This document shows, one piece after another, positions 1 to 47,315 of a stretch of DNA of 47,315 nt. The DNA lies in contig JAGOOA010000019.1 of assembly GCA_017992765.1 (NCBI GenBank), positions 1-47,315 on the forward strand. Reading direction: 5' to 3'. The notes under the pieces were generated by a model. That model did not search any database, was not told the DNA's origin, and was given only the letters and a program-made list of their open reading frames with translations. Numbering within the stretch: position 1 is the stretch's first letter; every line of letters begins with the position of its first letter. This stretch comes from Syntrophorhabdaceae bacterium (GTDB lineage: Bacteria; Desulfobacterota; Syntrophorhabdia; Syntrophorhabdales; Syntrophorhabdaceae). The position numbers and the translations under genes are program-made.

Positions 1-113
1 TTGGCGAGGCACCTCGTGATCGCAGAGGTAAGCGTCGTCTTCCCGTGATCGATATGCCCGATCGTTCCGATGTTCACGTGGGGCTTTGTCCTCTCAAACT
101 TCTTCTTAGCCAT
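1..113 (-). CDS. tuf: Elongation factor Tu, N-terminal part (cut by window edge)
   Basis: Only the first 37 codons are in the window; the gene continues beyond base 1. The N-terminus begins [16 protein letters not shown] and runs into GHIDHGKTT, the P-loop (G1) that binds GTP phosphates in EF-Tu. EF-Tu delivers aminoacyl-tRNA to the ribosome. It is the last visible gene of the strep operon. Its ATG overlaps the end of fusA by 8 bases, and an upstream GGAGG lies inside the last fusA codons, so the two are likely translationally coupled. Confidence 0.96.
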
Positions 114-2187
114 AGAGAACCTCCGTTTGATTTTTATCTCTATTTTTTAAAATGTTTTCATAGATATGCTGCGGCACGGGGGCATAATGGAAAAATTCCA
201 TGCTGTAATAGCCCCTTCCCTGGGTTACCGAACGAAGCCTCGTTGTATATCCAAACATCTCGTCCAGCGGCAGGTAAGCAAGAATTGATTTGAAATCGTT
301 CCTGTCGCCTATTTCAGCGATCCTGCCTCTCCTCGACGAGATATCGCTTATGACTGATCCGAGAAATTCTCCGGGGACATTGATGTCGACCTTCATGACA
401 GGTTCGAGGAGAACAGGGTTTGCCTTTGCTATGGCATCCTTTACGCCGATGGACCCGGCGAGCTTGAACGCGAGCTCCGACGAATCCACTTCGTGAAAGG
501 AGCCATCCAAAAGCTCAACCTTGATGTCGATCAACGGGTATCCATATGCAATGCCCTTTTCCAGCGTCTCCTTGATCCCCGCCTCTATGCTGGAGATGTA
601 TTCCCGCGGTATGGCGCCGCCCACGGTCTTGTTCTCAAAGATAAATCCGGCCCCCTCGTGGGGAGATACCTGCAGCACGACATGGCCGTATTGGCCCCGT
701 CCCCCGGATTGTTTTATATACTTGCCCGTTCCTGTCGTATGTCTTGTAATGGCCTCCCGGTAGGCTACCTGGGGGGGCGAGGAAAGCATTTCAAGGTTGT
801 GCTCTCTTTTCGCCCTGTCCATAATGATCTCAAGGTGAAGTTCGCCCATGCCGGAGAGAATAACCTCTCCCGTTTCGCTGTCAAGCTTCACGGTAAGCGA
901 CGGGTCCTCAACGGTGTATTTGTTGAAGACAAGCCACATCTTCTTGAGGTCATCCTTCTTTTTCGGTGCAATGGCGCAGGAAACGACGGGCGCCGGAACC
1001 TCTATCGCCTCGAACGATATGTGCATGTCGGGATCGGCGAGCGTATCGCCCGTTGAAACGCCTTTCAAGCCGACGATCGCGCAGATATCCCCGGCCTCCA
1101 CCTTTTTTATCTCTTCTCTTTTATTCGCGTGAAGCCTCATTATGCGGCCGATCCGCTCTGTCTTTAATTTTGATGTGTTCAGAACGGAATCGCCCGTTCT
1201 CAATTCGCCTGAATAGATCCTGATATAGGTAAGATGGCCGACGAAGGGATCGTTCATGATCTTAAAAACGAGCCCGCTGAACTTCTCATCTTTTGTTCCG
1301 ACGAGGGTCTTCTCTTCCCCGTCCTCTGTCCAGCAGTTGTGCGGCGATATATCCCGAGGAGACGGGAGATAGTCCACGATCGCGTCAAGAAGCGGCTGGA
1401 TGCCTTTGTTTTTAAAAGCGCTGCCGCACAGCACCGGCAGAATGTTCCCGCTGAGCGTCCCCTTGCGTATTACCCTCTTGATCTCGCCTTCTCCGATCTC
1501 ATCGCCCTCCAGGAACCGCAGCATGAAATCGTCATCGACCTCGGAAAGCGCCTCCATCATTCTTTCCCGCGCTGCATGAGCCTCGGCTGCCATATATGCG
1601 GGTATGTCGCAGAGGGAATATTCATATCCAAACCTGTCCTTGTCATAAAGGACGGCCTTCCCGGCAATGATGTCCACAACACCGAGAAATTCATCCCCTT
1701 CCTTGATCGGCAGTTGCAGGACAAGCGGGTTGGTCTTTAATATCTCCTGTATCATGGCAATGCATCTTTGGAAATCGGCCCCGGGCCTGTCCATCTTGTT
1801 CACGAACCCTATCCTCGGCACGCCGTAGCGATCGGCCTGCCTCCAAACGGTCTCGGATTGCGGCTCAACGCCTTCAACTCCCGAGAAGAGCGCCACCGCC
1901 CCGTCGAGAACCCTCAACGACCTGCCTACTTCTATGGTAAAATCGATATGGCCCGGCGTGTCGATAATGTTTATTCTGTGGTCGTTCCAGAAACAGGTGG
2001 TGGCTGCAGCGGTGATGGTGATGCCGCGCTCCTTTTCCTCTTCCATCCAATCCATCGTCGCAGCGCCGTCATCAACTTCCCCGATCCTGTTGTTCACTCC
2101 CGTATAGAACAGCATCCGCTCAGTAGCGGTCGTCTTCCCCGCGTCAATATGAGCCATGATCCCTACATTTCTTACATTTTGATTCAT
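106..2187 (-). CDS. fusA: Elongation factor G
   Basis: This is the 693-residue translocation GTPase EF-G. The GTPase motifs are intact: AHIDAGKTT near the N-terminus, DTPGHIDF (G3) and NKMD (G4). The remaining EF-G domains follow at the normal family length. The reading frame is open upstream to a TTG at 2217, but the ATG at 2187 is preferred because it gives the family N-terminus ([20 protein letters not shown]) and lies just after the rpsG stop codon at 2198-2200. No strong Shine-Dalgarno is visible, which suggests coupling to rpsG translation. The stop codon overlaps the tuf start by 8 bases. Confidence 0.97.
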
Positions 2188-2197
2188 AACGAACGTG

Positions 2198-2668
2198 CTA
2201 CCATCTGTAATGGGCAAAAGCCTTGTTGGCCTCCGCCATCTTGTGGGTATCCTCCCTCTTCTTTACTGCAGCGCCCTTGTTGTTATAGGCGTCGATGATC
2301 TCTCCTGCGAGCTTTTCGACCATCGTTCTTTCTGATCTTTCCCGTGCATATCTGATGAGCCATCTGATGCCCAACGAAAGTTTTCTGTTCAGTCTTACCT
2401 CAACGGGCACCTGGTATGTTGCCCCGCCCACGCGTCTCGCCTTAACCTCTATCTCCGGCCTGATATTTTCAACTGCCTTATGAAAGACCTTTAACGGCTC
2501 GTCTTTGATCTTGCTTTCGATAAGATCGAACGCGCCATATACAATACCCGTTGCAGTGCTCTTTTTCCCATCCAGCATAACGCAGCTTACAAGCCTCTGC
2601 ACGAGCAGGTCATTATATTTCGGGTCAGGCAGTTTTTCTCTCTTTGAAACATGTCCTTTTCTCGGCAT
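2198..2668 (-). CDS. rpsG: 30S ribosomal protein S7
   Basis: This 156-residue protein starts [11 protein letters not shown] and contains the S7 stretch [14 protein letters not shown] near its middle. S7 nucleates assembly of the 30S head and binds the 3' domain of 16S rRNA; in well-studied bacteria it also represses its own operon by binding mRNA. Length is normal. It lies 12 bases downstream of rpsL and 10 bases upstream of fusA in the strep operon. Confidence 0.97.
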
Positions 2669-2680
2669 GAAAACGCTCCT

Positions 2681-3055
2681 TTATTGCTTCGGTCTCTTGG
2701 CGCCGTATTTTGATCTGCTCTTCTTTCTGTTCACTACGCCGCTCGCGTCCAGGGAACCTCTGATAATATGATACCTGACGCCTGGCAGGTCTTTTACTCT
2801 CCCGCCCCTGATCAACACAACGGAGTGCTCCTGAAGGTTATGTCCGATCCCCGGTATATATGTGGTCACTTCGATGCCGTTCGTAAGCCTGACACGAGCT
2901 ACCTTGCGCAATGCAGAGTTCGGTTTTTTTGGAGTGGTCGTATATACTCTTACGCAGACTCCTCTTTTCTGTGGGCAATCGGTAAGGGCCGGAGAAGAAC
3001 TCTTCTTTTTGACGGCTTCTCTCCCTCGCCTCACTAATTGGTTAATAGTAGGCAT
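2681..3055 (-). CDS. rpsL: 30S ribosomal protein S12
   Basis: This is the 124-residue S12 decoding-centre protein. It begins [13 protein letters not shown] and carries the conserved [13 protein letters not shown] and [13 protein letters not shown] segments, which include the lysines where streptomycin-resistance mutations arise in other bacteria; the wild-type lysines are present. The ATG at 3055 is chosen over an in-frame start 12 bases upstream because a GGAGG sits 6 bases before it and the protein then matches the family N-terminus. It is the first gene of the strep operon, with its own promoter at 3123-3152. Confidence 0.97.
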
Positions 3056-3122
3056 CAAAACCTCCAAAAAAATAATCCCTCATTTTATTAAGGGATATTG
3101 GTACACTGCGAAAAACTTTGGT

Positions 3123-3152
3123 ATATTAAACGATTTAGTCATGTAATGTCAA
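3123..3152 (-). promoter_or_regulatory. Sigma70-type promoter of the strep operon
   Basis: On the minus strand a perfect TTGACA (complement of 3147-3152) is followed after 18 bases by TAATAT (complement of 3123-3128). The leader to rpsL is about 60 bases. It contains a small 6-bp inverted repeat (3075-3080 with 3091-3096) just upstream of the Shine-Dalgarno, which could be regulatory but is too short to claim. Confidence 0.7.
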
Positions 3153-3500
3153 GAAATTTTTAAAGATTTTTAATAAAAAGACGGGCTCCTGTACGGGCAT
3201 GGAACGTGCGGTAAAAAGGTCTGATCATTTTACGAAGTAAAAAAAATTATCACAGAATAAATTATGTTATAAAATTAAATAGTTATATATTGTACCCACA
3301 AAAATAGGACCGGGGGCAGCTTGTGGTTCTCGCCAGAACACCCGTAAGCCGTAAGGGGTTTAATCGCCTAACGCCTGACGCCTTACGATTCACGGCCTTT
3401 GTGCTGTCTGCTGGATACCGGATACCAGCGATAAGCACGTAATGCCAATGCCCAATATTGGTTATTTGATGTATATGTCTTGTGAATTTGGTCACGGAAA
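3153..3500. other. Intergenic region between the strep operon and the divergent carrier gene
   Basis: No credible gene is seen here. The first part is A+T-rich. Around 3345-3410 it contains short imperfect repeats of the CTAACGCC/CTGACGCC type, similar in style to repeats in other gaps of this window (for example 5920-5950 and 38930-38960). The open frames that cross it have no family resemblance and no ribosome-binding sites. Confidence 0.6.
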
Positions 3501-3545
3501 AGACTTGACATTAACTGACCGAGTATAATATCTTCAGTCAAGTCT
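3501..3545 (+). promoter_or_regulatory. Promoter region with a 9-bp inverted repeat, upstream of the carrier
   Basis: TTGACA at 3505-3510 and TATAAT at 3524-3529 are both consensus boxes but only 13 bases apart, which is short for sigma70. A perfect 9-bp inverted repeat, AGACTTGAC (3501-3509) and GTCAAGTCT (3537-3545), brackets the -10 box and overlaps the -35 box. The layout fits an operator that controls a promoter of non-optimal spacing; this is an inference. Confidence 0.45.
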
Positions 3546-3579
3546 GTAATTTGAATACATTTTCGGGAGGTAAATTCAT

Positions 3580-4818
3580 ATGTCCGACGATACAAAAGTT
3601 TTTGGCATGTCCGCAAATGCCGGACGGTGGATCTTTGTCGTGCTCGGCATGATCATCAACATGTGCCTGGGCGCCGTGTACGCATACAGCGTCTTCAAGA
3701 AGCCGCTGGAAACGATGTTTAGCGCAACTGCAACCCAGGGCAATCTGCCCTTCATGGTCTTCCTTGCGGTTTTCGCGCTCTTCACGTTCTTTTCCGGCCG
3801 CTTTATCGACAAACTGGGGCCTCGAAAGGTTATGATCGTCGGCGGTATCGTTGTGGGCCTTGGCTGGATACTGACAAAGTTTGCCGGCAGCATGACCATG
3901 GTCGTCATAACGTACGGGATCATCGGAGGGGCAGGTGTCGGCATCGTCTATGGCGGACCCGTCTCCGTTGCCACAAAATGGTTTCCCGACAAGAAAGGTC
4001 TCGCCGTGGGGCTTTCGCTCCTCGGCTTCGGCGCTTCAGCCTTCGTAACGGCGCCGCTTGCGAAAAACCTTATTGCATCTTCCGGGCCTCTTAACACCTT
4101 CGGCATGATGGGGATCGGGTTCCTTATCGTCACGGTGATCCTCTCCATGTTCATGAGGTTCCCCGAAGCAGGATGGAAGCCTGCCGGCTGGAACCCGCCG
4201 CAACCGGCAGGTGGCGCTACCGCATCGTCTTTCACGGCAGGACAGATGCTCAGCACATCCAGCTTCTATGGATTATGGCTCTGCTACATATTAGGCTCAA
4301 CGGCAGGCCTTATGGCCATCGGCATATCCGCAACGGTGGGAAGAGAGGTGATCGGCCTTGATATCGGCACCGCCGCATTTCTTGTGTCTATATTCGCGAT
4401 CTTCAACGGCATCGGCCGTCCCATCTTCGGCGCGCTCTCCGACAAGATCACGCCAAAGGGGGCGGCGATACTCTCCTTCGTCATTATCGCTGTTGCATCC
4501 TTCATGATGCTCAGCGCGGGACAAGGCTCAACAATGCTCTATGCGATCGCCTTCTGCGGCTTCTGGCTCTGCCTTGGCGGCTGGCTTGCCATCGGTCCAG
4601 CAGGCACCGCGACATTCTTTGGCCTTGAAGGCTATGCCCAGAAATACGGCATTATGTTCAGCGCATACGGCCTTGGCGCCATCATAGGCGGCATCATTTC
4701 GGGTATGGCAAAGGATGTCTTCGGGAGCTACCTGAAGGCCTTCATCCCCACGGCAGGCATGGCCATTCTCGGCATTATCATAGCCCTCCTGCTTCTGAAA
4801 CCGCCGAAGCGTTCATAG
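3580..4818 (+). CDS. MFS transporter, oxalate/formate antiporter (OFA) type
   Basis: This 412-residue protein has about 12 hydrophobic segments and the MFS signature between TM2 and TM3 (GRFIDKLGPRK). The N-terminal RWIFVVLGMIINMCLGAVYAYSVFKKPLE is typical of the OxlT/OFA group, which exchanges small carboxylates (oxalate/formate, or lactate in other members). A central hydrophilic loop is near residues 200-220. A strong GGGAGGT lies about 8 bases before the ATG. The substrate cannot be read from sequence; a monocarboxylate would suit the neighbouring acetyl-CoA synthetase. It has its own promoter and a strong terminator, so it is probably monocistronic. Confidence 0.85.
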   Translation: MSDDTKVFGMSANAGRWIFVVLGMIINMCLGAVYAYSVFKKPLETMFSATATQGNLPFMVFLAVFALFTFFSGRFIDKLGPRKVMIVGGIVVGLGWILTKFAGSMTMVVITYGIIGGAGVGIVYGGPVSVATKWFPDKKGLAVGLSLLGFGASAFVTAPLAKNLIASSGPLNTFGMMGIGFLIVTVILSMFMRFPEAGWKPAGWNPPQPAGGATASSFTAGQMLSTSSFYGLWLCYILGSTAGLMAIGISATVGREVIGLDIGTAAFLVSIFAIFNGIGRPIFGALSDKITPKGAAILSFVIIAVASFMMLSAGQGSTMLYAIAFCGFWLCLGGWLAIGPAGTATFFGLEGYAQKYGIMFSAYGLGAIIGGIISGMAKDVFGSYLKAFIPTAGMAILGIIIALLLLKPPKRS

Positions 4819-4835
4819 AAAGCAAACACATCCCG

Positions 4836-4881
4836 GTGTGAGCGAAACTCCTTTCAGACAGGGGTTTCGCTCACACTTTTT
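4836..4881 (+). terminator. Rho-independent terminator after the carrier gene
   Basis: A 17-bp stem (4836-4852 with 4860-4876, one G-T pair) is formed by GTGTGAGCGAAAC and GTTTCGCTCACAC plus inner pairs, followed by TTTTT. It starts 18 bases after the stop codon of the carrier gene and could also slow convergent transcription from the minus-strand gene ending at 4908. Confidence 0.9.
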
Positions 4882-4907
4882 ATATACTGGATGAAGGCAA
4901 TCCGGTA

Positions 4908-5843
4908 TCAGTCTTTGATCATGATCATGTATTCATATTGAAAGAGGTCTTCGATAAACTGGCAGACCATCTCCGCCTCATCGCCCTCCCTGCCCCTGGT
5001 GGCAAGTATGCTCTTGATATTTTCGGTCGTATCAAATGCGATGAAGTCTGCAAAGGGCCCGCGGACAGAGCGGTAATGAAAGGCCCTGGCGATGGACTCA
5101 AGGTAGGAGAATTTTATGGTATATTCATCGTGCCCCTTCAGCGCGATCCTCCCGGGGTTCCCCGTGGACTCGATGCGGATCAAGGGCCTCAACGGTTCGT
5201 GGACGGCAGCTTCGCAGCTGTGCTCACCCAAATAAATATACGGAATGCCTGCGGCACAAAGCTTTTCTATGGCCTGCAGGGCGCCTATGTTCAGGTTAAA
5301 AACGCCTTCAGGCTTTTCAAGATCGTACCTGGTAAAAAAATGAAGCGCTGATCTGAGGATCGGATCGGTAATGCCCGAAGAAGATCGGAGCAGATCTTCA
5401 CTCAGACCAACAAGGGTCGGGAAGTCCCCCAAATTTTCATTGAACACCGCCAGGTCAAACCCCTCAAGAAAGGCCGGGTCCGCCTCCAGAAAATCCCCTT
5501 CCCTGTAGGAAACGTTGTGCTCCCCGAGCGCCTTCTTCTGTTTATCGAGAAGAAATGGAGAGATATCGAGCATGCACGGCTCCAGAGCACCGTTCCTTTC
5601 AAGAAAATCCTTCATCAGATAACCGTACCCCCCGCCGACCTCAATGACCCTCGCTATCTTTTCCATGGGCACAGATCGAACCAGATAATCATAGAGAAGA
5701 TGGCCAAAAGAATCGTCGCGGGTGAGTATTTTCCGTAGAGGCGTCCCCGCCGGATGGAGGGCGTTGCAGACCGTCAGCTCCCACCCGAGCGTGTTCAATT
5801 GGCCCACATGGTAGGCCTTCGTTGAATTAAGCGTGTAATCCAT
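4908..5843 (-). CDS. SAM-dependent methyltransferase-like protein
   Basis: This 311-residue soluble protein has a Rossmann-type SAM motif I at residues 65-77 (RVIEVGGGYGYLM). It is followed by an acidic/polar strand end (CMLDISPFLLDKQ) and a motif IV-like FNENLGDFPTL. The pattern of a glycine-rich loop, then SPFLLDKQKKAL, then an asparagine-rich NENLGDFP resembles the MidA/NDUFAF7 group of protein arginine methyltransferases, but the resemblance is by eye and the substrate is unknown. There is no Shine-Dalgarno; a possible promoter sits so close that the transcript may be nearly leaderless. It is convergent with the carrier gene. Confidence 0.6.
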   Translation of the reverse strand: MDYTLNSTKAYHVGQLNTLGWELTVCNALHPAGTPLRKILTRDDSFGHLLYDYLVRSVPMEKIARVIEVGGGYGYLMKDFLERNGALEPCMLDISPFLLDKQKKALGEHNVSYREGDFLEADPAFLEGFDLAVFNENLGDFPTLVGLSEDLLRSSSGITDPILRSALHFFTRYDLEKPEGVFNLNIGALQAIEKLCAAGIPYIYLGEHSCEAAVHEPLRPLIRIESTGNPGRIALKGHDEYTIKFSYLESIARAFHYRSVRGPFADFIAFDTTENIKSILATRGREGDEAEMVCQFIEDLFQYEYMIMIKD

Positions 5844-5854
5844 AAAAACCGTAT

Positions 5855-5882
5855 ATCATACCACAAAACAGTATATCGTCAT
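5855..5882 (-). promoter_or_regulatory. Possible promoter of the methyltransferase-like gene
   Basis: On the minus strand ATGACG (complement of 5877-5882), a 16-base spacer and TATGAT (complement of 5855-5860) form a plausible sigma70 promoter. Transcription would start about 5 bases before the ATG at 5843, giving an almost leaderless mRNA and explaining the lack of a ribosome-binding site. Confidence 0.4.
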
Positions 5883-6123
5883 TCGTATTTTGTATATCGA
5901 GATTACAAAAAAACCGTTCGGCGTGAAGCGTTCGGCGTTCAGCGTAGAAACCAAATATAAAAAGCGGTACTCCGGGGTGTTTTGCTTTCTGCTCTTCTGA
6001 TTTTCATCGTCCTTCGTCCTAGCGCAGCGGACGTCCTTCGTCCCTCGGTCTTTATCCCTCGCCTCACAATGGTTTGCGGGGGATGTCCCTGTGCCATGCT
6101 CGTCTTAGTAGAAAACCGTGTTA
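5883..6123. other. Intergenic region without a recognisable gene
   Basis: This stretch holds short degenerate repeats (GTTCGGCGTGAAGC-type at about 5915-5945 and a doubled GTCCTTCGTCC at about 6009-6043). Nothing in it resembles a coding sequence. Confidence 0.5.
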
Positions 6124-6155
6124 AAAAGCCCCCGGAGGTTTCTCCGGGGGCTTTT
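6124..6155 (-). terminator. Rho-independent terminator of the acetyl-CoA synthetase gene
   Basis: A perfect 14-bp stem with a 4-base loop pairs AAAAGCCCCCGGAG (6124-6137) with its complement at 6142-6155. Read on the minus strand it is followed by a run of T. It lies 23 bases beyond the stop codon of the synthetase. The flanking A and T runs make it usable in both directions. Confidence 0.9.
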
Positions 6156-6177
6156 ATGTTCGTTATGTCAGACGATC

Positions 6178-8166
6178 TTACTGTCTTCCCTTTACGATCT
6201 CATCGACTATTGCCGGATCGGCAAGTGTTGTGGTATCGCCGATCTGGTCGATCTCGCCGGATGCGACCTTTCTCAGGATCCTTCTCATGATCTTGCCGGA
6301 ACGTGTCTTCGGCAGACCGGATACGAACTGGATCTTGCCGGGGGACGCGATAGGACCGATCTCTTTCCTTACGTGTGCCACCAGTGTTTTCTTCAGTGCA
6401 TCATCACCGGTAACACCTGTTTTCAGAATGATATATGCGTAAAGGTCTTCGCCCTTCACTTCATGCGGGAAACCGACAACGGCAGACTCTGCAACGGATG
6501 AGGTATAGGAGTTAAGTGCTGCCTCAACCTCTGCGGTACCCATCCTGTGGCCTGATACGTTGACGACGTCGTCAATACGGCCCATGAGCCTGAAATAGCC
6601 GTCTTCGTTCCTTATTGCCCCGTCGCCGGAGAAGTAGAAGCCGGGCTGCTGGACAAAGTATGTGTTGAAGAACCTTTCGGGTTCGCCAAAAACGCCCCTC
6701 ATCATGCCGGGCCACGACCTTGCGATGCAGAGCTCGCCCTGTTCGTTGACGGGTGCGTCCACTGCCGGTTTAGATGCATCGGGCCTTGACTGTAATGTGC
6801 GGGCATGAACGCCAAAGTACGGCAGGGTTGCAAATCCGGGTATGGTCGGCCATGCGCCTGGGAGAGGCGTAATGAGTATGCCGCCTGTTTCGGTCTGCCA
6901 CCAGGTATCGACGATGGGGCAGTTCTCTCCACCAACGTACTTGTGGTACCACAGCCAGGCCTCCGGGTTGATGGGCTCGCCGACGGAGCCAAGAAGCCTC
7001 AGGGATGAGAGGTTCCTTCCCTGCGGCCATTTCTCGCCCTCTTTCATGAGCGCCCTGATTGCGGTAGGAGCCGTGTAGAAGATGTTGACCTTGAACTTCT
7101 CAACGATCTGCCAGAATCTGTCTGGGTTCGGGAATGTGGGGACTGACTCGAAGACGATCGATGTTGCGCCGTTCGACATCGGCCCGTAGACGATATAGGA
7201 GTGACCCGTTACCCAACCGATATCCGCCGTACAGAAGAAGACGTCCTTATCCTTGTAATCAAAGATATACTTAAAGCTGTGGTATGTATAGACCATATAG
7301 CCGCCGACGGTGTGGAGAACGCCCTTCGGTTTGCCTGTGGAGCCTGAGGTGTAAAGGATGAAGAGAGGATCTTCCGCATCCATCATCTCGGCCGCGCATG
7401 TATCGGTAATGTCTGCCGCCGCAAGCTCTTCCTCAAACCACGTATCCCTGCCTGCCTTCATGGGGACGTCGAATTTCTCAAGCCTCTTCACAACGATGAC
7501 CTTGTCGACCGTGTGGCCCTGAGCTAAGCAGAGGTCGCATGCCGTGTCTGCATTTGCCTTGGAGCTCACGTTCTTGCCGGAACGCCAGTAGCCGTTCGCT
7601 GTAATGAGGACCTTTGCGCCGGCATCGAGTATCCTGTCACGGAGCGCCTCTGCCGAGAAACCGCCGAAAACGATCGTGTGGATGGCGCCTATCCTTGCGC
7701 ATGCAAGCATTGCAACGGGAAGCTGCCAGATCATGGGAAGGTAGATGGCAACCCTGTCGCCCTTGCGTACGCCCTTTTTCTTCAGTACATTCGCGAATCT
7801 CGATACAAGCTTCAACATCTCATTGTAGGTGAGCTTTACCACGTCGTCTTCGGGCTCGCCCTGGAAGAGGATGGCAACCTTGTCGCCCTTGCCCTTTTCG
7901 ATCTGATAGTCAAGGCAGTTATAAGAGATGTTTGTTTTGCCGCCGATGAACCACTCGATCTCGCCTTTGGCAAAATCTTCCCTGTTAACCTTCAGCCACG
8001 GCTTAAACCAGAACAATTCTTTTGCCGCGTTGCCCCAGAAGGCTTCCGGGTCCTCTACAGACTGCTTCCACATCTTCTCATACTCTTCACGGCTCTTTAC
8101 GTATGCCTGGTCAACGAATTCCTTTGAGGGGTAATACTTGTTGTTCTCTTCCTTCATTGCTGCCAT
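6178..8166 (-). CDS. acs: Acetyl-CoA synthetase (AMP-forming)
   Basis: This 662-residue enzyme activates acetate with ATP and CoA via acetyl-AMP. It shows the adenylate-forming P-loop YTSGSTGKPKG, the Acs segment DTWWQTETGG, the hinge region and the C-terminal PKTRSGKIMRR. In that last motif K625 is the catalytic lysine that is acetylated in characterised Acs proteins. Length matches the family. An AGGAGG sits 6 bases before the start. It is single, with its own promoter and terminator. In a syntrophic or anaerobic organism it could work in either direction of acetate metabolism. An exact preference for acetate over propionate cannot be proven from sequence alone. Confidence 0.93.
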   Translation of the reverse strand: MAAMKEENNKYYPSKEFVDQAYVKSREEYEKMWKQSVEDPEAFWGNAAKELFWFKPWLKVNREDFAKGEIEWFIGGKTNISYNCLDYQIEKGKGDKVAILFQGEPEDDVVKLTYNEMLKLVSRFANVLKKKGVRKGDRVAIYLPMIWQLPVAMLACARIGAIHTIVFGGFSAEALRDRILDAGAKVLITANGYWRSGKNVSSKANADTACDLCLAQGHTVDKVIVVKRLEKFDVPMKAGRDTWFEEELAAADITDTCAAEMMDAEDPLFILYTSGSTGKPKGVLHTVGGYMVYTYHSFKYIFDYKDKDVFFCTADIGWVTGHSYIVYGPMSNGATSIVFESVPTFPNPDRFWQIVEKFKVNIFYTAPTAIRALMKEGEKWPQGRNLSSLRLLGSVGEPINPEAWLWYHKYVGGENCPIVDTWWQTETGGILITPLPGAWPTIPGFATLPYFGVHARTLQSRPDASKPAVDAPVNEQGELCIARSWPGMMRGVFGEPERFFNTYFVQQPGFYFSGDGAIRNEDGYFRLMGRIDDVVNVSGHRMGTAEVEAALNSYTSSVAESAVVGFPHEVKGEDLYAYIILKTGVTGDDALKKTLVAHVRKEIGPIASPGKIQFVSGLPKTRSGKIMRRILRKVASGEIDQIGDTTTLADPAIVDEIVKGRQ

Positions 8167-8231
8167 ACAAAACCTCCTGATTTAATATTTGGATTGACCT
8201 GCTTGTTATCCTTAGTTCGCTTAGACGAATT

Positions 8232-8260
8232 ATTTTAAACATGTATACAAAAGTTGTCAA
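8232..8260 (-). promoter_or_regulatory. Sigma70-type promoter of acs
   Basis: On the minus strand a perfect TTGACA (complement of 8255-8260), a 17-base spacer and TAAAAT (complement of 8232-8237) precede acs by about 65 bases. A 14-bp perfect palindrome, AACAAAATTTTGTT (8259-8272), abuts the -35 box and is a candidate regulator site. Confidence 0.75.
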
Positions 8261-8285
8261 CAAAATTTTGTTAATATTTTCACAA

Positions 8286-8507
8286 TTATGGGGCACCCCC
8301 TTCTGCGCCGTCTACGCACACGCGACACAAGACAATATCCCCTTGTTGCGGGCGCAGGGAACATGCCGCGGCTTTGCGGGCACATCTGCATAACGACTGG
8401 CATATGCCCTCCTGTCGGTTTTGTACCTGATATTCACAAAGCCGGCTGTAAGCTATATTAATGAGCTGCCCCGCCACAAGCGGCAAGGTATCAGAGGGTA
8501 GGAACAC
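8286..8507 (-). CDS. Possible small cysteine-rich protein
   Basis: This is a 73-codon frame beginning at a GTG with a strong purine-rich Shine-Dalgarno (AAAGGAGA, about 4 bases upstream). The product would carry seven cysteines, most of them in two groups (CxxxCxC...C and CxxC), as in small metal-binding proteins. It reads toward acs and ends just upstream of the acs promoter. No family is recognised, base composition is not clearly coding, and it could be a chance frame in a gap of about 450 bases. It is reported because the ribosome-binding site is better than that of many real genes here. Confidence 0.3.
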   Translation of the reverse strand: MFLPSDTLPLVAGQLINIAYSRLCEYQVQNRQEGICQSLCRCARKAAACSLRPQQGDIVLCRVCVDGAEGGAP

Positions 8508-8559
8508 CGTATCTCCTTTTTTTATTGGATATTCGGCTATCGGTGTTTGGTTATTTACC

Positions 8560-8613
8560 TTGATGATTCCTATCAAATCTTTTATTATACTGTAAAAAAT
8601 TATACTGTAAAAA
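8560..8613 (+). promoter_or_regulatory. Promoter of the carbonic anhydrase with a duplicated -10 region
   Basis: TTGATG (8560-8565) and TATTAT (8583-8588) are spaced by 17 bases. A perfect 15-bp tandem duplication, ATTATACTGTAAAAA at 8584-8598 and 8599-8613, gives two copies of a TATACT -10-like hexamer directly before the Shine-Dalgarno at about 8617-8624. Confidence 0.5.
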
Positions 8614-8627
8614 TTCTGGAGGGCATC

Positions 8628-9212
8628 ATGAGCCATCATACCGAGGCAGACCGGGCGTTAAAGAAGCTAACCGACGGCAACAAGAGATATGCGTCATTGA
8701 AGCAGAAACACCCAAACCAGGGGGTAAGGCGCCGGGCCGAGGTATCGAAAGGGCAGAAACCTTTTGCGGTGATAGTGGGCTGCTCGGATTCCCGCATACC
8801 TCCGGAGATCCTCTTTGACCAGGGGATCGGCGACATCTTTGTTATCCGCGATGCCGGCAACATCGTTGATGACGTAGCCCTCGGCAGCATCGAATACGCG
8901 GTAGACCATCTCGGGACCAGGCTCGTCGTCATCCTCGGCCACTCAAAATGCGGCGCCGTCACCGCCACAGTACAGGGCGGAGAGGCCCACGGACATATCG
9001 GGAGCATCGCAAAGGCAATTATTCCCGCAGTCAAAAAGGCAAAAGGGAAAAAGGGCGATCTTATCGACAACGCCATCAGGATAAATATTGATATCGTTAC
9101 AAAACAGGTAAAGACCTCAACACCCATCATTGCGAAAATGGTCAAGGCGGGAAAGGTCAAGGTCGTCGGCGCCTACTACGATATCGACAGCGGGCTGGTG
9201 GAGATACTGTAA
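8628..9212 (+). CDS. Beta-class carbonic anhydrase
   Basis: This 194-residue enzyme interconverts CO2 and bicarbonate. The zinc ligands C52, H105 and C108 are visible in GCSDSRIPPE and LGHSKCGAV, as is the catalytic D54-R56 pair. The frame is open further upstream, but the ATG at 8628 is chosen because TGGAGGG stands 4 to 10 bases before it and the family N-terminus starts here. It is cytosolic, with no signal peptide. It is monocistronic and divergent from acs. Supplying bicarbonate or handling CO2 would suit an anaerobe with acetate/formate metabolism; that role is inferred. Confidence 0.93.
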   Translation: MSHHTEADRALKKLTDGNKRYASLKQKHPNQGVRRRAEVSKGQKPFAVIVGCSDSRIPPEILFDQGIGDIFVIRDAGNIVDDVALGSIEYAVDHLGTRLVVILGHSKCGAVTATVQGGEAHGHIGSIAKAIIPAVKKAKGKKGDLIDNAIRINIDIVTKQVKTSTPIIAKMVKAGKVKVVGAYYDIDSGLVEIL

Positions 9213-9622
9213 GCTTTCAGCTATCAGCCGTCAGCTATCAGCGAAACCTGATAAATAAACAGTAAATATTATACGCGAAAAATTTCCGCTGCTTATTACT
9301 TACTACTCGCTTTACTTTTGCTGTTTTTTGAGCTCACTGTCTACAGAAACATTTCATGAAAGCATCGGTGTCGGGCTTGTTGCTCGAGACTAACCTCGCA
9401 ATGAAACCGTTCCCATAGCAAACCGTCGTGAGGCAATGAACCCTGTAAAATGTGAAAGGTGAAAGGTAAAATATTCAAAACTTCTCATGCTTTACCCTTC
9501 AAGGATTGTTTCTATTTGTTTCTTACCGTTCACCTTTCACTTTTCACCTTTCGCCGCCTTTATCCAGCGTGTTTGCGGGGAAGAGTCCGGCACCGATGCT
9601 AATCTTGATGCAAAGTCCGGAT
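9213..9622. other. Intergenic region rich in short repeats
   Basis: No gene is seen in these 410 bases. It holds a doubled CAGCTATCAG (about 9218-9240), a 10-bp palindrome TTTCATGAAA, and two oppositely oriented runs of GTGAAAGGTGAAAGG type (about 9458-9475 and 9530-9552) that could pair into a long imperfect hairpin. Confidence 0.5.
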
Positions 9623-10423
9623 CTAGTCCTTGCTATGGGATAATTTTTTGCCCCTCGGCAGCCAGTAGTATTTCAGGAACAGCCCTGCCACTATCATCAG
9701 GCCGCTTAAAAGCTGCCCCATGCTGAAAAGGCCAAGGATCTGGCCTATCTGGAGATCGGGCTCCCTGAAAAATTCGCAGAAGATCCTGAAGCATCCATAG
9801 AGGATCAAAAAGAGTGCGAAGACGTCCCCCTCGCGCTTCTTAAAATCCTTATAGATCCAAAGTATTACAAATAGAAGGAGCCCTTCAAAAAAGGCCTCGT
9901 ACAACTGCGACGGGTGCCGCGGGAGGCTGCCACCCTGGGGAAACACCATCGCCCACGGCACGTCGGCCGGCCTTCCAAAGAGCTCGCCGTTTATGAAGTT
10001 CCCGAGCCTGCCGAACCCGATACCGACGGGGCAGGTAGGGATGATGAGGTCAATGATCAGGAAAAAACCGAGCTTCTTCCTTTTTATATACACATATCCT
10101 GCGATAAAGGCCCCTATGAGCCCCCCGTGAAAAGACATTCCGCCGTGCCAGAGCACAAATACTTCTAAAGGGTTTTCGAGATAGAACAAAAGGTTATAAA
10201 AAAGGATATACCCGAGACGCGCGCCGACGATAAGCCCAACGATGAGAGAGAAATACAGGTCGTCTATCCTGGCCCTTTCGATCTTCAGGGCCCTCTTTTT
10301 CAACTGGTAAATCGTCAGCAGATAGGAAGAGGCAAAGCCGAGAACATACATGAGGCCGTACCACCGCAGGGAAAGAGGGCCTATTGTAATAATCACCGGG
10401 TCTATCTGAGGATACCTGATCAT
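9623..10423 (-). CDS. lgt: Prolipoprotein diacylglyceryl transferase
   Basis: This 266-residue polytopic inner-membrane enzyme transfers diacylglycerol from phosphatidylglycerol to the lipobox cysteine of prolipoproteins. The Lgt signature GRLGNFINGELFGR is intact, as are the N-terminal LRWYGLMYVLGF and the HGGMSFHGGLIG segment with the essential histidine. The ATG at 10423 (MIRYPQIDPV) is preferred because it follows the upstream HAD stop codon by 2 bases, which suggests coupling. A longer form from 10456 would overlap that gene. It is third in a minus-strand unit (TraB-like, HAD, lgt). Confidence 0.94.
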   Translation of the reverse strand: MIRYPQIDPVIITIGPLSLRWYGLMYVLGFASSYLLTIYQLKKRALKIERARIDDLYFSLIVGLIVGARLGYILFYNLLFYLENPLEVFVLWHGGMSFHGGLIGAFIAGYVYIKRKKLGFFLIIDLIIPTCPVGIGFGRLGNFINGELFGRPADVPWAMVFPQGGSLPRHPSQLYEAFFEGLLLFVILWIYKDFKKREGDVFALFLILYGCFRIFCEFFREPDLQIGQILGLFSMGQLLSGLMIVAGLFLKYYWLPRGKKLSHSKD

Positions 10424-10425
10424 TG

Positions 10426-11043
10426 TTATATAAAATTTTCCTTTATTGCACTCCATATGTCGCCGGCGCTTCTGAACACCACCCCCTGCAAACCAAGGTC
10501 TTCCGCAACTTCTACATGTCTCTGTATGTCGTCGATGAACAGGATTTCCCTTCTCTGCACGTCCGTTCTTTTGAAGATCTCATCGTATATCCTCTGCTTC
10601 GGCTTTTTTGAGCCGACCTCGAAGGAGAGTATCCACTCGTCCATTAAATGCACGATCGGGAAGATCTCCGTGATATAGGTAAAATGAAGCTCGTTCGTGT
10701 TGCTGAGAAGGAAAAGGGGATGCCCCTTGTCTTTCAGGTAGGTGATGATATCGCTCACATCACGGTCTTCCTGGAAGATGGGATTCCATATATCCTTGAA
10801 TTCCTCAAAATCTATGTCGAGCTTATACCTCTCCTTCAACTTCATAAAAAAATCAGTTGAAGACATCAGGCCTTCTTCATAAACATTGATAAGGCCATTC
10901 TCCATATCGAACATATATCTGAAAATCTCATCAGGGGAGAACCTCCCTGCTACCCTGGAGACCTCGTGGAGCTTGTATGCGATCTGCCTGTGGTCAAAGG
11001 GGAGGATCACATTGCCGAGATCAAAAACAAATAGCTTAACCAT
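10426..11043 (-). CDS. HAD-superfamily hydrolase
   Basis: This 205-residue haloacid-dehalogenase-fold phosphatase has motif I FVFDLGNV (nucleophile D8), motif II LFLLSNTN, motif III lysine (GSKKPKQRIY) and motif IV FIDDI. The second aspartate of the usual DxD is a glycine, as in the DLGNV subgroup that includes YihX-type sugar-phosphate phosphatases. A helical cap lies between motifs I and II. The substrate is unknown. Its start overlaps the end of the upstream TraB-like gene by 8 bases, and its end sits 2 bases before lgt. Confidence 0.85.
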   Translation of the reverse strand: MVKLFVFDLGNVILPFDHRQIAYKLHEVSRVAGRFSPDEIFRYMFDMENGLINVYEEGLMSSTDFFMKLKERYKLDIDFEEFKDIWNPIFQEDRDVSDIITYLKDKGHPLFLLSNTNELHFTYITEIFPIVHLMDEWILSFEVGSKKPKQRIYDEIFKRTDVQRREILFIDDIQRHVEVAEDLGLQGVVFRSAGDIWSAIKENFI

Positions 11044-11704
11044 AAGGAAATACCTTCAGCGGATTCAAGGGTTTATAGAGGCCGTGTGGATCTTCGAGGT
11101 GCCTCCAGCCTGTAATATGAAGGAACCTCTTTTCAGGAGAATGCTTCATCAGAAGGGAAAGTCTGTCGGCCATATACCTGTCGCGGACGTACATCTCGTC
11201 GTCATAAGGAACGCCTTTCAGGCCGGACTTGAAGAAGAGCCGCGCCATCGCCGCCTCGCTATAGCCGTTGCCTGTACCCTTTTCCGTCAGGAGCCTCAAG
11301 ATGTTGCCGGCATCAAATAATTCTTCCGTATCCCGTAATTTCAAGTAAGAGAACAGGTCCATATCGATCAGATAGAAGGGTATCTGCCGCTCTGCGCAAT
11401 ATTCGGAAACGATCTCATATTCGTCAGGCATGTTTATGAAAGACTCCAGATCCTCCTTCGCAGCTTCATTATATGATCTCTTATCATTTTTCAGTTTTTT
11501 TACGATTTCGTCAATACGCTTTTTATATATTTCACGATTTTCTTTCCTGAACATCAGCCCGTAATTCGTAAACTCAAGCGTGACAACATCGGGCCCTATG
11601 CCGGCGATCCATTGGCGAAGCAATGCCCGGTTTCTTTCATCCCTGTGGATCACGCCAAGCATGTAAAACCTGCGGCCGGGGTCTACGTCAATGGTCGCTG
11701 CCAT
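11036..11704 (-). CDS. TraB/GumN-like (TIKI-fold) protein
   Basis: This 222-residue protein has an N-terminal LGVIHRDERN, then PDVVTLEFTNYG, and a C-terminal ITGWRHLEDPHGLY. The order of a GxxH-like histidine, a strand ending in a glutamate and a late histidine motif resembles the TraB/PrgY/GumN group, whose best-studied animal members are metalloproteases. The assignment is by pattern only. There is no signal peptide. It is the first gene of a compact minus-strand unit and is divergent from the amidohydrolase fusion, with a 106-base shared upstream region. Confidence 0.5.
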   Translation of the reverse strand: MAATIDVDPGRRFYMLGVIHRDERNRALLRQWIAGIGPDVVTLEFTNYGLMFRKENREIYKKRIDEIVKKLKNDKRSYNEAAKEDLESFINMPDEYEIVSEYCAERQIPFYLIDMDLFSYLKLRDTEELFDAGNILRLLTEKGTGNGYSEAAMARLFFKSGLKGVPYDDEMYVRDRYMADRLSLLMKHSPEKRFLHITGWRHLEDPHGLYKPLNPLKVFPYG

Positions 11705-11810
11705 AGCCTACAATTAACACATAGGGCAAGTGCTGTTTCAAGAAAAATATGAATAGCCTGAACCGCCTTTTCCCTTGCCATAACCTTTTCCATACTATAT
11801 AACGAAATGT

Positions 11811-13112
11811 ATGAATATCATCGACGTCCATATTCATGCGGGCCACATGCATGAATGGACCGATCAGGCAAAACGGCTTTGGATGGAAACCGGACCTTAC
11901 GCACTCGAGATCTTCGACGAAGCAGGGAACCAGATGCCGCAGAAATACGGGGATGTGATAAAGCGGGAAGAGGTCTTCGGCGGCATCCTGTTTCCCGAAT
12001 ACTCTCCCGGGATGACGGGGATCATGCCTTTCGAAAGGACCCTCGAGATCAGCGCCATACATCCCGAGCTCATCCCCATCGCGAACCTCAACCCGAACTA
12101 CCACGACGACCTTGCGGGAGCATTTGAGGACCAGTTGGGGAAGGGCGCCAGGGGGCTCAAGATTCATCCTATCCACGGCCACTTTTATGCCAATGACAGA
12201 AGGCTTTACCCTATCTATGAGCATTGCGAGAAGGCGGGGCTGCCTGTCTTTTTCCATGCAGGCACAAGCCTCATCAAGGGTTCAAAGATGCGCCATTCCG
12301 ACCCCTATACCTTCGATGACGTGATCAACGATTTCCCGGATATGAAGGTCGTCCTCTGCCACGGCGGCCGCGGCTTCTGGTACCGGATAGCGGAATTTCT
12401 CGCGAAAGGTTTTGAGAACGTCTATATCGATGTGTCGGGATTGCCTCCGCAGAACCTGCTCCGGTATTTTCCGTCCATACAAAAGTTCAGCCACAAATAC
12501 CTCTTCGGCACCGATTTCCCCGCCGTTCCCGGCATCCGCAAAAATTACGATGTGATCCATTATCTCGTGGGCGACGAAAAGGCCATGTTTCGTATAGGCT
12601 TCCAGAACGCCTACGACCTCTTCGGCTTCTGGAAGGAAGGGATATTCGAGGCACGAGATCCACAGGAGATGTTCAAGGTGGTCAATGACGGCGCAACACG
12701 GTACCGGGGCGTTATTCCGGGGGACCGCTACCACGAGCCCTACATGCCGATGGAGGAGCTGACGGCGGAGATGCGGAGGATGCGCTTTTACGGCTACAGG
12801 AAGGACCTGAAGCTCCTCGGGGTCATGGGGAAGGAACCGGTCAAGGATACGACGCTCATACGCCACGCATACGTGGCCACTGAGAGCCAGGGGAAGGGGA
12901 TCGGCTCGAAGCTCCTCGCGTTCATCGAAAGGCAGGTCGATACCGAGTGGCTTCTCATCGGCACGTGGAAGGCGGCCGCATGGGCGATCGACTTCTACAG
13001 GAAGCACGGGTACGAGGTCATGCCCGACAAGGACGGGCTGCTCCGCAAATACTGGTCCATCCCCGACCGCCAGATCGAAACATCGATCGTGCTGGGAAAG
13101 AAGATGCGATAA
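11811..13112 (+). CDS. Amidohydrolase-2 / GNAT acetyltransferase fusion
   Basis: This 433-residue two-domain protein joins two enzyme folds. Residues 1-275 form a metal-dependent TIM-barrel amidohydrolase (amidohydrolase_2 group): H7 and H9 in DVHIHAGH, K118 in GLKIHP, H149 in FFHAGT, H184 in CHGGRG and D235 in FGTDFP are the expected metal ligands and catalytic residues. Residues about 284-433 form a GNAT domain with the acetyl-CoA loop QGKGIGSKL (360-368) and the C-terminal DFYRKHGYE. There is no frameshift between the halves. One could guess deacylation plus acetylation of the same substrate, but neither substrate is known. It is not in an evident operon. Confidence 0.8.
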   Translation: MNIIDVHIHAGHMHEWTDQAKRLWMETGPYALEIFDEAGNQMPQKYGDVIKREEVFGGILFPEYSPGMTGIMPFERTLEISAIHPELIPIANLNPNYHDDLAGAFEDQLGKGARGLKIHPIHGHFYANDRRLYPIYEHCEKAGLPVFFHAGTSLIKGSKMRHSDPYTFDDVINDFPDMKVVLCHGGRGFWYRIAEFLAKGFENVYIDVSGLPPQNLLRYFPSIQKFSHKYLFGTDFPAVPGIRKNYDVIHYLVGDEKAMFRIGFQNAYDLFGFWKEGIFEARDPQEMFKVVNDGATRYRGVIPGDRYHEPYMPMEELTAEMRRMRFYGYRKDLKLLGVMGKEPVKDTTLIRHAYVATESQGKGIGSKLLAFIERQVDTEWLLIGTWKAAAWAIDFYRKHGYEVMPDKDGLLRKYWSIPDRQIETSIVLGKKMR

Positions 13113-13292
13113 GCGGCTATCGCCTGAAAGCCGACAGCTTCAGGAGACGCTCTTACAAGTGCACCCGCAGGCGGGCACCCGGTCCCCCCTCTTCAAGCAA
13201 AGCCCGAAAAGGCTTTCCCTCCCACCCACGGTGTGGGCTGGTTCATGGCGCTCGCCGTTTCCACTTCGGAGTTTTGCCTATACGCAAAAGTC

Positions 13293-13949
13293 CTAAATCG
13301 TTGACCGACAGTATCGCCGCACAATAGCGACGAAGGGTATGATAAGAAGATATGTGGCCATCGACCACGAGGGACTGATGAACGAGACTAGGAATGCCAG
13401 GATGGAGATAGCCGGTGTGACCAGGACCCTGCGTATCCCGTTCGAAGCATCGCGGCTGCTGATCTCAACAGACGTTATTCCGGGGGTCCTCGCGAGGTGC
13501 CGCCAGTGGACAAGAAAAAGCGCTCCGAGGATGAACATGTTGGCATGAAAAAGGTTGACGGCGATCTGCACATCCGAATAAGCCCCGCTGATAATCGTGG
13601 TGAAGGGCATCAGGACGACGCACGCCAGGATGAACAGCGTGATCCTTACGGTACTGGAGTCTACCGCGCGCACATAGTGGAACTGCCGGTTGTGCATCTG
13701 CCAGAACGAAGCAAGGACAAAGAACGCGATCAGGAAGGAAGTAAACTCGGACCGCATCTCTGCGATGCTGACGGCAAGCCTCGCCTTCGCCTCTCCTTTT
13801 GAAAGGTGGGGGATGACGAGGCCGGTGACGAGAAGCGTCATCGCAAACGCAAAGATACCGTCAACGAGGGCCTCGAGCCTGCTTTTGGAGATCTTCAGAT
13901 CTCTCCGGTCATCCATCATAATTGTTCCCATGCCGCCTCTTTTTTCCAT
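13293..13949 (-). CDS. TMEM175-family (DUF1211) potassium channel
   Basis: This 218-residue membrane protein has about six hydrophobic segments. The first contains RLEALVDGIFAFAMTLLV, the hallmark (R/K)xxxxxDGxFAxAxTLL of bacterial TMEM175, whose members form tetrameric potassium-permeable channels. The start at 13949 (MEKRGG) has a TAGGAGG 4 bases upstream and is preferred over a start 27 bases earlier. A 36-base segment covering this ribosome-binding region recurs at 16179-16214. It lies downstream of the B3/B4-domain gene by 113 bases, in the same direction. Confidence 0.8.
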   Translation of the reverse strand: MEKRGGMGTIMMDDRRDLKISKSRLEALVDGIFAFAMTLLVTGLVIPHLSKGEAKARLAVSIAEMRSEFTSFLIAFFVLASFWQMHNRQFHYVRAVDSSTVRITLFILACVVLMPFTTIISGAYSDVQIAVNLFHANMFILGALFLVHWRHLARTPGITSVEISSRDASNGIRRVLVTPAISILAFLVSFISPSWSMATYLLIIPFVAIVRRYCRSTI

Positions 13950-14062
13950 TTTCCTCCTATTCGATATGTTTTGCAAGGGGGATTCTATTGATTGTCAGAG
14001 GTTTTCATGAATCCCGGATAATTCATTGGCACGGTGTCGGGAGGGGCGGGCGTCGAAGACAC

Positions 14063-14740
14063 TCATATGCTCCTTCCCCCGGCGAATACGTCCAAACCCT
14101 TGATGTCCCCGCCGCCGAACAGGGCCATGGTCTCTGCGGCAACGGTCAATCCCTCTTTGAGATAGGTCCCGTCGATGCCGGGTACTGCGTAGGCATAGAA
14201 GAGGACGTTGCGCGTATCATCCCTCACCTTTGTCTTCTCATCCGCGCCCTGGCAAAGGACGCAGATGATGTCCTTCTCGTCCCGGAGCACGATCTCCCCT
14301 TCTTTCGTTATGAATTGGCGGCCCCCCATTCCGGCGCTCATCTCCCCTTCGTGCGATACATCGAGCATGAGCCTGCCTTCAATGCGGTCAAGATCGGTGA
14401 CCGCCACAAGGATGCCGGCGCACATCTCGGCCATAAAGTGGGCATCGACCATGAGGTTGTACCTCGGAAACCCGCTGTTGATCGTTCTCTTAAGATGCTG
14501 GGGCAGGGGACATTCGAATCCGAAACTCTGAAAAAACCGGTCATAGATATCGATACGCTGGGCAATGCCGGCAAGCGTCTCCCGCTTCCTCATCTTCCGC
14601 AGGAGATTCCGCCTGTATTGATCAAACCCTGCACCGTCGCTCAAGGGCCGGCAGCCTGCAATGAGCGTCAGCCCGAAGGCCACCCCCGGGTATTTAGCTT
14701 CATAGGCAGAAGAGATCGAAAAATCTATCCACGTCGCCAT
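14063..14740 (-). CDS. B3/B4 tRNA-binding-domain protein (PheRS beta-like, stand-alone)
   Basis: This 225-residue protein matches the stand-alone B3/B4 pattern: NLMVDAHFMAE, then DLDRIEG, then GEIVLRDEKDIICVL and a late TRNVLFYAY. In phenylalanyl-tRNA synthetase this domain hosts editing; free-standing versions are proposed to act on mischarged tRNA or small amino acids, but function is not established. The ATG at 14740 is preferred over 14773 because GGAAGGAAAG stands before it. It follows the old-yellow-enzyme gene by 51 bases and is probably cotranscribed with it. Confidence 0.7.
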   Translation of the reverse strand: MATWIDFSISSAYEAKYPGVAFGLTLIAGCRPLSDGAGFDQYRRNLLRKMRKRETLAGIAQRIDIYDRFFQSFGFECPLPQHLKRTINSGFPRYNLMVDAHFMAEMCAGILVAVTDLDRIEGRLMLDVSHEGEMSAGMGGRQFITKEGEIVLRDEKDIICVLCQGADEKTKVRDDTRNVLFYAYAVPGIDGTYLKEGLTVAAETMALFGGGDIKGLDVFAGGRSI

Positions 14741-14791
14741 AGTCTTTCCTTCCATGTCAGGCATCCCGGCCAACAGGGCAAGGCCCTGCCG

Positions 14792-15907
14792 TTATTCGCT
14801 TCGATCCTTCCATGCCTGCATCTTATCGTGAGGCCATCGTGCGCAGAAGGCGGGCCTTCTTTTCATTATCAATTTCATGCAGGCGTCGCCGCAGGCCGGG
14901 TCGCAGCGGATGACCTCGTTCTCTCTCCCCTGCCTCACCTTTTCCGGCCATTCGGGATCGGCCCACAGGACGCGCGCCAGTCCGATCAGGTCGGCCTTCT
15001 TTTCCTCGAGGATGCTCTCCGCCAGAGCGCCCGTTGATATCCTTCCGGCAGTGATTACAGGAATGCGCACCTCTTCTTTGACGGCGGCTGCAAGGTAAAC
15101 CATGTAACCCTCTTCTTTGGACCTGCTCACTATGTCCGGCAAAGGGAAAGACTCATAGGTCCCGCCCATGACAGAAATGTATGCAACGCCCGCCGACTCG
15201 AGCGAGTGGGCAAACCGAACGGATTCATTCAGTTGCAGGCCGTCGGGAAGCCATTCATCTGCCAAGAAACGGTAGCCGACCGGGAAATCTCCCACTCTTT
15301 CTTTCACTGCCGCAACGACCTCAAGGGCAAACCTCTGCCGGTTCTCAAATGAACCGCCATATTCATCTTCCCGCCTGTTGGTCCTGGGTGAAAGGAATTG
15401 GGCCAGCAGATAGCCCGTGCCCCCGTGTAATTCCACCATGTCAAAACCCGTGTTCTTTACCCGCAATGCCGCATCGCCATACCTGTTCGCGATCGTCCGG
15501 ATCTCTGCCGTGGTCAATGCCCTCGGGGTTCTGCCAAACGTCTCGACGGCAGAGGGCGCAACGGGCTCGTTAACGCCGGCAAAGCGCCCGGCGTGGTTGA
15601 CCTGAAGACAGGCAACGGCGCCTTCCTGCCGGATCGTTGCGGATAATCTTTTCAACCCTGCCGCATTGTCGTCGGTATCTGCCCGGATCGTCCTGTTTGA
15701 GCCGCTTCCCGTCGGATGGTCTATCGTCGCATTCTCTACCACCACCATGGCAACCCCGCTTTTTGCCATCAGCCGGTAATGTTCCAACAGCACGCTGCTC
15801 ACCATGCCGCCTTCCCCAGCATATCCGAGATATAACGGGGCCATCGTTAATCTATTTTTCAGGGTAATTCCTGAGATTCTGAGTTCAGAGAATAGATGTG
15901 TATACAT
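14792..15907 (-). CDS. Old yellow enzyme-type NADH:flavin oxidoreductase
   Basis: This 371-residue FMN-binding TIM-barrel reductase has the OYE motifs LKNRLTMAPL, QVNHAGRFA, VELHGGTGYLLAQFLSPRTNRR and a phosphate-binding segment near ITAGRIS. At the C-terminus four cysteines (CDPACGDACMKLIM and then C in RPAFCARW) resemble the [4Fe-4S] site of 2,4-dienoyl-CoA and 2-enoate reductases. The protein stops there and lacks the second FAD/NADPH half of those enzymes, so it would need a separate electron donor. A GGGAGGAAG lies before the ATG. The substrate is not known; an enoate or enone is likely. Confidence 0.82.
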   Translation of the reverse strand: MYTHLFSELRISGITLKNRLTMAPLYLGYAGEGGMVSSVLLEHYRLMAKSGVAMVVVENATIDHPTGSGSNRTIRADTDDNAAGLKRLSATIRQEGAVACLQVNHAGRFAGVNEPVAPSAVETFGRTPRALTTAEIRTIANRYGDAALRVKNTGFDMVELHGGTGYLLAQFLSPRTNRREDEYGGSFENRQRFALEVVAAVKERVGDFPVGYRFLADEWLPDGLQLNESVRFAHSLESAGVAYISVMGGTYESFPLPDIVSRSKEEGYMVYLAAAVKEEVRIPVITAGRISTGALAESILEEKKADLIGLARVLWADPEWPEKVRQGRENEVIRCDPACGDACMKLIMKRRPAFCARWPHDKMQAWKDRSE

Positions 15908-15945
15908 GATCTTCCTCCCTCTAGCTCATTTCTTCATTTCCTTTC

Positions 15946-16130
15946 TCAAGATGATCGTTCAAAGCTGAATATGTTCTCCCTGAACAACCTCAAGTAGGCT
16001 TCCACGATCTCTCTATCATAGAAGATACCTTTTTTTTTGCCTCGATCTCTTCAAGCGCCTTTTCTGTGCCGAGCGCCGACCGATAGGGTCGGTGCGAGGC
16101 CATCGCATCCCCGACATCAGCAACTGGATG
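15946..16130 (-). pseudogene. Decayed C-terminal fragment of an HD-GYP-domain protein
   Basis: The minus strand encodes ADVGDAMASHRPYR and then ALGTEKALEEIEA, closely matching the end of HD-GYP domains (cyclic-di-GMP phosphodiesterases). After a run of nine A (complement of 16030-16038) the frame shifts by one base. In the new frame it continues IFYDREIVEAYLRLFRE to a stop at 15946. There is no upstream HD or GYP motif, so this is a truncated and frameshifted remnant. Confidence 0.75.
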
Positions 16131-16178
16131 CGCGGATGGGGACGCTCATAAAACTATAAATAACTTTTTCCTTTCCCT

Positions 16179-16214
16179 CCATTTTCCTCCTATTCGATAT
16201 ATTTTGCAAGTGGG
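16179..16214. repeat. Second copy of the TMEM175 leader segment
   Basis: These 36 bases match 13946-13981 with two or three differences, including the AGGAGGAAAATGGA ribosome-binding site and start region on the minus strand. Here the start leads only to a 21-codon frame, so this looks like a broken copy of the 5' end of the TMEM175 gene or a short dispersed repeat. Confidence 0.65.
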
Positions 16215-16446
16215 AATATGATCCGGCAAGCTGATGGCAAGAGTTCTTTTCTTCGGGACTGTGAAGTTCAAGTATTTGAGTTGCAATCTTACCGGTAAGA
16301 ATATTGTTTCTGAATAGAATAGCATGCCGCATGTTAAGAGCGCCTCTGTTGACCATTTCGGGAAAATAATTTTCGTTATGTATAGTAGGCTACAGAAGGG
16401 GTCCCTCGTTTAATGCTAACGTACTGTCAGAAAAAAGGAGGTTGTT

Positions 16447-16539
16447 ATGTTCAACATCATCATGATCATTACAGGTGTCATCATGTTCGGTACCGTGCTG
16501 GGTGTCATATTCTTCGGCAGTAAAGGAACCAAAAAATAG
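16447..16539 (+). CDS. Small single-pass membrane peptide (30 residues)
   Basis: An ATG preceded by AAAGGAGG with a 5-base gap starts a 30-residue frame. The peptide begins MFNIIMIITGVIMFG, continues as one uninterrupted hydrophobic helix and ends with the basic tail GSKGTKK. The strong Shine-Dalgarno and the one-helix-plus-lysine-tail design are typical of real small membrane proteins, such as subunits or regulators of larger membrane complexes. No family is recognised. It lies alone between two decayed gene fragments. Confidence 0.55.
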   Translation: MFNIIMIITGVIMFGTVLGVIFFGSKGTKK

Positions 16540-16628
16540 TCTGATGAGGGGCACTGTTCCCTTTTAAAAAAAACGCACCGTTCGATGTAGGCTATGGGGG
16601 GGGAATGAATAACATCTTTACGTTGGGT

Positions 16629-16735
16629 TATTCTTGCGATCTCGCAGTTGCGATTACCGCCCGAGGCGTTAAAGTTCACTTCGTTGCACGCTGATTTTCC
16701 CATAAGCATTCTTCCGAGCGTGGATACTGTAGCAA
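16629..16735 (-). pseudogene. Decayed C-terminal fragment of a GreA-type factor
   Basis: On the minus strand the frame reads STLGRMLMGKSACNEVNFNA and then GGNRNCEI, clearly similar to the end of GreA in this window (SPLGRALMGRSVGDEVNFNA, GGQRTYEV at 18.8 kb). The coiled-coil N-terminal domain is absent and the downstream sequence does not continue as GreA. It is a remnant of a second Gre factor or a partial duplication of greA. Confidence 0.65.
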
Positions 16736-16895
16736 TGCAGTGCTGCAAGGGGAAACCTTGTTGATTGCCCGCAGGGTCTTCAATGCTTTGGAGGACATTA
16801 ATTACGCGGATAGCAGAAGAGCAAAGCTGCATCCATTAAGAATCATGGCGGCCCATACCGGCGTCGAAAAACAGGGACCGGCTTCAAGACAGATC

Positions 16896-17297
16896 TTACA
16901 TCAGATCGTATTCATCAACCTTCCATCGTTCTATCTTCTTGAAAGCGCTTTCAGCCGCCTCCAGAAGAATCTTTGTATTGGCAGGTTTTATGAAATAATC
17001 ATCAAAGCCGGCGGTCCGGCATTCCAAAAGACCAAAGACGTTCACATAGCCGGTGAGGGCATGGATTATGGCGATCTGGTTATCTTTCCGTATCTGCCTG
17101 CAAAGATCGATCCCGCTCATCCCCGGGAGCTTAAGGTCCAGGAACATTACCATGATGCTCTCGTTGCTCAGTATCTCTAATGCCTTTTCTGCGCTCCCGG
17201 CAGTCACGATCTGATAGCCGTGCATGGTAAATATCTCTTTCAACACATCGAGAATAGCAACCTCGTCATCGACTATCAGGATCTTTTTTTCGTTCAT
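16896..17297 (-). CDS. Single-domain response regulator
   Basis: This 133-residue CheY-like receiver has no output domain. The acidic pocket D10-D11, phospho-acceptor D54 (FLDLKLPG), T82 and K104 (FIKPA) are all present, so it should accept a phosphoryl group from a histidine kinase. The start at 17297 (MNEKKILIVDD) is supported by AAAGGAGA 8 to 15 bases upstream. It lies 25 bases downstream of the PAS kinase-like gene and is probably cotranscribed with it. Confidence 0.9.
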   Translation of the reverse strand: MNEKKILIVDDEVAILDVLKEIFTMHGYQIVTAGSAEKALEILSNESIMVMFLDLKLPGMSGIDLCRQIRKDNQIAIIHALTGYVNVFGLLECRTAGFDDYFIKPANTKILLEAAESAFKKIERWKVDEYDLM

Positions 17298-17322
17298 AAC
17301 GGCATCTCCTTTCATGCTCGTA

Positions 17323-18486
17323 TTATTGAGCGCTGCCTTCAGGCGTTTGGTCTATATTCGCGATCTTCATGGTTCCCGCATAAGCACGGTTCGAATATTT
17401 TCTTAATCCCATCAGTTTTTTTGTTATTGTGCCTATCCTGCGTATCTGATCGCTTATTATCTCGAGCGCTTTATGTGCCCGCTCATCCTTGCTCTCCATG
17501 GACAAAAGATCGATGCGGCCGCTGATCACCTGAAGCGGCTGATTCAGTTCGTGGCAGATCGCCCCGGCCATCTCAAGCGCAGCAGAAAGTTTTTCGCTAT
17601 GTTTCTCTTCTTCCTCTGCCCGCTTGCGGCTGGTGATATCGGTATGGGTTCCGATCATACGGCTCGGCCTTCCGTCTTGATCCCATTTGATGACCTTGCC
17701 GCGGTCCAGGATCCACTTGTATGAACCATCTTTGCAGAGCACGCGGTGCTCGCTCTGATAGTGCGCGGTCTCGTGTCTGAAATGACGCTCAAGGTCAGCA
17801 TGGACGCAGGCCTTATCGTCGGGGTACACACGTCGCTCCCACTCGTCCAGGGTATCGCCGATCTCGTGGTCGGCATAGCCGAGCATGGCCTTCCACCGGG
17901 CAGAGAAAAAGACATGGTTGCTTGCGGCATCCCAGTCCCAAACGCCGTCTCCCGCCCCCTCAAGGGCGAACTGCCATCGCGCCTCGCTCTCCCGCAGCGC
18001 TTCCTCTGTCTGTTTGCGCTCGGTGATGTCCAGGTACGTCCCTATTATCGTGGGTTTTCCCCGGTATATGGTCCGGGAGCTGTATACCTCGGCGTTCTTA
18101 ACCTCTTTGTTCTTTGTGACCACCCTGAATTCGTAGTGGAGCGATCCCAGTTCCCCTTCTATCCTTTTGCGCATGTTCTCTTCCACTACAGACCAGTCTT
18201 CGGGGAAGACGACGTCTTTTACAAATATTTTGTCTGTTATTTGATCGATCTCATATCCGAGTATTTGGGCAAGTTTTAGATTGACATATTTAAATATGCC
18301 GTCCTGAATAAGGTATATGCCGGCAATGGATTTCTCGGCGAGGTCCTTGAATTTTTGCTCTGACTCCCGCAGGGCCTCCTCCGCCCGTCTGCGCTCTATT
18401 TCCGACAGCTCCAGATCCTTGATCCTCTGCTTCAGAACAGATATCTCTTCGAGCAATTTCCGATCCGCCATGGATGAATGCTTCAT
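17323..18486 (-). CDS. PAS-PAS sensor protein with a histidine-kinase phosphoacceptor domain but no ATPase domain
   Basis: This 387-residue cytosolic protein starts with a short coiled coil, followed by PAS/PAC domain 1 (about 41-157), PAS/PAC domain 2 (about 167-287) and a HisKA-like helix pair with the H-box ICHELNQPLQ (histidine about residue 312). It ends about 75 residues later (MKIANIDQTPEGSAQ) with no N, G1 or G2 boxes of the HATPase_c domain. It therefore cannot autophosphorylate alone and may be phosphorylated by another kinase or act as a phosphotransfer scaffold for the adjacent receiver. A TTG at 18585 is an alternative start; the ATG at 18486 has a GGGAAGA upstream. Confidence 0.75.
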   Translation of the reverse strand: MKHSSMADRKLLEEISVLKQRIKDLELSEIERRRAEEALRESEQKFKDLAEKSIAGIYLIQDGIFKYVNLKLAQILGYEIDQITDKIFVKDVVFPEDWSVVEENMRKRIEGELGSLHYEFRVVTKNKEVKNAEVYSSRTIYRGKPTIIGTYLDITERKQTEEALRESEARWQFALEGAGDGVWDWDAASNHVFFSARWKAMLGYADHEIGDTLDEWERRVYPDDKACVHADLERHFRHETAHYQSEHRVLCKDGSYKWILDRGKVIKWDQDGRPSRMIGTHTDITSRKRAEEEEKHSEKLSAALEMAGAICHELNQPLQVISGRIDLLSMESKDERAHKALEIISDQIRRIGTITKKLMGLRKYSNRAYAGTMKIANIDQTPEGSAQ

Positions 18487-18591
18487 TCGATCTTCCCGTT
18501 GTGATGAATAGCGTGTAAGATTTTCAAGTACCAGGGCCCGCGCTCCATTGTCATTATCGGCACAGTTCTTTATAAGGTTTAGCAAAATATC

Positions 18592-18807
18592 TCATATCAT
18601 TCCGGCGCCATGCCGGAATTGATGCGCCTTCTTCCCGATAAACCGGTTTACCGTACTGCCAACGGCGTCAAATCGCTAAAAGGTCACTACCATCAGGGCT
18701 GGAATTTCCAGGTGGTCAAGACCGGCGACACGCTCAGCCTCGGCAAAAAGGAGGTGGTCTTTATCGGGGCCCCTATGCCGCACCGGCCGGACAGCTCGTT
18801 TTTTACT
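18592..18807 (+). pseudogene. Decayed fragment of a flavodiiron protein (FprA/rubredoxin:oxygen oxidoreductase)
   Basis: The plus strand reads YHSGAMPELMRLLPDKPVY and then LKGHYHQGWNFQVVKTGD and LSLGKKEVVFI, matching the metallo-beta-lactamase core of flavodiiron proteins. Upstream in the same frame is a stop codon, and the expected second-strand metal motif and HWPDS segment are altered (HRPDS). The fragment runs directly into the greA 3' end. Flavodiiron proteins reduce O2 or NO; this copy is dead. Confidence 0.72.
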
Positions 18808-19272
18808 TTAAATTATTTTTACGACTTCGTAGGTGCGCTGGCCGCCGGGGGCGTTGAAGTTCACCTCGTCGCCCACCGATCTTCCCATGAGCGCCCTTCC
18901 GAGCGGCGAGGCGATCGATATGGTTCCCCTGTTTATATCCGATTCGTAGGGTCCAACAAGCCTGTATTCCGCCTCTTCATCGGTATCGAGGTTGACGAGC
19001 GTCACGGTACAGCCGAATTCAACGTTTTCGAAATCGCCGTTTCTTTTATCGATGATCTCAGAATTCTTGATCATCTCTTCGATCTCGGCGACCTTTTTCT
19101 GCAGGAACTGGAATTCCTCTTTTGCCGCATCATACTCTGCATTTTCCGAGAGGTCTCCGTGTCCGCGGGCTTCTTCAATGGCCTTCAGGATCTTCGGCCG
19201 TTTTACGTTGAGCAGGTTCTCATGCTCTTTTTTCAGGTTAGCGTACCCTTCTCTTGTTATAGGAACTTTCAT
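18808..19272 (-). CDS. greA: Transcription elongation factor GreA
   Basis: This 154-residue protein has the N-terminal coiled coil (residues about 5-75) with the acidic tip GDLSENAEYDAAKE, and the C-terminal FKBP-like domain SPLGRALMGRSVGDEVNFNAPGGQ. GreA enters the RNA polymerase secondary channel and stimulates transcript cleavage in backtracked complexes. Length is normal. A GCGGAG weak Shine-Dalgarno precedes the ATG. Confidence 0.96.
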   Translation of the reverse strand: MKVPITREGYANLKKEHENLLNVKRPKILKAIEEARGHGDLSENAEYDAAKEEFQFLQKKVAEIEEMIKNSEIIDKRNGDFENVEFGCTVTLVNLDTDEEAEYRLVGPYESDINRGTISIASPLGRALMGRSVGDEVNFNAPGGQRTYEVVKII

Positions 19273-19345
19273 ACATACTCCGCAAAAAATTTGATGAGCT
19301 AAAAGACTACATCGTTCAGTTCACTTTATCAATATTTTTTCTTCT

Positions 19346-20581
19346 CTATCCGATAACGTCCATGAAGGCGTTGTAGAGGAGAACAAGGTTGAGAGCGGTG
19401 AGGATTACCGCCCCGGCATAGGCGACAACGTTCATCCACAGGGAATTTCTGTGATCTCCCATCAGCTCCCTGTCATTGACGAGCTTTATCATAAATATAA
19501 TGATCGCGGGGAGCAGGAGGCTGTTGATGATCTGGCTGAACCACATGACCTTTATGAGGGGCAGGTTTGGGATCAACACAACAGAAGCGCCGAGGACAAG
19601 TATCATCGTGAAGATCAGCTTAAACTGCGGCGCCTCTTTGAAGCCTTTTCCGATCCCCATCTCCCACCCCATCGCCTCACAGATATAATATGTGGTGGCG
19701 AGCGGAAGGATGCATCCTGAGAAGAGCGACGCGTTCGCAAGCCCTATGGCAAAGAGGATATACGCGTTCCTGCCGGCGAGAGGCTTCAGCGACAGGGCGG
19801 CGTCCTCTGCGGACTCTATGCCGATGCCGGCGGGATAGAGCGTTGCACCGCAGGCTACGATGATGAAAAATGCAACGATGCCCATCATAATGGCCCCGAA
19901 TATCACATCCACCCTGGATGCCCAGAGATCTTTCTCTCCCAGGCCCTTCTCCACTACTCCTGACTGGAGGTAGAATTGCTGCCATGGCGTTATCGACGTG
20001 CCAATGATGCTGACCACTATGATGAGGTAATCCTTGTTCCATTGTATCTGGGGCGTTACCGTCTTTTGCATTACCTCGCCCCAGTCGGGCTTGGCAAGGA
20101 ACGCGGAAATGATATAGGTAAAATATATGAAACAGATCCCCAGGAAGATCTTCTCAAAGATGCTGTAGTTCCACTTTGTAACGAGGAACCATACAAAGAA
20201 CGCCCCTACCGGGACCGAGATATATTTGCTCACTCCGAAAAGTTCCATGCTTGCCGCCCAGCCCGAGAATTCTGCCGCCGTATTCCCGAGGTTTGTAACG
20301 AAAAGGGATACCATGACCCAGAACGCTATCCTGATGCCATACCGTTCCCGTATAAGGTCCGCAAGCCCCTTCCCGGTCACGATCCCCGTCCTCGCCGAGA
20401 TCTCGTGGAGGACCGCGAGAAGAAAGACCGTCGGGATAAGCGTCCACAACAGGTTGTACCCGTAGCTCGCCCCCGCGATGGAATAGATCGCTATCCCGCC
20501 GGCATCATTATCGATATTTGACGTTATGATCGCCGGCCCCACAAGGGAAAGCAGTATGATTGTCTTCTTTAAAAAGGACAT
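19346..20581 (-). CDS. Nramp-related divalent metal transporter
   Basis: This 411-residue protein has about 11 hydrophobic segments and the Nramp fold signature. In TM1 the canonical DPGN is D24-N-D-A-G-G, and in TM6 the canonical MPH is T198-P-W. These motifs coordinate Mn/Fe in true Nramps, and the lost methionine removes the soft ligand. That suggests a different ion, as in Nramp-related magnesium transporters. A GTG at 20587 is an equally possible start. It is divergent from the dcw cluster. Confidence 0.8.
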   Translation of the reverse strand: MSFLKKTIILLSLVGPAIITSNIDNDAGGIAIYSIAGASYGYNLLWTLIPTVFLLAVLHEISARTGIVTGKGLADLIRERYGIRIAFWVMVSLFVTNLGNTAAEFSGWAASMELFGVSKYISVPVGAFFVWFLVTKWNYSIFEKIFLGICFIYFTYIISAFLAKPDWGEVMQKTVTPQIQWNKDYLIIVVSIIGTSITPWQQFYLQSGVVEKGLGEKDLWASRVDVIFGAIMMGIVAFFIIVACGATLYPAGIGIESAEDAALSLKPLAGRNAYILFAIGLANASLFSGCILPLATTYYICEAMGWEMGIGKGFKEAPQFKLIFTMILVLGASVVLIPNLPLIKVMWFSQIINSLLLPAIIIFMIKLVNDRELMGDHRNSLWMNVVAYAGAVILTALNLVLLYNAFMDVIG

Positions 20582-20636
20582 TTCCACTTATATCACAGCA
20601 TATTGTCCTCTTTCAACGTAAAAGGGCAAAAAACCC

Positions 20637-20665
20637 TTGACAAACTACGATGTTACAAGTATAAC
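20637..20665 (+). promoter_or_regulatory. Main promoter of the dcw cluster
   Basis: TTGACA (20637-20642), a 17-base spacer and TATAAC (20660-20665) form a near-consensus sigma70 promoter upstream of mraZ. Transcription should start near 20672, inside the first MraZ-box-like repeat. Confidence 0.85.
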
Positions 20666-20670
20666 TGTCT

Positions 20671-20698
20671 AAAGTGGTAAATAGTGTTAAAAGGTGGG
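20671..20698 (+). promoter_or_regulatory. MraZ-box-like triple repeat
   Basis: AAAGTGG (20671), ATAGTGT (20681) and AAGGTGGG (20691) occur with an exact 10-base period just downstream of the promoter. In other bacteria MraZ binds short GTGG-containing repeats of about 10-base spacing and represses its own operon. The third repeat doubles as the Shine-Dalgarno of mraZ. Confidence 0.65.
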
Positions 20699-20701
20699 AT
20701 A

Positions 20702-21142
20702 TTGTTCGCGGGTAGATTTGAATACGCCATCGACGACAAAAGCAGGGTAAGCATCCCCGCAAAGTTCAGGGAGACGCTCTCCACGCATCATGATATGAGG
20801 CTCATCTTCACCAATCTCGATGGCTGCATTGTCGGTTATCCCTTTCAGGAGTGGCTGAACATCCAGGAGAAGATATCGAGCAGAAGCTCGATGAAAAAAG
20901 AAGAGAGGCTGTTCCTGAGGTATTTTTTTTCCGGCGCTTCCGAATGCACGATCGATAGGCTTGGGCGGGTCCTTTTGCCGCAGGCTTTAAAGACCGATGC
21001 GCATATTATCAAGAATGTGGTGATCATAGGGATGGGCAAGAAGATAGAGATATGGGCAAAGGAGAAATGGGAAGAACTGGTGAAACAGGCAACGTCTGAT
21101 CCCGACCAGATCGCAAGCATCGTGTCGGAACTGGGCCTTTGA
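20702..21142 (+). CDS. mraZ: Transcriptional regulator MraZ
   Basis: This 146-residue protein has two SpoVT/AbrB-like swapped-hairpin repeats: FAGRFEYAIDDKSRVSIPAKFRE at the N-terminus and ECTIDRLGRVLLPQ in the second half. It is the first gene of the dcw cluster and most likely a DNA-binding autoregulator. The start is taken as TTG at 20702 because AAAGGTGGG lies before it and the family starts here; a GTG at 20684 is an alternative giving 152 residues. Its stop codon overlaps the rsmH start. Confidence 0.93.
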   Translation: MFAGRFEYAIDDKSRVSIPAKFRETLSTHHDMRLIFTNLDGCIVGYPFQEWLNIQEKISSRSSMKKEERLFLRYFFSGASECTIDRLGRVLLPQALKTDAHIIKNVVIIGMGKKIEIWAKEKWEELVKQATSDPDQIASIVSELGL

Positions 21143-22008
21143 TCGGTGTCACACATATACCTGTTCTTTGCGAAGAAGCAATACAAAACCTGGTAAGCGC
21201 TGAATATAGCCTGTTTGTCGATGCAACAGTTGGTGGAGGGGGACACGCATACCACATACTGGAAAGATACAAAGACATACGGTTGATCGGCCTCGATGTG
21301 GACGAAGGGGCCCTAAGCATAGCTCAGGAGGTGCTGAAAGGTTACGGTGAGAGGGTAAGGCTGGTAAGGGGAAACTTTAAAGACCTGAAGGAGATTCTTA
21401 ACGGGATGGGTGTATTTTCCTTCGACGGAATCCTTTTTGACCTTGGTCTTTCAATGTATCAGTTGATGGGCAGGAGGGGCTTTAGCTTCAACGACGATTG
21501 TCTTCCCGACATGCGAATGGATAACAGGGCGGCGTTGACCGCCTATGACGTAGTGAACACATACCGGTATGACGCGCTGAAAAAGATCATCGGCGAATAC
21601 GGGGAGGAAGAAAAAGCCCATAAGATCGCGAAGGCGATCGTCGACGCGAGAAAGAAGGGGCCGATAGAAACATCAAGAGAGCTGGCAGGCATTGTCCTCA
21701 GGGCGAAGAGGAGAAGGGGGAAGATCCACCCGGCAACGAAGACATTCCAGGCAATTCGCATAGAAGTTAACGGGGAAACAAAAAACCTGCGGGCAGGGGT
21801 GAACGATGCCATCGGCATGCTCAACAGGCAAGGAAGGATAGGCGTCATATCGTTCCATTCATTGGAGGATAGAACGATAAAGGAGATATTCAAAACATCT
21901 GCGATGGTGAATGCGATGACGAAAAAGCCGATACGGCCCGAAAGAGGCGAGATAAGAAGCAATCCGAGCTCAAGGAGCGCGAAACTCAGGGTAGCAGAAA
22001 AAAAATAA
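21139..22008 (+). CDS. rsmH: 16S rRNA (cytosine-1402 N4)-methyltransferase
   Basis: This 289-residue enzyme has the SAM loop DATVGGGGHAYHIL, the DGILFDLGLS segment, RGFSFNDD and the C-terminal VISFHSLEDRTIK, all hallmarks of RsmH (MraW). It methylates N4 of C1402 in the ribosomal P site. The start is TTG and overlaps the mraZ stop by 4 bases; no in-frame ATG is available upstream of the conserved HIPVL motif. Confidence 0.95.
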   Translation: MIGVTHIPVLCEEAIQNLVSAEYSLFVDATVGGGGHAYHILERYKDIRLIGLDVDEGALSIAQEVLKGYGERVRLVRGNFKDLKEILNGMGVFSFDGILFDLGLSMYQLMGRRGFSFNDDCLPDMRMDNRAALTAYDVVNTYRYDALKKIIGEYGEEEKAHKIAKAIVDARKKGPIETSRELAGIVLRAKRRRGKIHPATKTFQAIRIEVNGETKNLRAGVNDAIGMLNRQGRIGVISFHSLEDRTIKEIFKTSAMVNAMTKKPIRPERGEIRSNPSSRSAKLRVAEKK

Positions 22009-22019
22009 GCGGGGGGTTT

Positions 22020-22322
22020 ATGGAAAGGGTTTATGTATCCACGAAAAGAGATATGGCACACAAAAATCCTCAGTCTACGTTTCTGATCGTCGCCTGCCTT
22101 ATTGTATTCGCCCTTGTCTCTTTTTTTATGATGTCCGCCCACAGCCGGCTCCGGGAAGAGCTGATCGCCATGCTCAGGCAAGAGAGGGAGGTCATCGACA
22201 TGAACACCAAGCTCAAAACAGAACTCGCAGGCATTACGCAGGCGAGGATGCTTCAATTAAAGGCAAAAGAGAGGCTTGGACTGAAAAAACCAAAAGATGA
22301 AGAGGTTCTGGTATTGAGATGA
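22020..22322 (+). CDS. ftsL: FtsL-type cell division protein
   Basis: This 100-residue bitopic protein has a short basic N-terminus, one transmembrane helix (about 20-39), then a charged coiled coil (43-85) ending in LGLKKPKDEEVLVL. Size, topology and position between rsmH and the ftsI slot identify it as FtsL, which links FtsQ/FtsB to the FtsWI synthase in model bacteria. Sequence conservation of FtsL is always weak. It starts 11 bases after rsmH with a G-rich Shine-Dalgarno, and its stop overlaps the next gene by 4 bases. Confidence 0.8.
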   Translation: MERVYVSTKRDMAHKNPQSTFLIVACLIVFALVSFFMMSAHSRLREELIAMLRQEREVIDMNTKLKTELAGITQARMLQLKAKERLGLKKPKDEEVLVLR

Positions 22323-23161
22323 ACAAAAGGGCTAACAAAAAGGCCTTTTTCATTTGTGTATTGATTGGATTGATGTACGTTTCCGTAGCGATGAAGCTCC
22401 CTGACAGGCTCGCCATTGGAAGGACTTCGGAACCGCAGGATGCATCGCCGACCGGCCTGAGCGTTTCCATACCAAAACCGGCTCCGGTAAACGCTCCGGC
22501 GCCGGCGAACCTGCAGAAGGCCGAGCCGGTTATCGAGCCTTCCTATTTTGTTGCGATCCCCATCGTCTGTTTCGCGATCAGGGAAGGGCTCATTGAAAAG
22601 GAGGGGCTTATCTTCATAAAGAAAGAGGGCCAGGGCAGCGCCTATTGCAAAAAGCCCCTGGACATACTGAAGGAAAAGGACGAAGAGGGGTTAAAGAGCA
22701 TAGCCAGGATCGTCGGGAAGAAGCAGCTTGTCTCCTTTTTCAAAAAAGAGGGCGTCACGCTCCGCGAAGAACTGCCCCCCCAGGAAGTGGTCCTCGGAAA
22801 GGGGTACGCGATAGAGAAAAACATCATCCTCTCTATGTACAGGAGGAACGTTCCCGAAGATTACAGCGCCCTCTTCCCTTATAGGGTGCACGCAATGGAG
22901 ATCAGGAGGGTAAATGACCGCTTTGAGTTCGGGCACGTCCCTGATGCCCTGAGGGCGCGGTCAGACAGTGAGAAAAATGAATGGGTCATGCCCAGCCTCG
23001 TCAATCTTCCCATCAAGGCAGCCCTTGAAAAGCTGGCGCCGCACACTTCAAGGATAAAGATACACGGGAGCGGCCTTGTTGCGGAACAGCAGCCAAAGGC
23101 CCTTGAAAAGATGAAAGGCGAGATGGAGTGCGTCATCCACGGGAGGTCGTACAAGCAATGA
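22319..23161 (+). CDS. Unrecognised PASTA-domain membrane protein in the ftsI position
   Basis: This 280-residue protein has a basic N-terminus, one transmembrane helix (about 9-26), a proline/alanine-rich linker (44-73), a charged region of unknown fold (about 75-215) and a C-terminal PASTA-like domain (about 223-276: VMPSLVNLPIKAALEKL, then HGSGLVAEQQPKALEKM). The order mimics a transpeptidase FtsI with PASTA, but the dimerisation and transpeptidase domains are absent. There is no SxxK/SxN/KTG set; one SRIK inside the PASTA segment is coincidental. It overlaps ftsL by 4 bases (ATGA) and murE by 4 bases, so it is a regular operon member. It probably sits at the septum with its domain in the periplasm; that is inferred. 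Confidence 0.8.
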   Translation: MNKRANKKAFFICVLIGLMYVSVAMKLPDRLAIGRTSEPQDASPTGLSVSIPKPAPVNAPAPANLQKAEPVIEPSYFVAIPIVCFAIREGLIEKEGLIFIKKEGQGSAYCKKPLDILKEKDEEGLKSIARIVGKKQLVSFFKKEGVTLREELPPQEVVLGKGYAIEKNIILSMYRRNVPEDYSALFPYRVHAMEIRRVNDRFEFGHVPDALRARSDSEKNEWVMPSLVNLPIKAALEKLAPHTSRIKIHGSGLVAEQQPKALEKMKGEMECVIHGRSYKQ

Positions 23162-24609
23162 GACTCAACGACCTGATAAAAAATATGCCCTTCGTCAATA
23201 TAAAGGGCTCCAGAGACCTTGAGATCACGGGGATCACAAAAGATTCACGGGCAGTCGGGGAAGGATATATGTTCTTTGCTACCGGCAAAAGCGGAACGTA
23301 TATAGATGATGCATTGAAGAGAGGGGCGAAGGCCATCGTAACCGACAAAGAACCTGACAGCCCTTTTGAATGCGTGATCACCGTTCAAGACGTCGCGGCA
23401 TCCCTCGGTGAGGCCGCATCAACGTTCCACGGCTTCCCTTCAAAGCAGATGCACGTTGCGGGCATTACCGGGACAAACGGAAAGACAACAACAACGTATC
23501 TCGTTGAGTCTGTTCTGATGAATGCCGGCAAAAAGGCCGGCGTCATAGGGACTATCTCATACAGATATGACGGCAAAGCGCTGAAGGCAGACAACACCAC
23601 CCCCGGGGCCGCCGAAACCCACAGCCTCCTGAAGGATATGCAGCTCGCCGGCGTGGCCTTCGTGGTGATGGAAGTCTCATCCCACGCTCTTGACCAGAAG
23701 CGCGTCGAGGGCGTCGATTTCGATATCGGCATCTTTACCAACCTCACCCATGACCACCTTGACTACCATGGCGACATCGAAAGCTATAAAGGGGCAAAAA
23801 GGCTCCTCTTCGAATATTACCTGAAAAAAAGCACAAAGGAGCAGAAATTCGCGATCCTGAATATTGACGACCCGAGCACGAGAGATTTCGTCGTTGCCGC
23901 GCCGACGCGGACGCTGTCATACAGCACGAAGGGATATGCCGACGCGTACCTTCTCGGCTACAGCGAAAATATCAATGGGCTGGAGCTTGACGTCTCCCTC
24001 CTGGGCAAAAAGATTTCGCTCGCCTCGCCGATGATAGGCGTTTTCAACGCGTCCAACATCCTTGCCGCCTGCCTGTACGGCCACATAACCGGCATCCCGT
24101 ACGACAACATTGGAAAAGGAATAAAGTGCCTGGAGGGTGTCCCGGGGAGGCTGGAAAGGATAGTGAACAAAAAAGGTCTTGCCGTGTTTGTCGACTACGC
24201 CCATACGCCTGACGCACTCGGCAACGTCCTCGCCCTCCTGAACCGCCTTAAAAAGGGAAGGCTTATCCTTGTGTTCGGCTGCGGCGGCGATAGGGATAAG
24301 GGCAAGAGGCCCATAATGGGCAGGATCGCCGCCCACCTTGCGGACCTTACGATCATCACCTCCGACAATCCAAGGACCGAGGATCCGGGGAATATCATCG
24401 CTGACATCATTTACGGCTTCGGCAACGCTCCCTTCAAGGTCATCGAGGACAGGAAAGAGGCCATCAATGAGGCAATAAAGGCGGCGCAGTACGGCGACGT
24501 CGTTCTCGTTGCAGGAAAAGGCCACGAGGACTATCAGCTCGTGGGCGATAAAGTATTGCACTTCAGCGACAGGGAAGTGATCGAGGAGGTCCTCAATGTG
24601 GCTCCTTGA
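23158..24609 (+). CDS. murE: UDP-MurNAc-L-Ala-D-Glu:meso-diaminopimelate ligase
   Basis: This 483-residue Mur ligase adds the third residue of the peptidoglycan stem. It shows the ATP loop GTNGKTTT (105-112), the central NLTHDHLDYHG and DYAHTPDALGN, and D403-N-P-R406, the motif that selects meso-diaminopimelate. So the wall is of the DAP type. The ATG at 23158 is chosen because GGGAGG precedes it and the family N-terminus begins here; a longer frame from 23128 is unlikely. It overlaps murF by 14 bases. Confidence 0.96.
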   Translation: MRLNDLIKNMPFVNIKGSRDLEITGITKDSRAVGEGYMFFATGKSGTYIDDALKRGAKAIVTDKEPDSPFECVITVQDVAASLGEAASTFHGFPSKQMHVAGITGTNGKTTTTYLVESVLMNAGKKAGVIGTISYRYDGKALKADNTTPGAAETHSLLKDMQLAGVAFVVMEVSSHALDQKRVEGVDFDIGIFTNLTHDHLDYHGDIESYKGAKRLLFEYYLKKSTKEQKFAILNIDDPSTRDFVVAAPTRTLSYSTKGYADAYLLGYSENINGLELDVSLLGKKISLASPMIGVFNASNILAACLYGHITGIPYDNIGKGIKCLEGVPGRLERIVNKKGLAVFVDYAHTPDALGNVLALLNRLKKGRLILVFGCGGDRDKGKRPIMGRIAAHLADLTIITSDNPRTEDPGNIIADIIYGFGNAPFKVIEDRKEAINEAIKAAQYGDVVLVAGKGHEDYQLVGDKVLHFSDREVIEEVLNVAP

Positions 24610-25954
24610 CGAGGTTCTGAAGGCTACGAAGGGCGAGTTGCTGAGGGTTGAAAAGGAAGCCTTTACCGGGATATCAACAGACTCGCGGACTATCGGCGAC
24701 GGCGAGCTCTTTGTGCCGATCATGGGAAAAACCTTCGATGCGCACATGTTCCTGCTTGACGCCTACGAAAGGTCCAATGGCGGGACCATCTGTGAAAAAG
24801 AGAGAGAGGCGCTCTGCGTAACGCTGAAGGGAACGATCATTCTCGTAGAAGACGCGTCGCAGGCGCTCCTTGACCTCGCACAATACAAGCTGCAAGCAAC
24901 AGGGGGGACCTGCATCGCGATCACGGGAAGCAACGGCAAGACGACAACAAAAGAGATGCTCGTCGATATGGCGGGCAGGGCCTTCGCGGTACATTTTAAT
25001 GAAAAGAATTACAACAACATAATCGGCGTGTCCAGCAGCATCCTCGCCATCAAAGGAAAGCCCGAATTTTGCATCTTTGAGCTGGGGACAAACAACAAGG
25101 GCGAGATCGGACAGCTCGCGCGCGCGACCTGTCCGGACATATCGCTTATTACGAACATCAACCCCTCTCACCTTGAAGGCCTCGGCGATATCGATGGGGT
25201 GCTGGAAGAGAAGCTCGACCTTTTCCGCTTTACGAAGGACGGCGGGACAATCTTTATCAATGCCGATGACCCGTACATTCCCCCGCGCTACAAAGACAGG
25301 GGGCACGCTGTCTTCACATACGGCATAGAGAACAATGCCGCCTTCCGCCTCGTCGTCGAAGAAAACCTCGGCTGGGAAGGCGCCGCCTTCTCGCTGCATT
25401 TTCCCGGCGACCGGGTTCATACAAAAACAAACCTCCTTGGCAGGCACAACCTATCCAACATCCTTGCAGCCTCCTCAATCGCTTACAGCATAGGGGTGAA
25501 ACCTGCCTTGATCAAAGAATCGATCGAGGCCTTCAGTTCATATGCAATGCGATTCAGGCCTTTTATCGCCGGCAAGGGCTATACCATTGTTGACGATTCC
25601 TACAACGCAAACCCCTCTTCCATGGAATGGGCGATAAAGACCCTTCTCGAACTTCCGGCCACAGGAAAACGGATCGCGATCCTTGGCGATATGAAGGAGC
25701 TGGGGTCAAAGAGCGGCCAGTATCACAGGGAGCTTGGCAGAATGCTTTTGGAGAGCCCAATACCGGTCATCGCCCTCATCGGCGAGGAGATAAAGGAGAC
25801 TTTCAGGGAACTTGGCAATGAACGTTCACAGCTGTTCGACGACAAAGACCGTCTCGTTGATTTTATCAAAGGAAAGGCCGAAAGGGGCGACGTCATCCTT
25901 GTAAAGGGCTCGCGGGTTTCGAAGATGGAAGAGATCGTGGAGGCGCTTAAGTAA
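24596..25954 (+). CDS. murF: UDP-MurNAc-tripeptide:D-Ala-D-Ala ligase
   Basis: This 452-residue Mur ligase completes the UDP-MurNAc-pentapeptide. The ATP loop [13 protein letters not shown], the NYNNIIGV segment, [10 protein letters not shown] and [11 protein letters not shown] are all present. It begins inside the end of murE with GAGGAGG 5 bases before the ATG, and its TAA shares one base with the mraY ATG. Confidence 0.96.
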
Positions 25955-27030
25955 TGCTCTATCATTTATTATATCCGCTGCACGTAAAGCTCTCCGTTTT
26001 CAACGTATTCCGGTATATTACCTTCCGGACCGTGCTGGCGATACTGTCCGCACTCATCATAAGCTTCTTCCTTACCCCTTACGTGATCAGGAAGTTCAAC
26101 GAATGGAAGATCAAGAGCGCAAAAAGGGAAGACGTGCCCGACAGGCACGAATCGAAAGCGGGGACGCCCACTATGGGAGGCTTTGTCATCCTCGTCTCCA
26201 CGATCATACCGACCCTGCTCTGGTCAGACCTGACGAACTACTACATCTGGGTGCTTACCTTTACGATGCTCTCCTTCGGCGCCATAGGCTTTGCAGACGA
26301 TATCAAAAAACTTCAGGGCAGCAACGGGAAGGGCATATCCGGCAAGACAAAACTTTTCTTCCAGACGCTCTTTGCCCTTATAACCGGTGCGCTGATCTAC
26401 TTCAAATACGGTTTCATAACAGAGCTGACGATACCGTTCTTCAAGAACTTCGCCCCCGACCTCGGCGTCTTTTACATAGTGCTCTGCGTCTTTATCATCG
26501 TCGGCACATCGAACAGCGTAAACCTTACTGACGGGCTCGACGGGCTTGCCATAGGGCCTGTATTGACGGTATGCTCCACGTTCCTTCTTTTTGCGTACCT
26601 TGTGGGCAATATAAAATTTGCCCAGTACCTCCAGGTATTCTACGTAAAAGGCGCCGGCGAGCTGACAATACTCTGCGGCGCAATGCTGGGCGCCGGCATC
26701 GGGTTCCTCTGGTACAACACATACCCTGCCGAGCTCTTCATGGGCGACACGGGCTCGCTTTCCCTTGGCGCATCGCTTGCGACGATCGCCGTTATCATCA
26801 AGCAGGAGATACTCCTCGTTATCGCCGGCGGGATATTCGTGCTGGAGGCCCTCTCGGTTATCATCCAGGTCTATTCTTTCAAGCTAAGGGGCAAAAGGGT
26901 CTTCAAGATGGCGCCGATACACCACCATTTCGAGCTCAAAGGCTGGAACGAAGGGAAGATCGTCGTACGGTTCTGGATCATTTCGATAATACTCGGCCTG
27001 CTGGCATTAAGCACATTGAAGTTGAGGTGA
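25954..27030 (+). CDS. mraY: Phospho-MurNAc-pentapeptide transferase
   Basis: This 358-residue protein with about ten transmembrane helices makes lipid I on the inner membrane. The catalytic aspartates are in FADD and [10 protein letters not shown]; the FMGDTGSL and APIHHHFE motifs complete the MraY set. It starts on the last base of murF and ends one base before murD. Confidence 0.97.
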
Positions 27031-27031
27031 T

Positions 27032-28357
27032 ATGGAGCTTCCCGATAGCATATTGATCGTTGGACTTGGCGCCTCCGGAATTGCCGCCGCAAAATTCCTC
27101 CACGGAAAGGGGAAGCGCATCGCCCTTGCCGACGAGAAGGACGAGACGGCGCTCGCGCCTGTCCTCAGATCGCTGAACGGGATCGGGTTCACGGGACATT
27201 TCGGCCCCCACAGGGCAGAAGACTTTCTCCGATATCCCCTCATCGTTGTCAGCCCCGGGGTCGACAGCGCGCTGCCTGTCCTGAAAGAGGCCATTGCAAA
27301 AGGGATACGGGTCATCGGCGAGATAGAGCTTGCCTATATGTTCCTCGACGCACCTGTTATCGCGATAACAGGGACAAACGGGAAAACGACGACGACGACG
27401 CTCATCGGGGAGATATTCAAAAAGGCCTTCGGCAATGTCTTCGTCGGTGGAAACATCGGGAACCCGCTCATCAATTATGCCCTTGGAGGAGAAAAGGCGC
27501 AGTATATAATTGTCGAGATCAGCAGCTTCCAGCTTGAGACGGTAGAGGCCTTCAGGGCGAATACGGCGATTCTCCTGAATATCACCGAAGATCACCTTGA
27601 CAGGTACAGGAGCTTCGACGAATACAGGGAAGCGAAATACAGGATCTTTGAGCGCCAGACGGAAGAGGACTATGCGGTGGTCATCGACGGCCTTGAGGCC
27701 CCCGGGGCCGGAAAAGGCAGGCTGCTTTCTTTCTCAACGGCAGGCCGGCCGGAAGAAGGCGCCTTTGCGGAGGGCGGCAAACTCTACGTGCGGTTGAATG
27801 GAAATGAGTTCGTATACGAACGAGGCATTTCCCCGCTCGTGGGCATACACAACACGGAGAATATCCTCGCGGCGCTCCTCACCGCCCATATATATGGCAT
27901 AGGCCAGGCAACGATAGGCGCTTCGCTCCAGGAGTTCAAAGGCCTGCCGCACAGGGTCGAGCTGGTCAGGGAACTGAAAGGGGTCAGGTACTATAATGAT
28001 TCCAAGGCAACCAACGTAGATGCCACAAAAAGGGCCCTGGAAAACATAGAGGGCAACGTGATCCTCATTGCGGGCGGCAAAGATAAAGGCGGCAGCTACC
28101 GGGCGATTGCGGAGGTTGCCCATAAGATCAAGGTCCTTATCGTTATCGGTGAAGCAAAGGAAAAGATCACCGCAGAGCTGGGGGGCCATGTCGTGATCTA
28201 CAAAGAAGAGGATATGGCCGGCGCCGTGCGCGCCGCTTACGAGGCTGCGGAAAGCGGCGATATCGTCCTCCTCTCCCCCATGTGCAGCAGCTTCGATATG
28301 TTTACGGATTACAAACACCGGGGGAACACGTACAGGGAAATGGTGGAGTCTTTATGA
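27032..28357 (+). CDS. murD: UDP-MurNAc-L-Ala:D-Glu ligase
   Basis: This 441-residue Mur ligase has an N-terminal Rossmann loop (VGLGASGIAAAKFL), the ATP loop TGTNGKTTTTT, the NITEDHLDRY segment and YNDSKATNVDAT near the C-terminal domain. It adds D-glutamate to UDP-MurNAc-L-Ala. A GAGGTGAT Shine-Dalgarno overlaps the end of mraY. Its TGA overlaps the ATG of the next gene. Confidence 0.96.
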   Translation: MELPDSILIVGLGASGIAAAKFLHGKGKRIALADEKDETALAPVLRSLNGIGFTGHFGPHRAEDFLRYPLIVVSPGVDSALPVLKEAIAKGIRVIGEIELAYMFLDAPVIAITGTNGKTTTTTLIGEIFKKAFGNVFVGGNIGNPLINYALGGEKAQYIIVEISSFQLETVEAFRANTAILLNITEDHLDRYRSFDEYREAKYRIFERQTEEDYAVVIDGLEAPGAGKGRLLSFSTAGRPEEGAFAEGGKLYVRLNGNEFVYERGISPLVGIHNTENILAALLTAHIYGIGQATIGASLQEFKGLPHRVELVRELKGVRYYNDSKATNVDATKRALENIEGNVILIAGGKDKGGSYRAIAEVAHKIKVLIVIGEAKEKITAELGGHVVIYKEEDMAGAVRAAYEAAESGDIVLLSPMCSSFDMFTDYKHRGNTYREMVESL

Positions 28358-29142
28358 AGAAGATCTGTATCTATATCCTGGCAGCGACCCTATTATACAG
28401 TTTCTTCCGCGAGCTCAACGTTGTCAAGGTGCTGCTCATGCTTGCCGCCCTCGGTGCGATCTTTGCCATAGAACTCATCCCCGCAAAATATATAATGGCG
28501 ATGAAATACCCCGTGATACTCCTTTCATTTGCCGCTACAGCCTGTTTCTTCTTTTATCCGAGGGCGCTTACAGGATACCCGATGGAGATCATCATTACAT
28601 TCCTCGCCTTTTATGGCCTCACCTTTTACATAGCCGGAATGGAAGAGAAAAAGAACGACTTCTTCAAGGAGGTTGCCGCGGTATCGATCCTCTTCATCTC
28701 CTCTTCGTTCAATCTTTTTATTGCAGGCAAGCTGCTTTTTATCGTACCCCTTGCCGTTGCAACGATCCTCTTGCTCTTCATCCTCGACAGGAGCCGCCTT
28801 GCGCCCTTCATCGCAGGATACGCCCTCATCGCCATGATAGTCGCCTACAGGCAGGGCATGCATTTCACGGGCACGGGCCTGCTGGGCCTCAATGACATCA
28901 ACCGGTATATCCTCCTTGGAGCGTCTTTCGTCTTTCTGATCATCGGCTTCGCAGGCTTTACGAAAAAACGCACCTTTGCGACGATACTGCCATTTTTCGG
29001 CTTTCTCTACATTGCGGCCGATATCCTTATGGTCCTTGGATTAAGGTCCTCAACAGGGCTTTTGTATCAACCCGTCATACTGCTCGCCATCGTAAGTCCC
29101 CTTGTCGGGATGATGCTGAAGCCCGAAGGAGAACGCATATGA
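28354..29142 (+). CDS. Unrecognised polytopic membrane protein in the ftsW position
   Basis: This 262-residue, highly hydrophobic protein has about ten candidate transmembrane segments (near 4-18, 25-42, 53-69, 77-95, 107-123, 127-144, 149-166, 184-202, 208-228, 236-255). FtsW usually has ten helices but 360-400 residues; here the large periplasmic loop with the SEDS catalytic aspartate and the conserved C-terminal proline/glycine motifs are absent. Soluble loops are short; the longest (167-183) reads QGMHFTGTGLLGLND. ATGA overlaps with murD and murG show it belongs to the operon. It could be a remodelled SEDS protein, a lipid II-handling protein or a division scaffold; the function is unknown. 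Confidence 0.75.
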   Translation: MKKICIYILAATLLYSFFRELNVVKVLLMLAALGAIFAIELIPAKYIMAMKYPVILLSFAATACFFFYPRALTGYPMEIIITFLAFYGLTFYIAGMEEKKNDFFKEVAAVSILFISSSFNLFIAGKLLFIVPLAVATILLLFILDRSRLAPFIAGYALIAMIVAYRQGMHFTGTGLLGLNDINRYILLGASFVFLIIGFAGFTKKRTFATILPFFGFLYIAADILMVLGLRSSTGLLYQPVILLAIVSPLVGMMLKPEGERI

Positions 29143-30206
29143 AGCTCGCCATCTCCGCAGGCGGTACCGGCGGCCATATATTTCCGGGCATTGCTGTCGC
29201 GGAGGCGCTCCTCGCGCAAAACAGCGCAAACGATGTCGTGTTCATCGGGACAGCCTATGGCCTCGAGGGAAAGATCATCCCGCAGGCGGGATTCCGGCTG
29301 TTCTATATTGAGGCACATCAATTTCTCGGCACATCGCCGGTCCATAAGATCAGGACCATGCTGCGCCTCATAAAGGGCGTCTCTATGGCGATGGGCATAC
29401 TTCGCTCAGAAAAACCGGATGCGATACTCGGCATGGGCGGCTTCACGTCCGTCCCTGTTGTGATTGCAGGCATCCTCCTCGGCGTACCCTGCTTCATCCA
29501 TGAACAAAACGTACAGCCCGGCCTGGCCAACAGGCTCCTCTCAAGGATCACGAGGTCCACGTTCATCAGCTTTGAAGAGACGGAGCGTTATCTTGCCGCA
29601 AAAAAGGTCCGCCACACGGGAAACCCCCTGCGCAAGAACCTGAAGGCCGGCGATGTGAACAAGCCTGATGACAGGTTTTCGATCTTCGTCTTCGGCGGAA
29701 GCAGGGGAGCGAAAAGCATCAACGATTCGATCCTCACCCTGCTGCCTTTCCTTGAGAGCTACAAAAACACGATCATGTACCACCAGACTGGCGCAGAGGA
29801 CTACGACCGCATCAGCGGCGGCTACAAGAACACCTCGGTACAGCACGAGGTCTTTCCCTTTACCGATGATATGGCGAAATATTACAGCCTTTCCGATGTG
29901 GTCATTTCGAGGGCAGGCGCTACAACGATCTTCGAGCTCGCCTACTTCAGAAGGGCGGCCATACTCATACCCTACCCCTATTCCGCAGGCGGGCATCAAT
30001 GGAAGAACGCCTCCCAGGTGGAGCAGGCCGGCGGAGGGTATGTGATCGCGAATGACGAGGCGACCGGCGAGCGGCTCTTTGACGTCCTGAAGCACCTTAT
30101 GAAGGAGCCGCAGCTGCTCAAAGAGATGGGAAAGAATATCGGCAGGATATACGTGGAAGACGCAGCGGAACGGATCATCGGAGGGATCGCTGATGGTATT
30201 TCATAA
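29139..30206 (+). CDS. murG: MurG glycosyltransferase (lipid II synthesis)
   Basis: This 355-residue GT-B enzyme transfers GlcNAc from UDP-GlcNAc to lipid I. The phosphate loop GGTGGHIFPG, GMGGFTSVPVVIAG, HEQN and the donor-site segment SRAGATTIFELAYFRRAAILIPYP are intact. It starts in an ATGA overlap and overlaps murC by 14 bases. Confidence 0.97.
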   Translation: MKLAISAGGTGGHIFPGIAVAEALLAQNSANDVVFIGTAYGLEGKIIPQAGFRLFYIEAHQFLGTSPVHKIRTMLRLIKGVSMAMGILRSEKPDAILGMGGFTSVPVVIAGILLGVPCFIHEQNVQPGLANRLLSRITRSTFISFEETERYLAAKKVRHTGNPLRKNLKAGDVNKPDDRFSIFVFGGSRGAKSINDSILTLLPFLESYKNTIMYHQTGAEDYDRISGGYKNTSVQHEVFPFTDDMAKYYSLSDVVISRAGATTIFELAYFRRAAILIPYPYSAGGHQWKNASQVEQAGGGYVIANDEATGERLFDVLKHLMKEPQLLKEMGKNIGRIYVEDAAERIIGGIADGIS

Positions 30207-31569
30207 GATAGAAAAGGTGCACTTCGTCGGCATAGGCGGCATCGGGATGAGCGGCATAGCAGAGGTCCTCCTCAATCTCGGTTTCCAGGTAACGGGTTCG
30301 GATTTGAGGAAAACAGACACCACCGAAAGGCTTGAGGGCCTCGGGGCACAGATATTTTATGGCCACCGCGAAGAGAACATCGTTGATTCCGACGTCGTTG
30401 TGATCTCTTCCGCCGTCAGGCCGGACAACCCGGAGGTAAAAAAGGCCAGGGGCCTCTTTATTCCCGTCATACAGAGGGCAGAGATGCTGGCAGAGCTGAT
30501 GAGGATGAAATACAGCGTTGCCGTAGCGGGCGCGCACGGGAAAACTACTACAACATCCCTCGTCTCCTCGATACTCGGCCATGCCGGCATGGACCCCACC
30601 TGCGTCATCGGCGGGAAACTGAACAGCCTCGGGAGCAACGCAAAGCTGGGGGACAGCAAATTCCTTGTCGCAGAGGCCGATGAAAGCGACGGAACGTTTC
30701 TCCTCCTCTTTCCGACGATCGCCGTGGCAACGAATATTGACCTCGAGCACCTTGACTTCTACAAGGATATCAACGATATCAAGGCCGCGTTTCTCACGTT
30801 TCTCAACAAGGTTCCCTTCTACGGGCTTGACATCATCTGCATCGACAATGCAAACCTTCAGAGCCTGATCCCGATGCTGAAGAGAAGGTATATGACGTAC
30901 GGCCTTTCCAAACAGGCAGACCTGCGGGCGGAGAACATAACCTATGAAGGTTTTGCTAGCCGCTTCAAGGTGATCTACAAGGGTTACGAACTGGGCGAGA
31001 TAACAGTATCGATGACCGGCGTTCACAATGTGGTCAACGCCCTTGCCGCCTGCGGCGTAGGGATCGAGCTGGACATACCCTTTGCAACCATCAAGGAGGC
31101 CCTGAAAGGTTTTTCGGGGATTCACAGGAGGCTGGAGAGAAAGTGGGACGGCGACATCACGCTTATTGACGACTACGGGCATCACCCGACAGAGGTGCGG
31201 GCGACCCTTTCGGCAATACGGAAGATGTGGAAGGGCAGGATCGTGGTGGTCTTTCAGCCCCACCGGTACACGAGGACAAAGGCGCTGATGGAGGAGTTCG
31301 TCACCTCTTTTAACGAGGCCGACGTCCTCATCATCACCGAGATATACGCCGCATCTGAAGAAAAGATAAAAGGCGTCACCGGAGCGAAGCTCTCCGAAAA
31401 GATCCGCGCGAGCGGGCATAAGAACGTGATCTTCGCGTCAACAAAGGAAAAGGCAGCGGAAAAGGTGATCGAGCTTGCCAAAAAAGGAGACGTTGTCATT
31501 ACCCTGGGTGCGGGCGACATATATAAAATCGATGAGAGTCTGAAATCGGCATGGAGTGGAAAGGCATAA
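30193..31569 (+). CDS. murC: UDP-MurNAc:L-alanine ligase
   Basis: This 458-residue Mur ligase shows HFVGIGGIGMSGIAEVL at the N-terminus, the ATP loop GAHGKTTTTSL, EADESDGTFL and IDDYGHHPTEV. It adds the first residue of the stem peptide. It starts inside the end of murG and overlaps murB by 19 bases. Confidence 0.97.
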   Translation: MVFHKIEKVHFVGIGGIGMSGIAEVLLNLGFQVTGSDLRKTDTTERLEGLGAQIFYGHREENIVDSDVVVISSAVRPDNPEVKKARGLFIPVIQRAEMLAELMRMKYSVAVAGAHGKTTTTSLVSSILGHAGMDPTCVIGGKLNSLGSNAKLGDSKFLVAEADESDGTFLLLFPTIAVATNIDLEHLDFYKDINDIKAAFLTFLNKVPFYGLDIICIDNANLQSLIPMLKRRYMTYGLSKQADLRAENITYEGFASRFKVIYKGYELGEITVSMTGVHNVVNALAACGVGIELDIPFATIKEALKGFSGIHRRLERKWDGDITLIDDYGHHPTEVRATLSAIRKMWKGRIVVVFQPHRYTRTKALMEEFVTSFNEADVLIITEIYAASEEKIKGVTGAKLSEKIRASGHKNVIFASTKEKAAEKVIELAKKGDVVITLGAGDIYKIDESLKSAWSGKA

Positions 31570-32447
31570 GAGGAGCGGTTTTGGAAAATGTCCCGATGAA
31601 GCGGTATACGTCCATGAGAGTGGGTGGGCCCGCAAGGTACCTCCTCTACCCCGTTGATGAGGCCGACCTAAGGAACATCCTGGGATACCTTATCCACAAG
31701 GATATCCCTTACAGGTTCCTGGGGAACGGGACAAACGTGATAGTCAACGACAAAGGCCTTAATGAAGCGCTCATACGGATCACGAGGATGAAGCGGAAAG
31801 GGTACAAAAAAACAAAGGACGGCGCCATCGCCGACGTATCGGGCGGTATTTCGTTAAAGCAGTTCATCAGGGACAATGCGCGGCGCGGCCTGTCGGGGCT
31901 TGAAAACCTTTACTGGATCCCCGGAACGGTGGGCGGCGCCCTCAAGATGAACGCCGGCAGCTTCGGCGCCTCGGTATCGGATTCCCTGCTGACGATGCGC
32001 GTCCTCAATGCGCACGGCCATATCGTGACGATGACAAGACGGGATGCGCCTTTCGGCTACAGGACCTCCCCCATCAAGGCTTCAGAGTGCGTTATGAACG
32101 CCCGGTTCAACCTGAAGAGCAGGGACAAGAATGAGATAGCGAAAGATATGGCACACGTCTACAGCGAACGAAAAAAGAGGCACCCCATGGAATTCCCTTC
32201 CGCTGGCTCCGTCTTTAAGGGCGTGAAGGGGGAAGCGGCGTGGAAGTTCATCGAGAAGGCCGGGTTGAAGGGGCTGAAGATCGGCGGCGCCGGCGTCTCG
32301 GAAAAGCATGCGAACTTCATCGTCAATCTCGGATCGGCAACGGCGAACGACGTCAGGGCGCTGATCGATACGATAAAGAGGGGGGTCTTCGAAAAGACAG
32401 GCGTGTCCCTCGAAGAAGAAGTGGAGCTCTGGGGTTTTAATGGATAA
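31551..32447 (+). CDS. murB: UDP-N-acetylenolpyruvoylglucosamine reductase
   Basis: This 298-residue flavoprotein reduces UDP-GlcNAc-enolpyruvate to UDP-MurNAc. FAD-binding motifs YTSMRVGGPA and FLGNGTNVIV, then IPGTVGGALKMNAG, are present. The catalytic serine is in PSAGSVFKG, and a following segment AGVSEKHANFIVN fits the short type II MurB. It overlaps ddl by 8 bases. Confidence 0.96.
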   Translation: MEWKGIRGAVLENVPMKRYTSMRVGGPARYLLYPVDEADLRNILGYLIHKDIPYRFLGNGTNVIVNDKGLNEALIRITRMKRKGYKKTKDGAIADVSGGISLKQFIRDNARRGLSGLENLYWIPGTVGGALKMNAGSFGASVSDSLLTMRVLNAHGHIVTMTRRDAPFGYRTSPIKASECVMNARFNLKSRDKNEIAKDMAHVYSERKKRHPMEFPSAGSVFKGVKGEAAWKFIEKAGLKGLKIGGAGVSEKHANFIVNLGSATANDVRALIDTIKRGVFEKTGVSLEEEVELWGFNG

Positions 32448-33348
32448 GAAGGAACTGAAAAGAAAGAGGATAGCAGTGCTCTATGGCGGGAGGTCGTCTG
32501 AGAGGGAGATCTCCATCAAAAGCGGCACCGCCGTCCTGAACGGCCTGACCAGGCTCGGCTACAACGCAACCGGCATCGACGCGGCGAAGGACCTCGTCGG
32601 AAAATTGAAAAAGGAGAAGGTGGACATTGCCTTTATCGCCCTCCACGGAAGGTGGGGTGAGGATGGGACGGTGCAAGGGCTCCTCGAGATCATGGGTATT
32701 CCCTATACCGGTTCAGGCGTTCTTGGTTCATCCATGGCCCTGGACAAAGCCATCATGAAGCTTCTCTTTGATAGTAAGGGAATTCCTACTCCGGCCTATC
32801 TGATCTCCACCTCCTCTCATACCCCGGCATTTCCGCTCCCCTATGTCGTGAAGCCGGCCAACGAAGGCTCCACGATCGGCATATCCATTGTCAGGAAAAA
32901 AAGCGAGGCGGCCCGGGCAATAGCGGCTGCGCGGAAATATGACAGGAAGATCATCGTTGAAGAATACGTCGAGGGAAGCGAAATAACCGTGGGCATAGTG
33001 AACGGAAAGGCCCTTCCCATAATCGAGGTGAGGCCGTCGTCGGGCTTCTATGATTTTCATGCAAAGTACACGAAAGGGATGACCGAATATATTATCCCCG
33101 CAAAGATAAAAAGGTCAGCGGCGAACAGGGCCCGGGGCATAGCGCTGGAGGTTTATAAAACCTTTGAGCTCTCCGGGTGCGCAAGGATCGATATGCTCGT
33201 CAAAGAGGAGGCCCCGCTGGTCATAGACATCAATACATCGCCCGGCATGACGGAAACGTCACTTGTGCCCAAGGCATGGGGGCATCTCGGCGGAACCTTC
33301 GACGGGCTTGTCGAAGAGATCCTGAAGGGGGCAAAGCCAAAGATATGA
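32440..33348 (+). CDS. ddl: D-alanine:D-alanine ligase
   Basis: This 302-residue ATP-grasp enzyme joins two D-alanines for MurF. N-terminal LYGGRSSEREIS, VVKPANEGSTIGIS (ATP lid) and the metal site INTSPGMTETSL are visible. A Ser is present where many homologues have Leu or Ile in NTxPGMTE. It overlaps ftsQ by 4 bases (ATGA). Confidence 0.95.
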   Translation: MDKKELKRKRIAVLYGGRSSEREISIKSGTAVLNGLTRLGYNATGIDAAKDLVGKLKKEKVDIAFIALHGRWGEDGTVQGLLEIMGIPYTGSGVLGSSMALDKAIMKLLFDSKGIPTPAYLISTSSHTPAFPLPYVVKPANEGSTIGISIVRKKSEAARAIAAARKYDRKIIVEEYVEGSEITVGIVNGKALPIIEVRPSSGFYDFHAKYTKGMTEYIIPAKIKRSAANRARGIALEVYKTFELSGCARIDMLVKEEAPLVIDINTSPGMTETSLVPKAWGHLGGTFDGLVEEILKGAKPKI

Positions 33349-34046
33349 AAAGGGCCTTATATATATTGTTTCTCGCACCTCTGTGCGTCCTGTCCATACT
33401 CACCATCGTTTATCTCTTCTCAAAGGACGAGCCGCTCTTCTTTTTGAAAAATGTCAGGATCAGCGGCGTGAGCCAGCTTTCGGAGCGGGACATTGTGGGC
33501 AAGGTAACGCCGTACCTGAAGGAAAGCCTCCTGAAGGTAGATATCGGGAAAATAAAAGAGGCCATTACCGACCATCCCTTCGTGCGGGAGGTCCGCGTAA
33601 AAAGGGCATATCCCTTCTCTGTCGTCATCGACGTGAAGGAAAAGGTGCCGTCGGCGTTATGGGTGAAGAACGACGGCGACGTTTTTGTCCTCGATGAATC
33701 CGGTGAGCCTTACAGGAAATTGGGCAAGGGCGCCATCAAGGGGCTCTTTATCATCAACACGAAAGAAAAAGAAGACGTGGCGAGCATATTCAGAGAGGTA
33801 AATGCGTGGTCAACAGAGGGGATCATGAAAAAAGAGAACCTGTCAGAGGTCTCATACAACGAAGGGAACATAACGCTCTTCGGGCTCGACGATGGTGTAG
33901 AGATCATACTCGGCAAGGAAGATCAGAAAAAAAGGCTCAAACGGGCTGTTGCTGTTCTGGGCGACGCCAGGAAGAGAGGGCTCCTGATAAAATGCATCGA
34001 CGCACGGTTTGAAAAAGGCGCCATAATTCAGGAAAGGAAGGGTTAA
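33345..34046 (+). CDS. ftsQ: Cell division protein FtsQ
   Basis: This 233-residue bitopic protein has one transmembrane helix (about 4-24), a POTRA domain starting FFLKNVRISGVSQLSERDI, and a beta domain to the C-terminus. The start at 33345 (MKRALYIL) is chosen because it forms an ATGA overlap with ddl and gives the normal short cytoplasmic tail; the frame is open further upstream inside ddl. FtsQ recruits FtsL/FtsB and the septal synthase. Confidence 0.9.
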   Translation: MKRALYILFLAPLCVLSILTIVYLFSKDEPLFFLKNVRISGVSQLSERDIVGKVTPYLKESLLKVDIGKIKEAITDHPFVREVRVKRAYPFSVVIDVKEKVPSALWVKNDGDVFVLDESGEPYRKLGKGAIKGLFIINTKEKEDVASIFREVNAWSTEGIMKKENLSEVSYNEGNITLFGLDDGVEIILGKEDQKKRLKRAVAVLGDARKRGLLIKCIDARFEKGAIIQERKG

Positions 34047-34047
34047 C

Positions 34048-35292
34048 ATGTTGAGAGAGGAAGACTTGCTCGTCGGGCTTGATATCGGGACCACAAAGAT
34101 CTGCGTAGTCGTGGGGAAGGTTGTGGACGGCAAGGTCAGCATCATCGGCATCGGCTCCCACCCATCTACCGGCCTTCGGAAAGGCGTAGTGGTCAACATG
34201 GACAGCACCGTAAACTCGATAAAGAAGGCCGTCGAAGAGGCAGAGCTCATGGCGGGCATTACAATAAGCAGTTGCCTCGCCGGGATCGGCGGGGCCCACA
34301 TCAAGAGCTTCAACAGCAACGGCGTCGTGGCGGTGAAGGATAAAGAGGTAAAGCAGGATGATATCATACGGGCCATCGACGCGGCAAAGGCCGTGGCGAT
34401 CCCTGCCGACAGGGAGCTCATCCACGTTATCCCCCAGGAATTCATCGTCGATGACCAGGACGGGATAAAGGACCCTATAGGCATTACGGGCGTAAGGCTT
34501 GAGGTAAAGGTCCATATCGTGACGGGCAGCATATCCTCGGCCCAGAACGTCATCAAATGCTGTAAGCTCGCCGGGCTTGAGGTTGACGACATCGTTCTGG
34601 GGCAGCTCGCGTCTTCGGAGGCGACGCTTACCCCTGAGGAGAAAGAGATCGGGGTCGCCCTCGTCGACACGGGAGGCGGCACCAGCGACATCGCCATATA
34701 CTCCAACGGGAGCATCGCCTACACAGCGGTCCTTCCCTTCGGGGGAAACAACATCACGAACGATATCGCGATCGGCCTCAGGACGCCCCTCGAAGAGGCG
34801 GAAAAGATCAAGAAGAAATACGGCTGCGCCTTTGCGGGCATGATCGGCGCCAACGAAACGATAGAGGTACCGAGCGTCGGCGGAAGGAAGCCAAGGACGC
34901 TCCAGAGAAAGACCCTCGCGGATATTATTGAGCCGAGAGTGGAAGAGATATCTTTATTGATCTACGAAGAGATCAAAAAGTCCGGGCTCGAACGGCTCCT
35001 CGCATCCGGGGTAGTCCTTACCGGCGGCTGCGCAAACCTCGAGGGCATCCCCGAACTGGTCGAGAATATCTTTAACCTCCCTTCAAGGCGGGGTTATCCG
35101 ATAGGCGTCGGCGGCCTTACCGATGTTGTGAACAACCCTATATATTCTACAGGGGTAGGGCTCCTGTTGTACGGCTTTAAAAACGGCAAGACAAGCAAGC
35201 GGGGGTATGGCCAGGGGAGGTCGATCAAAAAACTGTTTAGCGGTCAAAAATTACTCGGCAGAATGAGAGAATGGTTTAAAGAAATTTTTTAG
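34048..35292 (+). CDS. ftsA: Cell division protein FtsA
   Basis: This 414-residue actin-like ATPase anchors FtsZ to the membrane. Phosphate-1 [14 protein letters not shown], phosphate-2 [12 protein letters not shown] and the adenosine motif [11 protein letters not shown] are present. The C-terminus ends in [12 protein letters not shown], an amphipathic membrane-targeting helix. A GGAAGGG Shine-Dalgarno precedes the start, one base after ftsQ. Confidence 0.96.
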
Positions 35293-35299
35293 GAGGTGC

Positions 35300-36469
35300 A
35301 TGGTGAGTGCAATGTTTTATATGGACGAGGGCAATGGTTTTGCAGCAAAATTGATCGTCGTGGGGGTCGGGGGAGGAGGTTGCAATGCCCTGAACAACAT
35401 GGTCGACGCAGGCATCCAGGGCGTCGAATTTCTGGCGGTCAACACGGACGTCAAGTCGCTCAACATGTGCAAGGCCCCTATCAAGATCCAGGTCGGCACC
35501 AAGCTGACGCAGGGTCTCGGGGCCGGAGCAAATCCGGAGGTGGGAAAAAAGGCAGCCCTTGAGGACGTCGACAAGATCAAGGACCACCTGAAGGGCGCCC
35601 ATATGGTCTTCATCACCTGCGGGCTCGGCGGCGGCACCGGCACGGGGGCCTCTCCGGTCATCGCCGAGATATCGAGAGAGATCGGGGCACTCACCGTAGC
35701 CATCGCCACCAAACCTTTTGCCTTTGAGGGAAGGGACAGGATGACGCAGGCCGAAAGCGGCGTCACCCAGTTGAAAACGCGCGTTGACTCCCTGATCACG
35801 ATCCCCAACCAGAGGCTCCTTTCTATCGGCGGCAAGCATATGACCATCATGGAGGCGTTCCTCAGGGCCGACGAAGTACTTCTCAACGCGGTGCGAAGCA
35901 TATCAGACCTTATCGTAGGCTCTGGCCACGTCGTCGTCGACTTCGCAGACGTGAAGACGATCATGAGCGAGCGCGGAATGGCGATCATGGGCATCGGCGA
36001 GGCAACCGGCGACACCCGGGCGAGGGATGCTGCCCAGAAAGCAATATCAAGCCCTCTTCTTGAAGATATATCGATACACGGGGCACGGGGAGTGCTCATA
36101 AACGTAACGGGGAACACGGATATGACCCTAAGCGAGGTCAACGACGCATCAACGCTCATCCAGGAACAGGCCCATGAAAATGCAAAGATCATATGGGGGC
36201 TCGTGTATGATGAAAAGATGGCCGATGCCATCAGGATAACCGTTATCGCCACCGGCTTTGAAGAACAGGTCCAGGCAGAGCAGGGCGGCGCCGAAGCGAT
36301 CACGGAGAGCAGGCTTTTTGGCGAAGAGAATATCCCGCCGTTCATAAGGAAGAAGGTGGCCATCGACTACAAGGTCGACTATAAGGATATCAAGCAGAAA
36401 AGCGACAGCGCCGAGATAGACGATGACAGGTATGACATCCCTACGTTCCTCAGGAAGCAGGCGGACTGA
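35300..36469 (+). CDS. ftsZ: Cell division protein FtsZ
   Basis: This 389-residue tubulin-like GTPase forms the Z-ring. The GTP site [12 protein letters not shown], the tubulin signature [13 protein letters not shown] and the T7 loop [13 protein letters not shown] are intact. The conserved C-terminal peptide YDIPTFLRK, which binds FtsA, ends the protein after a short linker. The AGGAGG at 35291-35296 is only 3 bases from the ATG at 35300, so the GTG at 35303 (6 bases away) may be the real start. It is the last gene of the dcw cluster. Confidence 0.97.
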
Positions 36470-36543
36470 AATGCGGGAATGGGATAATGCGGGAATGCGG
36501 AGATGGGGTAATGCAGGCATGGGGGTATGGGGTTGGGATCTTG

Positions 36544-36580
36544 TCCTCTCATCCTCTCATCCTCTCATCCTCTCATCCTC
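36544..36580. repeat. Tandem repeat of an 8-base unit
   Basis: TCCTCTCA is repeated four times and followed by TCCTC. It lies between ftsZ and the next gene, directly after a G-rich stretch (36472-36535) with repeated ATGCGGGA-type words. The two stretches are of opposite strand composition. Confidence 0.8.
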
Positions 36581-36596
36581 GCGTTCTTCATAACCG

Positions 36597-38210
36597 GTGG
36601 GCAGGAGGAGATATCAACAAGGGGCGCGGGGCACCGGGCCTCTTTCTTTTGAAACGGGCACGATAGTCAAGGATTGGGGCGGCAAGATTCCGGTCTGCAT
36701 CGTCTTTCCTAATTCCTACTATGTGGGAATGTCCAACCTCGCCATCCACATCCTCTACCGAACATTGAATGACATGCCGGATGTCGTCTGCGAGCGGTGC
36801 TTCATGGACGGGCATGAGAGGCCCCTGTCGCTCGAAGGCGGCAAACCGCTTTCCTCATTCGAGGTCATATTCTTTTCCATCTCCTTCGAGCTTGACTACA
36901 TCAATATACCGGAGATGCTGCACCGCGCCGGGATCAACATCCATGCCCGCGGACGGGGGGCTAAAGACCCGCTCATCGTCGGCGGAGGCGTATGCGTCAT
37001 GTCCAACCCTGAACCCCTGCACACCATCTTCGATCTTTTCATTATGGGCGACATCGAGGCCACTGTGCCGCTATTTATGGAGCGCTACGGGGAGCTGCGG
37101 GCAAAGAAAAGAAAAAGGGTCGTGGAGGGCTTAAGCGAGTTCGACTGGGCTTACAACCCTCAGGCGCTGGAGGTCAGGTACAAGGGAGACGGCACATTGG
37201 ACCAGTTCATCCCGCGGGACCTCCGGGTCTCCGTAAGACATTACAAAGGCAAAGATCTCGGCACGTCGGTGATCATCGCCGACAAGACCGAGTTCTCCTC
37301 CATGTTCCTCGCGGAAGGGACAAGGGGGTGTCCGTCGCGTTGTCCCTTCTGTCTTATCGGGAATCTGTATCATTTCATCCACGAAAAGGTGAGCACTATA
37401 ACGACGGACTGTACGGACATCGGCATCCTCGGAGGCGGCGTTTCCTTTCACCCCCGTCTCATGGACGAGCTGCGGGCCCTCAAGGAGGCCGGCAAGCGCA
37501 CCCACCTGCCGTCGCTTCGGATCGACGAGGTCCCCCTGCCGTGCGTGGAGCTTATCAAGGATGAGGTGAAGACGCTTACCTTCGGGATCGAGGCAGGGAC
37601 GGAGGCACTGCGGCGCTTTATCGGGAAACCGATGACGGACGGGGAGATCATCGATAGGATCGGGGAGATCATCGATATTAAGCCTTTCAACCTGAAGCTC
37701 TATTTCATGGTCGGCCTGCCCGGCGAGACAAAGGAGGACATCGACAGCATACCCGACCTCGCAAAAAGGATAAAGCACGTCATGGTCAAAAAAGGTGCAA
37801 AGAAGGGGGTCGTCGGGAGCATCACCATCCACGCAAGCCCTTTTGTGCCCAAACCCTTTACGCCCTTCCAGTGGCTCCCCATGGACGATACGGCCTCGCT
37901 GAAGGAAAAGATCGGTCACCTCCGGAAGGCCTTCGGAACCATCGATAATACCTTTTTCACCCACGAATCGATCAAACACAGCTTCATACAGGGCGTCTTT
38001 GCGCGCGGCGACAGGCGGATCGCCGATATTGTCCTCGCGCTCTCCTCCGGCGCGGCCATCAGCAAGGTGATAAAGGAGAGCCCCGTCAACCTCAATTTCT
38101 ACGCCCTGCGGGAGAGAATGAAGGATGAGCTTTTCCCCTGGGACTTCATCTCGGGCATCACGAGCAAAGAAAAACTCTATAAGCGGCTTGCCCAGTCGCT
38201 TACGCAATAA
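36597..38210 (+). CDS. Radical SAM protein with N-terminal B12-binding-like region
   Basis: This 537-residue protein has an N-terminal region (WGGKIPVCIVFPNSYYVGMS, then ISFELDYINIPEML and DPLIVGGGVCV) like the cobalamin-binding domain of B12-dependent radical SAM enzymes, though the DxHxxG histidine is not obvious. It is followed by the radical SAM core with C245, C249 and C252 (CPSRCPFC) for the [4Fe-4S]-SAM cluster and the later SAM motif FGIEAGTEALRRF. The substrate is unknown. The GTG start gives the family N-terminus but has only a weak ribosome-binding site. Confidence 0.78.
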   Translation: MGRRRYQQGARGTGPLSFETGTIVKDWGGKIPVCIVFPNSYYVGMSNLAIHILYRTLNDMPDVVCERCFMDGHERPLSLEGGKPLSSFEVIFFSISFELDYINIPEMLHRAGINIHARGRGAKDPLIVGGGVCVMSNPEPLHTIFDLFIMGDIEATVPLFMERYGELRAKKRKRVVEGLSEFDWAYNPQALEVRYKGDGTLDQFIPRDLRVSVRHYKGKDLGTSVIIADKTEFSSMFLAEGTRGCPSRCPFCLIGNLYHFIHEKVSTITTDCTDIGILGGGVSFHPRLMDELRALKEAGKRTHLPSLRIDEVPLPCVELIKDEVKTLTFGIEAGTEALRRFIGKPMTDGEIIDRIGEIIDIKPFNLKLYFMVGLPGETKEDIDSIPDLAKRIKHVMVKKGAKKGVVGSITIHASPFVPKPFTPFQWLPMDDTASLKEKIGHLRKAFGTIDNTFFTHESIKHSFIQGVFARGDRRIADIVLALSSGAAISKVIKESPVNLNFYALRERMKDELFPWDFISGITSKEKLYKRLAQSLTQ

Positions 38211-38381
38211 AAAGGTCTATCTCGTCTATCTGGTCTGTTTGGTCAGGTTCGTCACTTACAATGGTGAATCGGGCACTTTCTTGTTTCACTGCCGTAATCA
38301 AAAGAATATAATCGGCACGATGGTCATACGGGTAGTTCTGACAGCAGGGTGTCGTTGATGCAGCATGGGCATTTATGGGCG

Positions 38382-38410
38382 TTGACATTTGACAAGACAT
38401 ACTATATTGT
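38382..38410 (+). promoter_or_regulatory. Probable promoter of ssb
   Basis: TTGACA (38382-38387), a 17-base spacer and TATTGT (38405-38410) lie about 60 bases before ssb; TATATT at 38403 is an alternative -10 at 15 bases. A second TTGACA overlaps at 38389-38394. Confidence 0.55.
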
Positions 38411-38469
38411 AAAGTTATCGTTGTTTCATAAACCAAGGAAATTTTTCCGAGAGGATAAGGGGGATCAAT

Positions 38470-38889
38470 ATGGCAAGTCTCAATAAGGTCATTCTCATCG
38501 GGAGGCTCGGCGCAGACCCTGAAATGCGGTATACCGCAGACGGCGCTCCTGTCGCCACCTTCAATATCGCCACCACAGAGGCATGGAGGGATAAAGGCAG
38601 CGGCGGCTGGCAGGAAAAGACCGAGTGGCACAGGGTCGTTGCATGGAGAAATGTCGCAGAAAGGGCAGAGCAGCTCAAGAAAGGGAACCTTGTTTACATT
38701 GAAGGGAAGATCCAATCCCGCGAATTCGAAGGCAGGGACGGGAACAAGCGAAAGATCGTCGAGATCGTTGCCAATACCATGAAGGTCATCATCGGCGAGA
38801 GGGATGACCGCCGGCCATCCGCCGGCCCCCGTGCAGACGCCGACGTAGATTTTCCTTCGGAAAAAGACGAAGAAGACGTACCCCTTTAA
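38470..38889 (+). CDS. ssb: Single-stranded DNA-binding protein
   Basis: This 139-residue protein has an OB fold (residues 1-108) beginning ASLNKVILIGRLGADPEMRYT, with WHRVVAWRNVAERAEQL and YIEGKIQSREFE. It is followed by a short linker and an acidic tail. The tail ends EEDVPL instead of the usual DDDIPF, so the terminal phenylalanine that docks into partner proteins is a leucine. AGGGGG precedes the ATG. It probably forms its own transcription unit. Confidence 0.95.
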   Translation: MASLNKVILIGRLGADPEMRYTADGAPVATFNIATTEAWRDKGSGGWQEKTEWHRVVAWRNVAERAEQLKKGNLVYIEGKIQSREFEGRDGNKRKIVEIVANTMKVIIGERDDRRPSAGPRADADVDFPSEKDEEDVPL

Positions 38890-39404
38890 AACCTGCTCAT
38901 CGCCGATGGCTGATAGCTCATGGCGACACACCCGTGAATCGTTAGGCGTGAGCGTAAGGGAACCACGGCATAGCGCATGGCGCATAGCAGATCCTGAATC
39001 CGAACATCTCAATCTTAAACAATTACCCATGCCGCGCACCGCGCGGCACCCTCGAAGGATGAATAAGGATGATTCCCCGCATATACGCTCCACCCATGGA
39101 TCCACCAAAGCAGCGCTGCGGGCAACACCGTCCCCTCTCGGCTTGCTGCGGGCAACACCGTCCCCTCTCCCCTGGCGGGAGAGGGCCAGGGAGAGGGGGC
39201 AGCGTATCAGGGACGAGCATCTGTTTTGAACATTAGTATTTGAGCTTTGATATTGTTTAGGATCTGGCGCTTAGGATTTCGTGCTTGCTGCTTGCCGCAT
39301 ACTACGTACCATGTTTTTGCTATCAACTGAGGGCAATACTTTATGGTTGATTCTGCTCACGTTTTTAACATATTATATTTATTAAATGAATTAAGGAGAA
39401 GATA
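38890..39404. other. Repeat-rich intergenic region
   Basis: These 515 bases hold no recognisable gene. A 25-base direct repeat (39115-39139 and 39145-39169) is followed by a C-rich/G-rich inverted repeat (about 39160-39200). The right part (39249-39285) is one arm of a long inverted repeat whose partner is at 40245-40281. Confidence 0.65.
39249..39285. repeat. Left arm of a 37-base inverted repeat
   Basis: The reverse complement of these 37 bases matches 40245-40281 with three differences. The arms flank the DRTGG and anti-sigma kinase genes. Confidence 0.8.
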
Positions 39405-39779
39405 GTGAAACTACGAGAGGTTAAAGAGATACTTGAAGCAGAAGTCTTTGTTGGCCATGACCAGCTGGATATGGAGGTGAAGACCGCCTTTGGCGCTGAC
39501 CTGATGAGCGACGTCCTGGCCTTTGCCAAGGCAGGAAGCCTGTTGTTGACCGGCCTCACGAACCCTCAGGTTGTCCGCACATCTGACGTGCTTGATATTG
39601 CAGCCATTATCATAGTCCGTGGCAAGCGCCCTTTAATTGAAACGATCCTCCTTGCGGAAGAATTAAAGATCCCCCTTCTGGGAACACGATATATCCTCTT
39701 TGAAACTGCCGGCAGGTTATACGCACACGGAATTGTTGGTTGTTTAGAAAGGGTCGCCGAGAAACGTGACTTTTCATGA
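39405..39779 (+). CDS. DRTGG-domain protein
   Basis: This 124-residue protein resembles the DRTGG domain: MKLREVKEILEAEVFVG at the N-terminus, MSDVLAF, LLTGLTNPQVVRTSDVLDIAAIIIVRGKRP and a late LGTRYILFETAGRLY. DRTGG domains accompany CBS domains, phosphotransacetylases and, in anaerobes, hydrogenase or NADH-dehydrogenase gene sets, where small stand-alone versions occur next to RsbW-like kinases. The ligand is unknown. The GTG start has AAGGAGAA 8 bases upstream. It overlaps the next gene by 14 bases. Confidence 0.75.
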   Translation: MKLREVKEILEAEVFVGHDQLDMEVKTAFGADLMSDVLAFAKAGSLLLTGLTNPQVVRTSDVLDIAAIIIVRGKRPLIETILLAEELKIPLLGTRYILFETAGRLYAHGIVGCLERVAEKRDFS

Positions 39780-40200
39780 AACCGTGCCCTATGAGAATTC
39801 ATTTCTCGTAGAAGGCAAGACCTTTGAAAACGCCGGGCACGTCTCCAGGCAGGTCAAAACCCTGCTGCAAAAGATGAAATTTTCCAAAGAGGTCGTGAGG
39901 CGGGCAGCCATCGTCACGTACGAGGCTGAAATAAATATCTGCTCTTATGCGGAGCGCGGCAAGATCGTCCTGCGCGTGACGCCCAAACAGATCAACATCG
40001 AAGCGACAGACGAAGGCCAGGGCATAGCGGATATCGAACAGGCCATGGAGGAAGGCTATTCTACCGCTACACCCAAGATCGTGCACATGGGCTTTGGTGC
40101 CGGCATGGGGCTATCTAATATAAAACGCTTTTCAGATGAGTTTCACATCACGTCAGAGGTCGGCAAGGGAACCCACCTGGAAATGGTCATACGCGCCTGA
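39766..40200 (+). CDS. Anti-sigma-factor-type serine kinase (RsbW-like HATPase)
   Basis: This 144-residue single-domain GHKL ATPase has the N-box-like helix AAIVTYEAEINICSYA, the G1 box ATDEGQGIADIE and the G2 region MGFGAGMGLSNIKRFSDEF, followed by GKGTHLEM. Such proteins bind or phosphorylate STAS or sigma-factor partners. Here it is translationally coupled to the DRTGG protein (14-base overlap), a pairing known from anaerobes near electron-bifurcating hydrogenases. No such enzyme is in this window. Confidence 0.82.
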   Translation: MTFHETVPYENSFLVEGKTFENAGHVSRQVKTLLQKMKFSKEVVRRAAIVTYEAEINICSYAERGKIVLRVTPKQINIEATDEGQGIADIEQAMEEGYSTATPKIVHMGFGAGMGLSNIKRFSDEFHITSEVGKGTHLEMVIRA

Positions 40201-40244
40201 TCGACCTATCGGGACAAGTCCACGCACGCGCAATAATTACAAAA

Positions 40245-40281
40245 AGCACGAAATCCTGAGCACCAGATCCGAAACAATATC
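40245..40281. repeat. Right arm of the 37-base inverted repeat
   Basis: Partner of 39249-39285 in opposite orientation. It is followed by further related words (ATCCTAAGCACGAAGCAC) and an A+T-rich hairpin with arms CAAATGTTC (40327-40335) and GAACATTTG (40369-40377). No gene is seen from 40201 to 40454. Confidence 0.8.
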
Positions 40282-40454
40282 GAAATCCTAAGCACGAAGC
40301 ACTAAACAATATCTAATTTCAAATATCAAATGTTCGAAACAAAGACATATAAAAAAGTTTTGAATTTTGAACATTTGAATTTTTTAGGATTGTCCCTCCT
40401 TCGTCAGGATTAAGCCTTACGATGTTCGGATCTAGGATTTGGCCTTGCTACGTA

Positions 40455-41291
40455 CTAATGTGCGGGGTTGTTCCCGGTGACTGGCTGGCTTTCCCCGTTT
40501 TCCTTCTGTTCCAGCACTTCATCATATTCCGGCACCACGATGCCCCGCCTCACCATGATGTTATAGATGATCTGTGCCCGCTTCTCCACGTACCGGGAAG
40601 AGCCGTCAAGCTTGTACTTCCTCGGGTTCGGCAGGACAACTGCCAGTTTGGCCGCCTCCTGTGCTGTCAGAAGCGCGGCGGGTTTGCCGAAATAACGGAG
40701 CGAGGCCATCTCGGCGCCGAAGATGCCTTCGCCCCATTCAACCACATTGAGGTAGAGCTCAAGTATCCTCCGTTTCGATAGCGTCCGCTCGATCCTCCAC
40801 GTGATGATCGCCTCTTTCAGTTTCCGTATCGGGTTCTTGTCAGGCGTAAGGTAGAGATTTTTTGTGAGCTGCTGGCTTATCGTGCTCCCTCCGAATTTGA
40901 ACTTCCCCTTTTCAACGTTCTTTTCCAGGGCATTCTGGATCGCGTCAAGGTCAAAGCCGTGATGAGACCAGAACTTGTCGTCCTCCGCGATGATCACCGC
41001 CTTAAAAAGGTAGGGAGAGATCTCCTTGAGCGAAACCCATTTTCTCTGTATTTTTATCTTCTTCCCTTTCTGTTTCCATTCCTGCTCACGGTATTCCATG
41101 AAAGATGTCTTGCCGGGGTTCTGCCTTTTCAGCTTCGCTACGTCCGGGTAGAAAAAGTAAAGACCCACGAAGCCTATCGCCGCGAGAAACCCAAGGATAA
41201 AAACAGCTTTTATAAGCCTGCCGATGACCCCTTTGTTCTTGTTTCGTTTCATAAGGGCATTCTGTTCACGATATGCGGTTTCGTTCTCCAT
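40455..41291 (-). CDS. mtgA: Monofunctional peptidoglycan glycosyltransferase
   Basis: This 278-residue bitopic protein has a transmembrane helix (about 26-47) and a periplasmic GT51 domain. It polymerises lipid II into glycan strands. The catalytic glutamate E103 is in IAEDDKFWSHHGFD; GGSTISQQLTKNLYL and KRRILELYLNVVEWG complete the motifs. No transpeptidase domain follows. It is the only recognisable glycan polymerase in the window, which is relevant because the dcw cluster lacks FtsW. An alternative start is M14. Confidence 0.93.
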   Translation of the reverse strand: MENETAYREQNALMKRNKNKGVIGRLIKAVFILGFLAAIGFVGLYFFYPDVAKLKRQNPGKTSFMEYREQEWKQKGKKIKIQRKWVSLKEISPYLFKAVIIAEDDKFWSHHGFDLDAIQNALEKNVEKGKFKFGGSTISQQLTKNLYLTPDKNPIRKLKEAIITWRIERTLSKRRILELYLNVVEWGEGIFGAEMASLRYFGKPAALLTAQEAAKLAVVLPNPRKYKLDGSSRYVEKRAQIIYNIMVRRGIVVPEYDEVLEQKENGESQPVTGNNPAH

Positions 41292-41637
41292 ATTACCTAT
41301 AACCTATTTGACCGCCTCTCGACAATTCTTTTGAAAAGGCGCGATTCTTGTTGTATATTTTCTGAGGCGGAAAACCCTGTCTCACGCCCGTCACGCCTGT
41401 GCGTGACTCGAGCCCGCAGAGGGCGCAGAGAAGTCTTTTTTTCTTTCCTTTCTGATCGTGAGAGAGATCGACACGATCAGACATGGAGCTTCCCATGGAT
41501 CAGGAAGTCTCCGATCCATGGGAAAAAGTAAAAAAATCTCTGTGATCTCTGTGTTCTCTGCGAGAGGCGCTTTAGAAGTGTTGTTCAATGTTCGAGGTTT
41601 GAGAAAGGGACGTGAGCCCCGGAAAATGAGGTGAATT
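41292..41637. repeat. Intergenic region with nested inverted repeats
   Basis: There is no gene. A perfect 12-bp inverted repeat with an 11-base loop (TTCCCATGGATC at 41490-41501 with 41513-41524) sits inside a larger imperfect one, in which CGCAGAGGGCGCAGAG plus a T run at about 41415-41450 faces an A run plus CTCTGTGTTCTCTGCG at about 41530-41563. This looks like one palindromic element of about 150-180 bases. Confidence 0.55.
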
Positions 41638-43086
<1,449 letters not shown>

Positions 43087-43141
43087 TGATAAGGAAGCTT
43101 CGATTTATAGCCGGAGAACAGTTTTGCTCCCTGCTCCCTGC

Positions 43142-43276
43142 GCATAATTTACCCTCGCAGCGATTTAGTTCCGCTCGATGCCCGAACTTGCCCTGGGCTT
43201 CACACAGCGGGCATCGGCCTGAACGCGGCCTGGCCGCAGGCCCGCTTCACTTCATCGGCGGGGGCCCAAATTATGC
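43142..43276. repeat. Candidate small palindromic element (MITE-like)
   Basis: The 135-base segment is bounded by perfect 9-bp terminal inverted repeats (GCATAATTT at 43142-43150, AAATTATGC at 43268-43276). It contains a second 9-bp pair (CGATGCCCG at 43176-43184, CGGGCATCG at 43208-43216) and a GC-rich hairpin around 43225-43245. It lies between gatB and mtnA and has no open frame of note. Confidence 0.5.
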
Positions 43277-43346
43277 TTGAAGTCGCGACTCGCAAAAAGC
43301 TTTCCGGCTCGCAACAAAACTTCATTTTAACTATAGAAGGTAACCC

Positions 43347-44375
43347 ATGACTAATCACATCTATTGGAAAGACGGCGTGCTGTATCTCCTCGACCAGAGG
43401 GAGCTGCCGTTCAAAAAGACCTATGTCCGGTGCAAGACCTTAAAAGAGGTCGCCGCCGCCATCCGTAACATGACGGTGAGGGGCGCCCCGCTCATAGGGA
43501 TCGTTGCCGCGTACGGCGTGGTCCTGGGGATCCGCGAGGTTGTCGTTGCAAAAAGGCGCTTCACCGGCAGGGATATGGACAGGATATGCCAGAGGCTCGC
43601 CGCCGCGAGGCCGACAGCCGTGAACCTTGCCTGGGCGCTGAAGAGGATGAAGGACGCTTACGGCAGGTCCTGCGACGATCTTGACATGCCGGACAGCATG
43701 CTCCAGGAGGCGATCTCGATCCACGTTGAGGATATCGAGAACAACAGGATGCTTTCGCTCTACGGCGCCGAACTGATCGACGACGGAGACACCATCCTCA
43801 CCCACTGCAACGCAGGCGCCCTCGCAACGGGCGGATACGGCACCGCCCTCGGCGTCATACGGGCAGCGCACGAGTCAGGGAAAAGGATCAAGGTCATCGC
43901 CACAGAGACGAGGCCCTATTTCCAGGGCGCCCGCCTCACGGTATGGGAATTATTCCAGGAGGGGATCCCCGTTGAGCTTATCCCCGATAACAACGTGGGG
44001 TTTCTCGCCTCCAATAAGGGCATCAGCAAGGTCATCACCGGCGCCGACAGGATAGCCTTGAACGGCGACACGGCGAACAAGGTCGGCACCTTCATGATAG
44101 CCCTGGCGGCACATCAGTTCAGGATCCCTTTCCTTATCGCCGCGCCGGTCTCCACCTTCGACCCCAACATTGCAAACGGCACATACATCCCCATAGAAGA
44201 GCGGGACGGGAACGAGGTAAAATATCTGAAAAAACAGCTGCTCACCGTCAAGGACGTGAAGGCCCGGTACTATTCGTTCGACATCACCCCCGCGCAGCTC
44301 ATCGCCAACTTCATCACCGAGAAGGGCATCATTGAAAAACCGTTCAAAAAATATATCAGGATGCTTTTTGATTAA
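43347..44375 (+). CDS. mtnA: S-methyl-5-thioribose-1-phosphate isomerase
   Basis: This 342-residue enzyme of the eIF2B-like fold converts methylthioribose-1-phosphate to methylthioribulose-1-phosphate in methionine salvage. The motifs RGAPLIGIVAAYG, THCNAGALATGGYGTALG (catalytic cysteine), ETRPYFQGARLT and GADRIALNGDTANKVGT (catalytic aspartate) are intact. Related ribose-1,5-bisphosphate isomerases are an alternative but lack this exact set. It is followed after 6 bases by the SAM hydrolase, suggesting an operon. Confidence 0.9.
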   Translation: MTNHIYWKDGVLYLLDQRELPFKKTYVRCKTLKEVAAAIRNMTVRGAPLIGIVAAYGVVLGIREVVVAKRRFTGRDMDRICQRLAAARPTAVNLAWALKRMKDAYGRSCDDLDMPDSMLQEAISIHVEDIENNRMLSLYGAELIDDGDTILTHCNAGALATGGYGTALGVIRAAHESGKRIKVIATETRPYFQGARLTVWELFQEGIPVELIPDNNVGFLASNKGISKVITGADRIALNGDTANKVGTFMIALAAHQFRIPFLIAAPVSTFDPNIANGTYIPIEERDGNEVKYLKKQLLTVKDVKARYYSFDITPAQLIANFITEKGIIEKPFKKYIRMLFD

Positions 44376-44381
44376 AGAACC

Positions 44382-45152
44382 ATGAAGATTATCACCCTCC
44401 TCACGGATTTCGGGATGAAAGACCCCTATACCGGCATCATGAAGGGGGTCATCCTCTCTATCAATCCCAGCGTGACGATCGTGGACATCACCCACGAGGT
44501 GGACCCCCAGGACATCAGGGAGGGTGCATTTATTATTGAGGAGTATTACCGGTATTTCCCGGACGACACGATCCACCTCTGCGTCGTCGACCCCACTGTC
44601 GGGAGCGCGAGGCGGCCCATTATCGTCATGAAGGAGAATCACCTCTTCGTCGGTCCCGACAACGGCATCTTTACCCTTCTTTACAAGGGCGGCTGCGAGG
44701 CATATGTAATAGAAAATCCTGACTTTATGCGCAGGGAGATAAGTGCCACCTTCCACGGGCGGGACATCTTTGCACCTGCCGCAGCCCACCTCTCAGCGGG
44801 ATTCCACCCGTCCGCCTTCGGGGGCATGATACATGACGCGGTGCGGTTCGCGGACATATTTCCCCTCATCGAAGGCAACCGCCTTGCCGGCGAGGTCGTC
44901 CGCTTCGACCGCTTCGGGAACGCGATCACGAATATCCATATCGATACCCTCGAACGGTTCGTCCAGGACAGGCCGTTTACGATCAGCATCAACGGCCTGT
45001 CGTTCACTTCCATCAATAAAAGCTATTATGAAGGTGACCATACGTGCCTGATCGGCAGTTCCGGATACCTGGAATTCGGATGCTACCAGGGTAGTTTCAA
45101 AGAGAGGTCCGGCATCGGAAAGGGCGAGAACGTCTCTGTGGGGCTCACGTGA
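44382..45152 (+). CDS. S-adenosylmethionine hydroxide adenosyltransferase (SAM hydrolase, DUF62)
   Basis: This 256-residue protein begins IITLLTDFGMKDPYTGIMKG, the DUF62 hallmark. It has VDITHEVDPQDIREGAF, VVDPTVGSARRPI, GPDNGIFTLL and FGNAITNI. Characterised members hydrolyse SAM to adenosine and methionine; the halogenase relatives differ by loop insertions that are not obvious here. Next to mtnA it fits a SAM/methylthioadenosine economy module. Confidence 0.88.
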   Translation: MKIITLLTDFGMKDPYTGIMKGVILSINPSVTIVDITHEVDPQDIREGAFIIEEYYRYFPDDTIHLCVVDPTVGSARRPIIVMKENHLFVGPDNGIFTLLYKGGCEAYVIENPDFMRREISATFHGRDIFAPAAAHLSAGFHPSAFGGMIHDAVRFADIFPLIEGNRLAGEVVRFDRFGNAITNIHIDTLERFVQDRPFTISINGLSFTSINKSYYEGDHTCLIGSSGYLEFGCYQGSFKERSGIGKGENVSVGLT

Positions 45153-45196
45153 TGAATTGTACCCCAACTTAACAAGAAATAAGGTCTTGTATCCGT

Positions 45197-46549
45197 CTAT
45201 GGTTCTTCGGCGTTGCTCTCTCCCTCAAACGCTAACGCCTCCTGTTTTGCCAGTGCATCTATCTTCCTGAGCGGCCTTTCGAGCATATTGGTCCTCGTGA
45301 CAATAAGCAGGTCGTATTCCTTTTTTGCCGCATCGATCCTGTCACCCATTGTCTTGAATTTCTCTTTGTATAAAACCCACTGTTTGGAGAACTCGGCAAG
45401 GAGTCTCAGGATCTCTGACGCGGTCCTCTCGAGGTTGAAATTTTCGATCGCCTGTCTGATCACGGCGAGTACGGCGTAGAGGGTGAACGGCGAACAGAGA
45501 ATGACCTTCTGCTTTAATGCCTCGTCCATGATCGCAGGGTCGGTTTCATTAATGAAGCCGTATACCTGTTCGTTCGGGATAAAGACAATAACGTAATCAA
45601 CGGTATTGTCGGATGGGTTTATGTATTCACGGCCTGTGACCTGTTTTATCATGACCTTTGTATTCCTGAGCAGATCTTCCCTGTATCGTTTTTTGTCCTG
45701 ATCCGACTCCGCATTAAGGTAGTTCGTGTAATTGTCGAGCGGGAACTTTACGTCCATGTTGATCTTCAGATTATTAGGGAGCAGGAAGGTGTAGTCGGGT
45801 CTACCGGTAGAACTTTCGAGGGTCTTCTGTTTGATGTAATTTATCCCTTCTACCATCCCGACAAGCTTTACAATGTCTTCTGCCATGCGCTCGCCCCATT
45901 CGCCGCGCTTCTTTGAGCTCGCCAGGGCCTGACCCAGATGTTCAGTGGTATCTTTCAGTTTCGTTGTTACATCTTCATGCTTTTTGATAAGGGTCGCAAC
46001 CTCCGAGAACTTTTCACCGCTCGACTTGCCAACCTCTTCGATCCGCTTCTGCACTTCAGACAAGGTCTTCTCAATGGCCTCGATATTCTGGTCGATGAGT
46101 TCCTTTTTGCCTTCAAGCTCCTTTTTGCCTTCCGTTGCCTGAGTTTTCAGCTTTTCCTCAGCAAGTTTAATAAACTCATCTGCGTATTTCTTGAACTCAT
46201 CGGTGTTTTTCGTGAGGGCATCAAGGGACAACGCCTTGAACGTCTCGCTGAGCTCATTGCGTATGGCGTCAAAACGTTCGATCTCTTCCTTGAGGTGTTT
46301 CTCCGACGCTTCAAGCCTGGTTAACGCCTCGACCCTTCCCTTCTGCTCCTGCGCCAATTCGCTTCTCAGTCTTATTATCTCTCCGTCCTTCTGCTGAGCT
46401 TGCCTGTCCCGTTCATCGGCGATAGCCTCGGCAGAGCTCGCACGGCCCTCCAGGGCGGCGCTTCTTGACTGGTAACGCTGTGAGGCGATGACCCAGGCAA
46501 TGATCCCGCCGATCACAACACCGAAAATTATCCCGATCCCTATCTCCAT
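45197..46549 (-). CDS. rmuC: DNA recombination protein RmuC
   Basis: This 450-residue protein has an N-terminal transmembrane helix (about 3-22), a long coiled coil (about 25-210, including a duplicated EGKKEL) and the RmuC core with RGEWGERMAEDIVKLVGM, RPDYTFLLPNNLKINMDVKFPLDNY and NEQVYGFI. RmuC limits inversions and short-repeat rearrangements, and its core belongs to a restriction-nuclease fold. GGGGAGGAG precedes the ATG. It converges with the SAM hydrolase, with 44 bases between them. Confidence 0.93.
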   Translation of the reverse strand: MEIGIGIIFGVVIGGIIAWVIASQRYQSRSAALEGRASSAEAIADERDRQAQQKDGEIIRLRSELAQEQKGRVEALTRLEASEKHLKEEIERFDAIRNELSETFKALSLDALTKNTDEFKKYADEFIKLAEEKLKTQATEGKKELEGKKELIDQNIEAIEKTLSEVQKRIEEVGKSSGEKFSEVATLIKKHEDVTTKLKDTTEHLGQALASSKKRGEWGERMAEDIVKLVGMVEGINYIKQKTLESSTGRPDYTFLLPNNLKINMDVKFPLDNYTNYLNAESDQDKKRYREDLLRNTKVMIKQVTGREYINPSDNTVDYVIVFIPNEQVYGFINETDPAIMDEALKQKVILCSPFTLYAVLAVIRQAIENFNLERTASEILRLLAEFSKQWVLYKEKFKTMGDRIDAAKKEYDLLIVTRTNMLERPLRKIDALAKQEALAFEGESNAEEP

Positions 46550-46599
46550 TTCTCCTCCCCTATCCTTTACGGTGCTCTCTGGACAACATTGTCAACCGT

Positions 46600-47070
46600 T
46601 TAAAAGTCAGGGCATCGCTCCGGTATAACCATCCACTCAACGGCCCACCTGCCCTCCCCCGACCTTCGCAGGCAGACAACGCATCCCATCTTGAAATTCA
46701 CAACGCCCCTGTCGCCGTCGCCGCAGACGAGAAGCGACGCCAGCCTCCCCAAATGGGGAAGGTGGCCCACAAGCATGGCGTCTTCCTTCGTCGCCGCTAT
46801 CCTGTCGAACCATATCTTCGGGTCGTCCATAGGCGAAAGCCCATCGGTCTCTTCAACCCCATGGGCCGGGTACAAAATATCTGCGAAGATCCCGGCGGTC
46901 TGCTTCGCCCTTGTCTTGCCGCTTTGGAACACACGGGACGGCGCGATGCCTGCCCTCGCACAATATCCCGCCACGCGCCAGGCATCGCCGGCCCCCTTTT
47001 CGGTAAGCCCTCTCGCCGGGTCTTCCTCCTCCCTCTTCGCCTCGCCGTGCTGTACAAGATAAAGGAACAT
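46600..47070 (-). CDS. sixA: SixA-type phosphohistidine phosphatase
   Basis: This 156-residue histidine-phosphatase-superfamily protein has the catalytic H8 in LYLVQHGEA and a second histidine in LVGHLPHLGRL. The usual RHG has become QHG; the SixA group tolerates this, but it removes one phosphate-binding arginine. LTEKGAGDAWRVA is typical of SixA. The ATG at 47070 has AAGGAGGGA upstream and is preferred over a start 45 bases earlier. Likely targets are phosphohistidine proteins; not proven. Confidence 0.82.
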   Translation of the reverse strand: MFLYLVQHGEAKREEEDPARGLTEKGAGDAWRVAGYCARAGIAPSRVFQSGKTRAKQTAGIFADILYPAHGVEETDGLSPMDDPKIWFDRIAATKEDAMLVGHLPHLGRLASLLVCGDGDRGVVNFKMGCVVCLRRSGEGRWAVEWMVIPERCPDF

Positions 47071-47187
47071 CGCGGTCCCTCCTTCCCCGCCGCCTTCACG
47101 ATTAGAATACCACAAACGAAAGATATGGCAATTATTTTATGGATCGGCAGGCTTTTCGCTTCAACGCCTATGGCGCGAATTTGTTCG

Positions 47188-47216
47188 TTGACATATGCCA
47201 AGTATGCTGTTATAAA
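47188..47216 (+). promoter_or_regulatory. Promoter of the tRNA-Ala gene
   Basis: TTGACA (47188-47193), a 17-base spacer and TATAAA (47211-47216) stand 10 bases before the mature tRNA 5' end. Confidence 0.85.
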
Positions 47217-47226
47217 AATAGACCGT

Positions 47227-47302
47227 GGGGCTGTAGCTCAGTTGGGAGAGTGCTTGACTGGCAGTCAAGAGGTCGAGGGTTCGATCCCCTTCAGCTCCAC
47301 CA
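47227..47302 (+). tRNA. tRNA-Ala (anticodon GGC)
   Basis: The 76-base cloverleaf has a 7-bp acceptor stem (GGGGCTG with CAGCTCC, one G-T pair), a D arm (GCTC with GAGT), an anticodon stem CTTGA/TCAAG with loop CTGGCAG (anticodon GGC), a T arm GAGGG/CCCTT with loop TTCGATC, discriminator A and an encoded CCA. A T run follows immediately. Confidence 0.97.
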
Positions 47303-47315
47303 GTTTTTTCAATAG

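What the first reader, a model, noticed from the sequence alone, without database searches (positions are those of the whole stretch)
22319..23161. A transpeptidase-less PASTA protein occupies the ftsI position of the dcw cluster
Seen: between ftsL and murE, where the septal class B penicillin-binding protein is normally encoded, lies a 280-residue bitopic protein with a Pro-rich linker, an unknown middle region and a C-terminal PASTA-like domain. It lacks the pedestal and transpeptidase domains and any SxxK/SxN/KTG set. Known: many deltaproteobacterial FtsI proteins end in PASTA. Inferred: it may be a reduced FtsI descendant or a new PASTA scaffold that recruits a transpeptidase encoded elsewhere. 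ATGA overlaps on both sides argue that it is functional and co-translated.
Basis: partly seen in the sequence, partly recalled or inferred. Interest (0 to 1): 0.87.

Follow-up and report, generated by a model that had tools for sequence, protein, structure and literature searches.

The report
Miniature dead FtsI and FtsW pair
In a whole order of bacteria, the two enzymes thought to build the dividing wall of nearly every bacterium appear to have shrunk into small, catalytically dead relics that are still carefully preserved, so these cells probably build their division wall with another enzyme and keep the relics as scaffolding.

Summary
The 280-aa protein at 22319-23161 is real and conserved in all 46 genomes held of its order (Syntrophorhabdales), in the same dcw slot, under purifying selection. 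It is not an assembly error and not a new PASTA scaffold. Its middle is a shrunken transpeptidase fold: Foldseek's top PDB hits are all class B PBPs, and VIA-align gives Z about 11 over about 150 residues. SxxK, SxN and KTG are erased and the pedestal is replaced by a linker. The PASTA tail is FtsI's.

The finding is larger than reported. The ftsW slot (28354-29142) holds a 262-aa protein without a Pfam match. It is predicted as a 10-helix SEDS fold (RodA/FtsW Z about 19) without the large catalytic loop. Each genome otherwise has one RodA-PBP2 pair, in the mreBCD operon, and a universal class A PBP. Both septal synthases have therefore decayed into preserved pseudoenzymes.

Elsewhere in the phylum FtsW was lost at least twice more, and every FtsI inspected there is catalytically dead too.

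Best model (inferred): a non-catalytic FtsWI shell keeps its divisome contacts while another synthase, most likely the class A PBP, makes septal wall, as shown for C. difficile. Prior papers note missing ftsW in some relatives; I found none reporting dead FtsI or a miniature FtsW.

The parts
22319..23161 (+). Pseudo-FtsI ('ftsI stub'), 280 aa: miniature, catalytically dead FtsI in the ftsI slot of dcw
22325..22393 (+). N-terminal membrane helix of the stub (residues 3-25)
   Evidence: AlphaFold2 model
22394..22522 (+). Pro/Ala-rich linker (residues 26-68) where FtsI has its pedestal; length varies among orthologues
22523..22966 (+). Shrunken transpeptidase-fold domain (residues 69-216); SxxK site replaced (EPSYFVAIP against EPGSTFKVF), SxN and KTG absent
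22979..23149 (+). C-terminal PASTA domain (residues 221-277) homologous to the FtsI PASTA tail
28354..29142 (+). Pseudo-FtsW: 262-aa SEDS-fold protein in the ftsW slot between murD and murG; 10 predicted helices, large extracytoplasmic loop 4 reduced to ~14 residues; no Pfam match
22020..22322 (+). FtsL/DivIC-like protein (weak Pfam DivIC, E 0.0014), ATGA overlap with the stub
23158..24609 (+). murE, ATGA overlap with the stub (the ORF list gives an upstream GTG at 23128)
33345..34046 (+). ftsQ (POTRA + FtsQ_DivIB_C)
34048..35292 (+). ftsA
35300..36469 (+). ftsZ
40455..41291 (-). Monofunctional peptidoglycan glycosyltransferase (MtgA-like, Transgly E 2.7e-54), a possible but not required septal polymerase

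Best explanation
The protein is a miniaturised FtsI that has lost its pedestal and its catalytic site but keeps the membrane anchor, a collapsed transpeptidase fold and the PASTA tail. Its partner, the 262-aa protein in the ftsW slot, is a miniaturised FtsW that has lost the SEDS catalytic loop. Shown here by sequence and prediction: both are conserved across the order and under purifying selection; the genome has no other FtsW or FtsI; the only SEDS-bPBP pair is RodA-PBP2 in the mreBCD operon. Inferred: the two proteins form a non-catalytic FtsWI shell that still occupies the FtsWI position in the FtsQLB/FtsA/FtsZ divisome. The shell senses or binds septal peptidoglycan through PASTA and positions or gates a different synthase, most likely the universal class A PBP (with or without MtgA), which makes the septum.
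For: Order-wide conservation in the same slots: stub in 46 of 46 genomes, pseudo-FtsW in 45 of 46 and 37 of 37 good-quality genomes; dcw gene order otherwise intact. One SEDS per genome in 43 of 46 and one PBP_dimer protein in 45 of 46; in the window genome these are rodA-mrdA beside mreBCD with intact motifs. Fold of the stub: Foldseek top hits PBP2x E 3e-5 and PBP3 transpeptidase domains; VIA-align Z 10.6-11.6 over ~150 aa. Fold of the W-slot protein: RodA 6bar Z 19.5 over 251 aa, FtsW 8bh1 Z 19.3, next WaaL 13.2, unrelated <=10. FtsI-specific register by hhalign (135 columns, E 0.0038, 3 of 150 block shuffles reach it; none against PBP2) and FtsW (E 0.011, 2 of 150). PASTA tail from FtsI, E 6e-15. 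dN/dS 0.09-0.23 for both genes, against 0.08-0.15 for neighbours. In other families without ftsW, all 12 FtsI-slot proteins inspected have also lost SxxK/SxN/KTG, and the tree gives at least three separate losses. An aPBP of about 614-690 aa is present in 45 of 46 genomes, missing only from a 66%-complete one, and a transglycosylase-domain protein in 19 of 20 other ftsW-less genomes. Precedents: C. difficile has no canonical FtsW/FtsI and uses aPBP PBP1 for septal wall (PMC10693644); dead E. coli FtsW mutants still reach midcell and bind FtsI (PMC8765783); PASTA domains of S. aureus PBP1 bind peptidoglycan and are needed for division apart from transpeptidation (PMC9426605).
Against: Sequence similarity of the middle domain and of the W-slot protein to FtsI/FtsW is marginal (empirical p about 0.02 each), so homology rests on predicted folds plus synteny. 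The position that I align by eye with the SEDS catalytic Asp keeps Asp in 14 of 22 W-slot proteins, so residual activity in some species is not excluded. No interaction, localisation or essentiality data exist. RodA-PBP2 could be the septal synthase instead. L,D-transpeptidases were not searched.
Confidence: 0.72

Rival explanations
1. Same dead FtsWI shell, but the single RodA-PBP2 pair does both elongation and septation, recruited to the septum by the shell.
For: RodA-PBP2 is the only SEDS-bPBP pair in nearly all genomes, with intact catalytic motifs. The shell derives from FtsWI and could have kept contacts that a paralogous pair might use.
Against: The pair sits in the mreBCD operon like a dedicated elongasome. 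An aPBP is universal, and the one tested organism without FtsWI uses its aPBP (PMC10693644). One 99%-complete relative (G152) shows no SEDS at all, if its assembly is right.
Confidence: 0.3
2. The stub is an unrelated PASTA scaffold that replaced ftsI in its slot.
For: No Pfam or PDB sequence match apart from PASTA; middle-domain sequence similarity to FtsI is marginal.
Against: Predicted transpeptidase fold with PBPs as all top hits, FtsI-specific PASTA, colinear register with FtsI, and graded intermediates of FtsI decay in other families.
Confidence: 0.08
3. The W-slot protein is still an active SEDS-like polymerase, and the stub is its non-catalytic activator.
For: SEDS fold; Asp at the position that I align by eye with the SEDS catalytic Asp in 14 of 22 orthologues; strong conservation.
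Against: That Asp is S, E, G, P or Q in the other orthologues, the QPSExxK motif of RodA is not kept, the large loop between helices 7 and 8 is gone, and there is no PF01098 match.
Confidence: 0.1
4. Both genes are decaying relics without function.
For: Both are truncated relative to FtsI/FtsW, and one orthologue of the W-slot gene (G018) carries an in-frame TAG.
Against: dN/dS about 0.1-0.2, like murE/murD/murG; intact in nearly all other genomes across the order; translational overlaps kept.
Confidence: 0.03

Closest known systems
FtsI / PBP3 / PBP2x (septal class B penicillin-binding protein with C-terminal PASTA)
   Same: dcw slot between ftsL and murE, single N-terminal membrane helix, transpeptidase-type fold, PASTA tail
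   Different: No pedestal, a collapsed transpeptidase domain of about 150 aa, no SxxK/SxN/KTG; 280 aa instead of about 650
FtsW / RodA (SEDS glycosyltransferases)
   Same: ftsW slot between murD and murG, 10-helix fold, Z about 19 to RodA and FtsW
   Different: 262 aa instead of about 370; large loop 4 reduced to ~14 aa; catalytic motifs not conserved; no Pfam SEDS match
FtsWI-independent vegetative division of Clostridioides difficile (PMC10693644)
   Same: No canonical FtsW/FtsI pair for vegetative division; aPBP makes septal wall there; RodA-PBP2 kept for elongation
   Different: In C. difficile the dcw genes are intact enzymes specialised for sporulation (SpoVD/SpoVE); here the dcw pair has become pseudoenzymes in a diderm lineage
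ftsW-less Desulfobulbaceae and Thermodesulfobacteria (PMC7873302, PMC8871954)
   Same: ftsW missing in members of the same broad phylum
   Different: Those papers report absence only; PMC7873302 assumes FtsI activity at the septum. Here a reduced SEDS protein is retained and FtsI is shown to be motif-dead
PASTA function of S. aureus PBP1 (PMC9426605)
   Same: A division role for the protein and its PASTA domains separate from transpeptidation, with PASTA binding peptidoglycan
   Different: PBP1 is still an enzyme; the stub has no catalytic site

Membership tests
FtsI (septal class B PBP) | dcw position between ftsL and murE | tested here: met
FtsI (septal class B PBP) | single N-terminal membrane anchor | tested here: met
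   helix 3-25 in the model, conserved in the alignment
FtsI (septal class B PBP) | pedestal / PBP_dimer domain (PF03717) | tested here: not met
   only one PF03717 protein per genome, at mrdA; no match in 26 stubs; alignment gap
FtsI (septal class B PBP) | transpeptidase fold | tested here: met
   predicted structure only, truncated:
FtsI (septal class B PBP) | catalytic SxxK, SxN, KTG motifs | tested here: not met
   26 of 26 orthologues
FtsI (septal class B PBP) | C-terminal PASTA (in this phylum's FtsI) | tested here: met
   (22 of 26, best 1.1e-7); hhalign E 6e-15 to FtsI PASTA
FtsI (septal class B PBP) | penicillin binding / transpeptidase activity | not testable with these tools
   needs protein
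SEDS (FtsW), for the protein at 28354-29142 | dcw position between murD and murG | tested here: met
SEDS (FtsW), for the protein at 28354-29142 | 10-helix SEDS fold | tested here: met
   predicted structure only:
SEDS (FtsW), for the protein at 28354-29142 | sequence family PF01098 | tested here: not met
SEDS (FtsW), for the protein at 28354-29142 | large extracytoplasmic loop 4 with invariant catalytic Asp; QPSExxK | tested here: not met
   loop ~14 aa; Asp in 14 of 22 at the position aligned by eye, Lys absent
FtsWI-less division with aPBP (C. difficile type) | no catalytic FtsW/FtsI in the genome | tested here: met
FtsWI-less division with aPBP (C. difficile type) | an aPBP always present | tested here: met
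FtsWI-less division with aPBP (C. difficile type) | aPBP required for septal wall synthesis | not testable with these tools
   needs knock-down or inhibitor experiment

The most novel reading that the evidence does not exclude
The septal synthase and the divisome scaffold can be separated. In this order the whole FtsWI complex survives as a paired, miniaturised pseudoenzyme shell that only organises and gates the septum, while catalysis has moved to a class A PBP. The same catalytic death of FtsI, always with loss of FtsW, arose independently at least three times in one phylum.
Probability: 0.5. Interest if true: 0.93.

Novelty: new variant of a known kind. Interest (0 to 1): 0.86.

Why it matters
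FtsW and FtsI are treated as the near-universal septal wall synthases and as drug targets. An order in which both have become small, conserved pseudoenzymes is a natural separation-of-function experiment. It shows which parts of FtsI (anchor, collapsed domain, PASTA) and FtsW (helical core) are worth keeping once catalysis is gone, and it makes the question of what FtsWI does besides catalysis directly testable. The repeated coupling of FtsW loss with FtsI catalytic death argues that FtsI crosslinking at the septum depends on FtsW. It also predicts that these bacteria divide in the presence of FtsI-specific beta-lactams.

Tried and rejected
Assembly error or truncated ftsI: rejected, same architecture in 46 genomes. 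Functional FtsI/FtsW elsewhere: none found with PF00905, PF03717 or PF01098 in the genome or the order, except an extra accessory SEDS in two genomes (G015, G023), with a nearby catalytic bPBP confirmed in G015. Pfam/NCBIfam/PDB sequence searches of both proteins: nothing beyond PASTA. The pseudo-FtsW profile outside the order: no convincing match. The IQ-TREE run failed on thread count and was replaced by FastTree. Literature searches for a prior report of dead FtsI/FtsW in this group returned none. My first annotation table used off-by-one coordinates for the mre/PBP references and was redone.

Full report
What is there. The ORF at 22319-23161 is as described: 280 codons, ATG overlapping the ftsL stop (ATGA), stop overlapping the murE start (ATGA). 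Its order is Syntrophorhabdales: relatives fetched by sequence are titled Syntrophorhabdus sp., Syntrophorhabdaceae and Syntrophorhabdales; the GTDB phylum would be Desulfobacterota (own knowledge). A search of 99 relatives found orthologues in every genome of the genus, family and order (46 of 46 with the window's own), all in the ftsI slot of loci inspected, and hardly anything outside the order except PASTA tails of ordinary FtsI proteins of about 610-690 aa. This excludes an assembly error.

What the protein is. PASTA is sub-threshold in the window protein, but 22 of 26 orthologues match it, and the PASTA region aligns to the FtsI tail of the same phylum with hhalign E 6e-15, and not to PBP2. 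AlphaFold2 on 25 orthologues gives a confident domain from about residue 68. Foldseek against the PDB returns PBP2x first (E 3e-5), then PBP3 transpeptidase domains and class D beta-lactamases. VIA-align gives Z 10.6-11.6 over about 150 residues of the transpeptidase domain. An alignment with phylum FtsI proteins puts the stub's conserved EPSxFxxxP helix ungapped on the FtsI SxxK helix (EPGSTFKVF): the Ser position is Y/F/L/S/V/N and the Lys position A/S/T/P in the 26 orthologues. Two stubs have Ser at the first position but lack the Lys. SxN is replaced (K-D-E, with Asp121 and Gly124 invariant), and KTG with its strand is gone. hhalign finds the same register over 135 columns (E 0.0038; 3 of 150 block-shuffled profiles score as high; nothing against PBP2). 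The pedestal is replaced by a Pro-rich linker of variable length. It is therefore a miniature, motif-dead FtsI.

The second half of the finding. Between murD and murG, where ftsW belongs, lies a 262-aa polytopic protein (28354-29142) with no Pfam match, conserved in 45 of 46 genomes and 37 of 37 good-quality ones. AlphaFold2 (pTM 0.84) gives ten helices, with the loop between the seventh and eighth reduced to about 14 residues. VIA-align ranks RodA and FtsW structures first (Z 16.4-19.5 over 235-257 residues), then WaaL (13.2), and unrelated folds at 10 or below. Sequence similarity to FtsW is only suggestive (hhalign E 0.011; 2 of 150 shuffles). By eye, the position of the catalytic Asp of FtsW (D297 in E. 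coli; PMC8765783) corresponds to residue 181, which is Asp in 14 of 22 orthologues and S/E/G/P/Q in the rest; the Lys of the QPSExxK motif seen in this genome's RodA is absent. Both slot genes show dN/dS of 0.09-0.23, close to murE, murD, murG and ftsL (0.08-0.15).

No other septal synthase. The window genome has four PF00905 matches: PBP2 (mrdA), two class A PBPs and a sub-threshold match in a 308-aa protein that looks like a D-Ala-D-Ala carboxypeptidase. It has one SEDS protein, RodA, next to mrdA and mreBCD, with intact motifs in RodA, PBP2 and both class A PBPs. Across the order there is one SEDS per genome in 43 of 46 (a fragment in G041, an extra accessory SEDS in G015 and G023) and one PBP_dimer protein in 45 of 46. 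A class A PBP of about 614-690 aa is found in 45 of 46 genomes, cut by contig ends in two (missing only from one that is 66% complete), and MtgA-like proteins in most.

A phylum-wide pattern. In a sample of 148 phylum genomes most families have two SEDS proteins, but several have one or none. I fetched the dcw clusters of 15 such genomes from nine families. ftsW is missing in all of them: murD-murG gap 20-352 bp (901 bp in one), against 1109-1207 bp in ordinary relatives and about 785 bp in Syntrophorhabdales, and no SEDS match in the cluster. In the 12 of these whose ftsI-slot protein I aligned (324-666 aa), SxxK, SxN and KTG are all gone. A tree of ten dcw genes places the losses in at least three lineages: one clade of eight families (support 1.0), one family sister to a normal taxon (0.99), and Syntrophorhabdales. 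In this sample FtsW absence and FtsI catalytic death go together. All but one of 20 such genomes keep a transglycosylase-domain protein; the exception is a fragmented assembly.

How it probably works. Shown: conservation, synteny, purifying selection, motif loss, absence of alternative FtsWI. Predicted: folds. Inferred: the pair forms a non-catalytic FtsWI shell held by FtsQLB and FtsA/FtsZ, with PASTA contacting peptidoglycan, while the universal class A PBP makes septal wall. Precedents: C. difficile lacks canonical FtsW/FtsI and divides with its class A PBP (PMC10693644); catalytically dead E. coli FtsW still localises, recruits FtsI and FtsN and binds FtsI (PMC8765783); the PASTA domains of S. 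aureus PBP1 have a division role separate from transpeptidation and bind peptidoglycan (PMC9426605). PMC8765783 places the FtsW activation interface between the pedestal of FtsI and ECL4 of FtsW; exactly these two elements are missing here, which fits co-reduction of an interacting pair. The main rival is dual use of RodA-PBP2.

Novelty. Earlier papers note that ftsW is lost from the dcw cluster in Thermodesulfobacteria (PMC8871954) and is absent in four Desulfobulbaceae genomes, where FtsI activity was still assumed (PMC7873302). I found no report of motif-dead FtsI or a miniature FtsW in this group; the library holds only open-licence papers. I rate this a new variant of a known kind: division without catalytic FtsWI is known, but a retained pseudo-FtsWI pair is, as far as I could find, not.

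Limits. Homology of the two slot proteins to FtsI/FtsW rests on predicted folds plus position plus weak sequence signal (strong only for PASTA). No function was tested.

Noticed in passing
L222-L239 (dcw loci of G062, G073, G139, G162, G183, G184, G175, G129, G096, G059, G152, G195, G072, G161, G103): Nine other families of the phylum lack ftsW in dcw; 12 of 12 ftsI-slot proteins inspected have lost all catalytic motifs (e.g. YELGELAGFL in place of FEPGSTFKVF).
   Followed up: yes
L233:3201-4172 and L234 around 14808 (G072, G161): In family f30 (complete 1.6-1.8 Mb genomes) the ftsI slot holds a 324-332 aa protein with no match to FtsI, PBP2 or stub profiles; it may be a third, independent miniaturisation.
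   Followed up: partly
L240:3946-5979 (G015 contig C51) and G023 contig C91: Two genomes of one genus carry an extra SEDS gene; in G015 it lies close to a catalytic class B PBP (SxxK and KTG intact), a protein-kinase fragment and a sigma-like factor, outside dcw. The pseudo-FtsWI pair is retained there too.
   Followed up: partly
L227, L229, L230, L232, L237: murE and murF are fused into one ORF of about 1000-1050 aa in family f17 and in G184.
   Followed up: no
L222-L234: ddl was not recognised in the dcw cluster of most ftsW-less families, whereas Syntrophorhabdales and most normal relatives keep it there.
   Followed up: no
G152 (family f17, 99% complete): No SEDS protein at all was found, not even RodA; G087 and G134 likewise gave none but are more fragmented.
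   Followed up: no
L106:2882-3600 (G018): The pseudo-FtsW gene of one genome is split by an in-frame TAG; pseudogene or sequencing error.
   Followed up: no
window 40455-41291 (-): A monofunctional transglycosylase gene lies a few kb beyond the dcw cluster on the other strand; MtgA-like genes occur in most genomes of the order.
   Followed up: partly

What the first reader, a model, noticed from the sequence alone, without database searches (positions are those of the whole stretch)
28354..29142. A short ten-segment membrane protein without SEDS motifs occupies the ftsW position
Seen: between murD and murG, the normal place of ftsW, is a 262-residue protein with about ten hydrophobic segments and very short loops. 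It lacks the large periplasmic loop and the conserved aspartate region of SEDS polymerases. It is joined by ATGA overlaps to both neighbours. Inferred: either an extremely reduced or divergent SEDS protein, or an unrelated lipid II or division factor that replaced FtsW.
Basis: partly seen in the sequence, partly recalled or inferred. Interest (0 to 1): 0.85.

Follow-up and report, generated by a model that had tools for sequence, protein, structure and literature searches.

The report
Shrunken FtsW relic with dead FtsI
In an order of anaerobic bacteria the two enzymes thought to build every division wall, FtsW and FtsI, survive only as shortened proteins that have lost their catalytic parts, so another cell-wall enzyme probably builds the dividing wall there.

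Summary
In detail: 28354-29142 encodes a 262-residue, ten-helix protein between murD and murG, with ATGA overlaps on both sides. The genome belongs to Syntrophorhabdales. The gene is in 45 of 46 genomes of the order and 0 of 53 others of the phylum, under purifying selection. No sequence library recognises it, but its predicted structure matches solved RodA and FtsW first. The catalytic Asp loop and SEDS motifs are gone in all 44 sequences checked. It is best read as an FtsW descendant reduced to a pseudo-polymerase. The ftsI-position gene (22319-23161) has decayed in step: shrunken transpeptidase fold without SxxK, SxN or KTG, no pedestal, PASTA kept. The only intact SEDS-bPBP pair is RodA-PBP2, in an mreBCD operon. 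Ten other families of the phylum have no ftsW in dcw, and their FtsI lacks all three motifs (17 of 17), while FtsW-bearing relatives keep them (11 of 11). So FtsW loss and FtsI inactivation go together, probably two or three times independently. Most likely the pair is now a non-catalytic divisome scaffold, and class A PBPs, MtgA or RodA-PBP2 make septal wall. Function is inferred. C. difficile and Thermodesulfobacteria are partial precedents.

The parts
28354..29142 (+). Shrunken FtsW-like (pseudo-SEDS) protein, 262 aa, ten helices, TM7-TM8 loop reduced to about 14 residues
   Evidence: ORF; conservation; structure; motifs absent; no Pfam hit
22319..23161 (+). Pseudo-FtsI: one TM helix, linker, shrunken transpeptidase-like domain (about residues 70-210) without SxxK/SxN/KTG, C-terminal PASTA (about 221-276); pedestal missing
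22020..22322 (+). ftsL (weak DivIC-type Pfam match)
   Evidence: E 0.0014, below cut-off; position before ftsI
27032..28357 (+). murD
   Evidence: sequence; position
29139..30206 (+). murG
   Evidence: orthologues in all 45 loci
33339..34046 (+). ftsQ (POTRA_1 and FtsQ_DivIB_C)
34048..35292 (+). ftsA, recognised from sequence and position, not scanned
35300..36469 (+). ftsZ, recognised from sequence and position, not scanned
40455..41291 (-). Monofunctional glycosyltransferase (MtgA-like, PF00912); candidate surrogate septal polymerase

Best explanation
The protein is the FtsW of Syntrophorhabdales reduced to a pseudo-polymerase. It keeps the ten-helix SEDS membrane fold (shown by structure prediction) but has lost the periplasmic loop with the catalytic Asp and the SEDS signature motifs (shown). 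Its partner FtsI has decayed in parallel to a dead transpeptidase remnant plus PASTA, and has lost the pedestal that in FtsWI activates FtsW through that same loop (shown). Inferred: the two still form a membrane complex that hands the FtsA/FtsQ/FtsL signal to a surrogate synthase. Septal wall would then be polymerised by class A PBPs and/or MtgA, or by the single remaining SEDS-bPBP pair RodA-PBP2. The PASTA domain may keep the complex at nascent septal wall.
For: Structure: VIA-align ranks seven solved SEDS entries first (RodA 6bas Z 11.3, 192 aligned; FtsW 8p1u Z 10.6, 196 aligned; 8tj3, 6bar, 6pl5, 6pl6; FtsW 8bh1 Z 9.5), each over nearly the whole chain. WaaL is eighth (9.4, 149 aligned); the next entry is Z 6.8 over 53 residues. 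Foldseek ranks SEDS 1, 2, 3 and 5. Profile: family vs 30 dcw FtsW scores 31.7, P 0.0017, collinear over TM2-TM6; 60 block shuffles reach at most 27.2, 40 column shuffles 21.2, 30 reversed subsets 26.6; RodA 12.9, MraY 18.3. Motifs: 0 of 44 keep HTD, QPSE, QPDxG or YGGS; 9 of 9 RodA of the order keep HTDF, QPSE..K, QPDxG and SYGGSS. Partner: transpeptidase fold, Foldseek E 8.6e-5 to PBP2X, VIA Z about 11; SxxK/SxN/KTG 0 of 38. Inventory: SEDS in 46 of 46 genomes, one match in 43; RodA lies in an mreB-mreC-mreD-pbp2-rodA operon; PF00912 in 46 of 46. Selection. Parallel: ftsW-less families also have motif-less FtsI, 0 of 17 against 11 of 11.
Against: Model confidence is moderate (pLDDT 62.5, pTM 0.57); Foldseek E-values are 0.38-1.3; the tool warns that helical models can reach Z 13-14 by common arrangement. 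12 of 30 FtsW subsamples score no higher than the best reversed subsample. HHalign of the C-terminal part alone finds nothing. No Pfam, NCBIfam or PDB sequence match. The scaffold role and the identity of the surrogate enzyme rest on no experiment. In one genome (G018, 99% complete) the gene is split by an in-frame TAG.
Confidence: 0.63

Rival explanations
1. It is a still-active, extremely divergent SEDS glycosyltransferase that uses other residues, for example the invariant intramembrane Asp223 with Lys105 and Asn120.
For: K105, N120 and D223 are invariant in 44 of 44; SEDS fold.
Against: The whole loop holding the catalytic Asp is gone, as are QPSE and QPDxG. The partner that would crosslink and activate is dead and lacks the pedestal. 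In ten other families ftsW is absent from dcw, so relatives can do without this activity.
Confidence: 0.08
2. It handles lipid II or its carrier lipid (flipping or feeding lipid II to class A PBPs or MtgA) rather than acting as a scaffold.
For: Conserved polar residues inside the membrane; FtsW was once reported as a lipid II transporter (cited in PMC6327494, passage read); it needs no catalytic loop.
Against: MurJ is present in 45 of 46 genomes of the order, over cut-off in 44. A lipid cavity could not be tested at this model quality.
Confidence: 0.13
3. An unrelated membrane protein replaced FtsW in its operon slot.
For: No sequence-library hit; very weak profile similarity.
Against: Same number and order of helices as SEDS, with SEDS entries at the top of the fold search and a gap to the rest; profile match prefers FtsW to RodA and MraY; the neighbour in the ftsI slot looks like a decayed FtsI, not a replacement.
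Confidence: 0.08
4. It is a decaying relic with no function left.
For: All catalytic motifs lost; one genome has a stop inside the gene (G018); related families lost ftsW altogether.
Against: Kept in 45 of 46 genomes from three families, with dN/dS 0.09-0.25 within the genus and constant length 257-263 in 44 members.
Confidence: 0.08

Closest known systems
FtsW/RodA (SEDS glycosyltransferases, PF01098)
   Same: Ten-helix fold with a juxtamembrane helix, position between murD and murG, weak collinear profile similarity to FtsW
   Different: 262 instead of about 370 residues; ECL4 with the catalytic Asp, QPSE, QPDxG and SYGGSS gone; not recognised by PF01098
FtsI/PBP3 with C-terminal PASTA (class B PBP), for the partner gene
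   Same: Position between ftsL and murE, single TM, transpeptidase-like fold, PASTA
   Different: 280 instead of about 655 residues; no pedestal; no SxxK, SxN or KTG
Clostridioides difficile divisome (PMC10693644; abstract and passages read)
   Same: No canonical FtsW/FtsI pair; [quoted passage not shown] a surrogate enzyme builds the septum there (class A PBP1)
   Different: In C. difficile the dcw genes are SpoVE/SpoVD, used in sporulation; here both dcw proteins have lost catalytic motifs and the host is a non-clostridial syntroph
Thermodesulfobacteria dcw cluster without ftsW (PMC8871954, passages read)
   Same: ftsW absent from dcw is already recorded in print for that phylum
   Different: The passages read say nothing of FtsI inactivation, and Syntrophorhabdales keep a shrunken FtsW

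Membership tests
SEDS (FtsW/RodA) | Ten-TM SEDS fold | tested here: met
   AlphaFold2 model with ten long helices; top seven VIA-align rows are SEDS, Z 9.5-11.3, 173-196 aligned. Moderate model confidence.
SEDS (FtsW/RodA) | Recognised by PF01098 | tested here: not met
   Not listed for any of 44 members at E up to 10
SEDS (FtsW/RodA) | Catalytic Asp in the TM7-TM8 loop (HTDF) | tested here: not met
   HTD 0 of 44; 28 of 30 outgroup FtsW and 9 of 9 RodA of the order have HTDF. That this is the catalytic Asp is recalled, plus the 6bas title (D255A).
SEDS (FtsW/RodA) | QPSE, QPDxG, SYGGSS motifs | tested here: not met
   0 of 44 (QPSE, [QR]PDxG, YGGS); 20, 23 and 19 of 30 outgroup FtsW (QPSE..K, [QR]PDxG, SYGGSS)
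SEDS (FtsW/RodA) | Sequence homology to FtsW by profile comparison | tested here: inconclusive
   Score 31.7, P 0.0017, above all shuffle controls, but probability only 15% and C-terminal part negative
SEDS (FtsW/RodA) | Lipid II polymerisation | not testable with these tools
   Needs biochemistry
FtsI/class B PBP (partner gene) | Transpeptidase fold | tested here: met
   Foldseek PBP2X E 8.6e-5, prob 1.00; VIA Z about 11 over model residues 59-219
FtsI/class B PBP (partner gene) | SxxK, SxN and KTG motifs | tested here: not met
   0 of 38 Syntrophorhabdales; 11 of 11 FtsW-bearing outgroups have all three
FtsI/class B PBP (partner gene) | Pedestal (PBP_dimer, PF03717) | tested here: not met
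   Not listed for any of 38 members; found in 3 of 3 outgroup FtsI scanned
MurJ-type lipid II flippase | Recognised by PF03023 | tested here: not met
   Not listed for any of 44 members; MurJ itself is present in 45 of 46 genomes

The most novel reading that the evidence does not exclude
A non-catalytic divisome core: in Syntrophorhabdales, and convergently in other lineages of the phylum that dropped ftsW, FtsI (and here FtsW) is kept only as a structural or sensing part. FtsW-FtsI catalysis is dispensable for FtsZ-based division, and a class A PBP, MtgA or a dual-use RodA-PBP2 builds the septum under its control. Loss of FtsW catalysis and of FtsI catalysis are linked events.
Probability: 0.55. 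Interest if true: 0.9.

Novelty: new variant of a known kind. Interest (0 to 1): 0.82.

Why it matters
FtsW-FtsI is described as universally essential for septal wall synthesis (abstract of PMC10693644). An order in which both look catalytically dead yet are conserved, and a phylum in which FtsW loss tracks FtsI inactivation, would separate the structural from the enzymatic role of the pair. It would offer natural experiments on what FtsA/FtsQ/FtsL really signal to, on which other polymerase can replace FtsW, and on why FtsI is needed where its transpeptidase is not. It also corrects annotation: these genomes keep the ftsI and ftsW slots but lack the enzymes.

Tried and rejected
Rejected: 'the real FtsW is elsewhere in the genome'. 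PF01098 gives one match in G000, RodA beside PBP2, and one match in 43 of 46 genomes of the order. Of the three with two, G015 and G023 carry an extra, weak SEDS beside an extra class B PBP, and G041 has a 92-position fragment that I did not follow. Six of the best matches are partial (G003, G013, G023, G033, G034, G037), in fragmented assemblies. That the single match is RodA was checked by its PBP2 neighbour in nine genomes of the order; for the rest it rests on the single count.

Rejected: 'assembly artefact of one genome'. Rejected: 'ordinary divergent FtsW'.

Led nowhere: Pfam, NCBIfam, PHROGs and PDB sequence searches of the family; HHalign of the C-terminal part against FtsW and RodA C-termini. 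A by-eye match of the last two helices to SEDS TM9-TM10 is not supported by that test and is not used. HHalign in -glob mode gave nothing for the family. The profile search of A1 over 395 phylum genomes found full matches only in the order (17 genomes); eight other genomes had partial hits at E 5e-4 to 0.065, not followed. Literature: 10 searches; none returned a paper on this family or on FtsI inactivation in these taxa; hits other than the papers cited were seen as listings only.

Rows dropped: A1 holds 44 of 46 family ORFs (two fragments of L047 left out). A2 holds 38 of 41 ftsI-position ORFs (L047 and L051 cut at the N-terminus, L053 with a foreign N-terminus). 11 of 12 outgroup dcw loci gave an FtsI (L139 did not). 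The second tree left out L139 as a long branch. L176 does not reach ftsI; L181 and L199 were not put in the trees (L181 a third f20 genome; in L199 the murG ORF was not called by my tiling).

Limits: the murD/murE profiles match all Mur ligases, so only MurG and MraY were used for the trees that I cite. Bootstrap support for deep nodes is low (29-68).

Full report
Observation. The ORF 28354-29142 is real and lies in an otherwise complete dcw cluster, joined to murD and murG by ATGA overlaps. The window is contig C22 of a 2.42 Mb draft genome, 95% complete. Named records that carry relatives are Syntrophorhabdus and other deltaproteobacterial MAGs (21 loci); the order name Syntrophorhabdales is my reading of those titles.

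Conservation. A search of 99 relatives finds the gene in 45: 45 of the 46 genomes of the order (the miss, G038, is 66% complete) and 0 of the other 53 of the phylum. A profile search of 395 phylum genomes gives full matches only in the order, in 17 genomes. In all 45 loci it sits directly upstream of murG. Length is 257-263 in the 44 aligned members. dN/dS against six congeners is 0.09-0.25 (NG86); for the ftsI-position gene against three congeners it is 0.11-0.23. In G018 a TAG splits the ftsW-position gene.

What it is. No sequence library recognises it. AlphaFold2 from 22 sequences gives ten long helices, with moderate confidence (pLDDT 62.5, pTM 0.57). VIA-align puts seven solved SEDS entries first (Z 9.5-11.3, 173-196 residues aligned, nearly the whole chain), then the O-antigen ligase WaaL (9.4), then a drop to 6.8 over 53 residues. 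Foldseek alone has SEDS at ranks 1, 2, 3 and 5 but with E 0.38-1.3. HHalign against 30 FtsW taken from dcw clusters of other families scores 31.7, P 0.0017, collinear over TM2-TM6. RodA scores 12.9, MraY 18.3, reversed FtsW 21.3. The best of 60 block shuffles is 27.2, of 40 column shuffles 21.2, of 30 reversed subsets 26.6, though 12 of 30 forward subsets fall at or below that last value. The C-terminal part alone is not recognised. I take this together as good evidence for an FtsW descendant and weak evidence by sequence alone.

What it lacks. HTD, QPSE, QPDxG and YGGS occur in 0 of 44; the RodA of the order keeps the full motifs (9 of 9). The TM7-TM8 loop is about 14 residues in the model. 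The mapping of the catalytic Asp to HTDF is recalled and agrees with the D255A mutant entry. Three polar residues, K105, N120 and D223, are invariant (44 of 44).

The partner. The gene in the ftsI slot, 22319-23161, was found in 41 of the 45 dcw loci; in the other four (L046, L055, L069, L078) ftsL was not found either, and the loci are short or begin close to the gene. Its model is confident in residues 70-210 (pLDDT mostly about 90). Its best Foldseek hits are PBP2X (E 8.6e-5) and other transpeptidases and class D beta-lactamases; VIA Z is about 11. Profile comparison with 11 outgroup FtsI gives P 2.6e-10, carried by PASTA. The part before PASTA aligns collinearly to the transpeptidase domain with P 0.0059; reversed or unrelated controls give 0.16 or worse, and the same pair with both sides reversed gives 0.06. 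PASTA is listed for 32 of 38 members (E up to 10, best 1.1e-7), PBP_dimer and Transpeptidase for none. Outgroup FtsI have PBP_dimer, Transpeptidase and PASTA (3 of 3 scanned). None of the 38 keeps SxxK, SxN or KTG in alignment. So the pair has lost both active sites. It has also lost ECL4 and the pedestal, the two surfaces that PMC8078798 (passages read) describes as the activation interface.

Inventory. The genome has one SEDS, in mreB-mreC-mreD-pbp2-rodA. It has one class B PBP, two class A PBPs (C48) and one MtgA-like protein (window 40455-41291); a fourth PF00905 hit is weak and below cut-off (C65, 311 aa). In the order, PF00912 is in 46 of 46 genomes and MurJ in 45 of 46. By my count of the listing, 32 of 46 have a short MtgA-like ORF, none of them in the three genomes of family f3. 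In nine genomes it lies on the same contig, about 10-11 kb from the ftsW-position gene.

Wider pattern. Most phylum genomes have two SEDS. I looked at dcw loci of 18 genomes from ten other families that mostly show a single SEDS. In all 18 murG follows a Mur ligase with no ftsW between (in L199 murG was placed). In the 14 genomes whose lone SEDS locus I opened, it lay beside PBP2 and scored better as RodA in 13 (in G170 the PBP2 was seen and the SEDS ORF was not resolved). The loci of G162 and G096 were not opened, G059 has two SEDS matches that I did not open, and G159 has none. In the 17 loci that reach ftsI, the gene is present and 0 of 17 keep any of the three motifs, against 11 of 11 FtsW-bearing outgroups with all three. 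The alignment of the most reduced ones is loose, so for those the claim is that the motifs are deleted or not alignable. On a MurG+MraY tree of 42 rows the FtsW-less state needs three changes: Syntrophorhabdales, f20, and a clade of the rest. One common clade is rejected at p-AU 0.0175 (without f20) and 0.032 (with f20), but deep bootstraps are low. So two or three origins are likely, not proven.

Mechanism. Shown or predicted: SEDS-like fold, missing catalytic parts, conserved paired reduction, RodA-PBP2 as sole intact pair. Inferred: the pair remains a membrane scaffold between FtsA/FtsQ/FtsL and another synthase. C. difficile, which lacks a canonical FtsW/FtsI and divides with a class A PBP (PMC10693644, abstract and passages), shows that such a swap can work. 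Catalytically inactive SpoVD still partly supports asymmetric division there (PMC12713402, abstract). I put class A PBP/MtgA somewhat above RodA-PBP2 as the septal synthase.

Novelty. ftsW loss from dcw in Thermodesulfobacteria is in print (PMC8871954, passages). I found nothing in print on the shrunken FtsW, the dead FtsI or their coupling in ten searches; the library holds only open-licence papers.

Noticed in passing
L174-L181, L193-L202: Eighteen genomes of ten other families of the phylum have murG directly after a Mur ligase with no ftsW; the 17 loci that reach ftsI hold an ftsI-position gene (about 320-666 aa) without catalytic motifs.
   Followed up: partly
window 40455-41291 (-): MtgA-like monofunctional glycosyltransferase about 11 kb downstream of the ftsW-position gene; same-contig linkage in nine genomes of the order.
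   Followed up: partly
L169 (G023) and L170 (G015): Two genomes of one genus carry an extra, divergent SEDS (about 460 aa) beside an extra class B PBP.
   Followed up: no
L047 2882-3600 (-), G018: The ftsW-position gene is split by an in-frame TAG in a 99% complete genome: decay or sequencing error.
   Followed up: no
L053 14507-15832 (-), L084: The ftsI-position ORF of G001 has an unrelated N-terminal half, perhaps a misassembly.
   Followed up: no
L166, L167, L168, L186: Four genomes show only FtsW (in dcw) and no RodA among their PF01098 matches, the reverse loss.
   Followed up: no
G159 (dcw in L197): A 99% complete genome with no SEDS match at all; its dcw has a motif-less FtsI.
   Followed up: no
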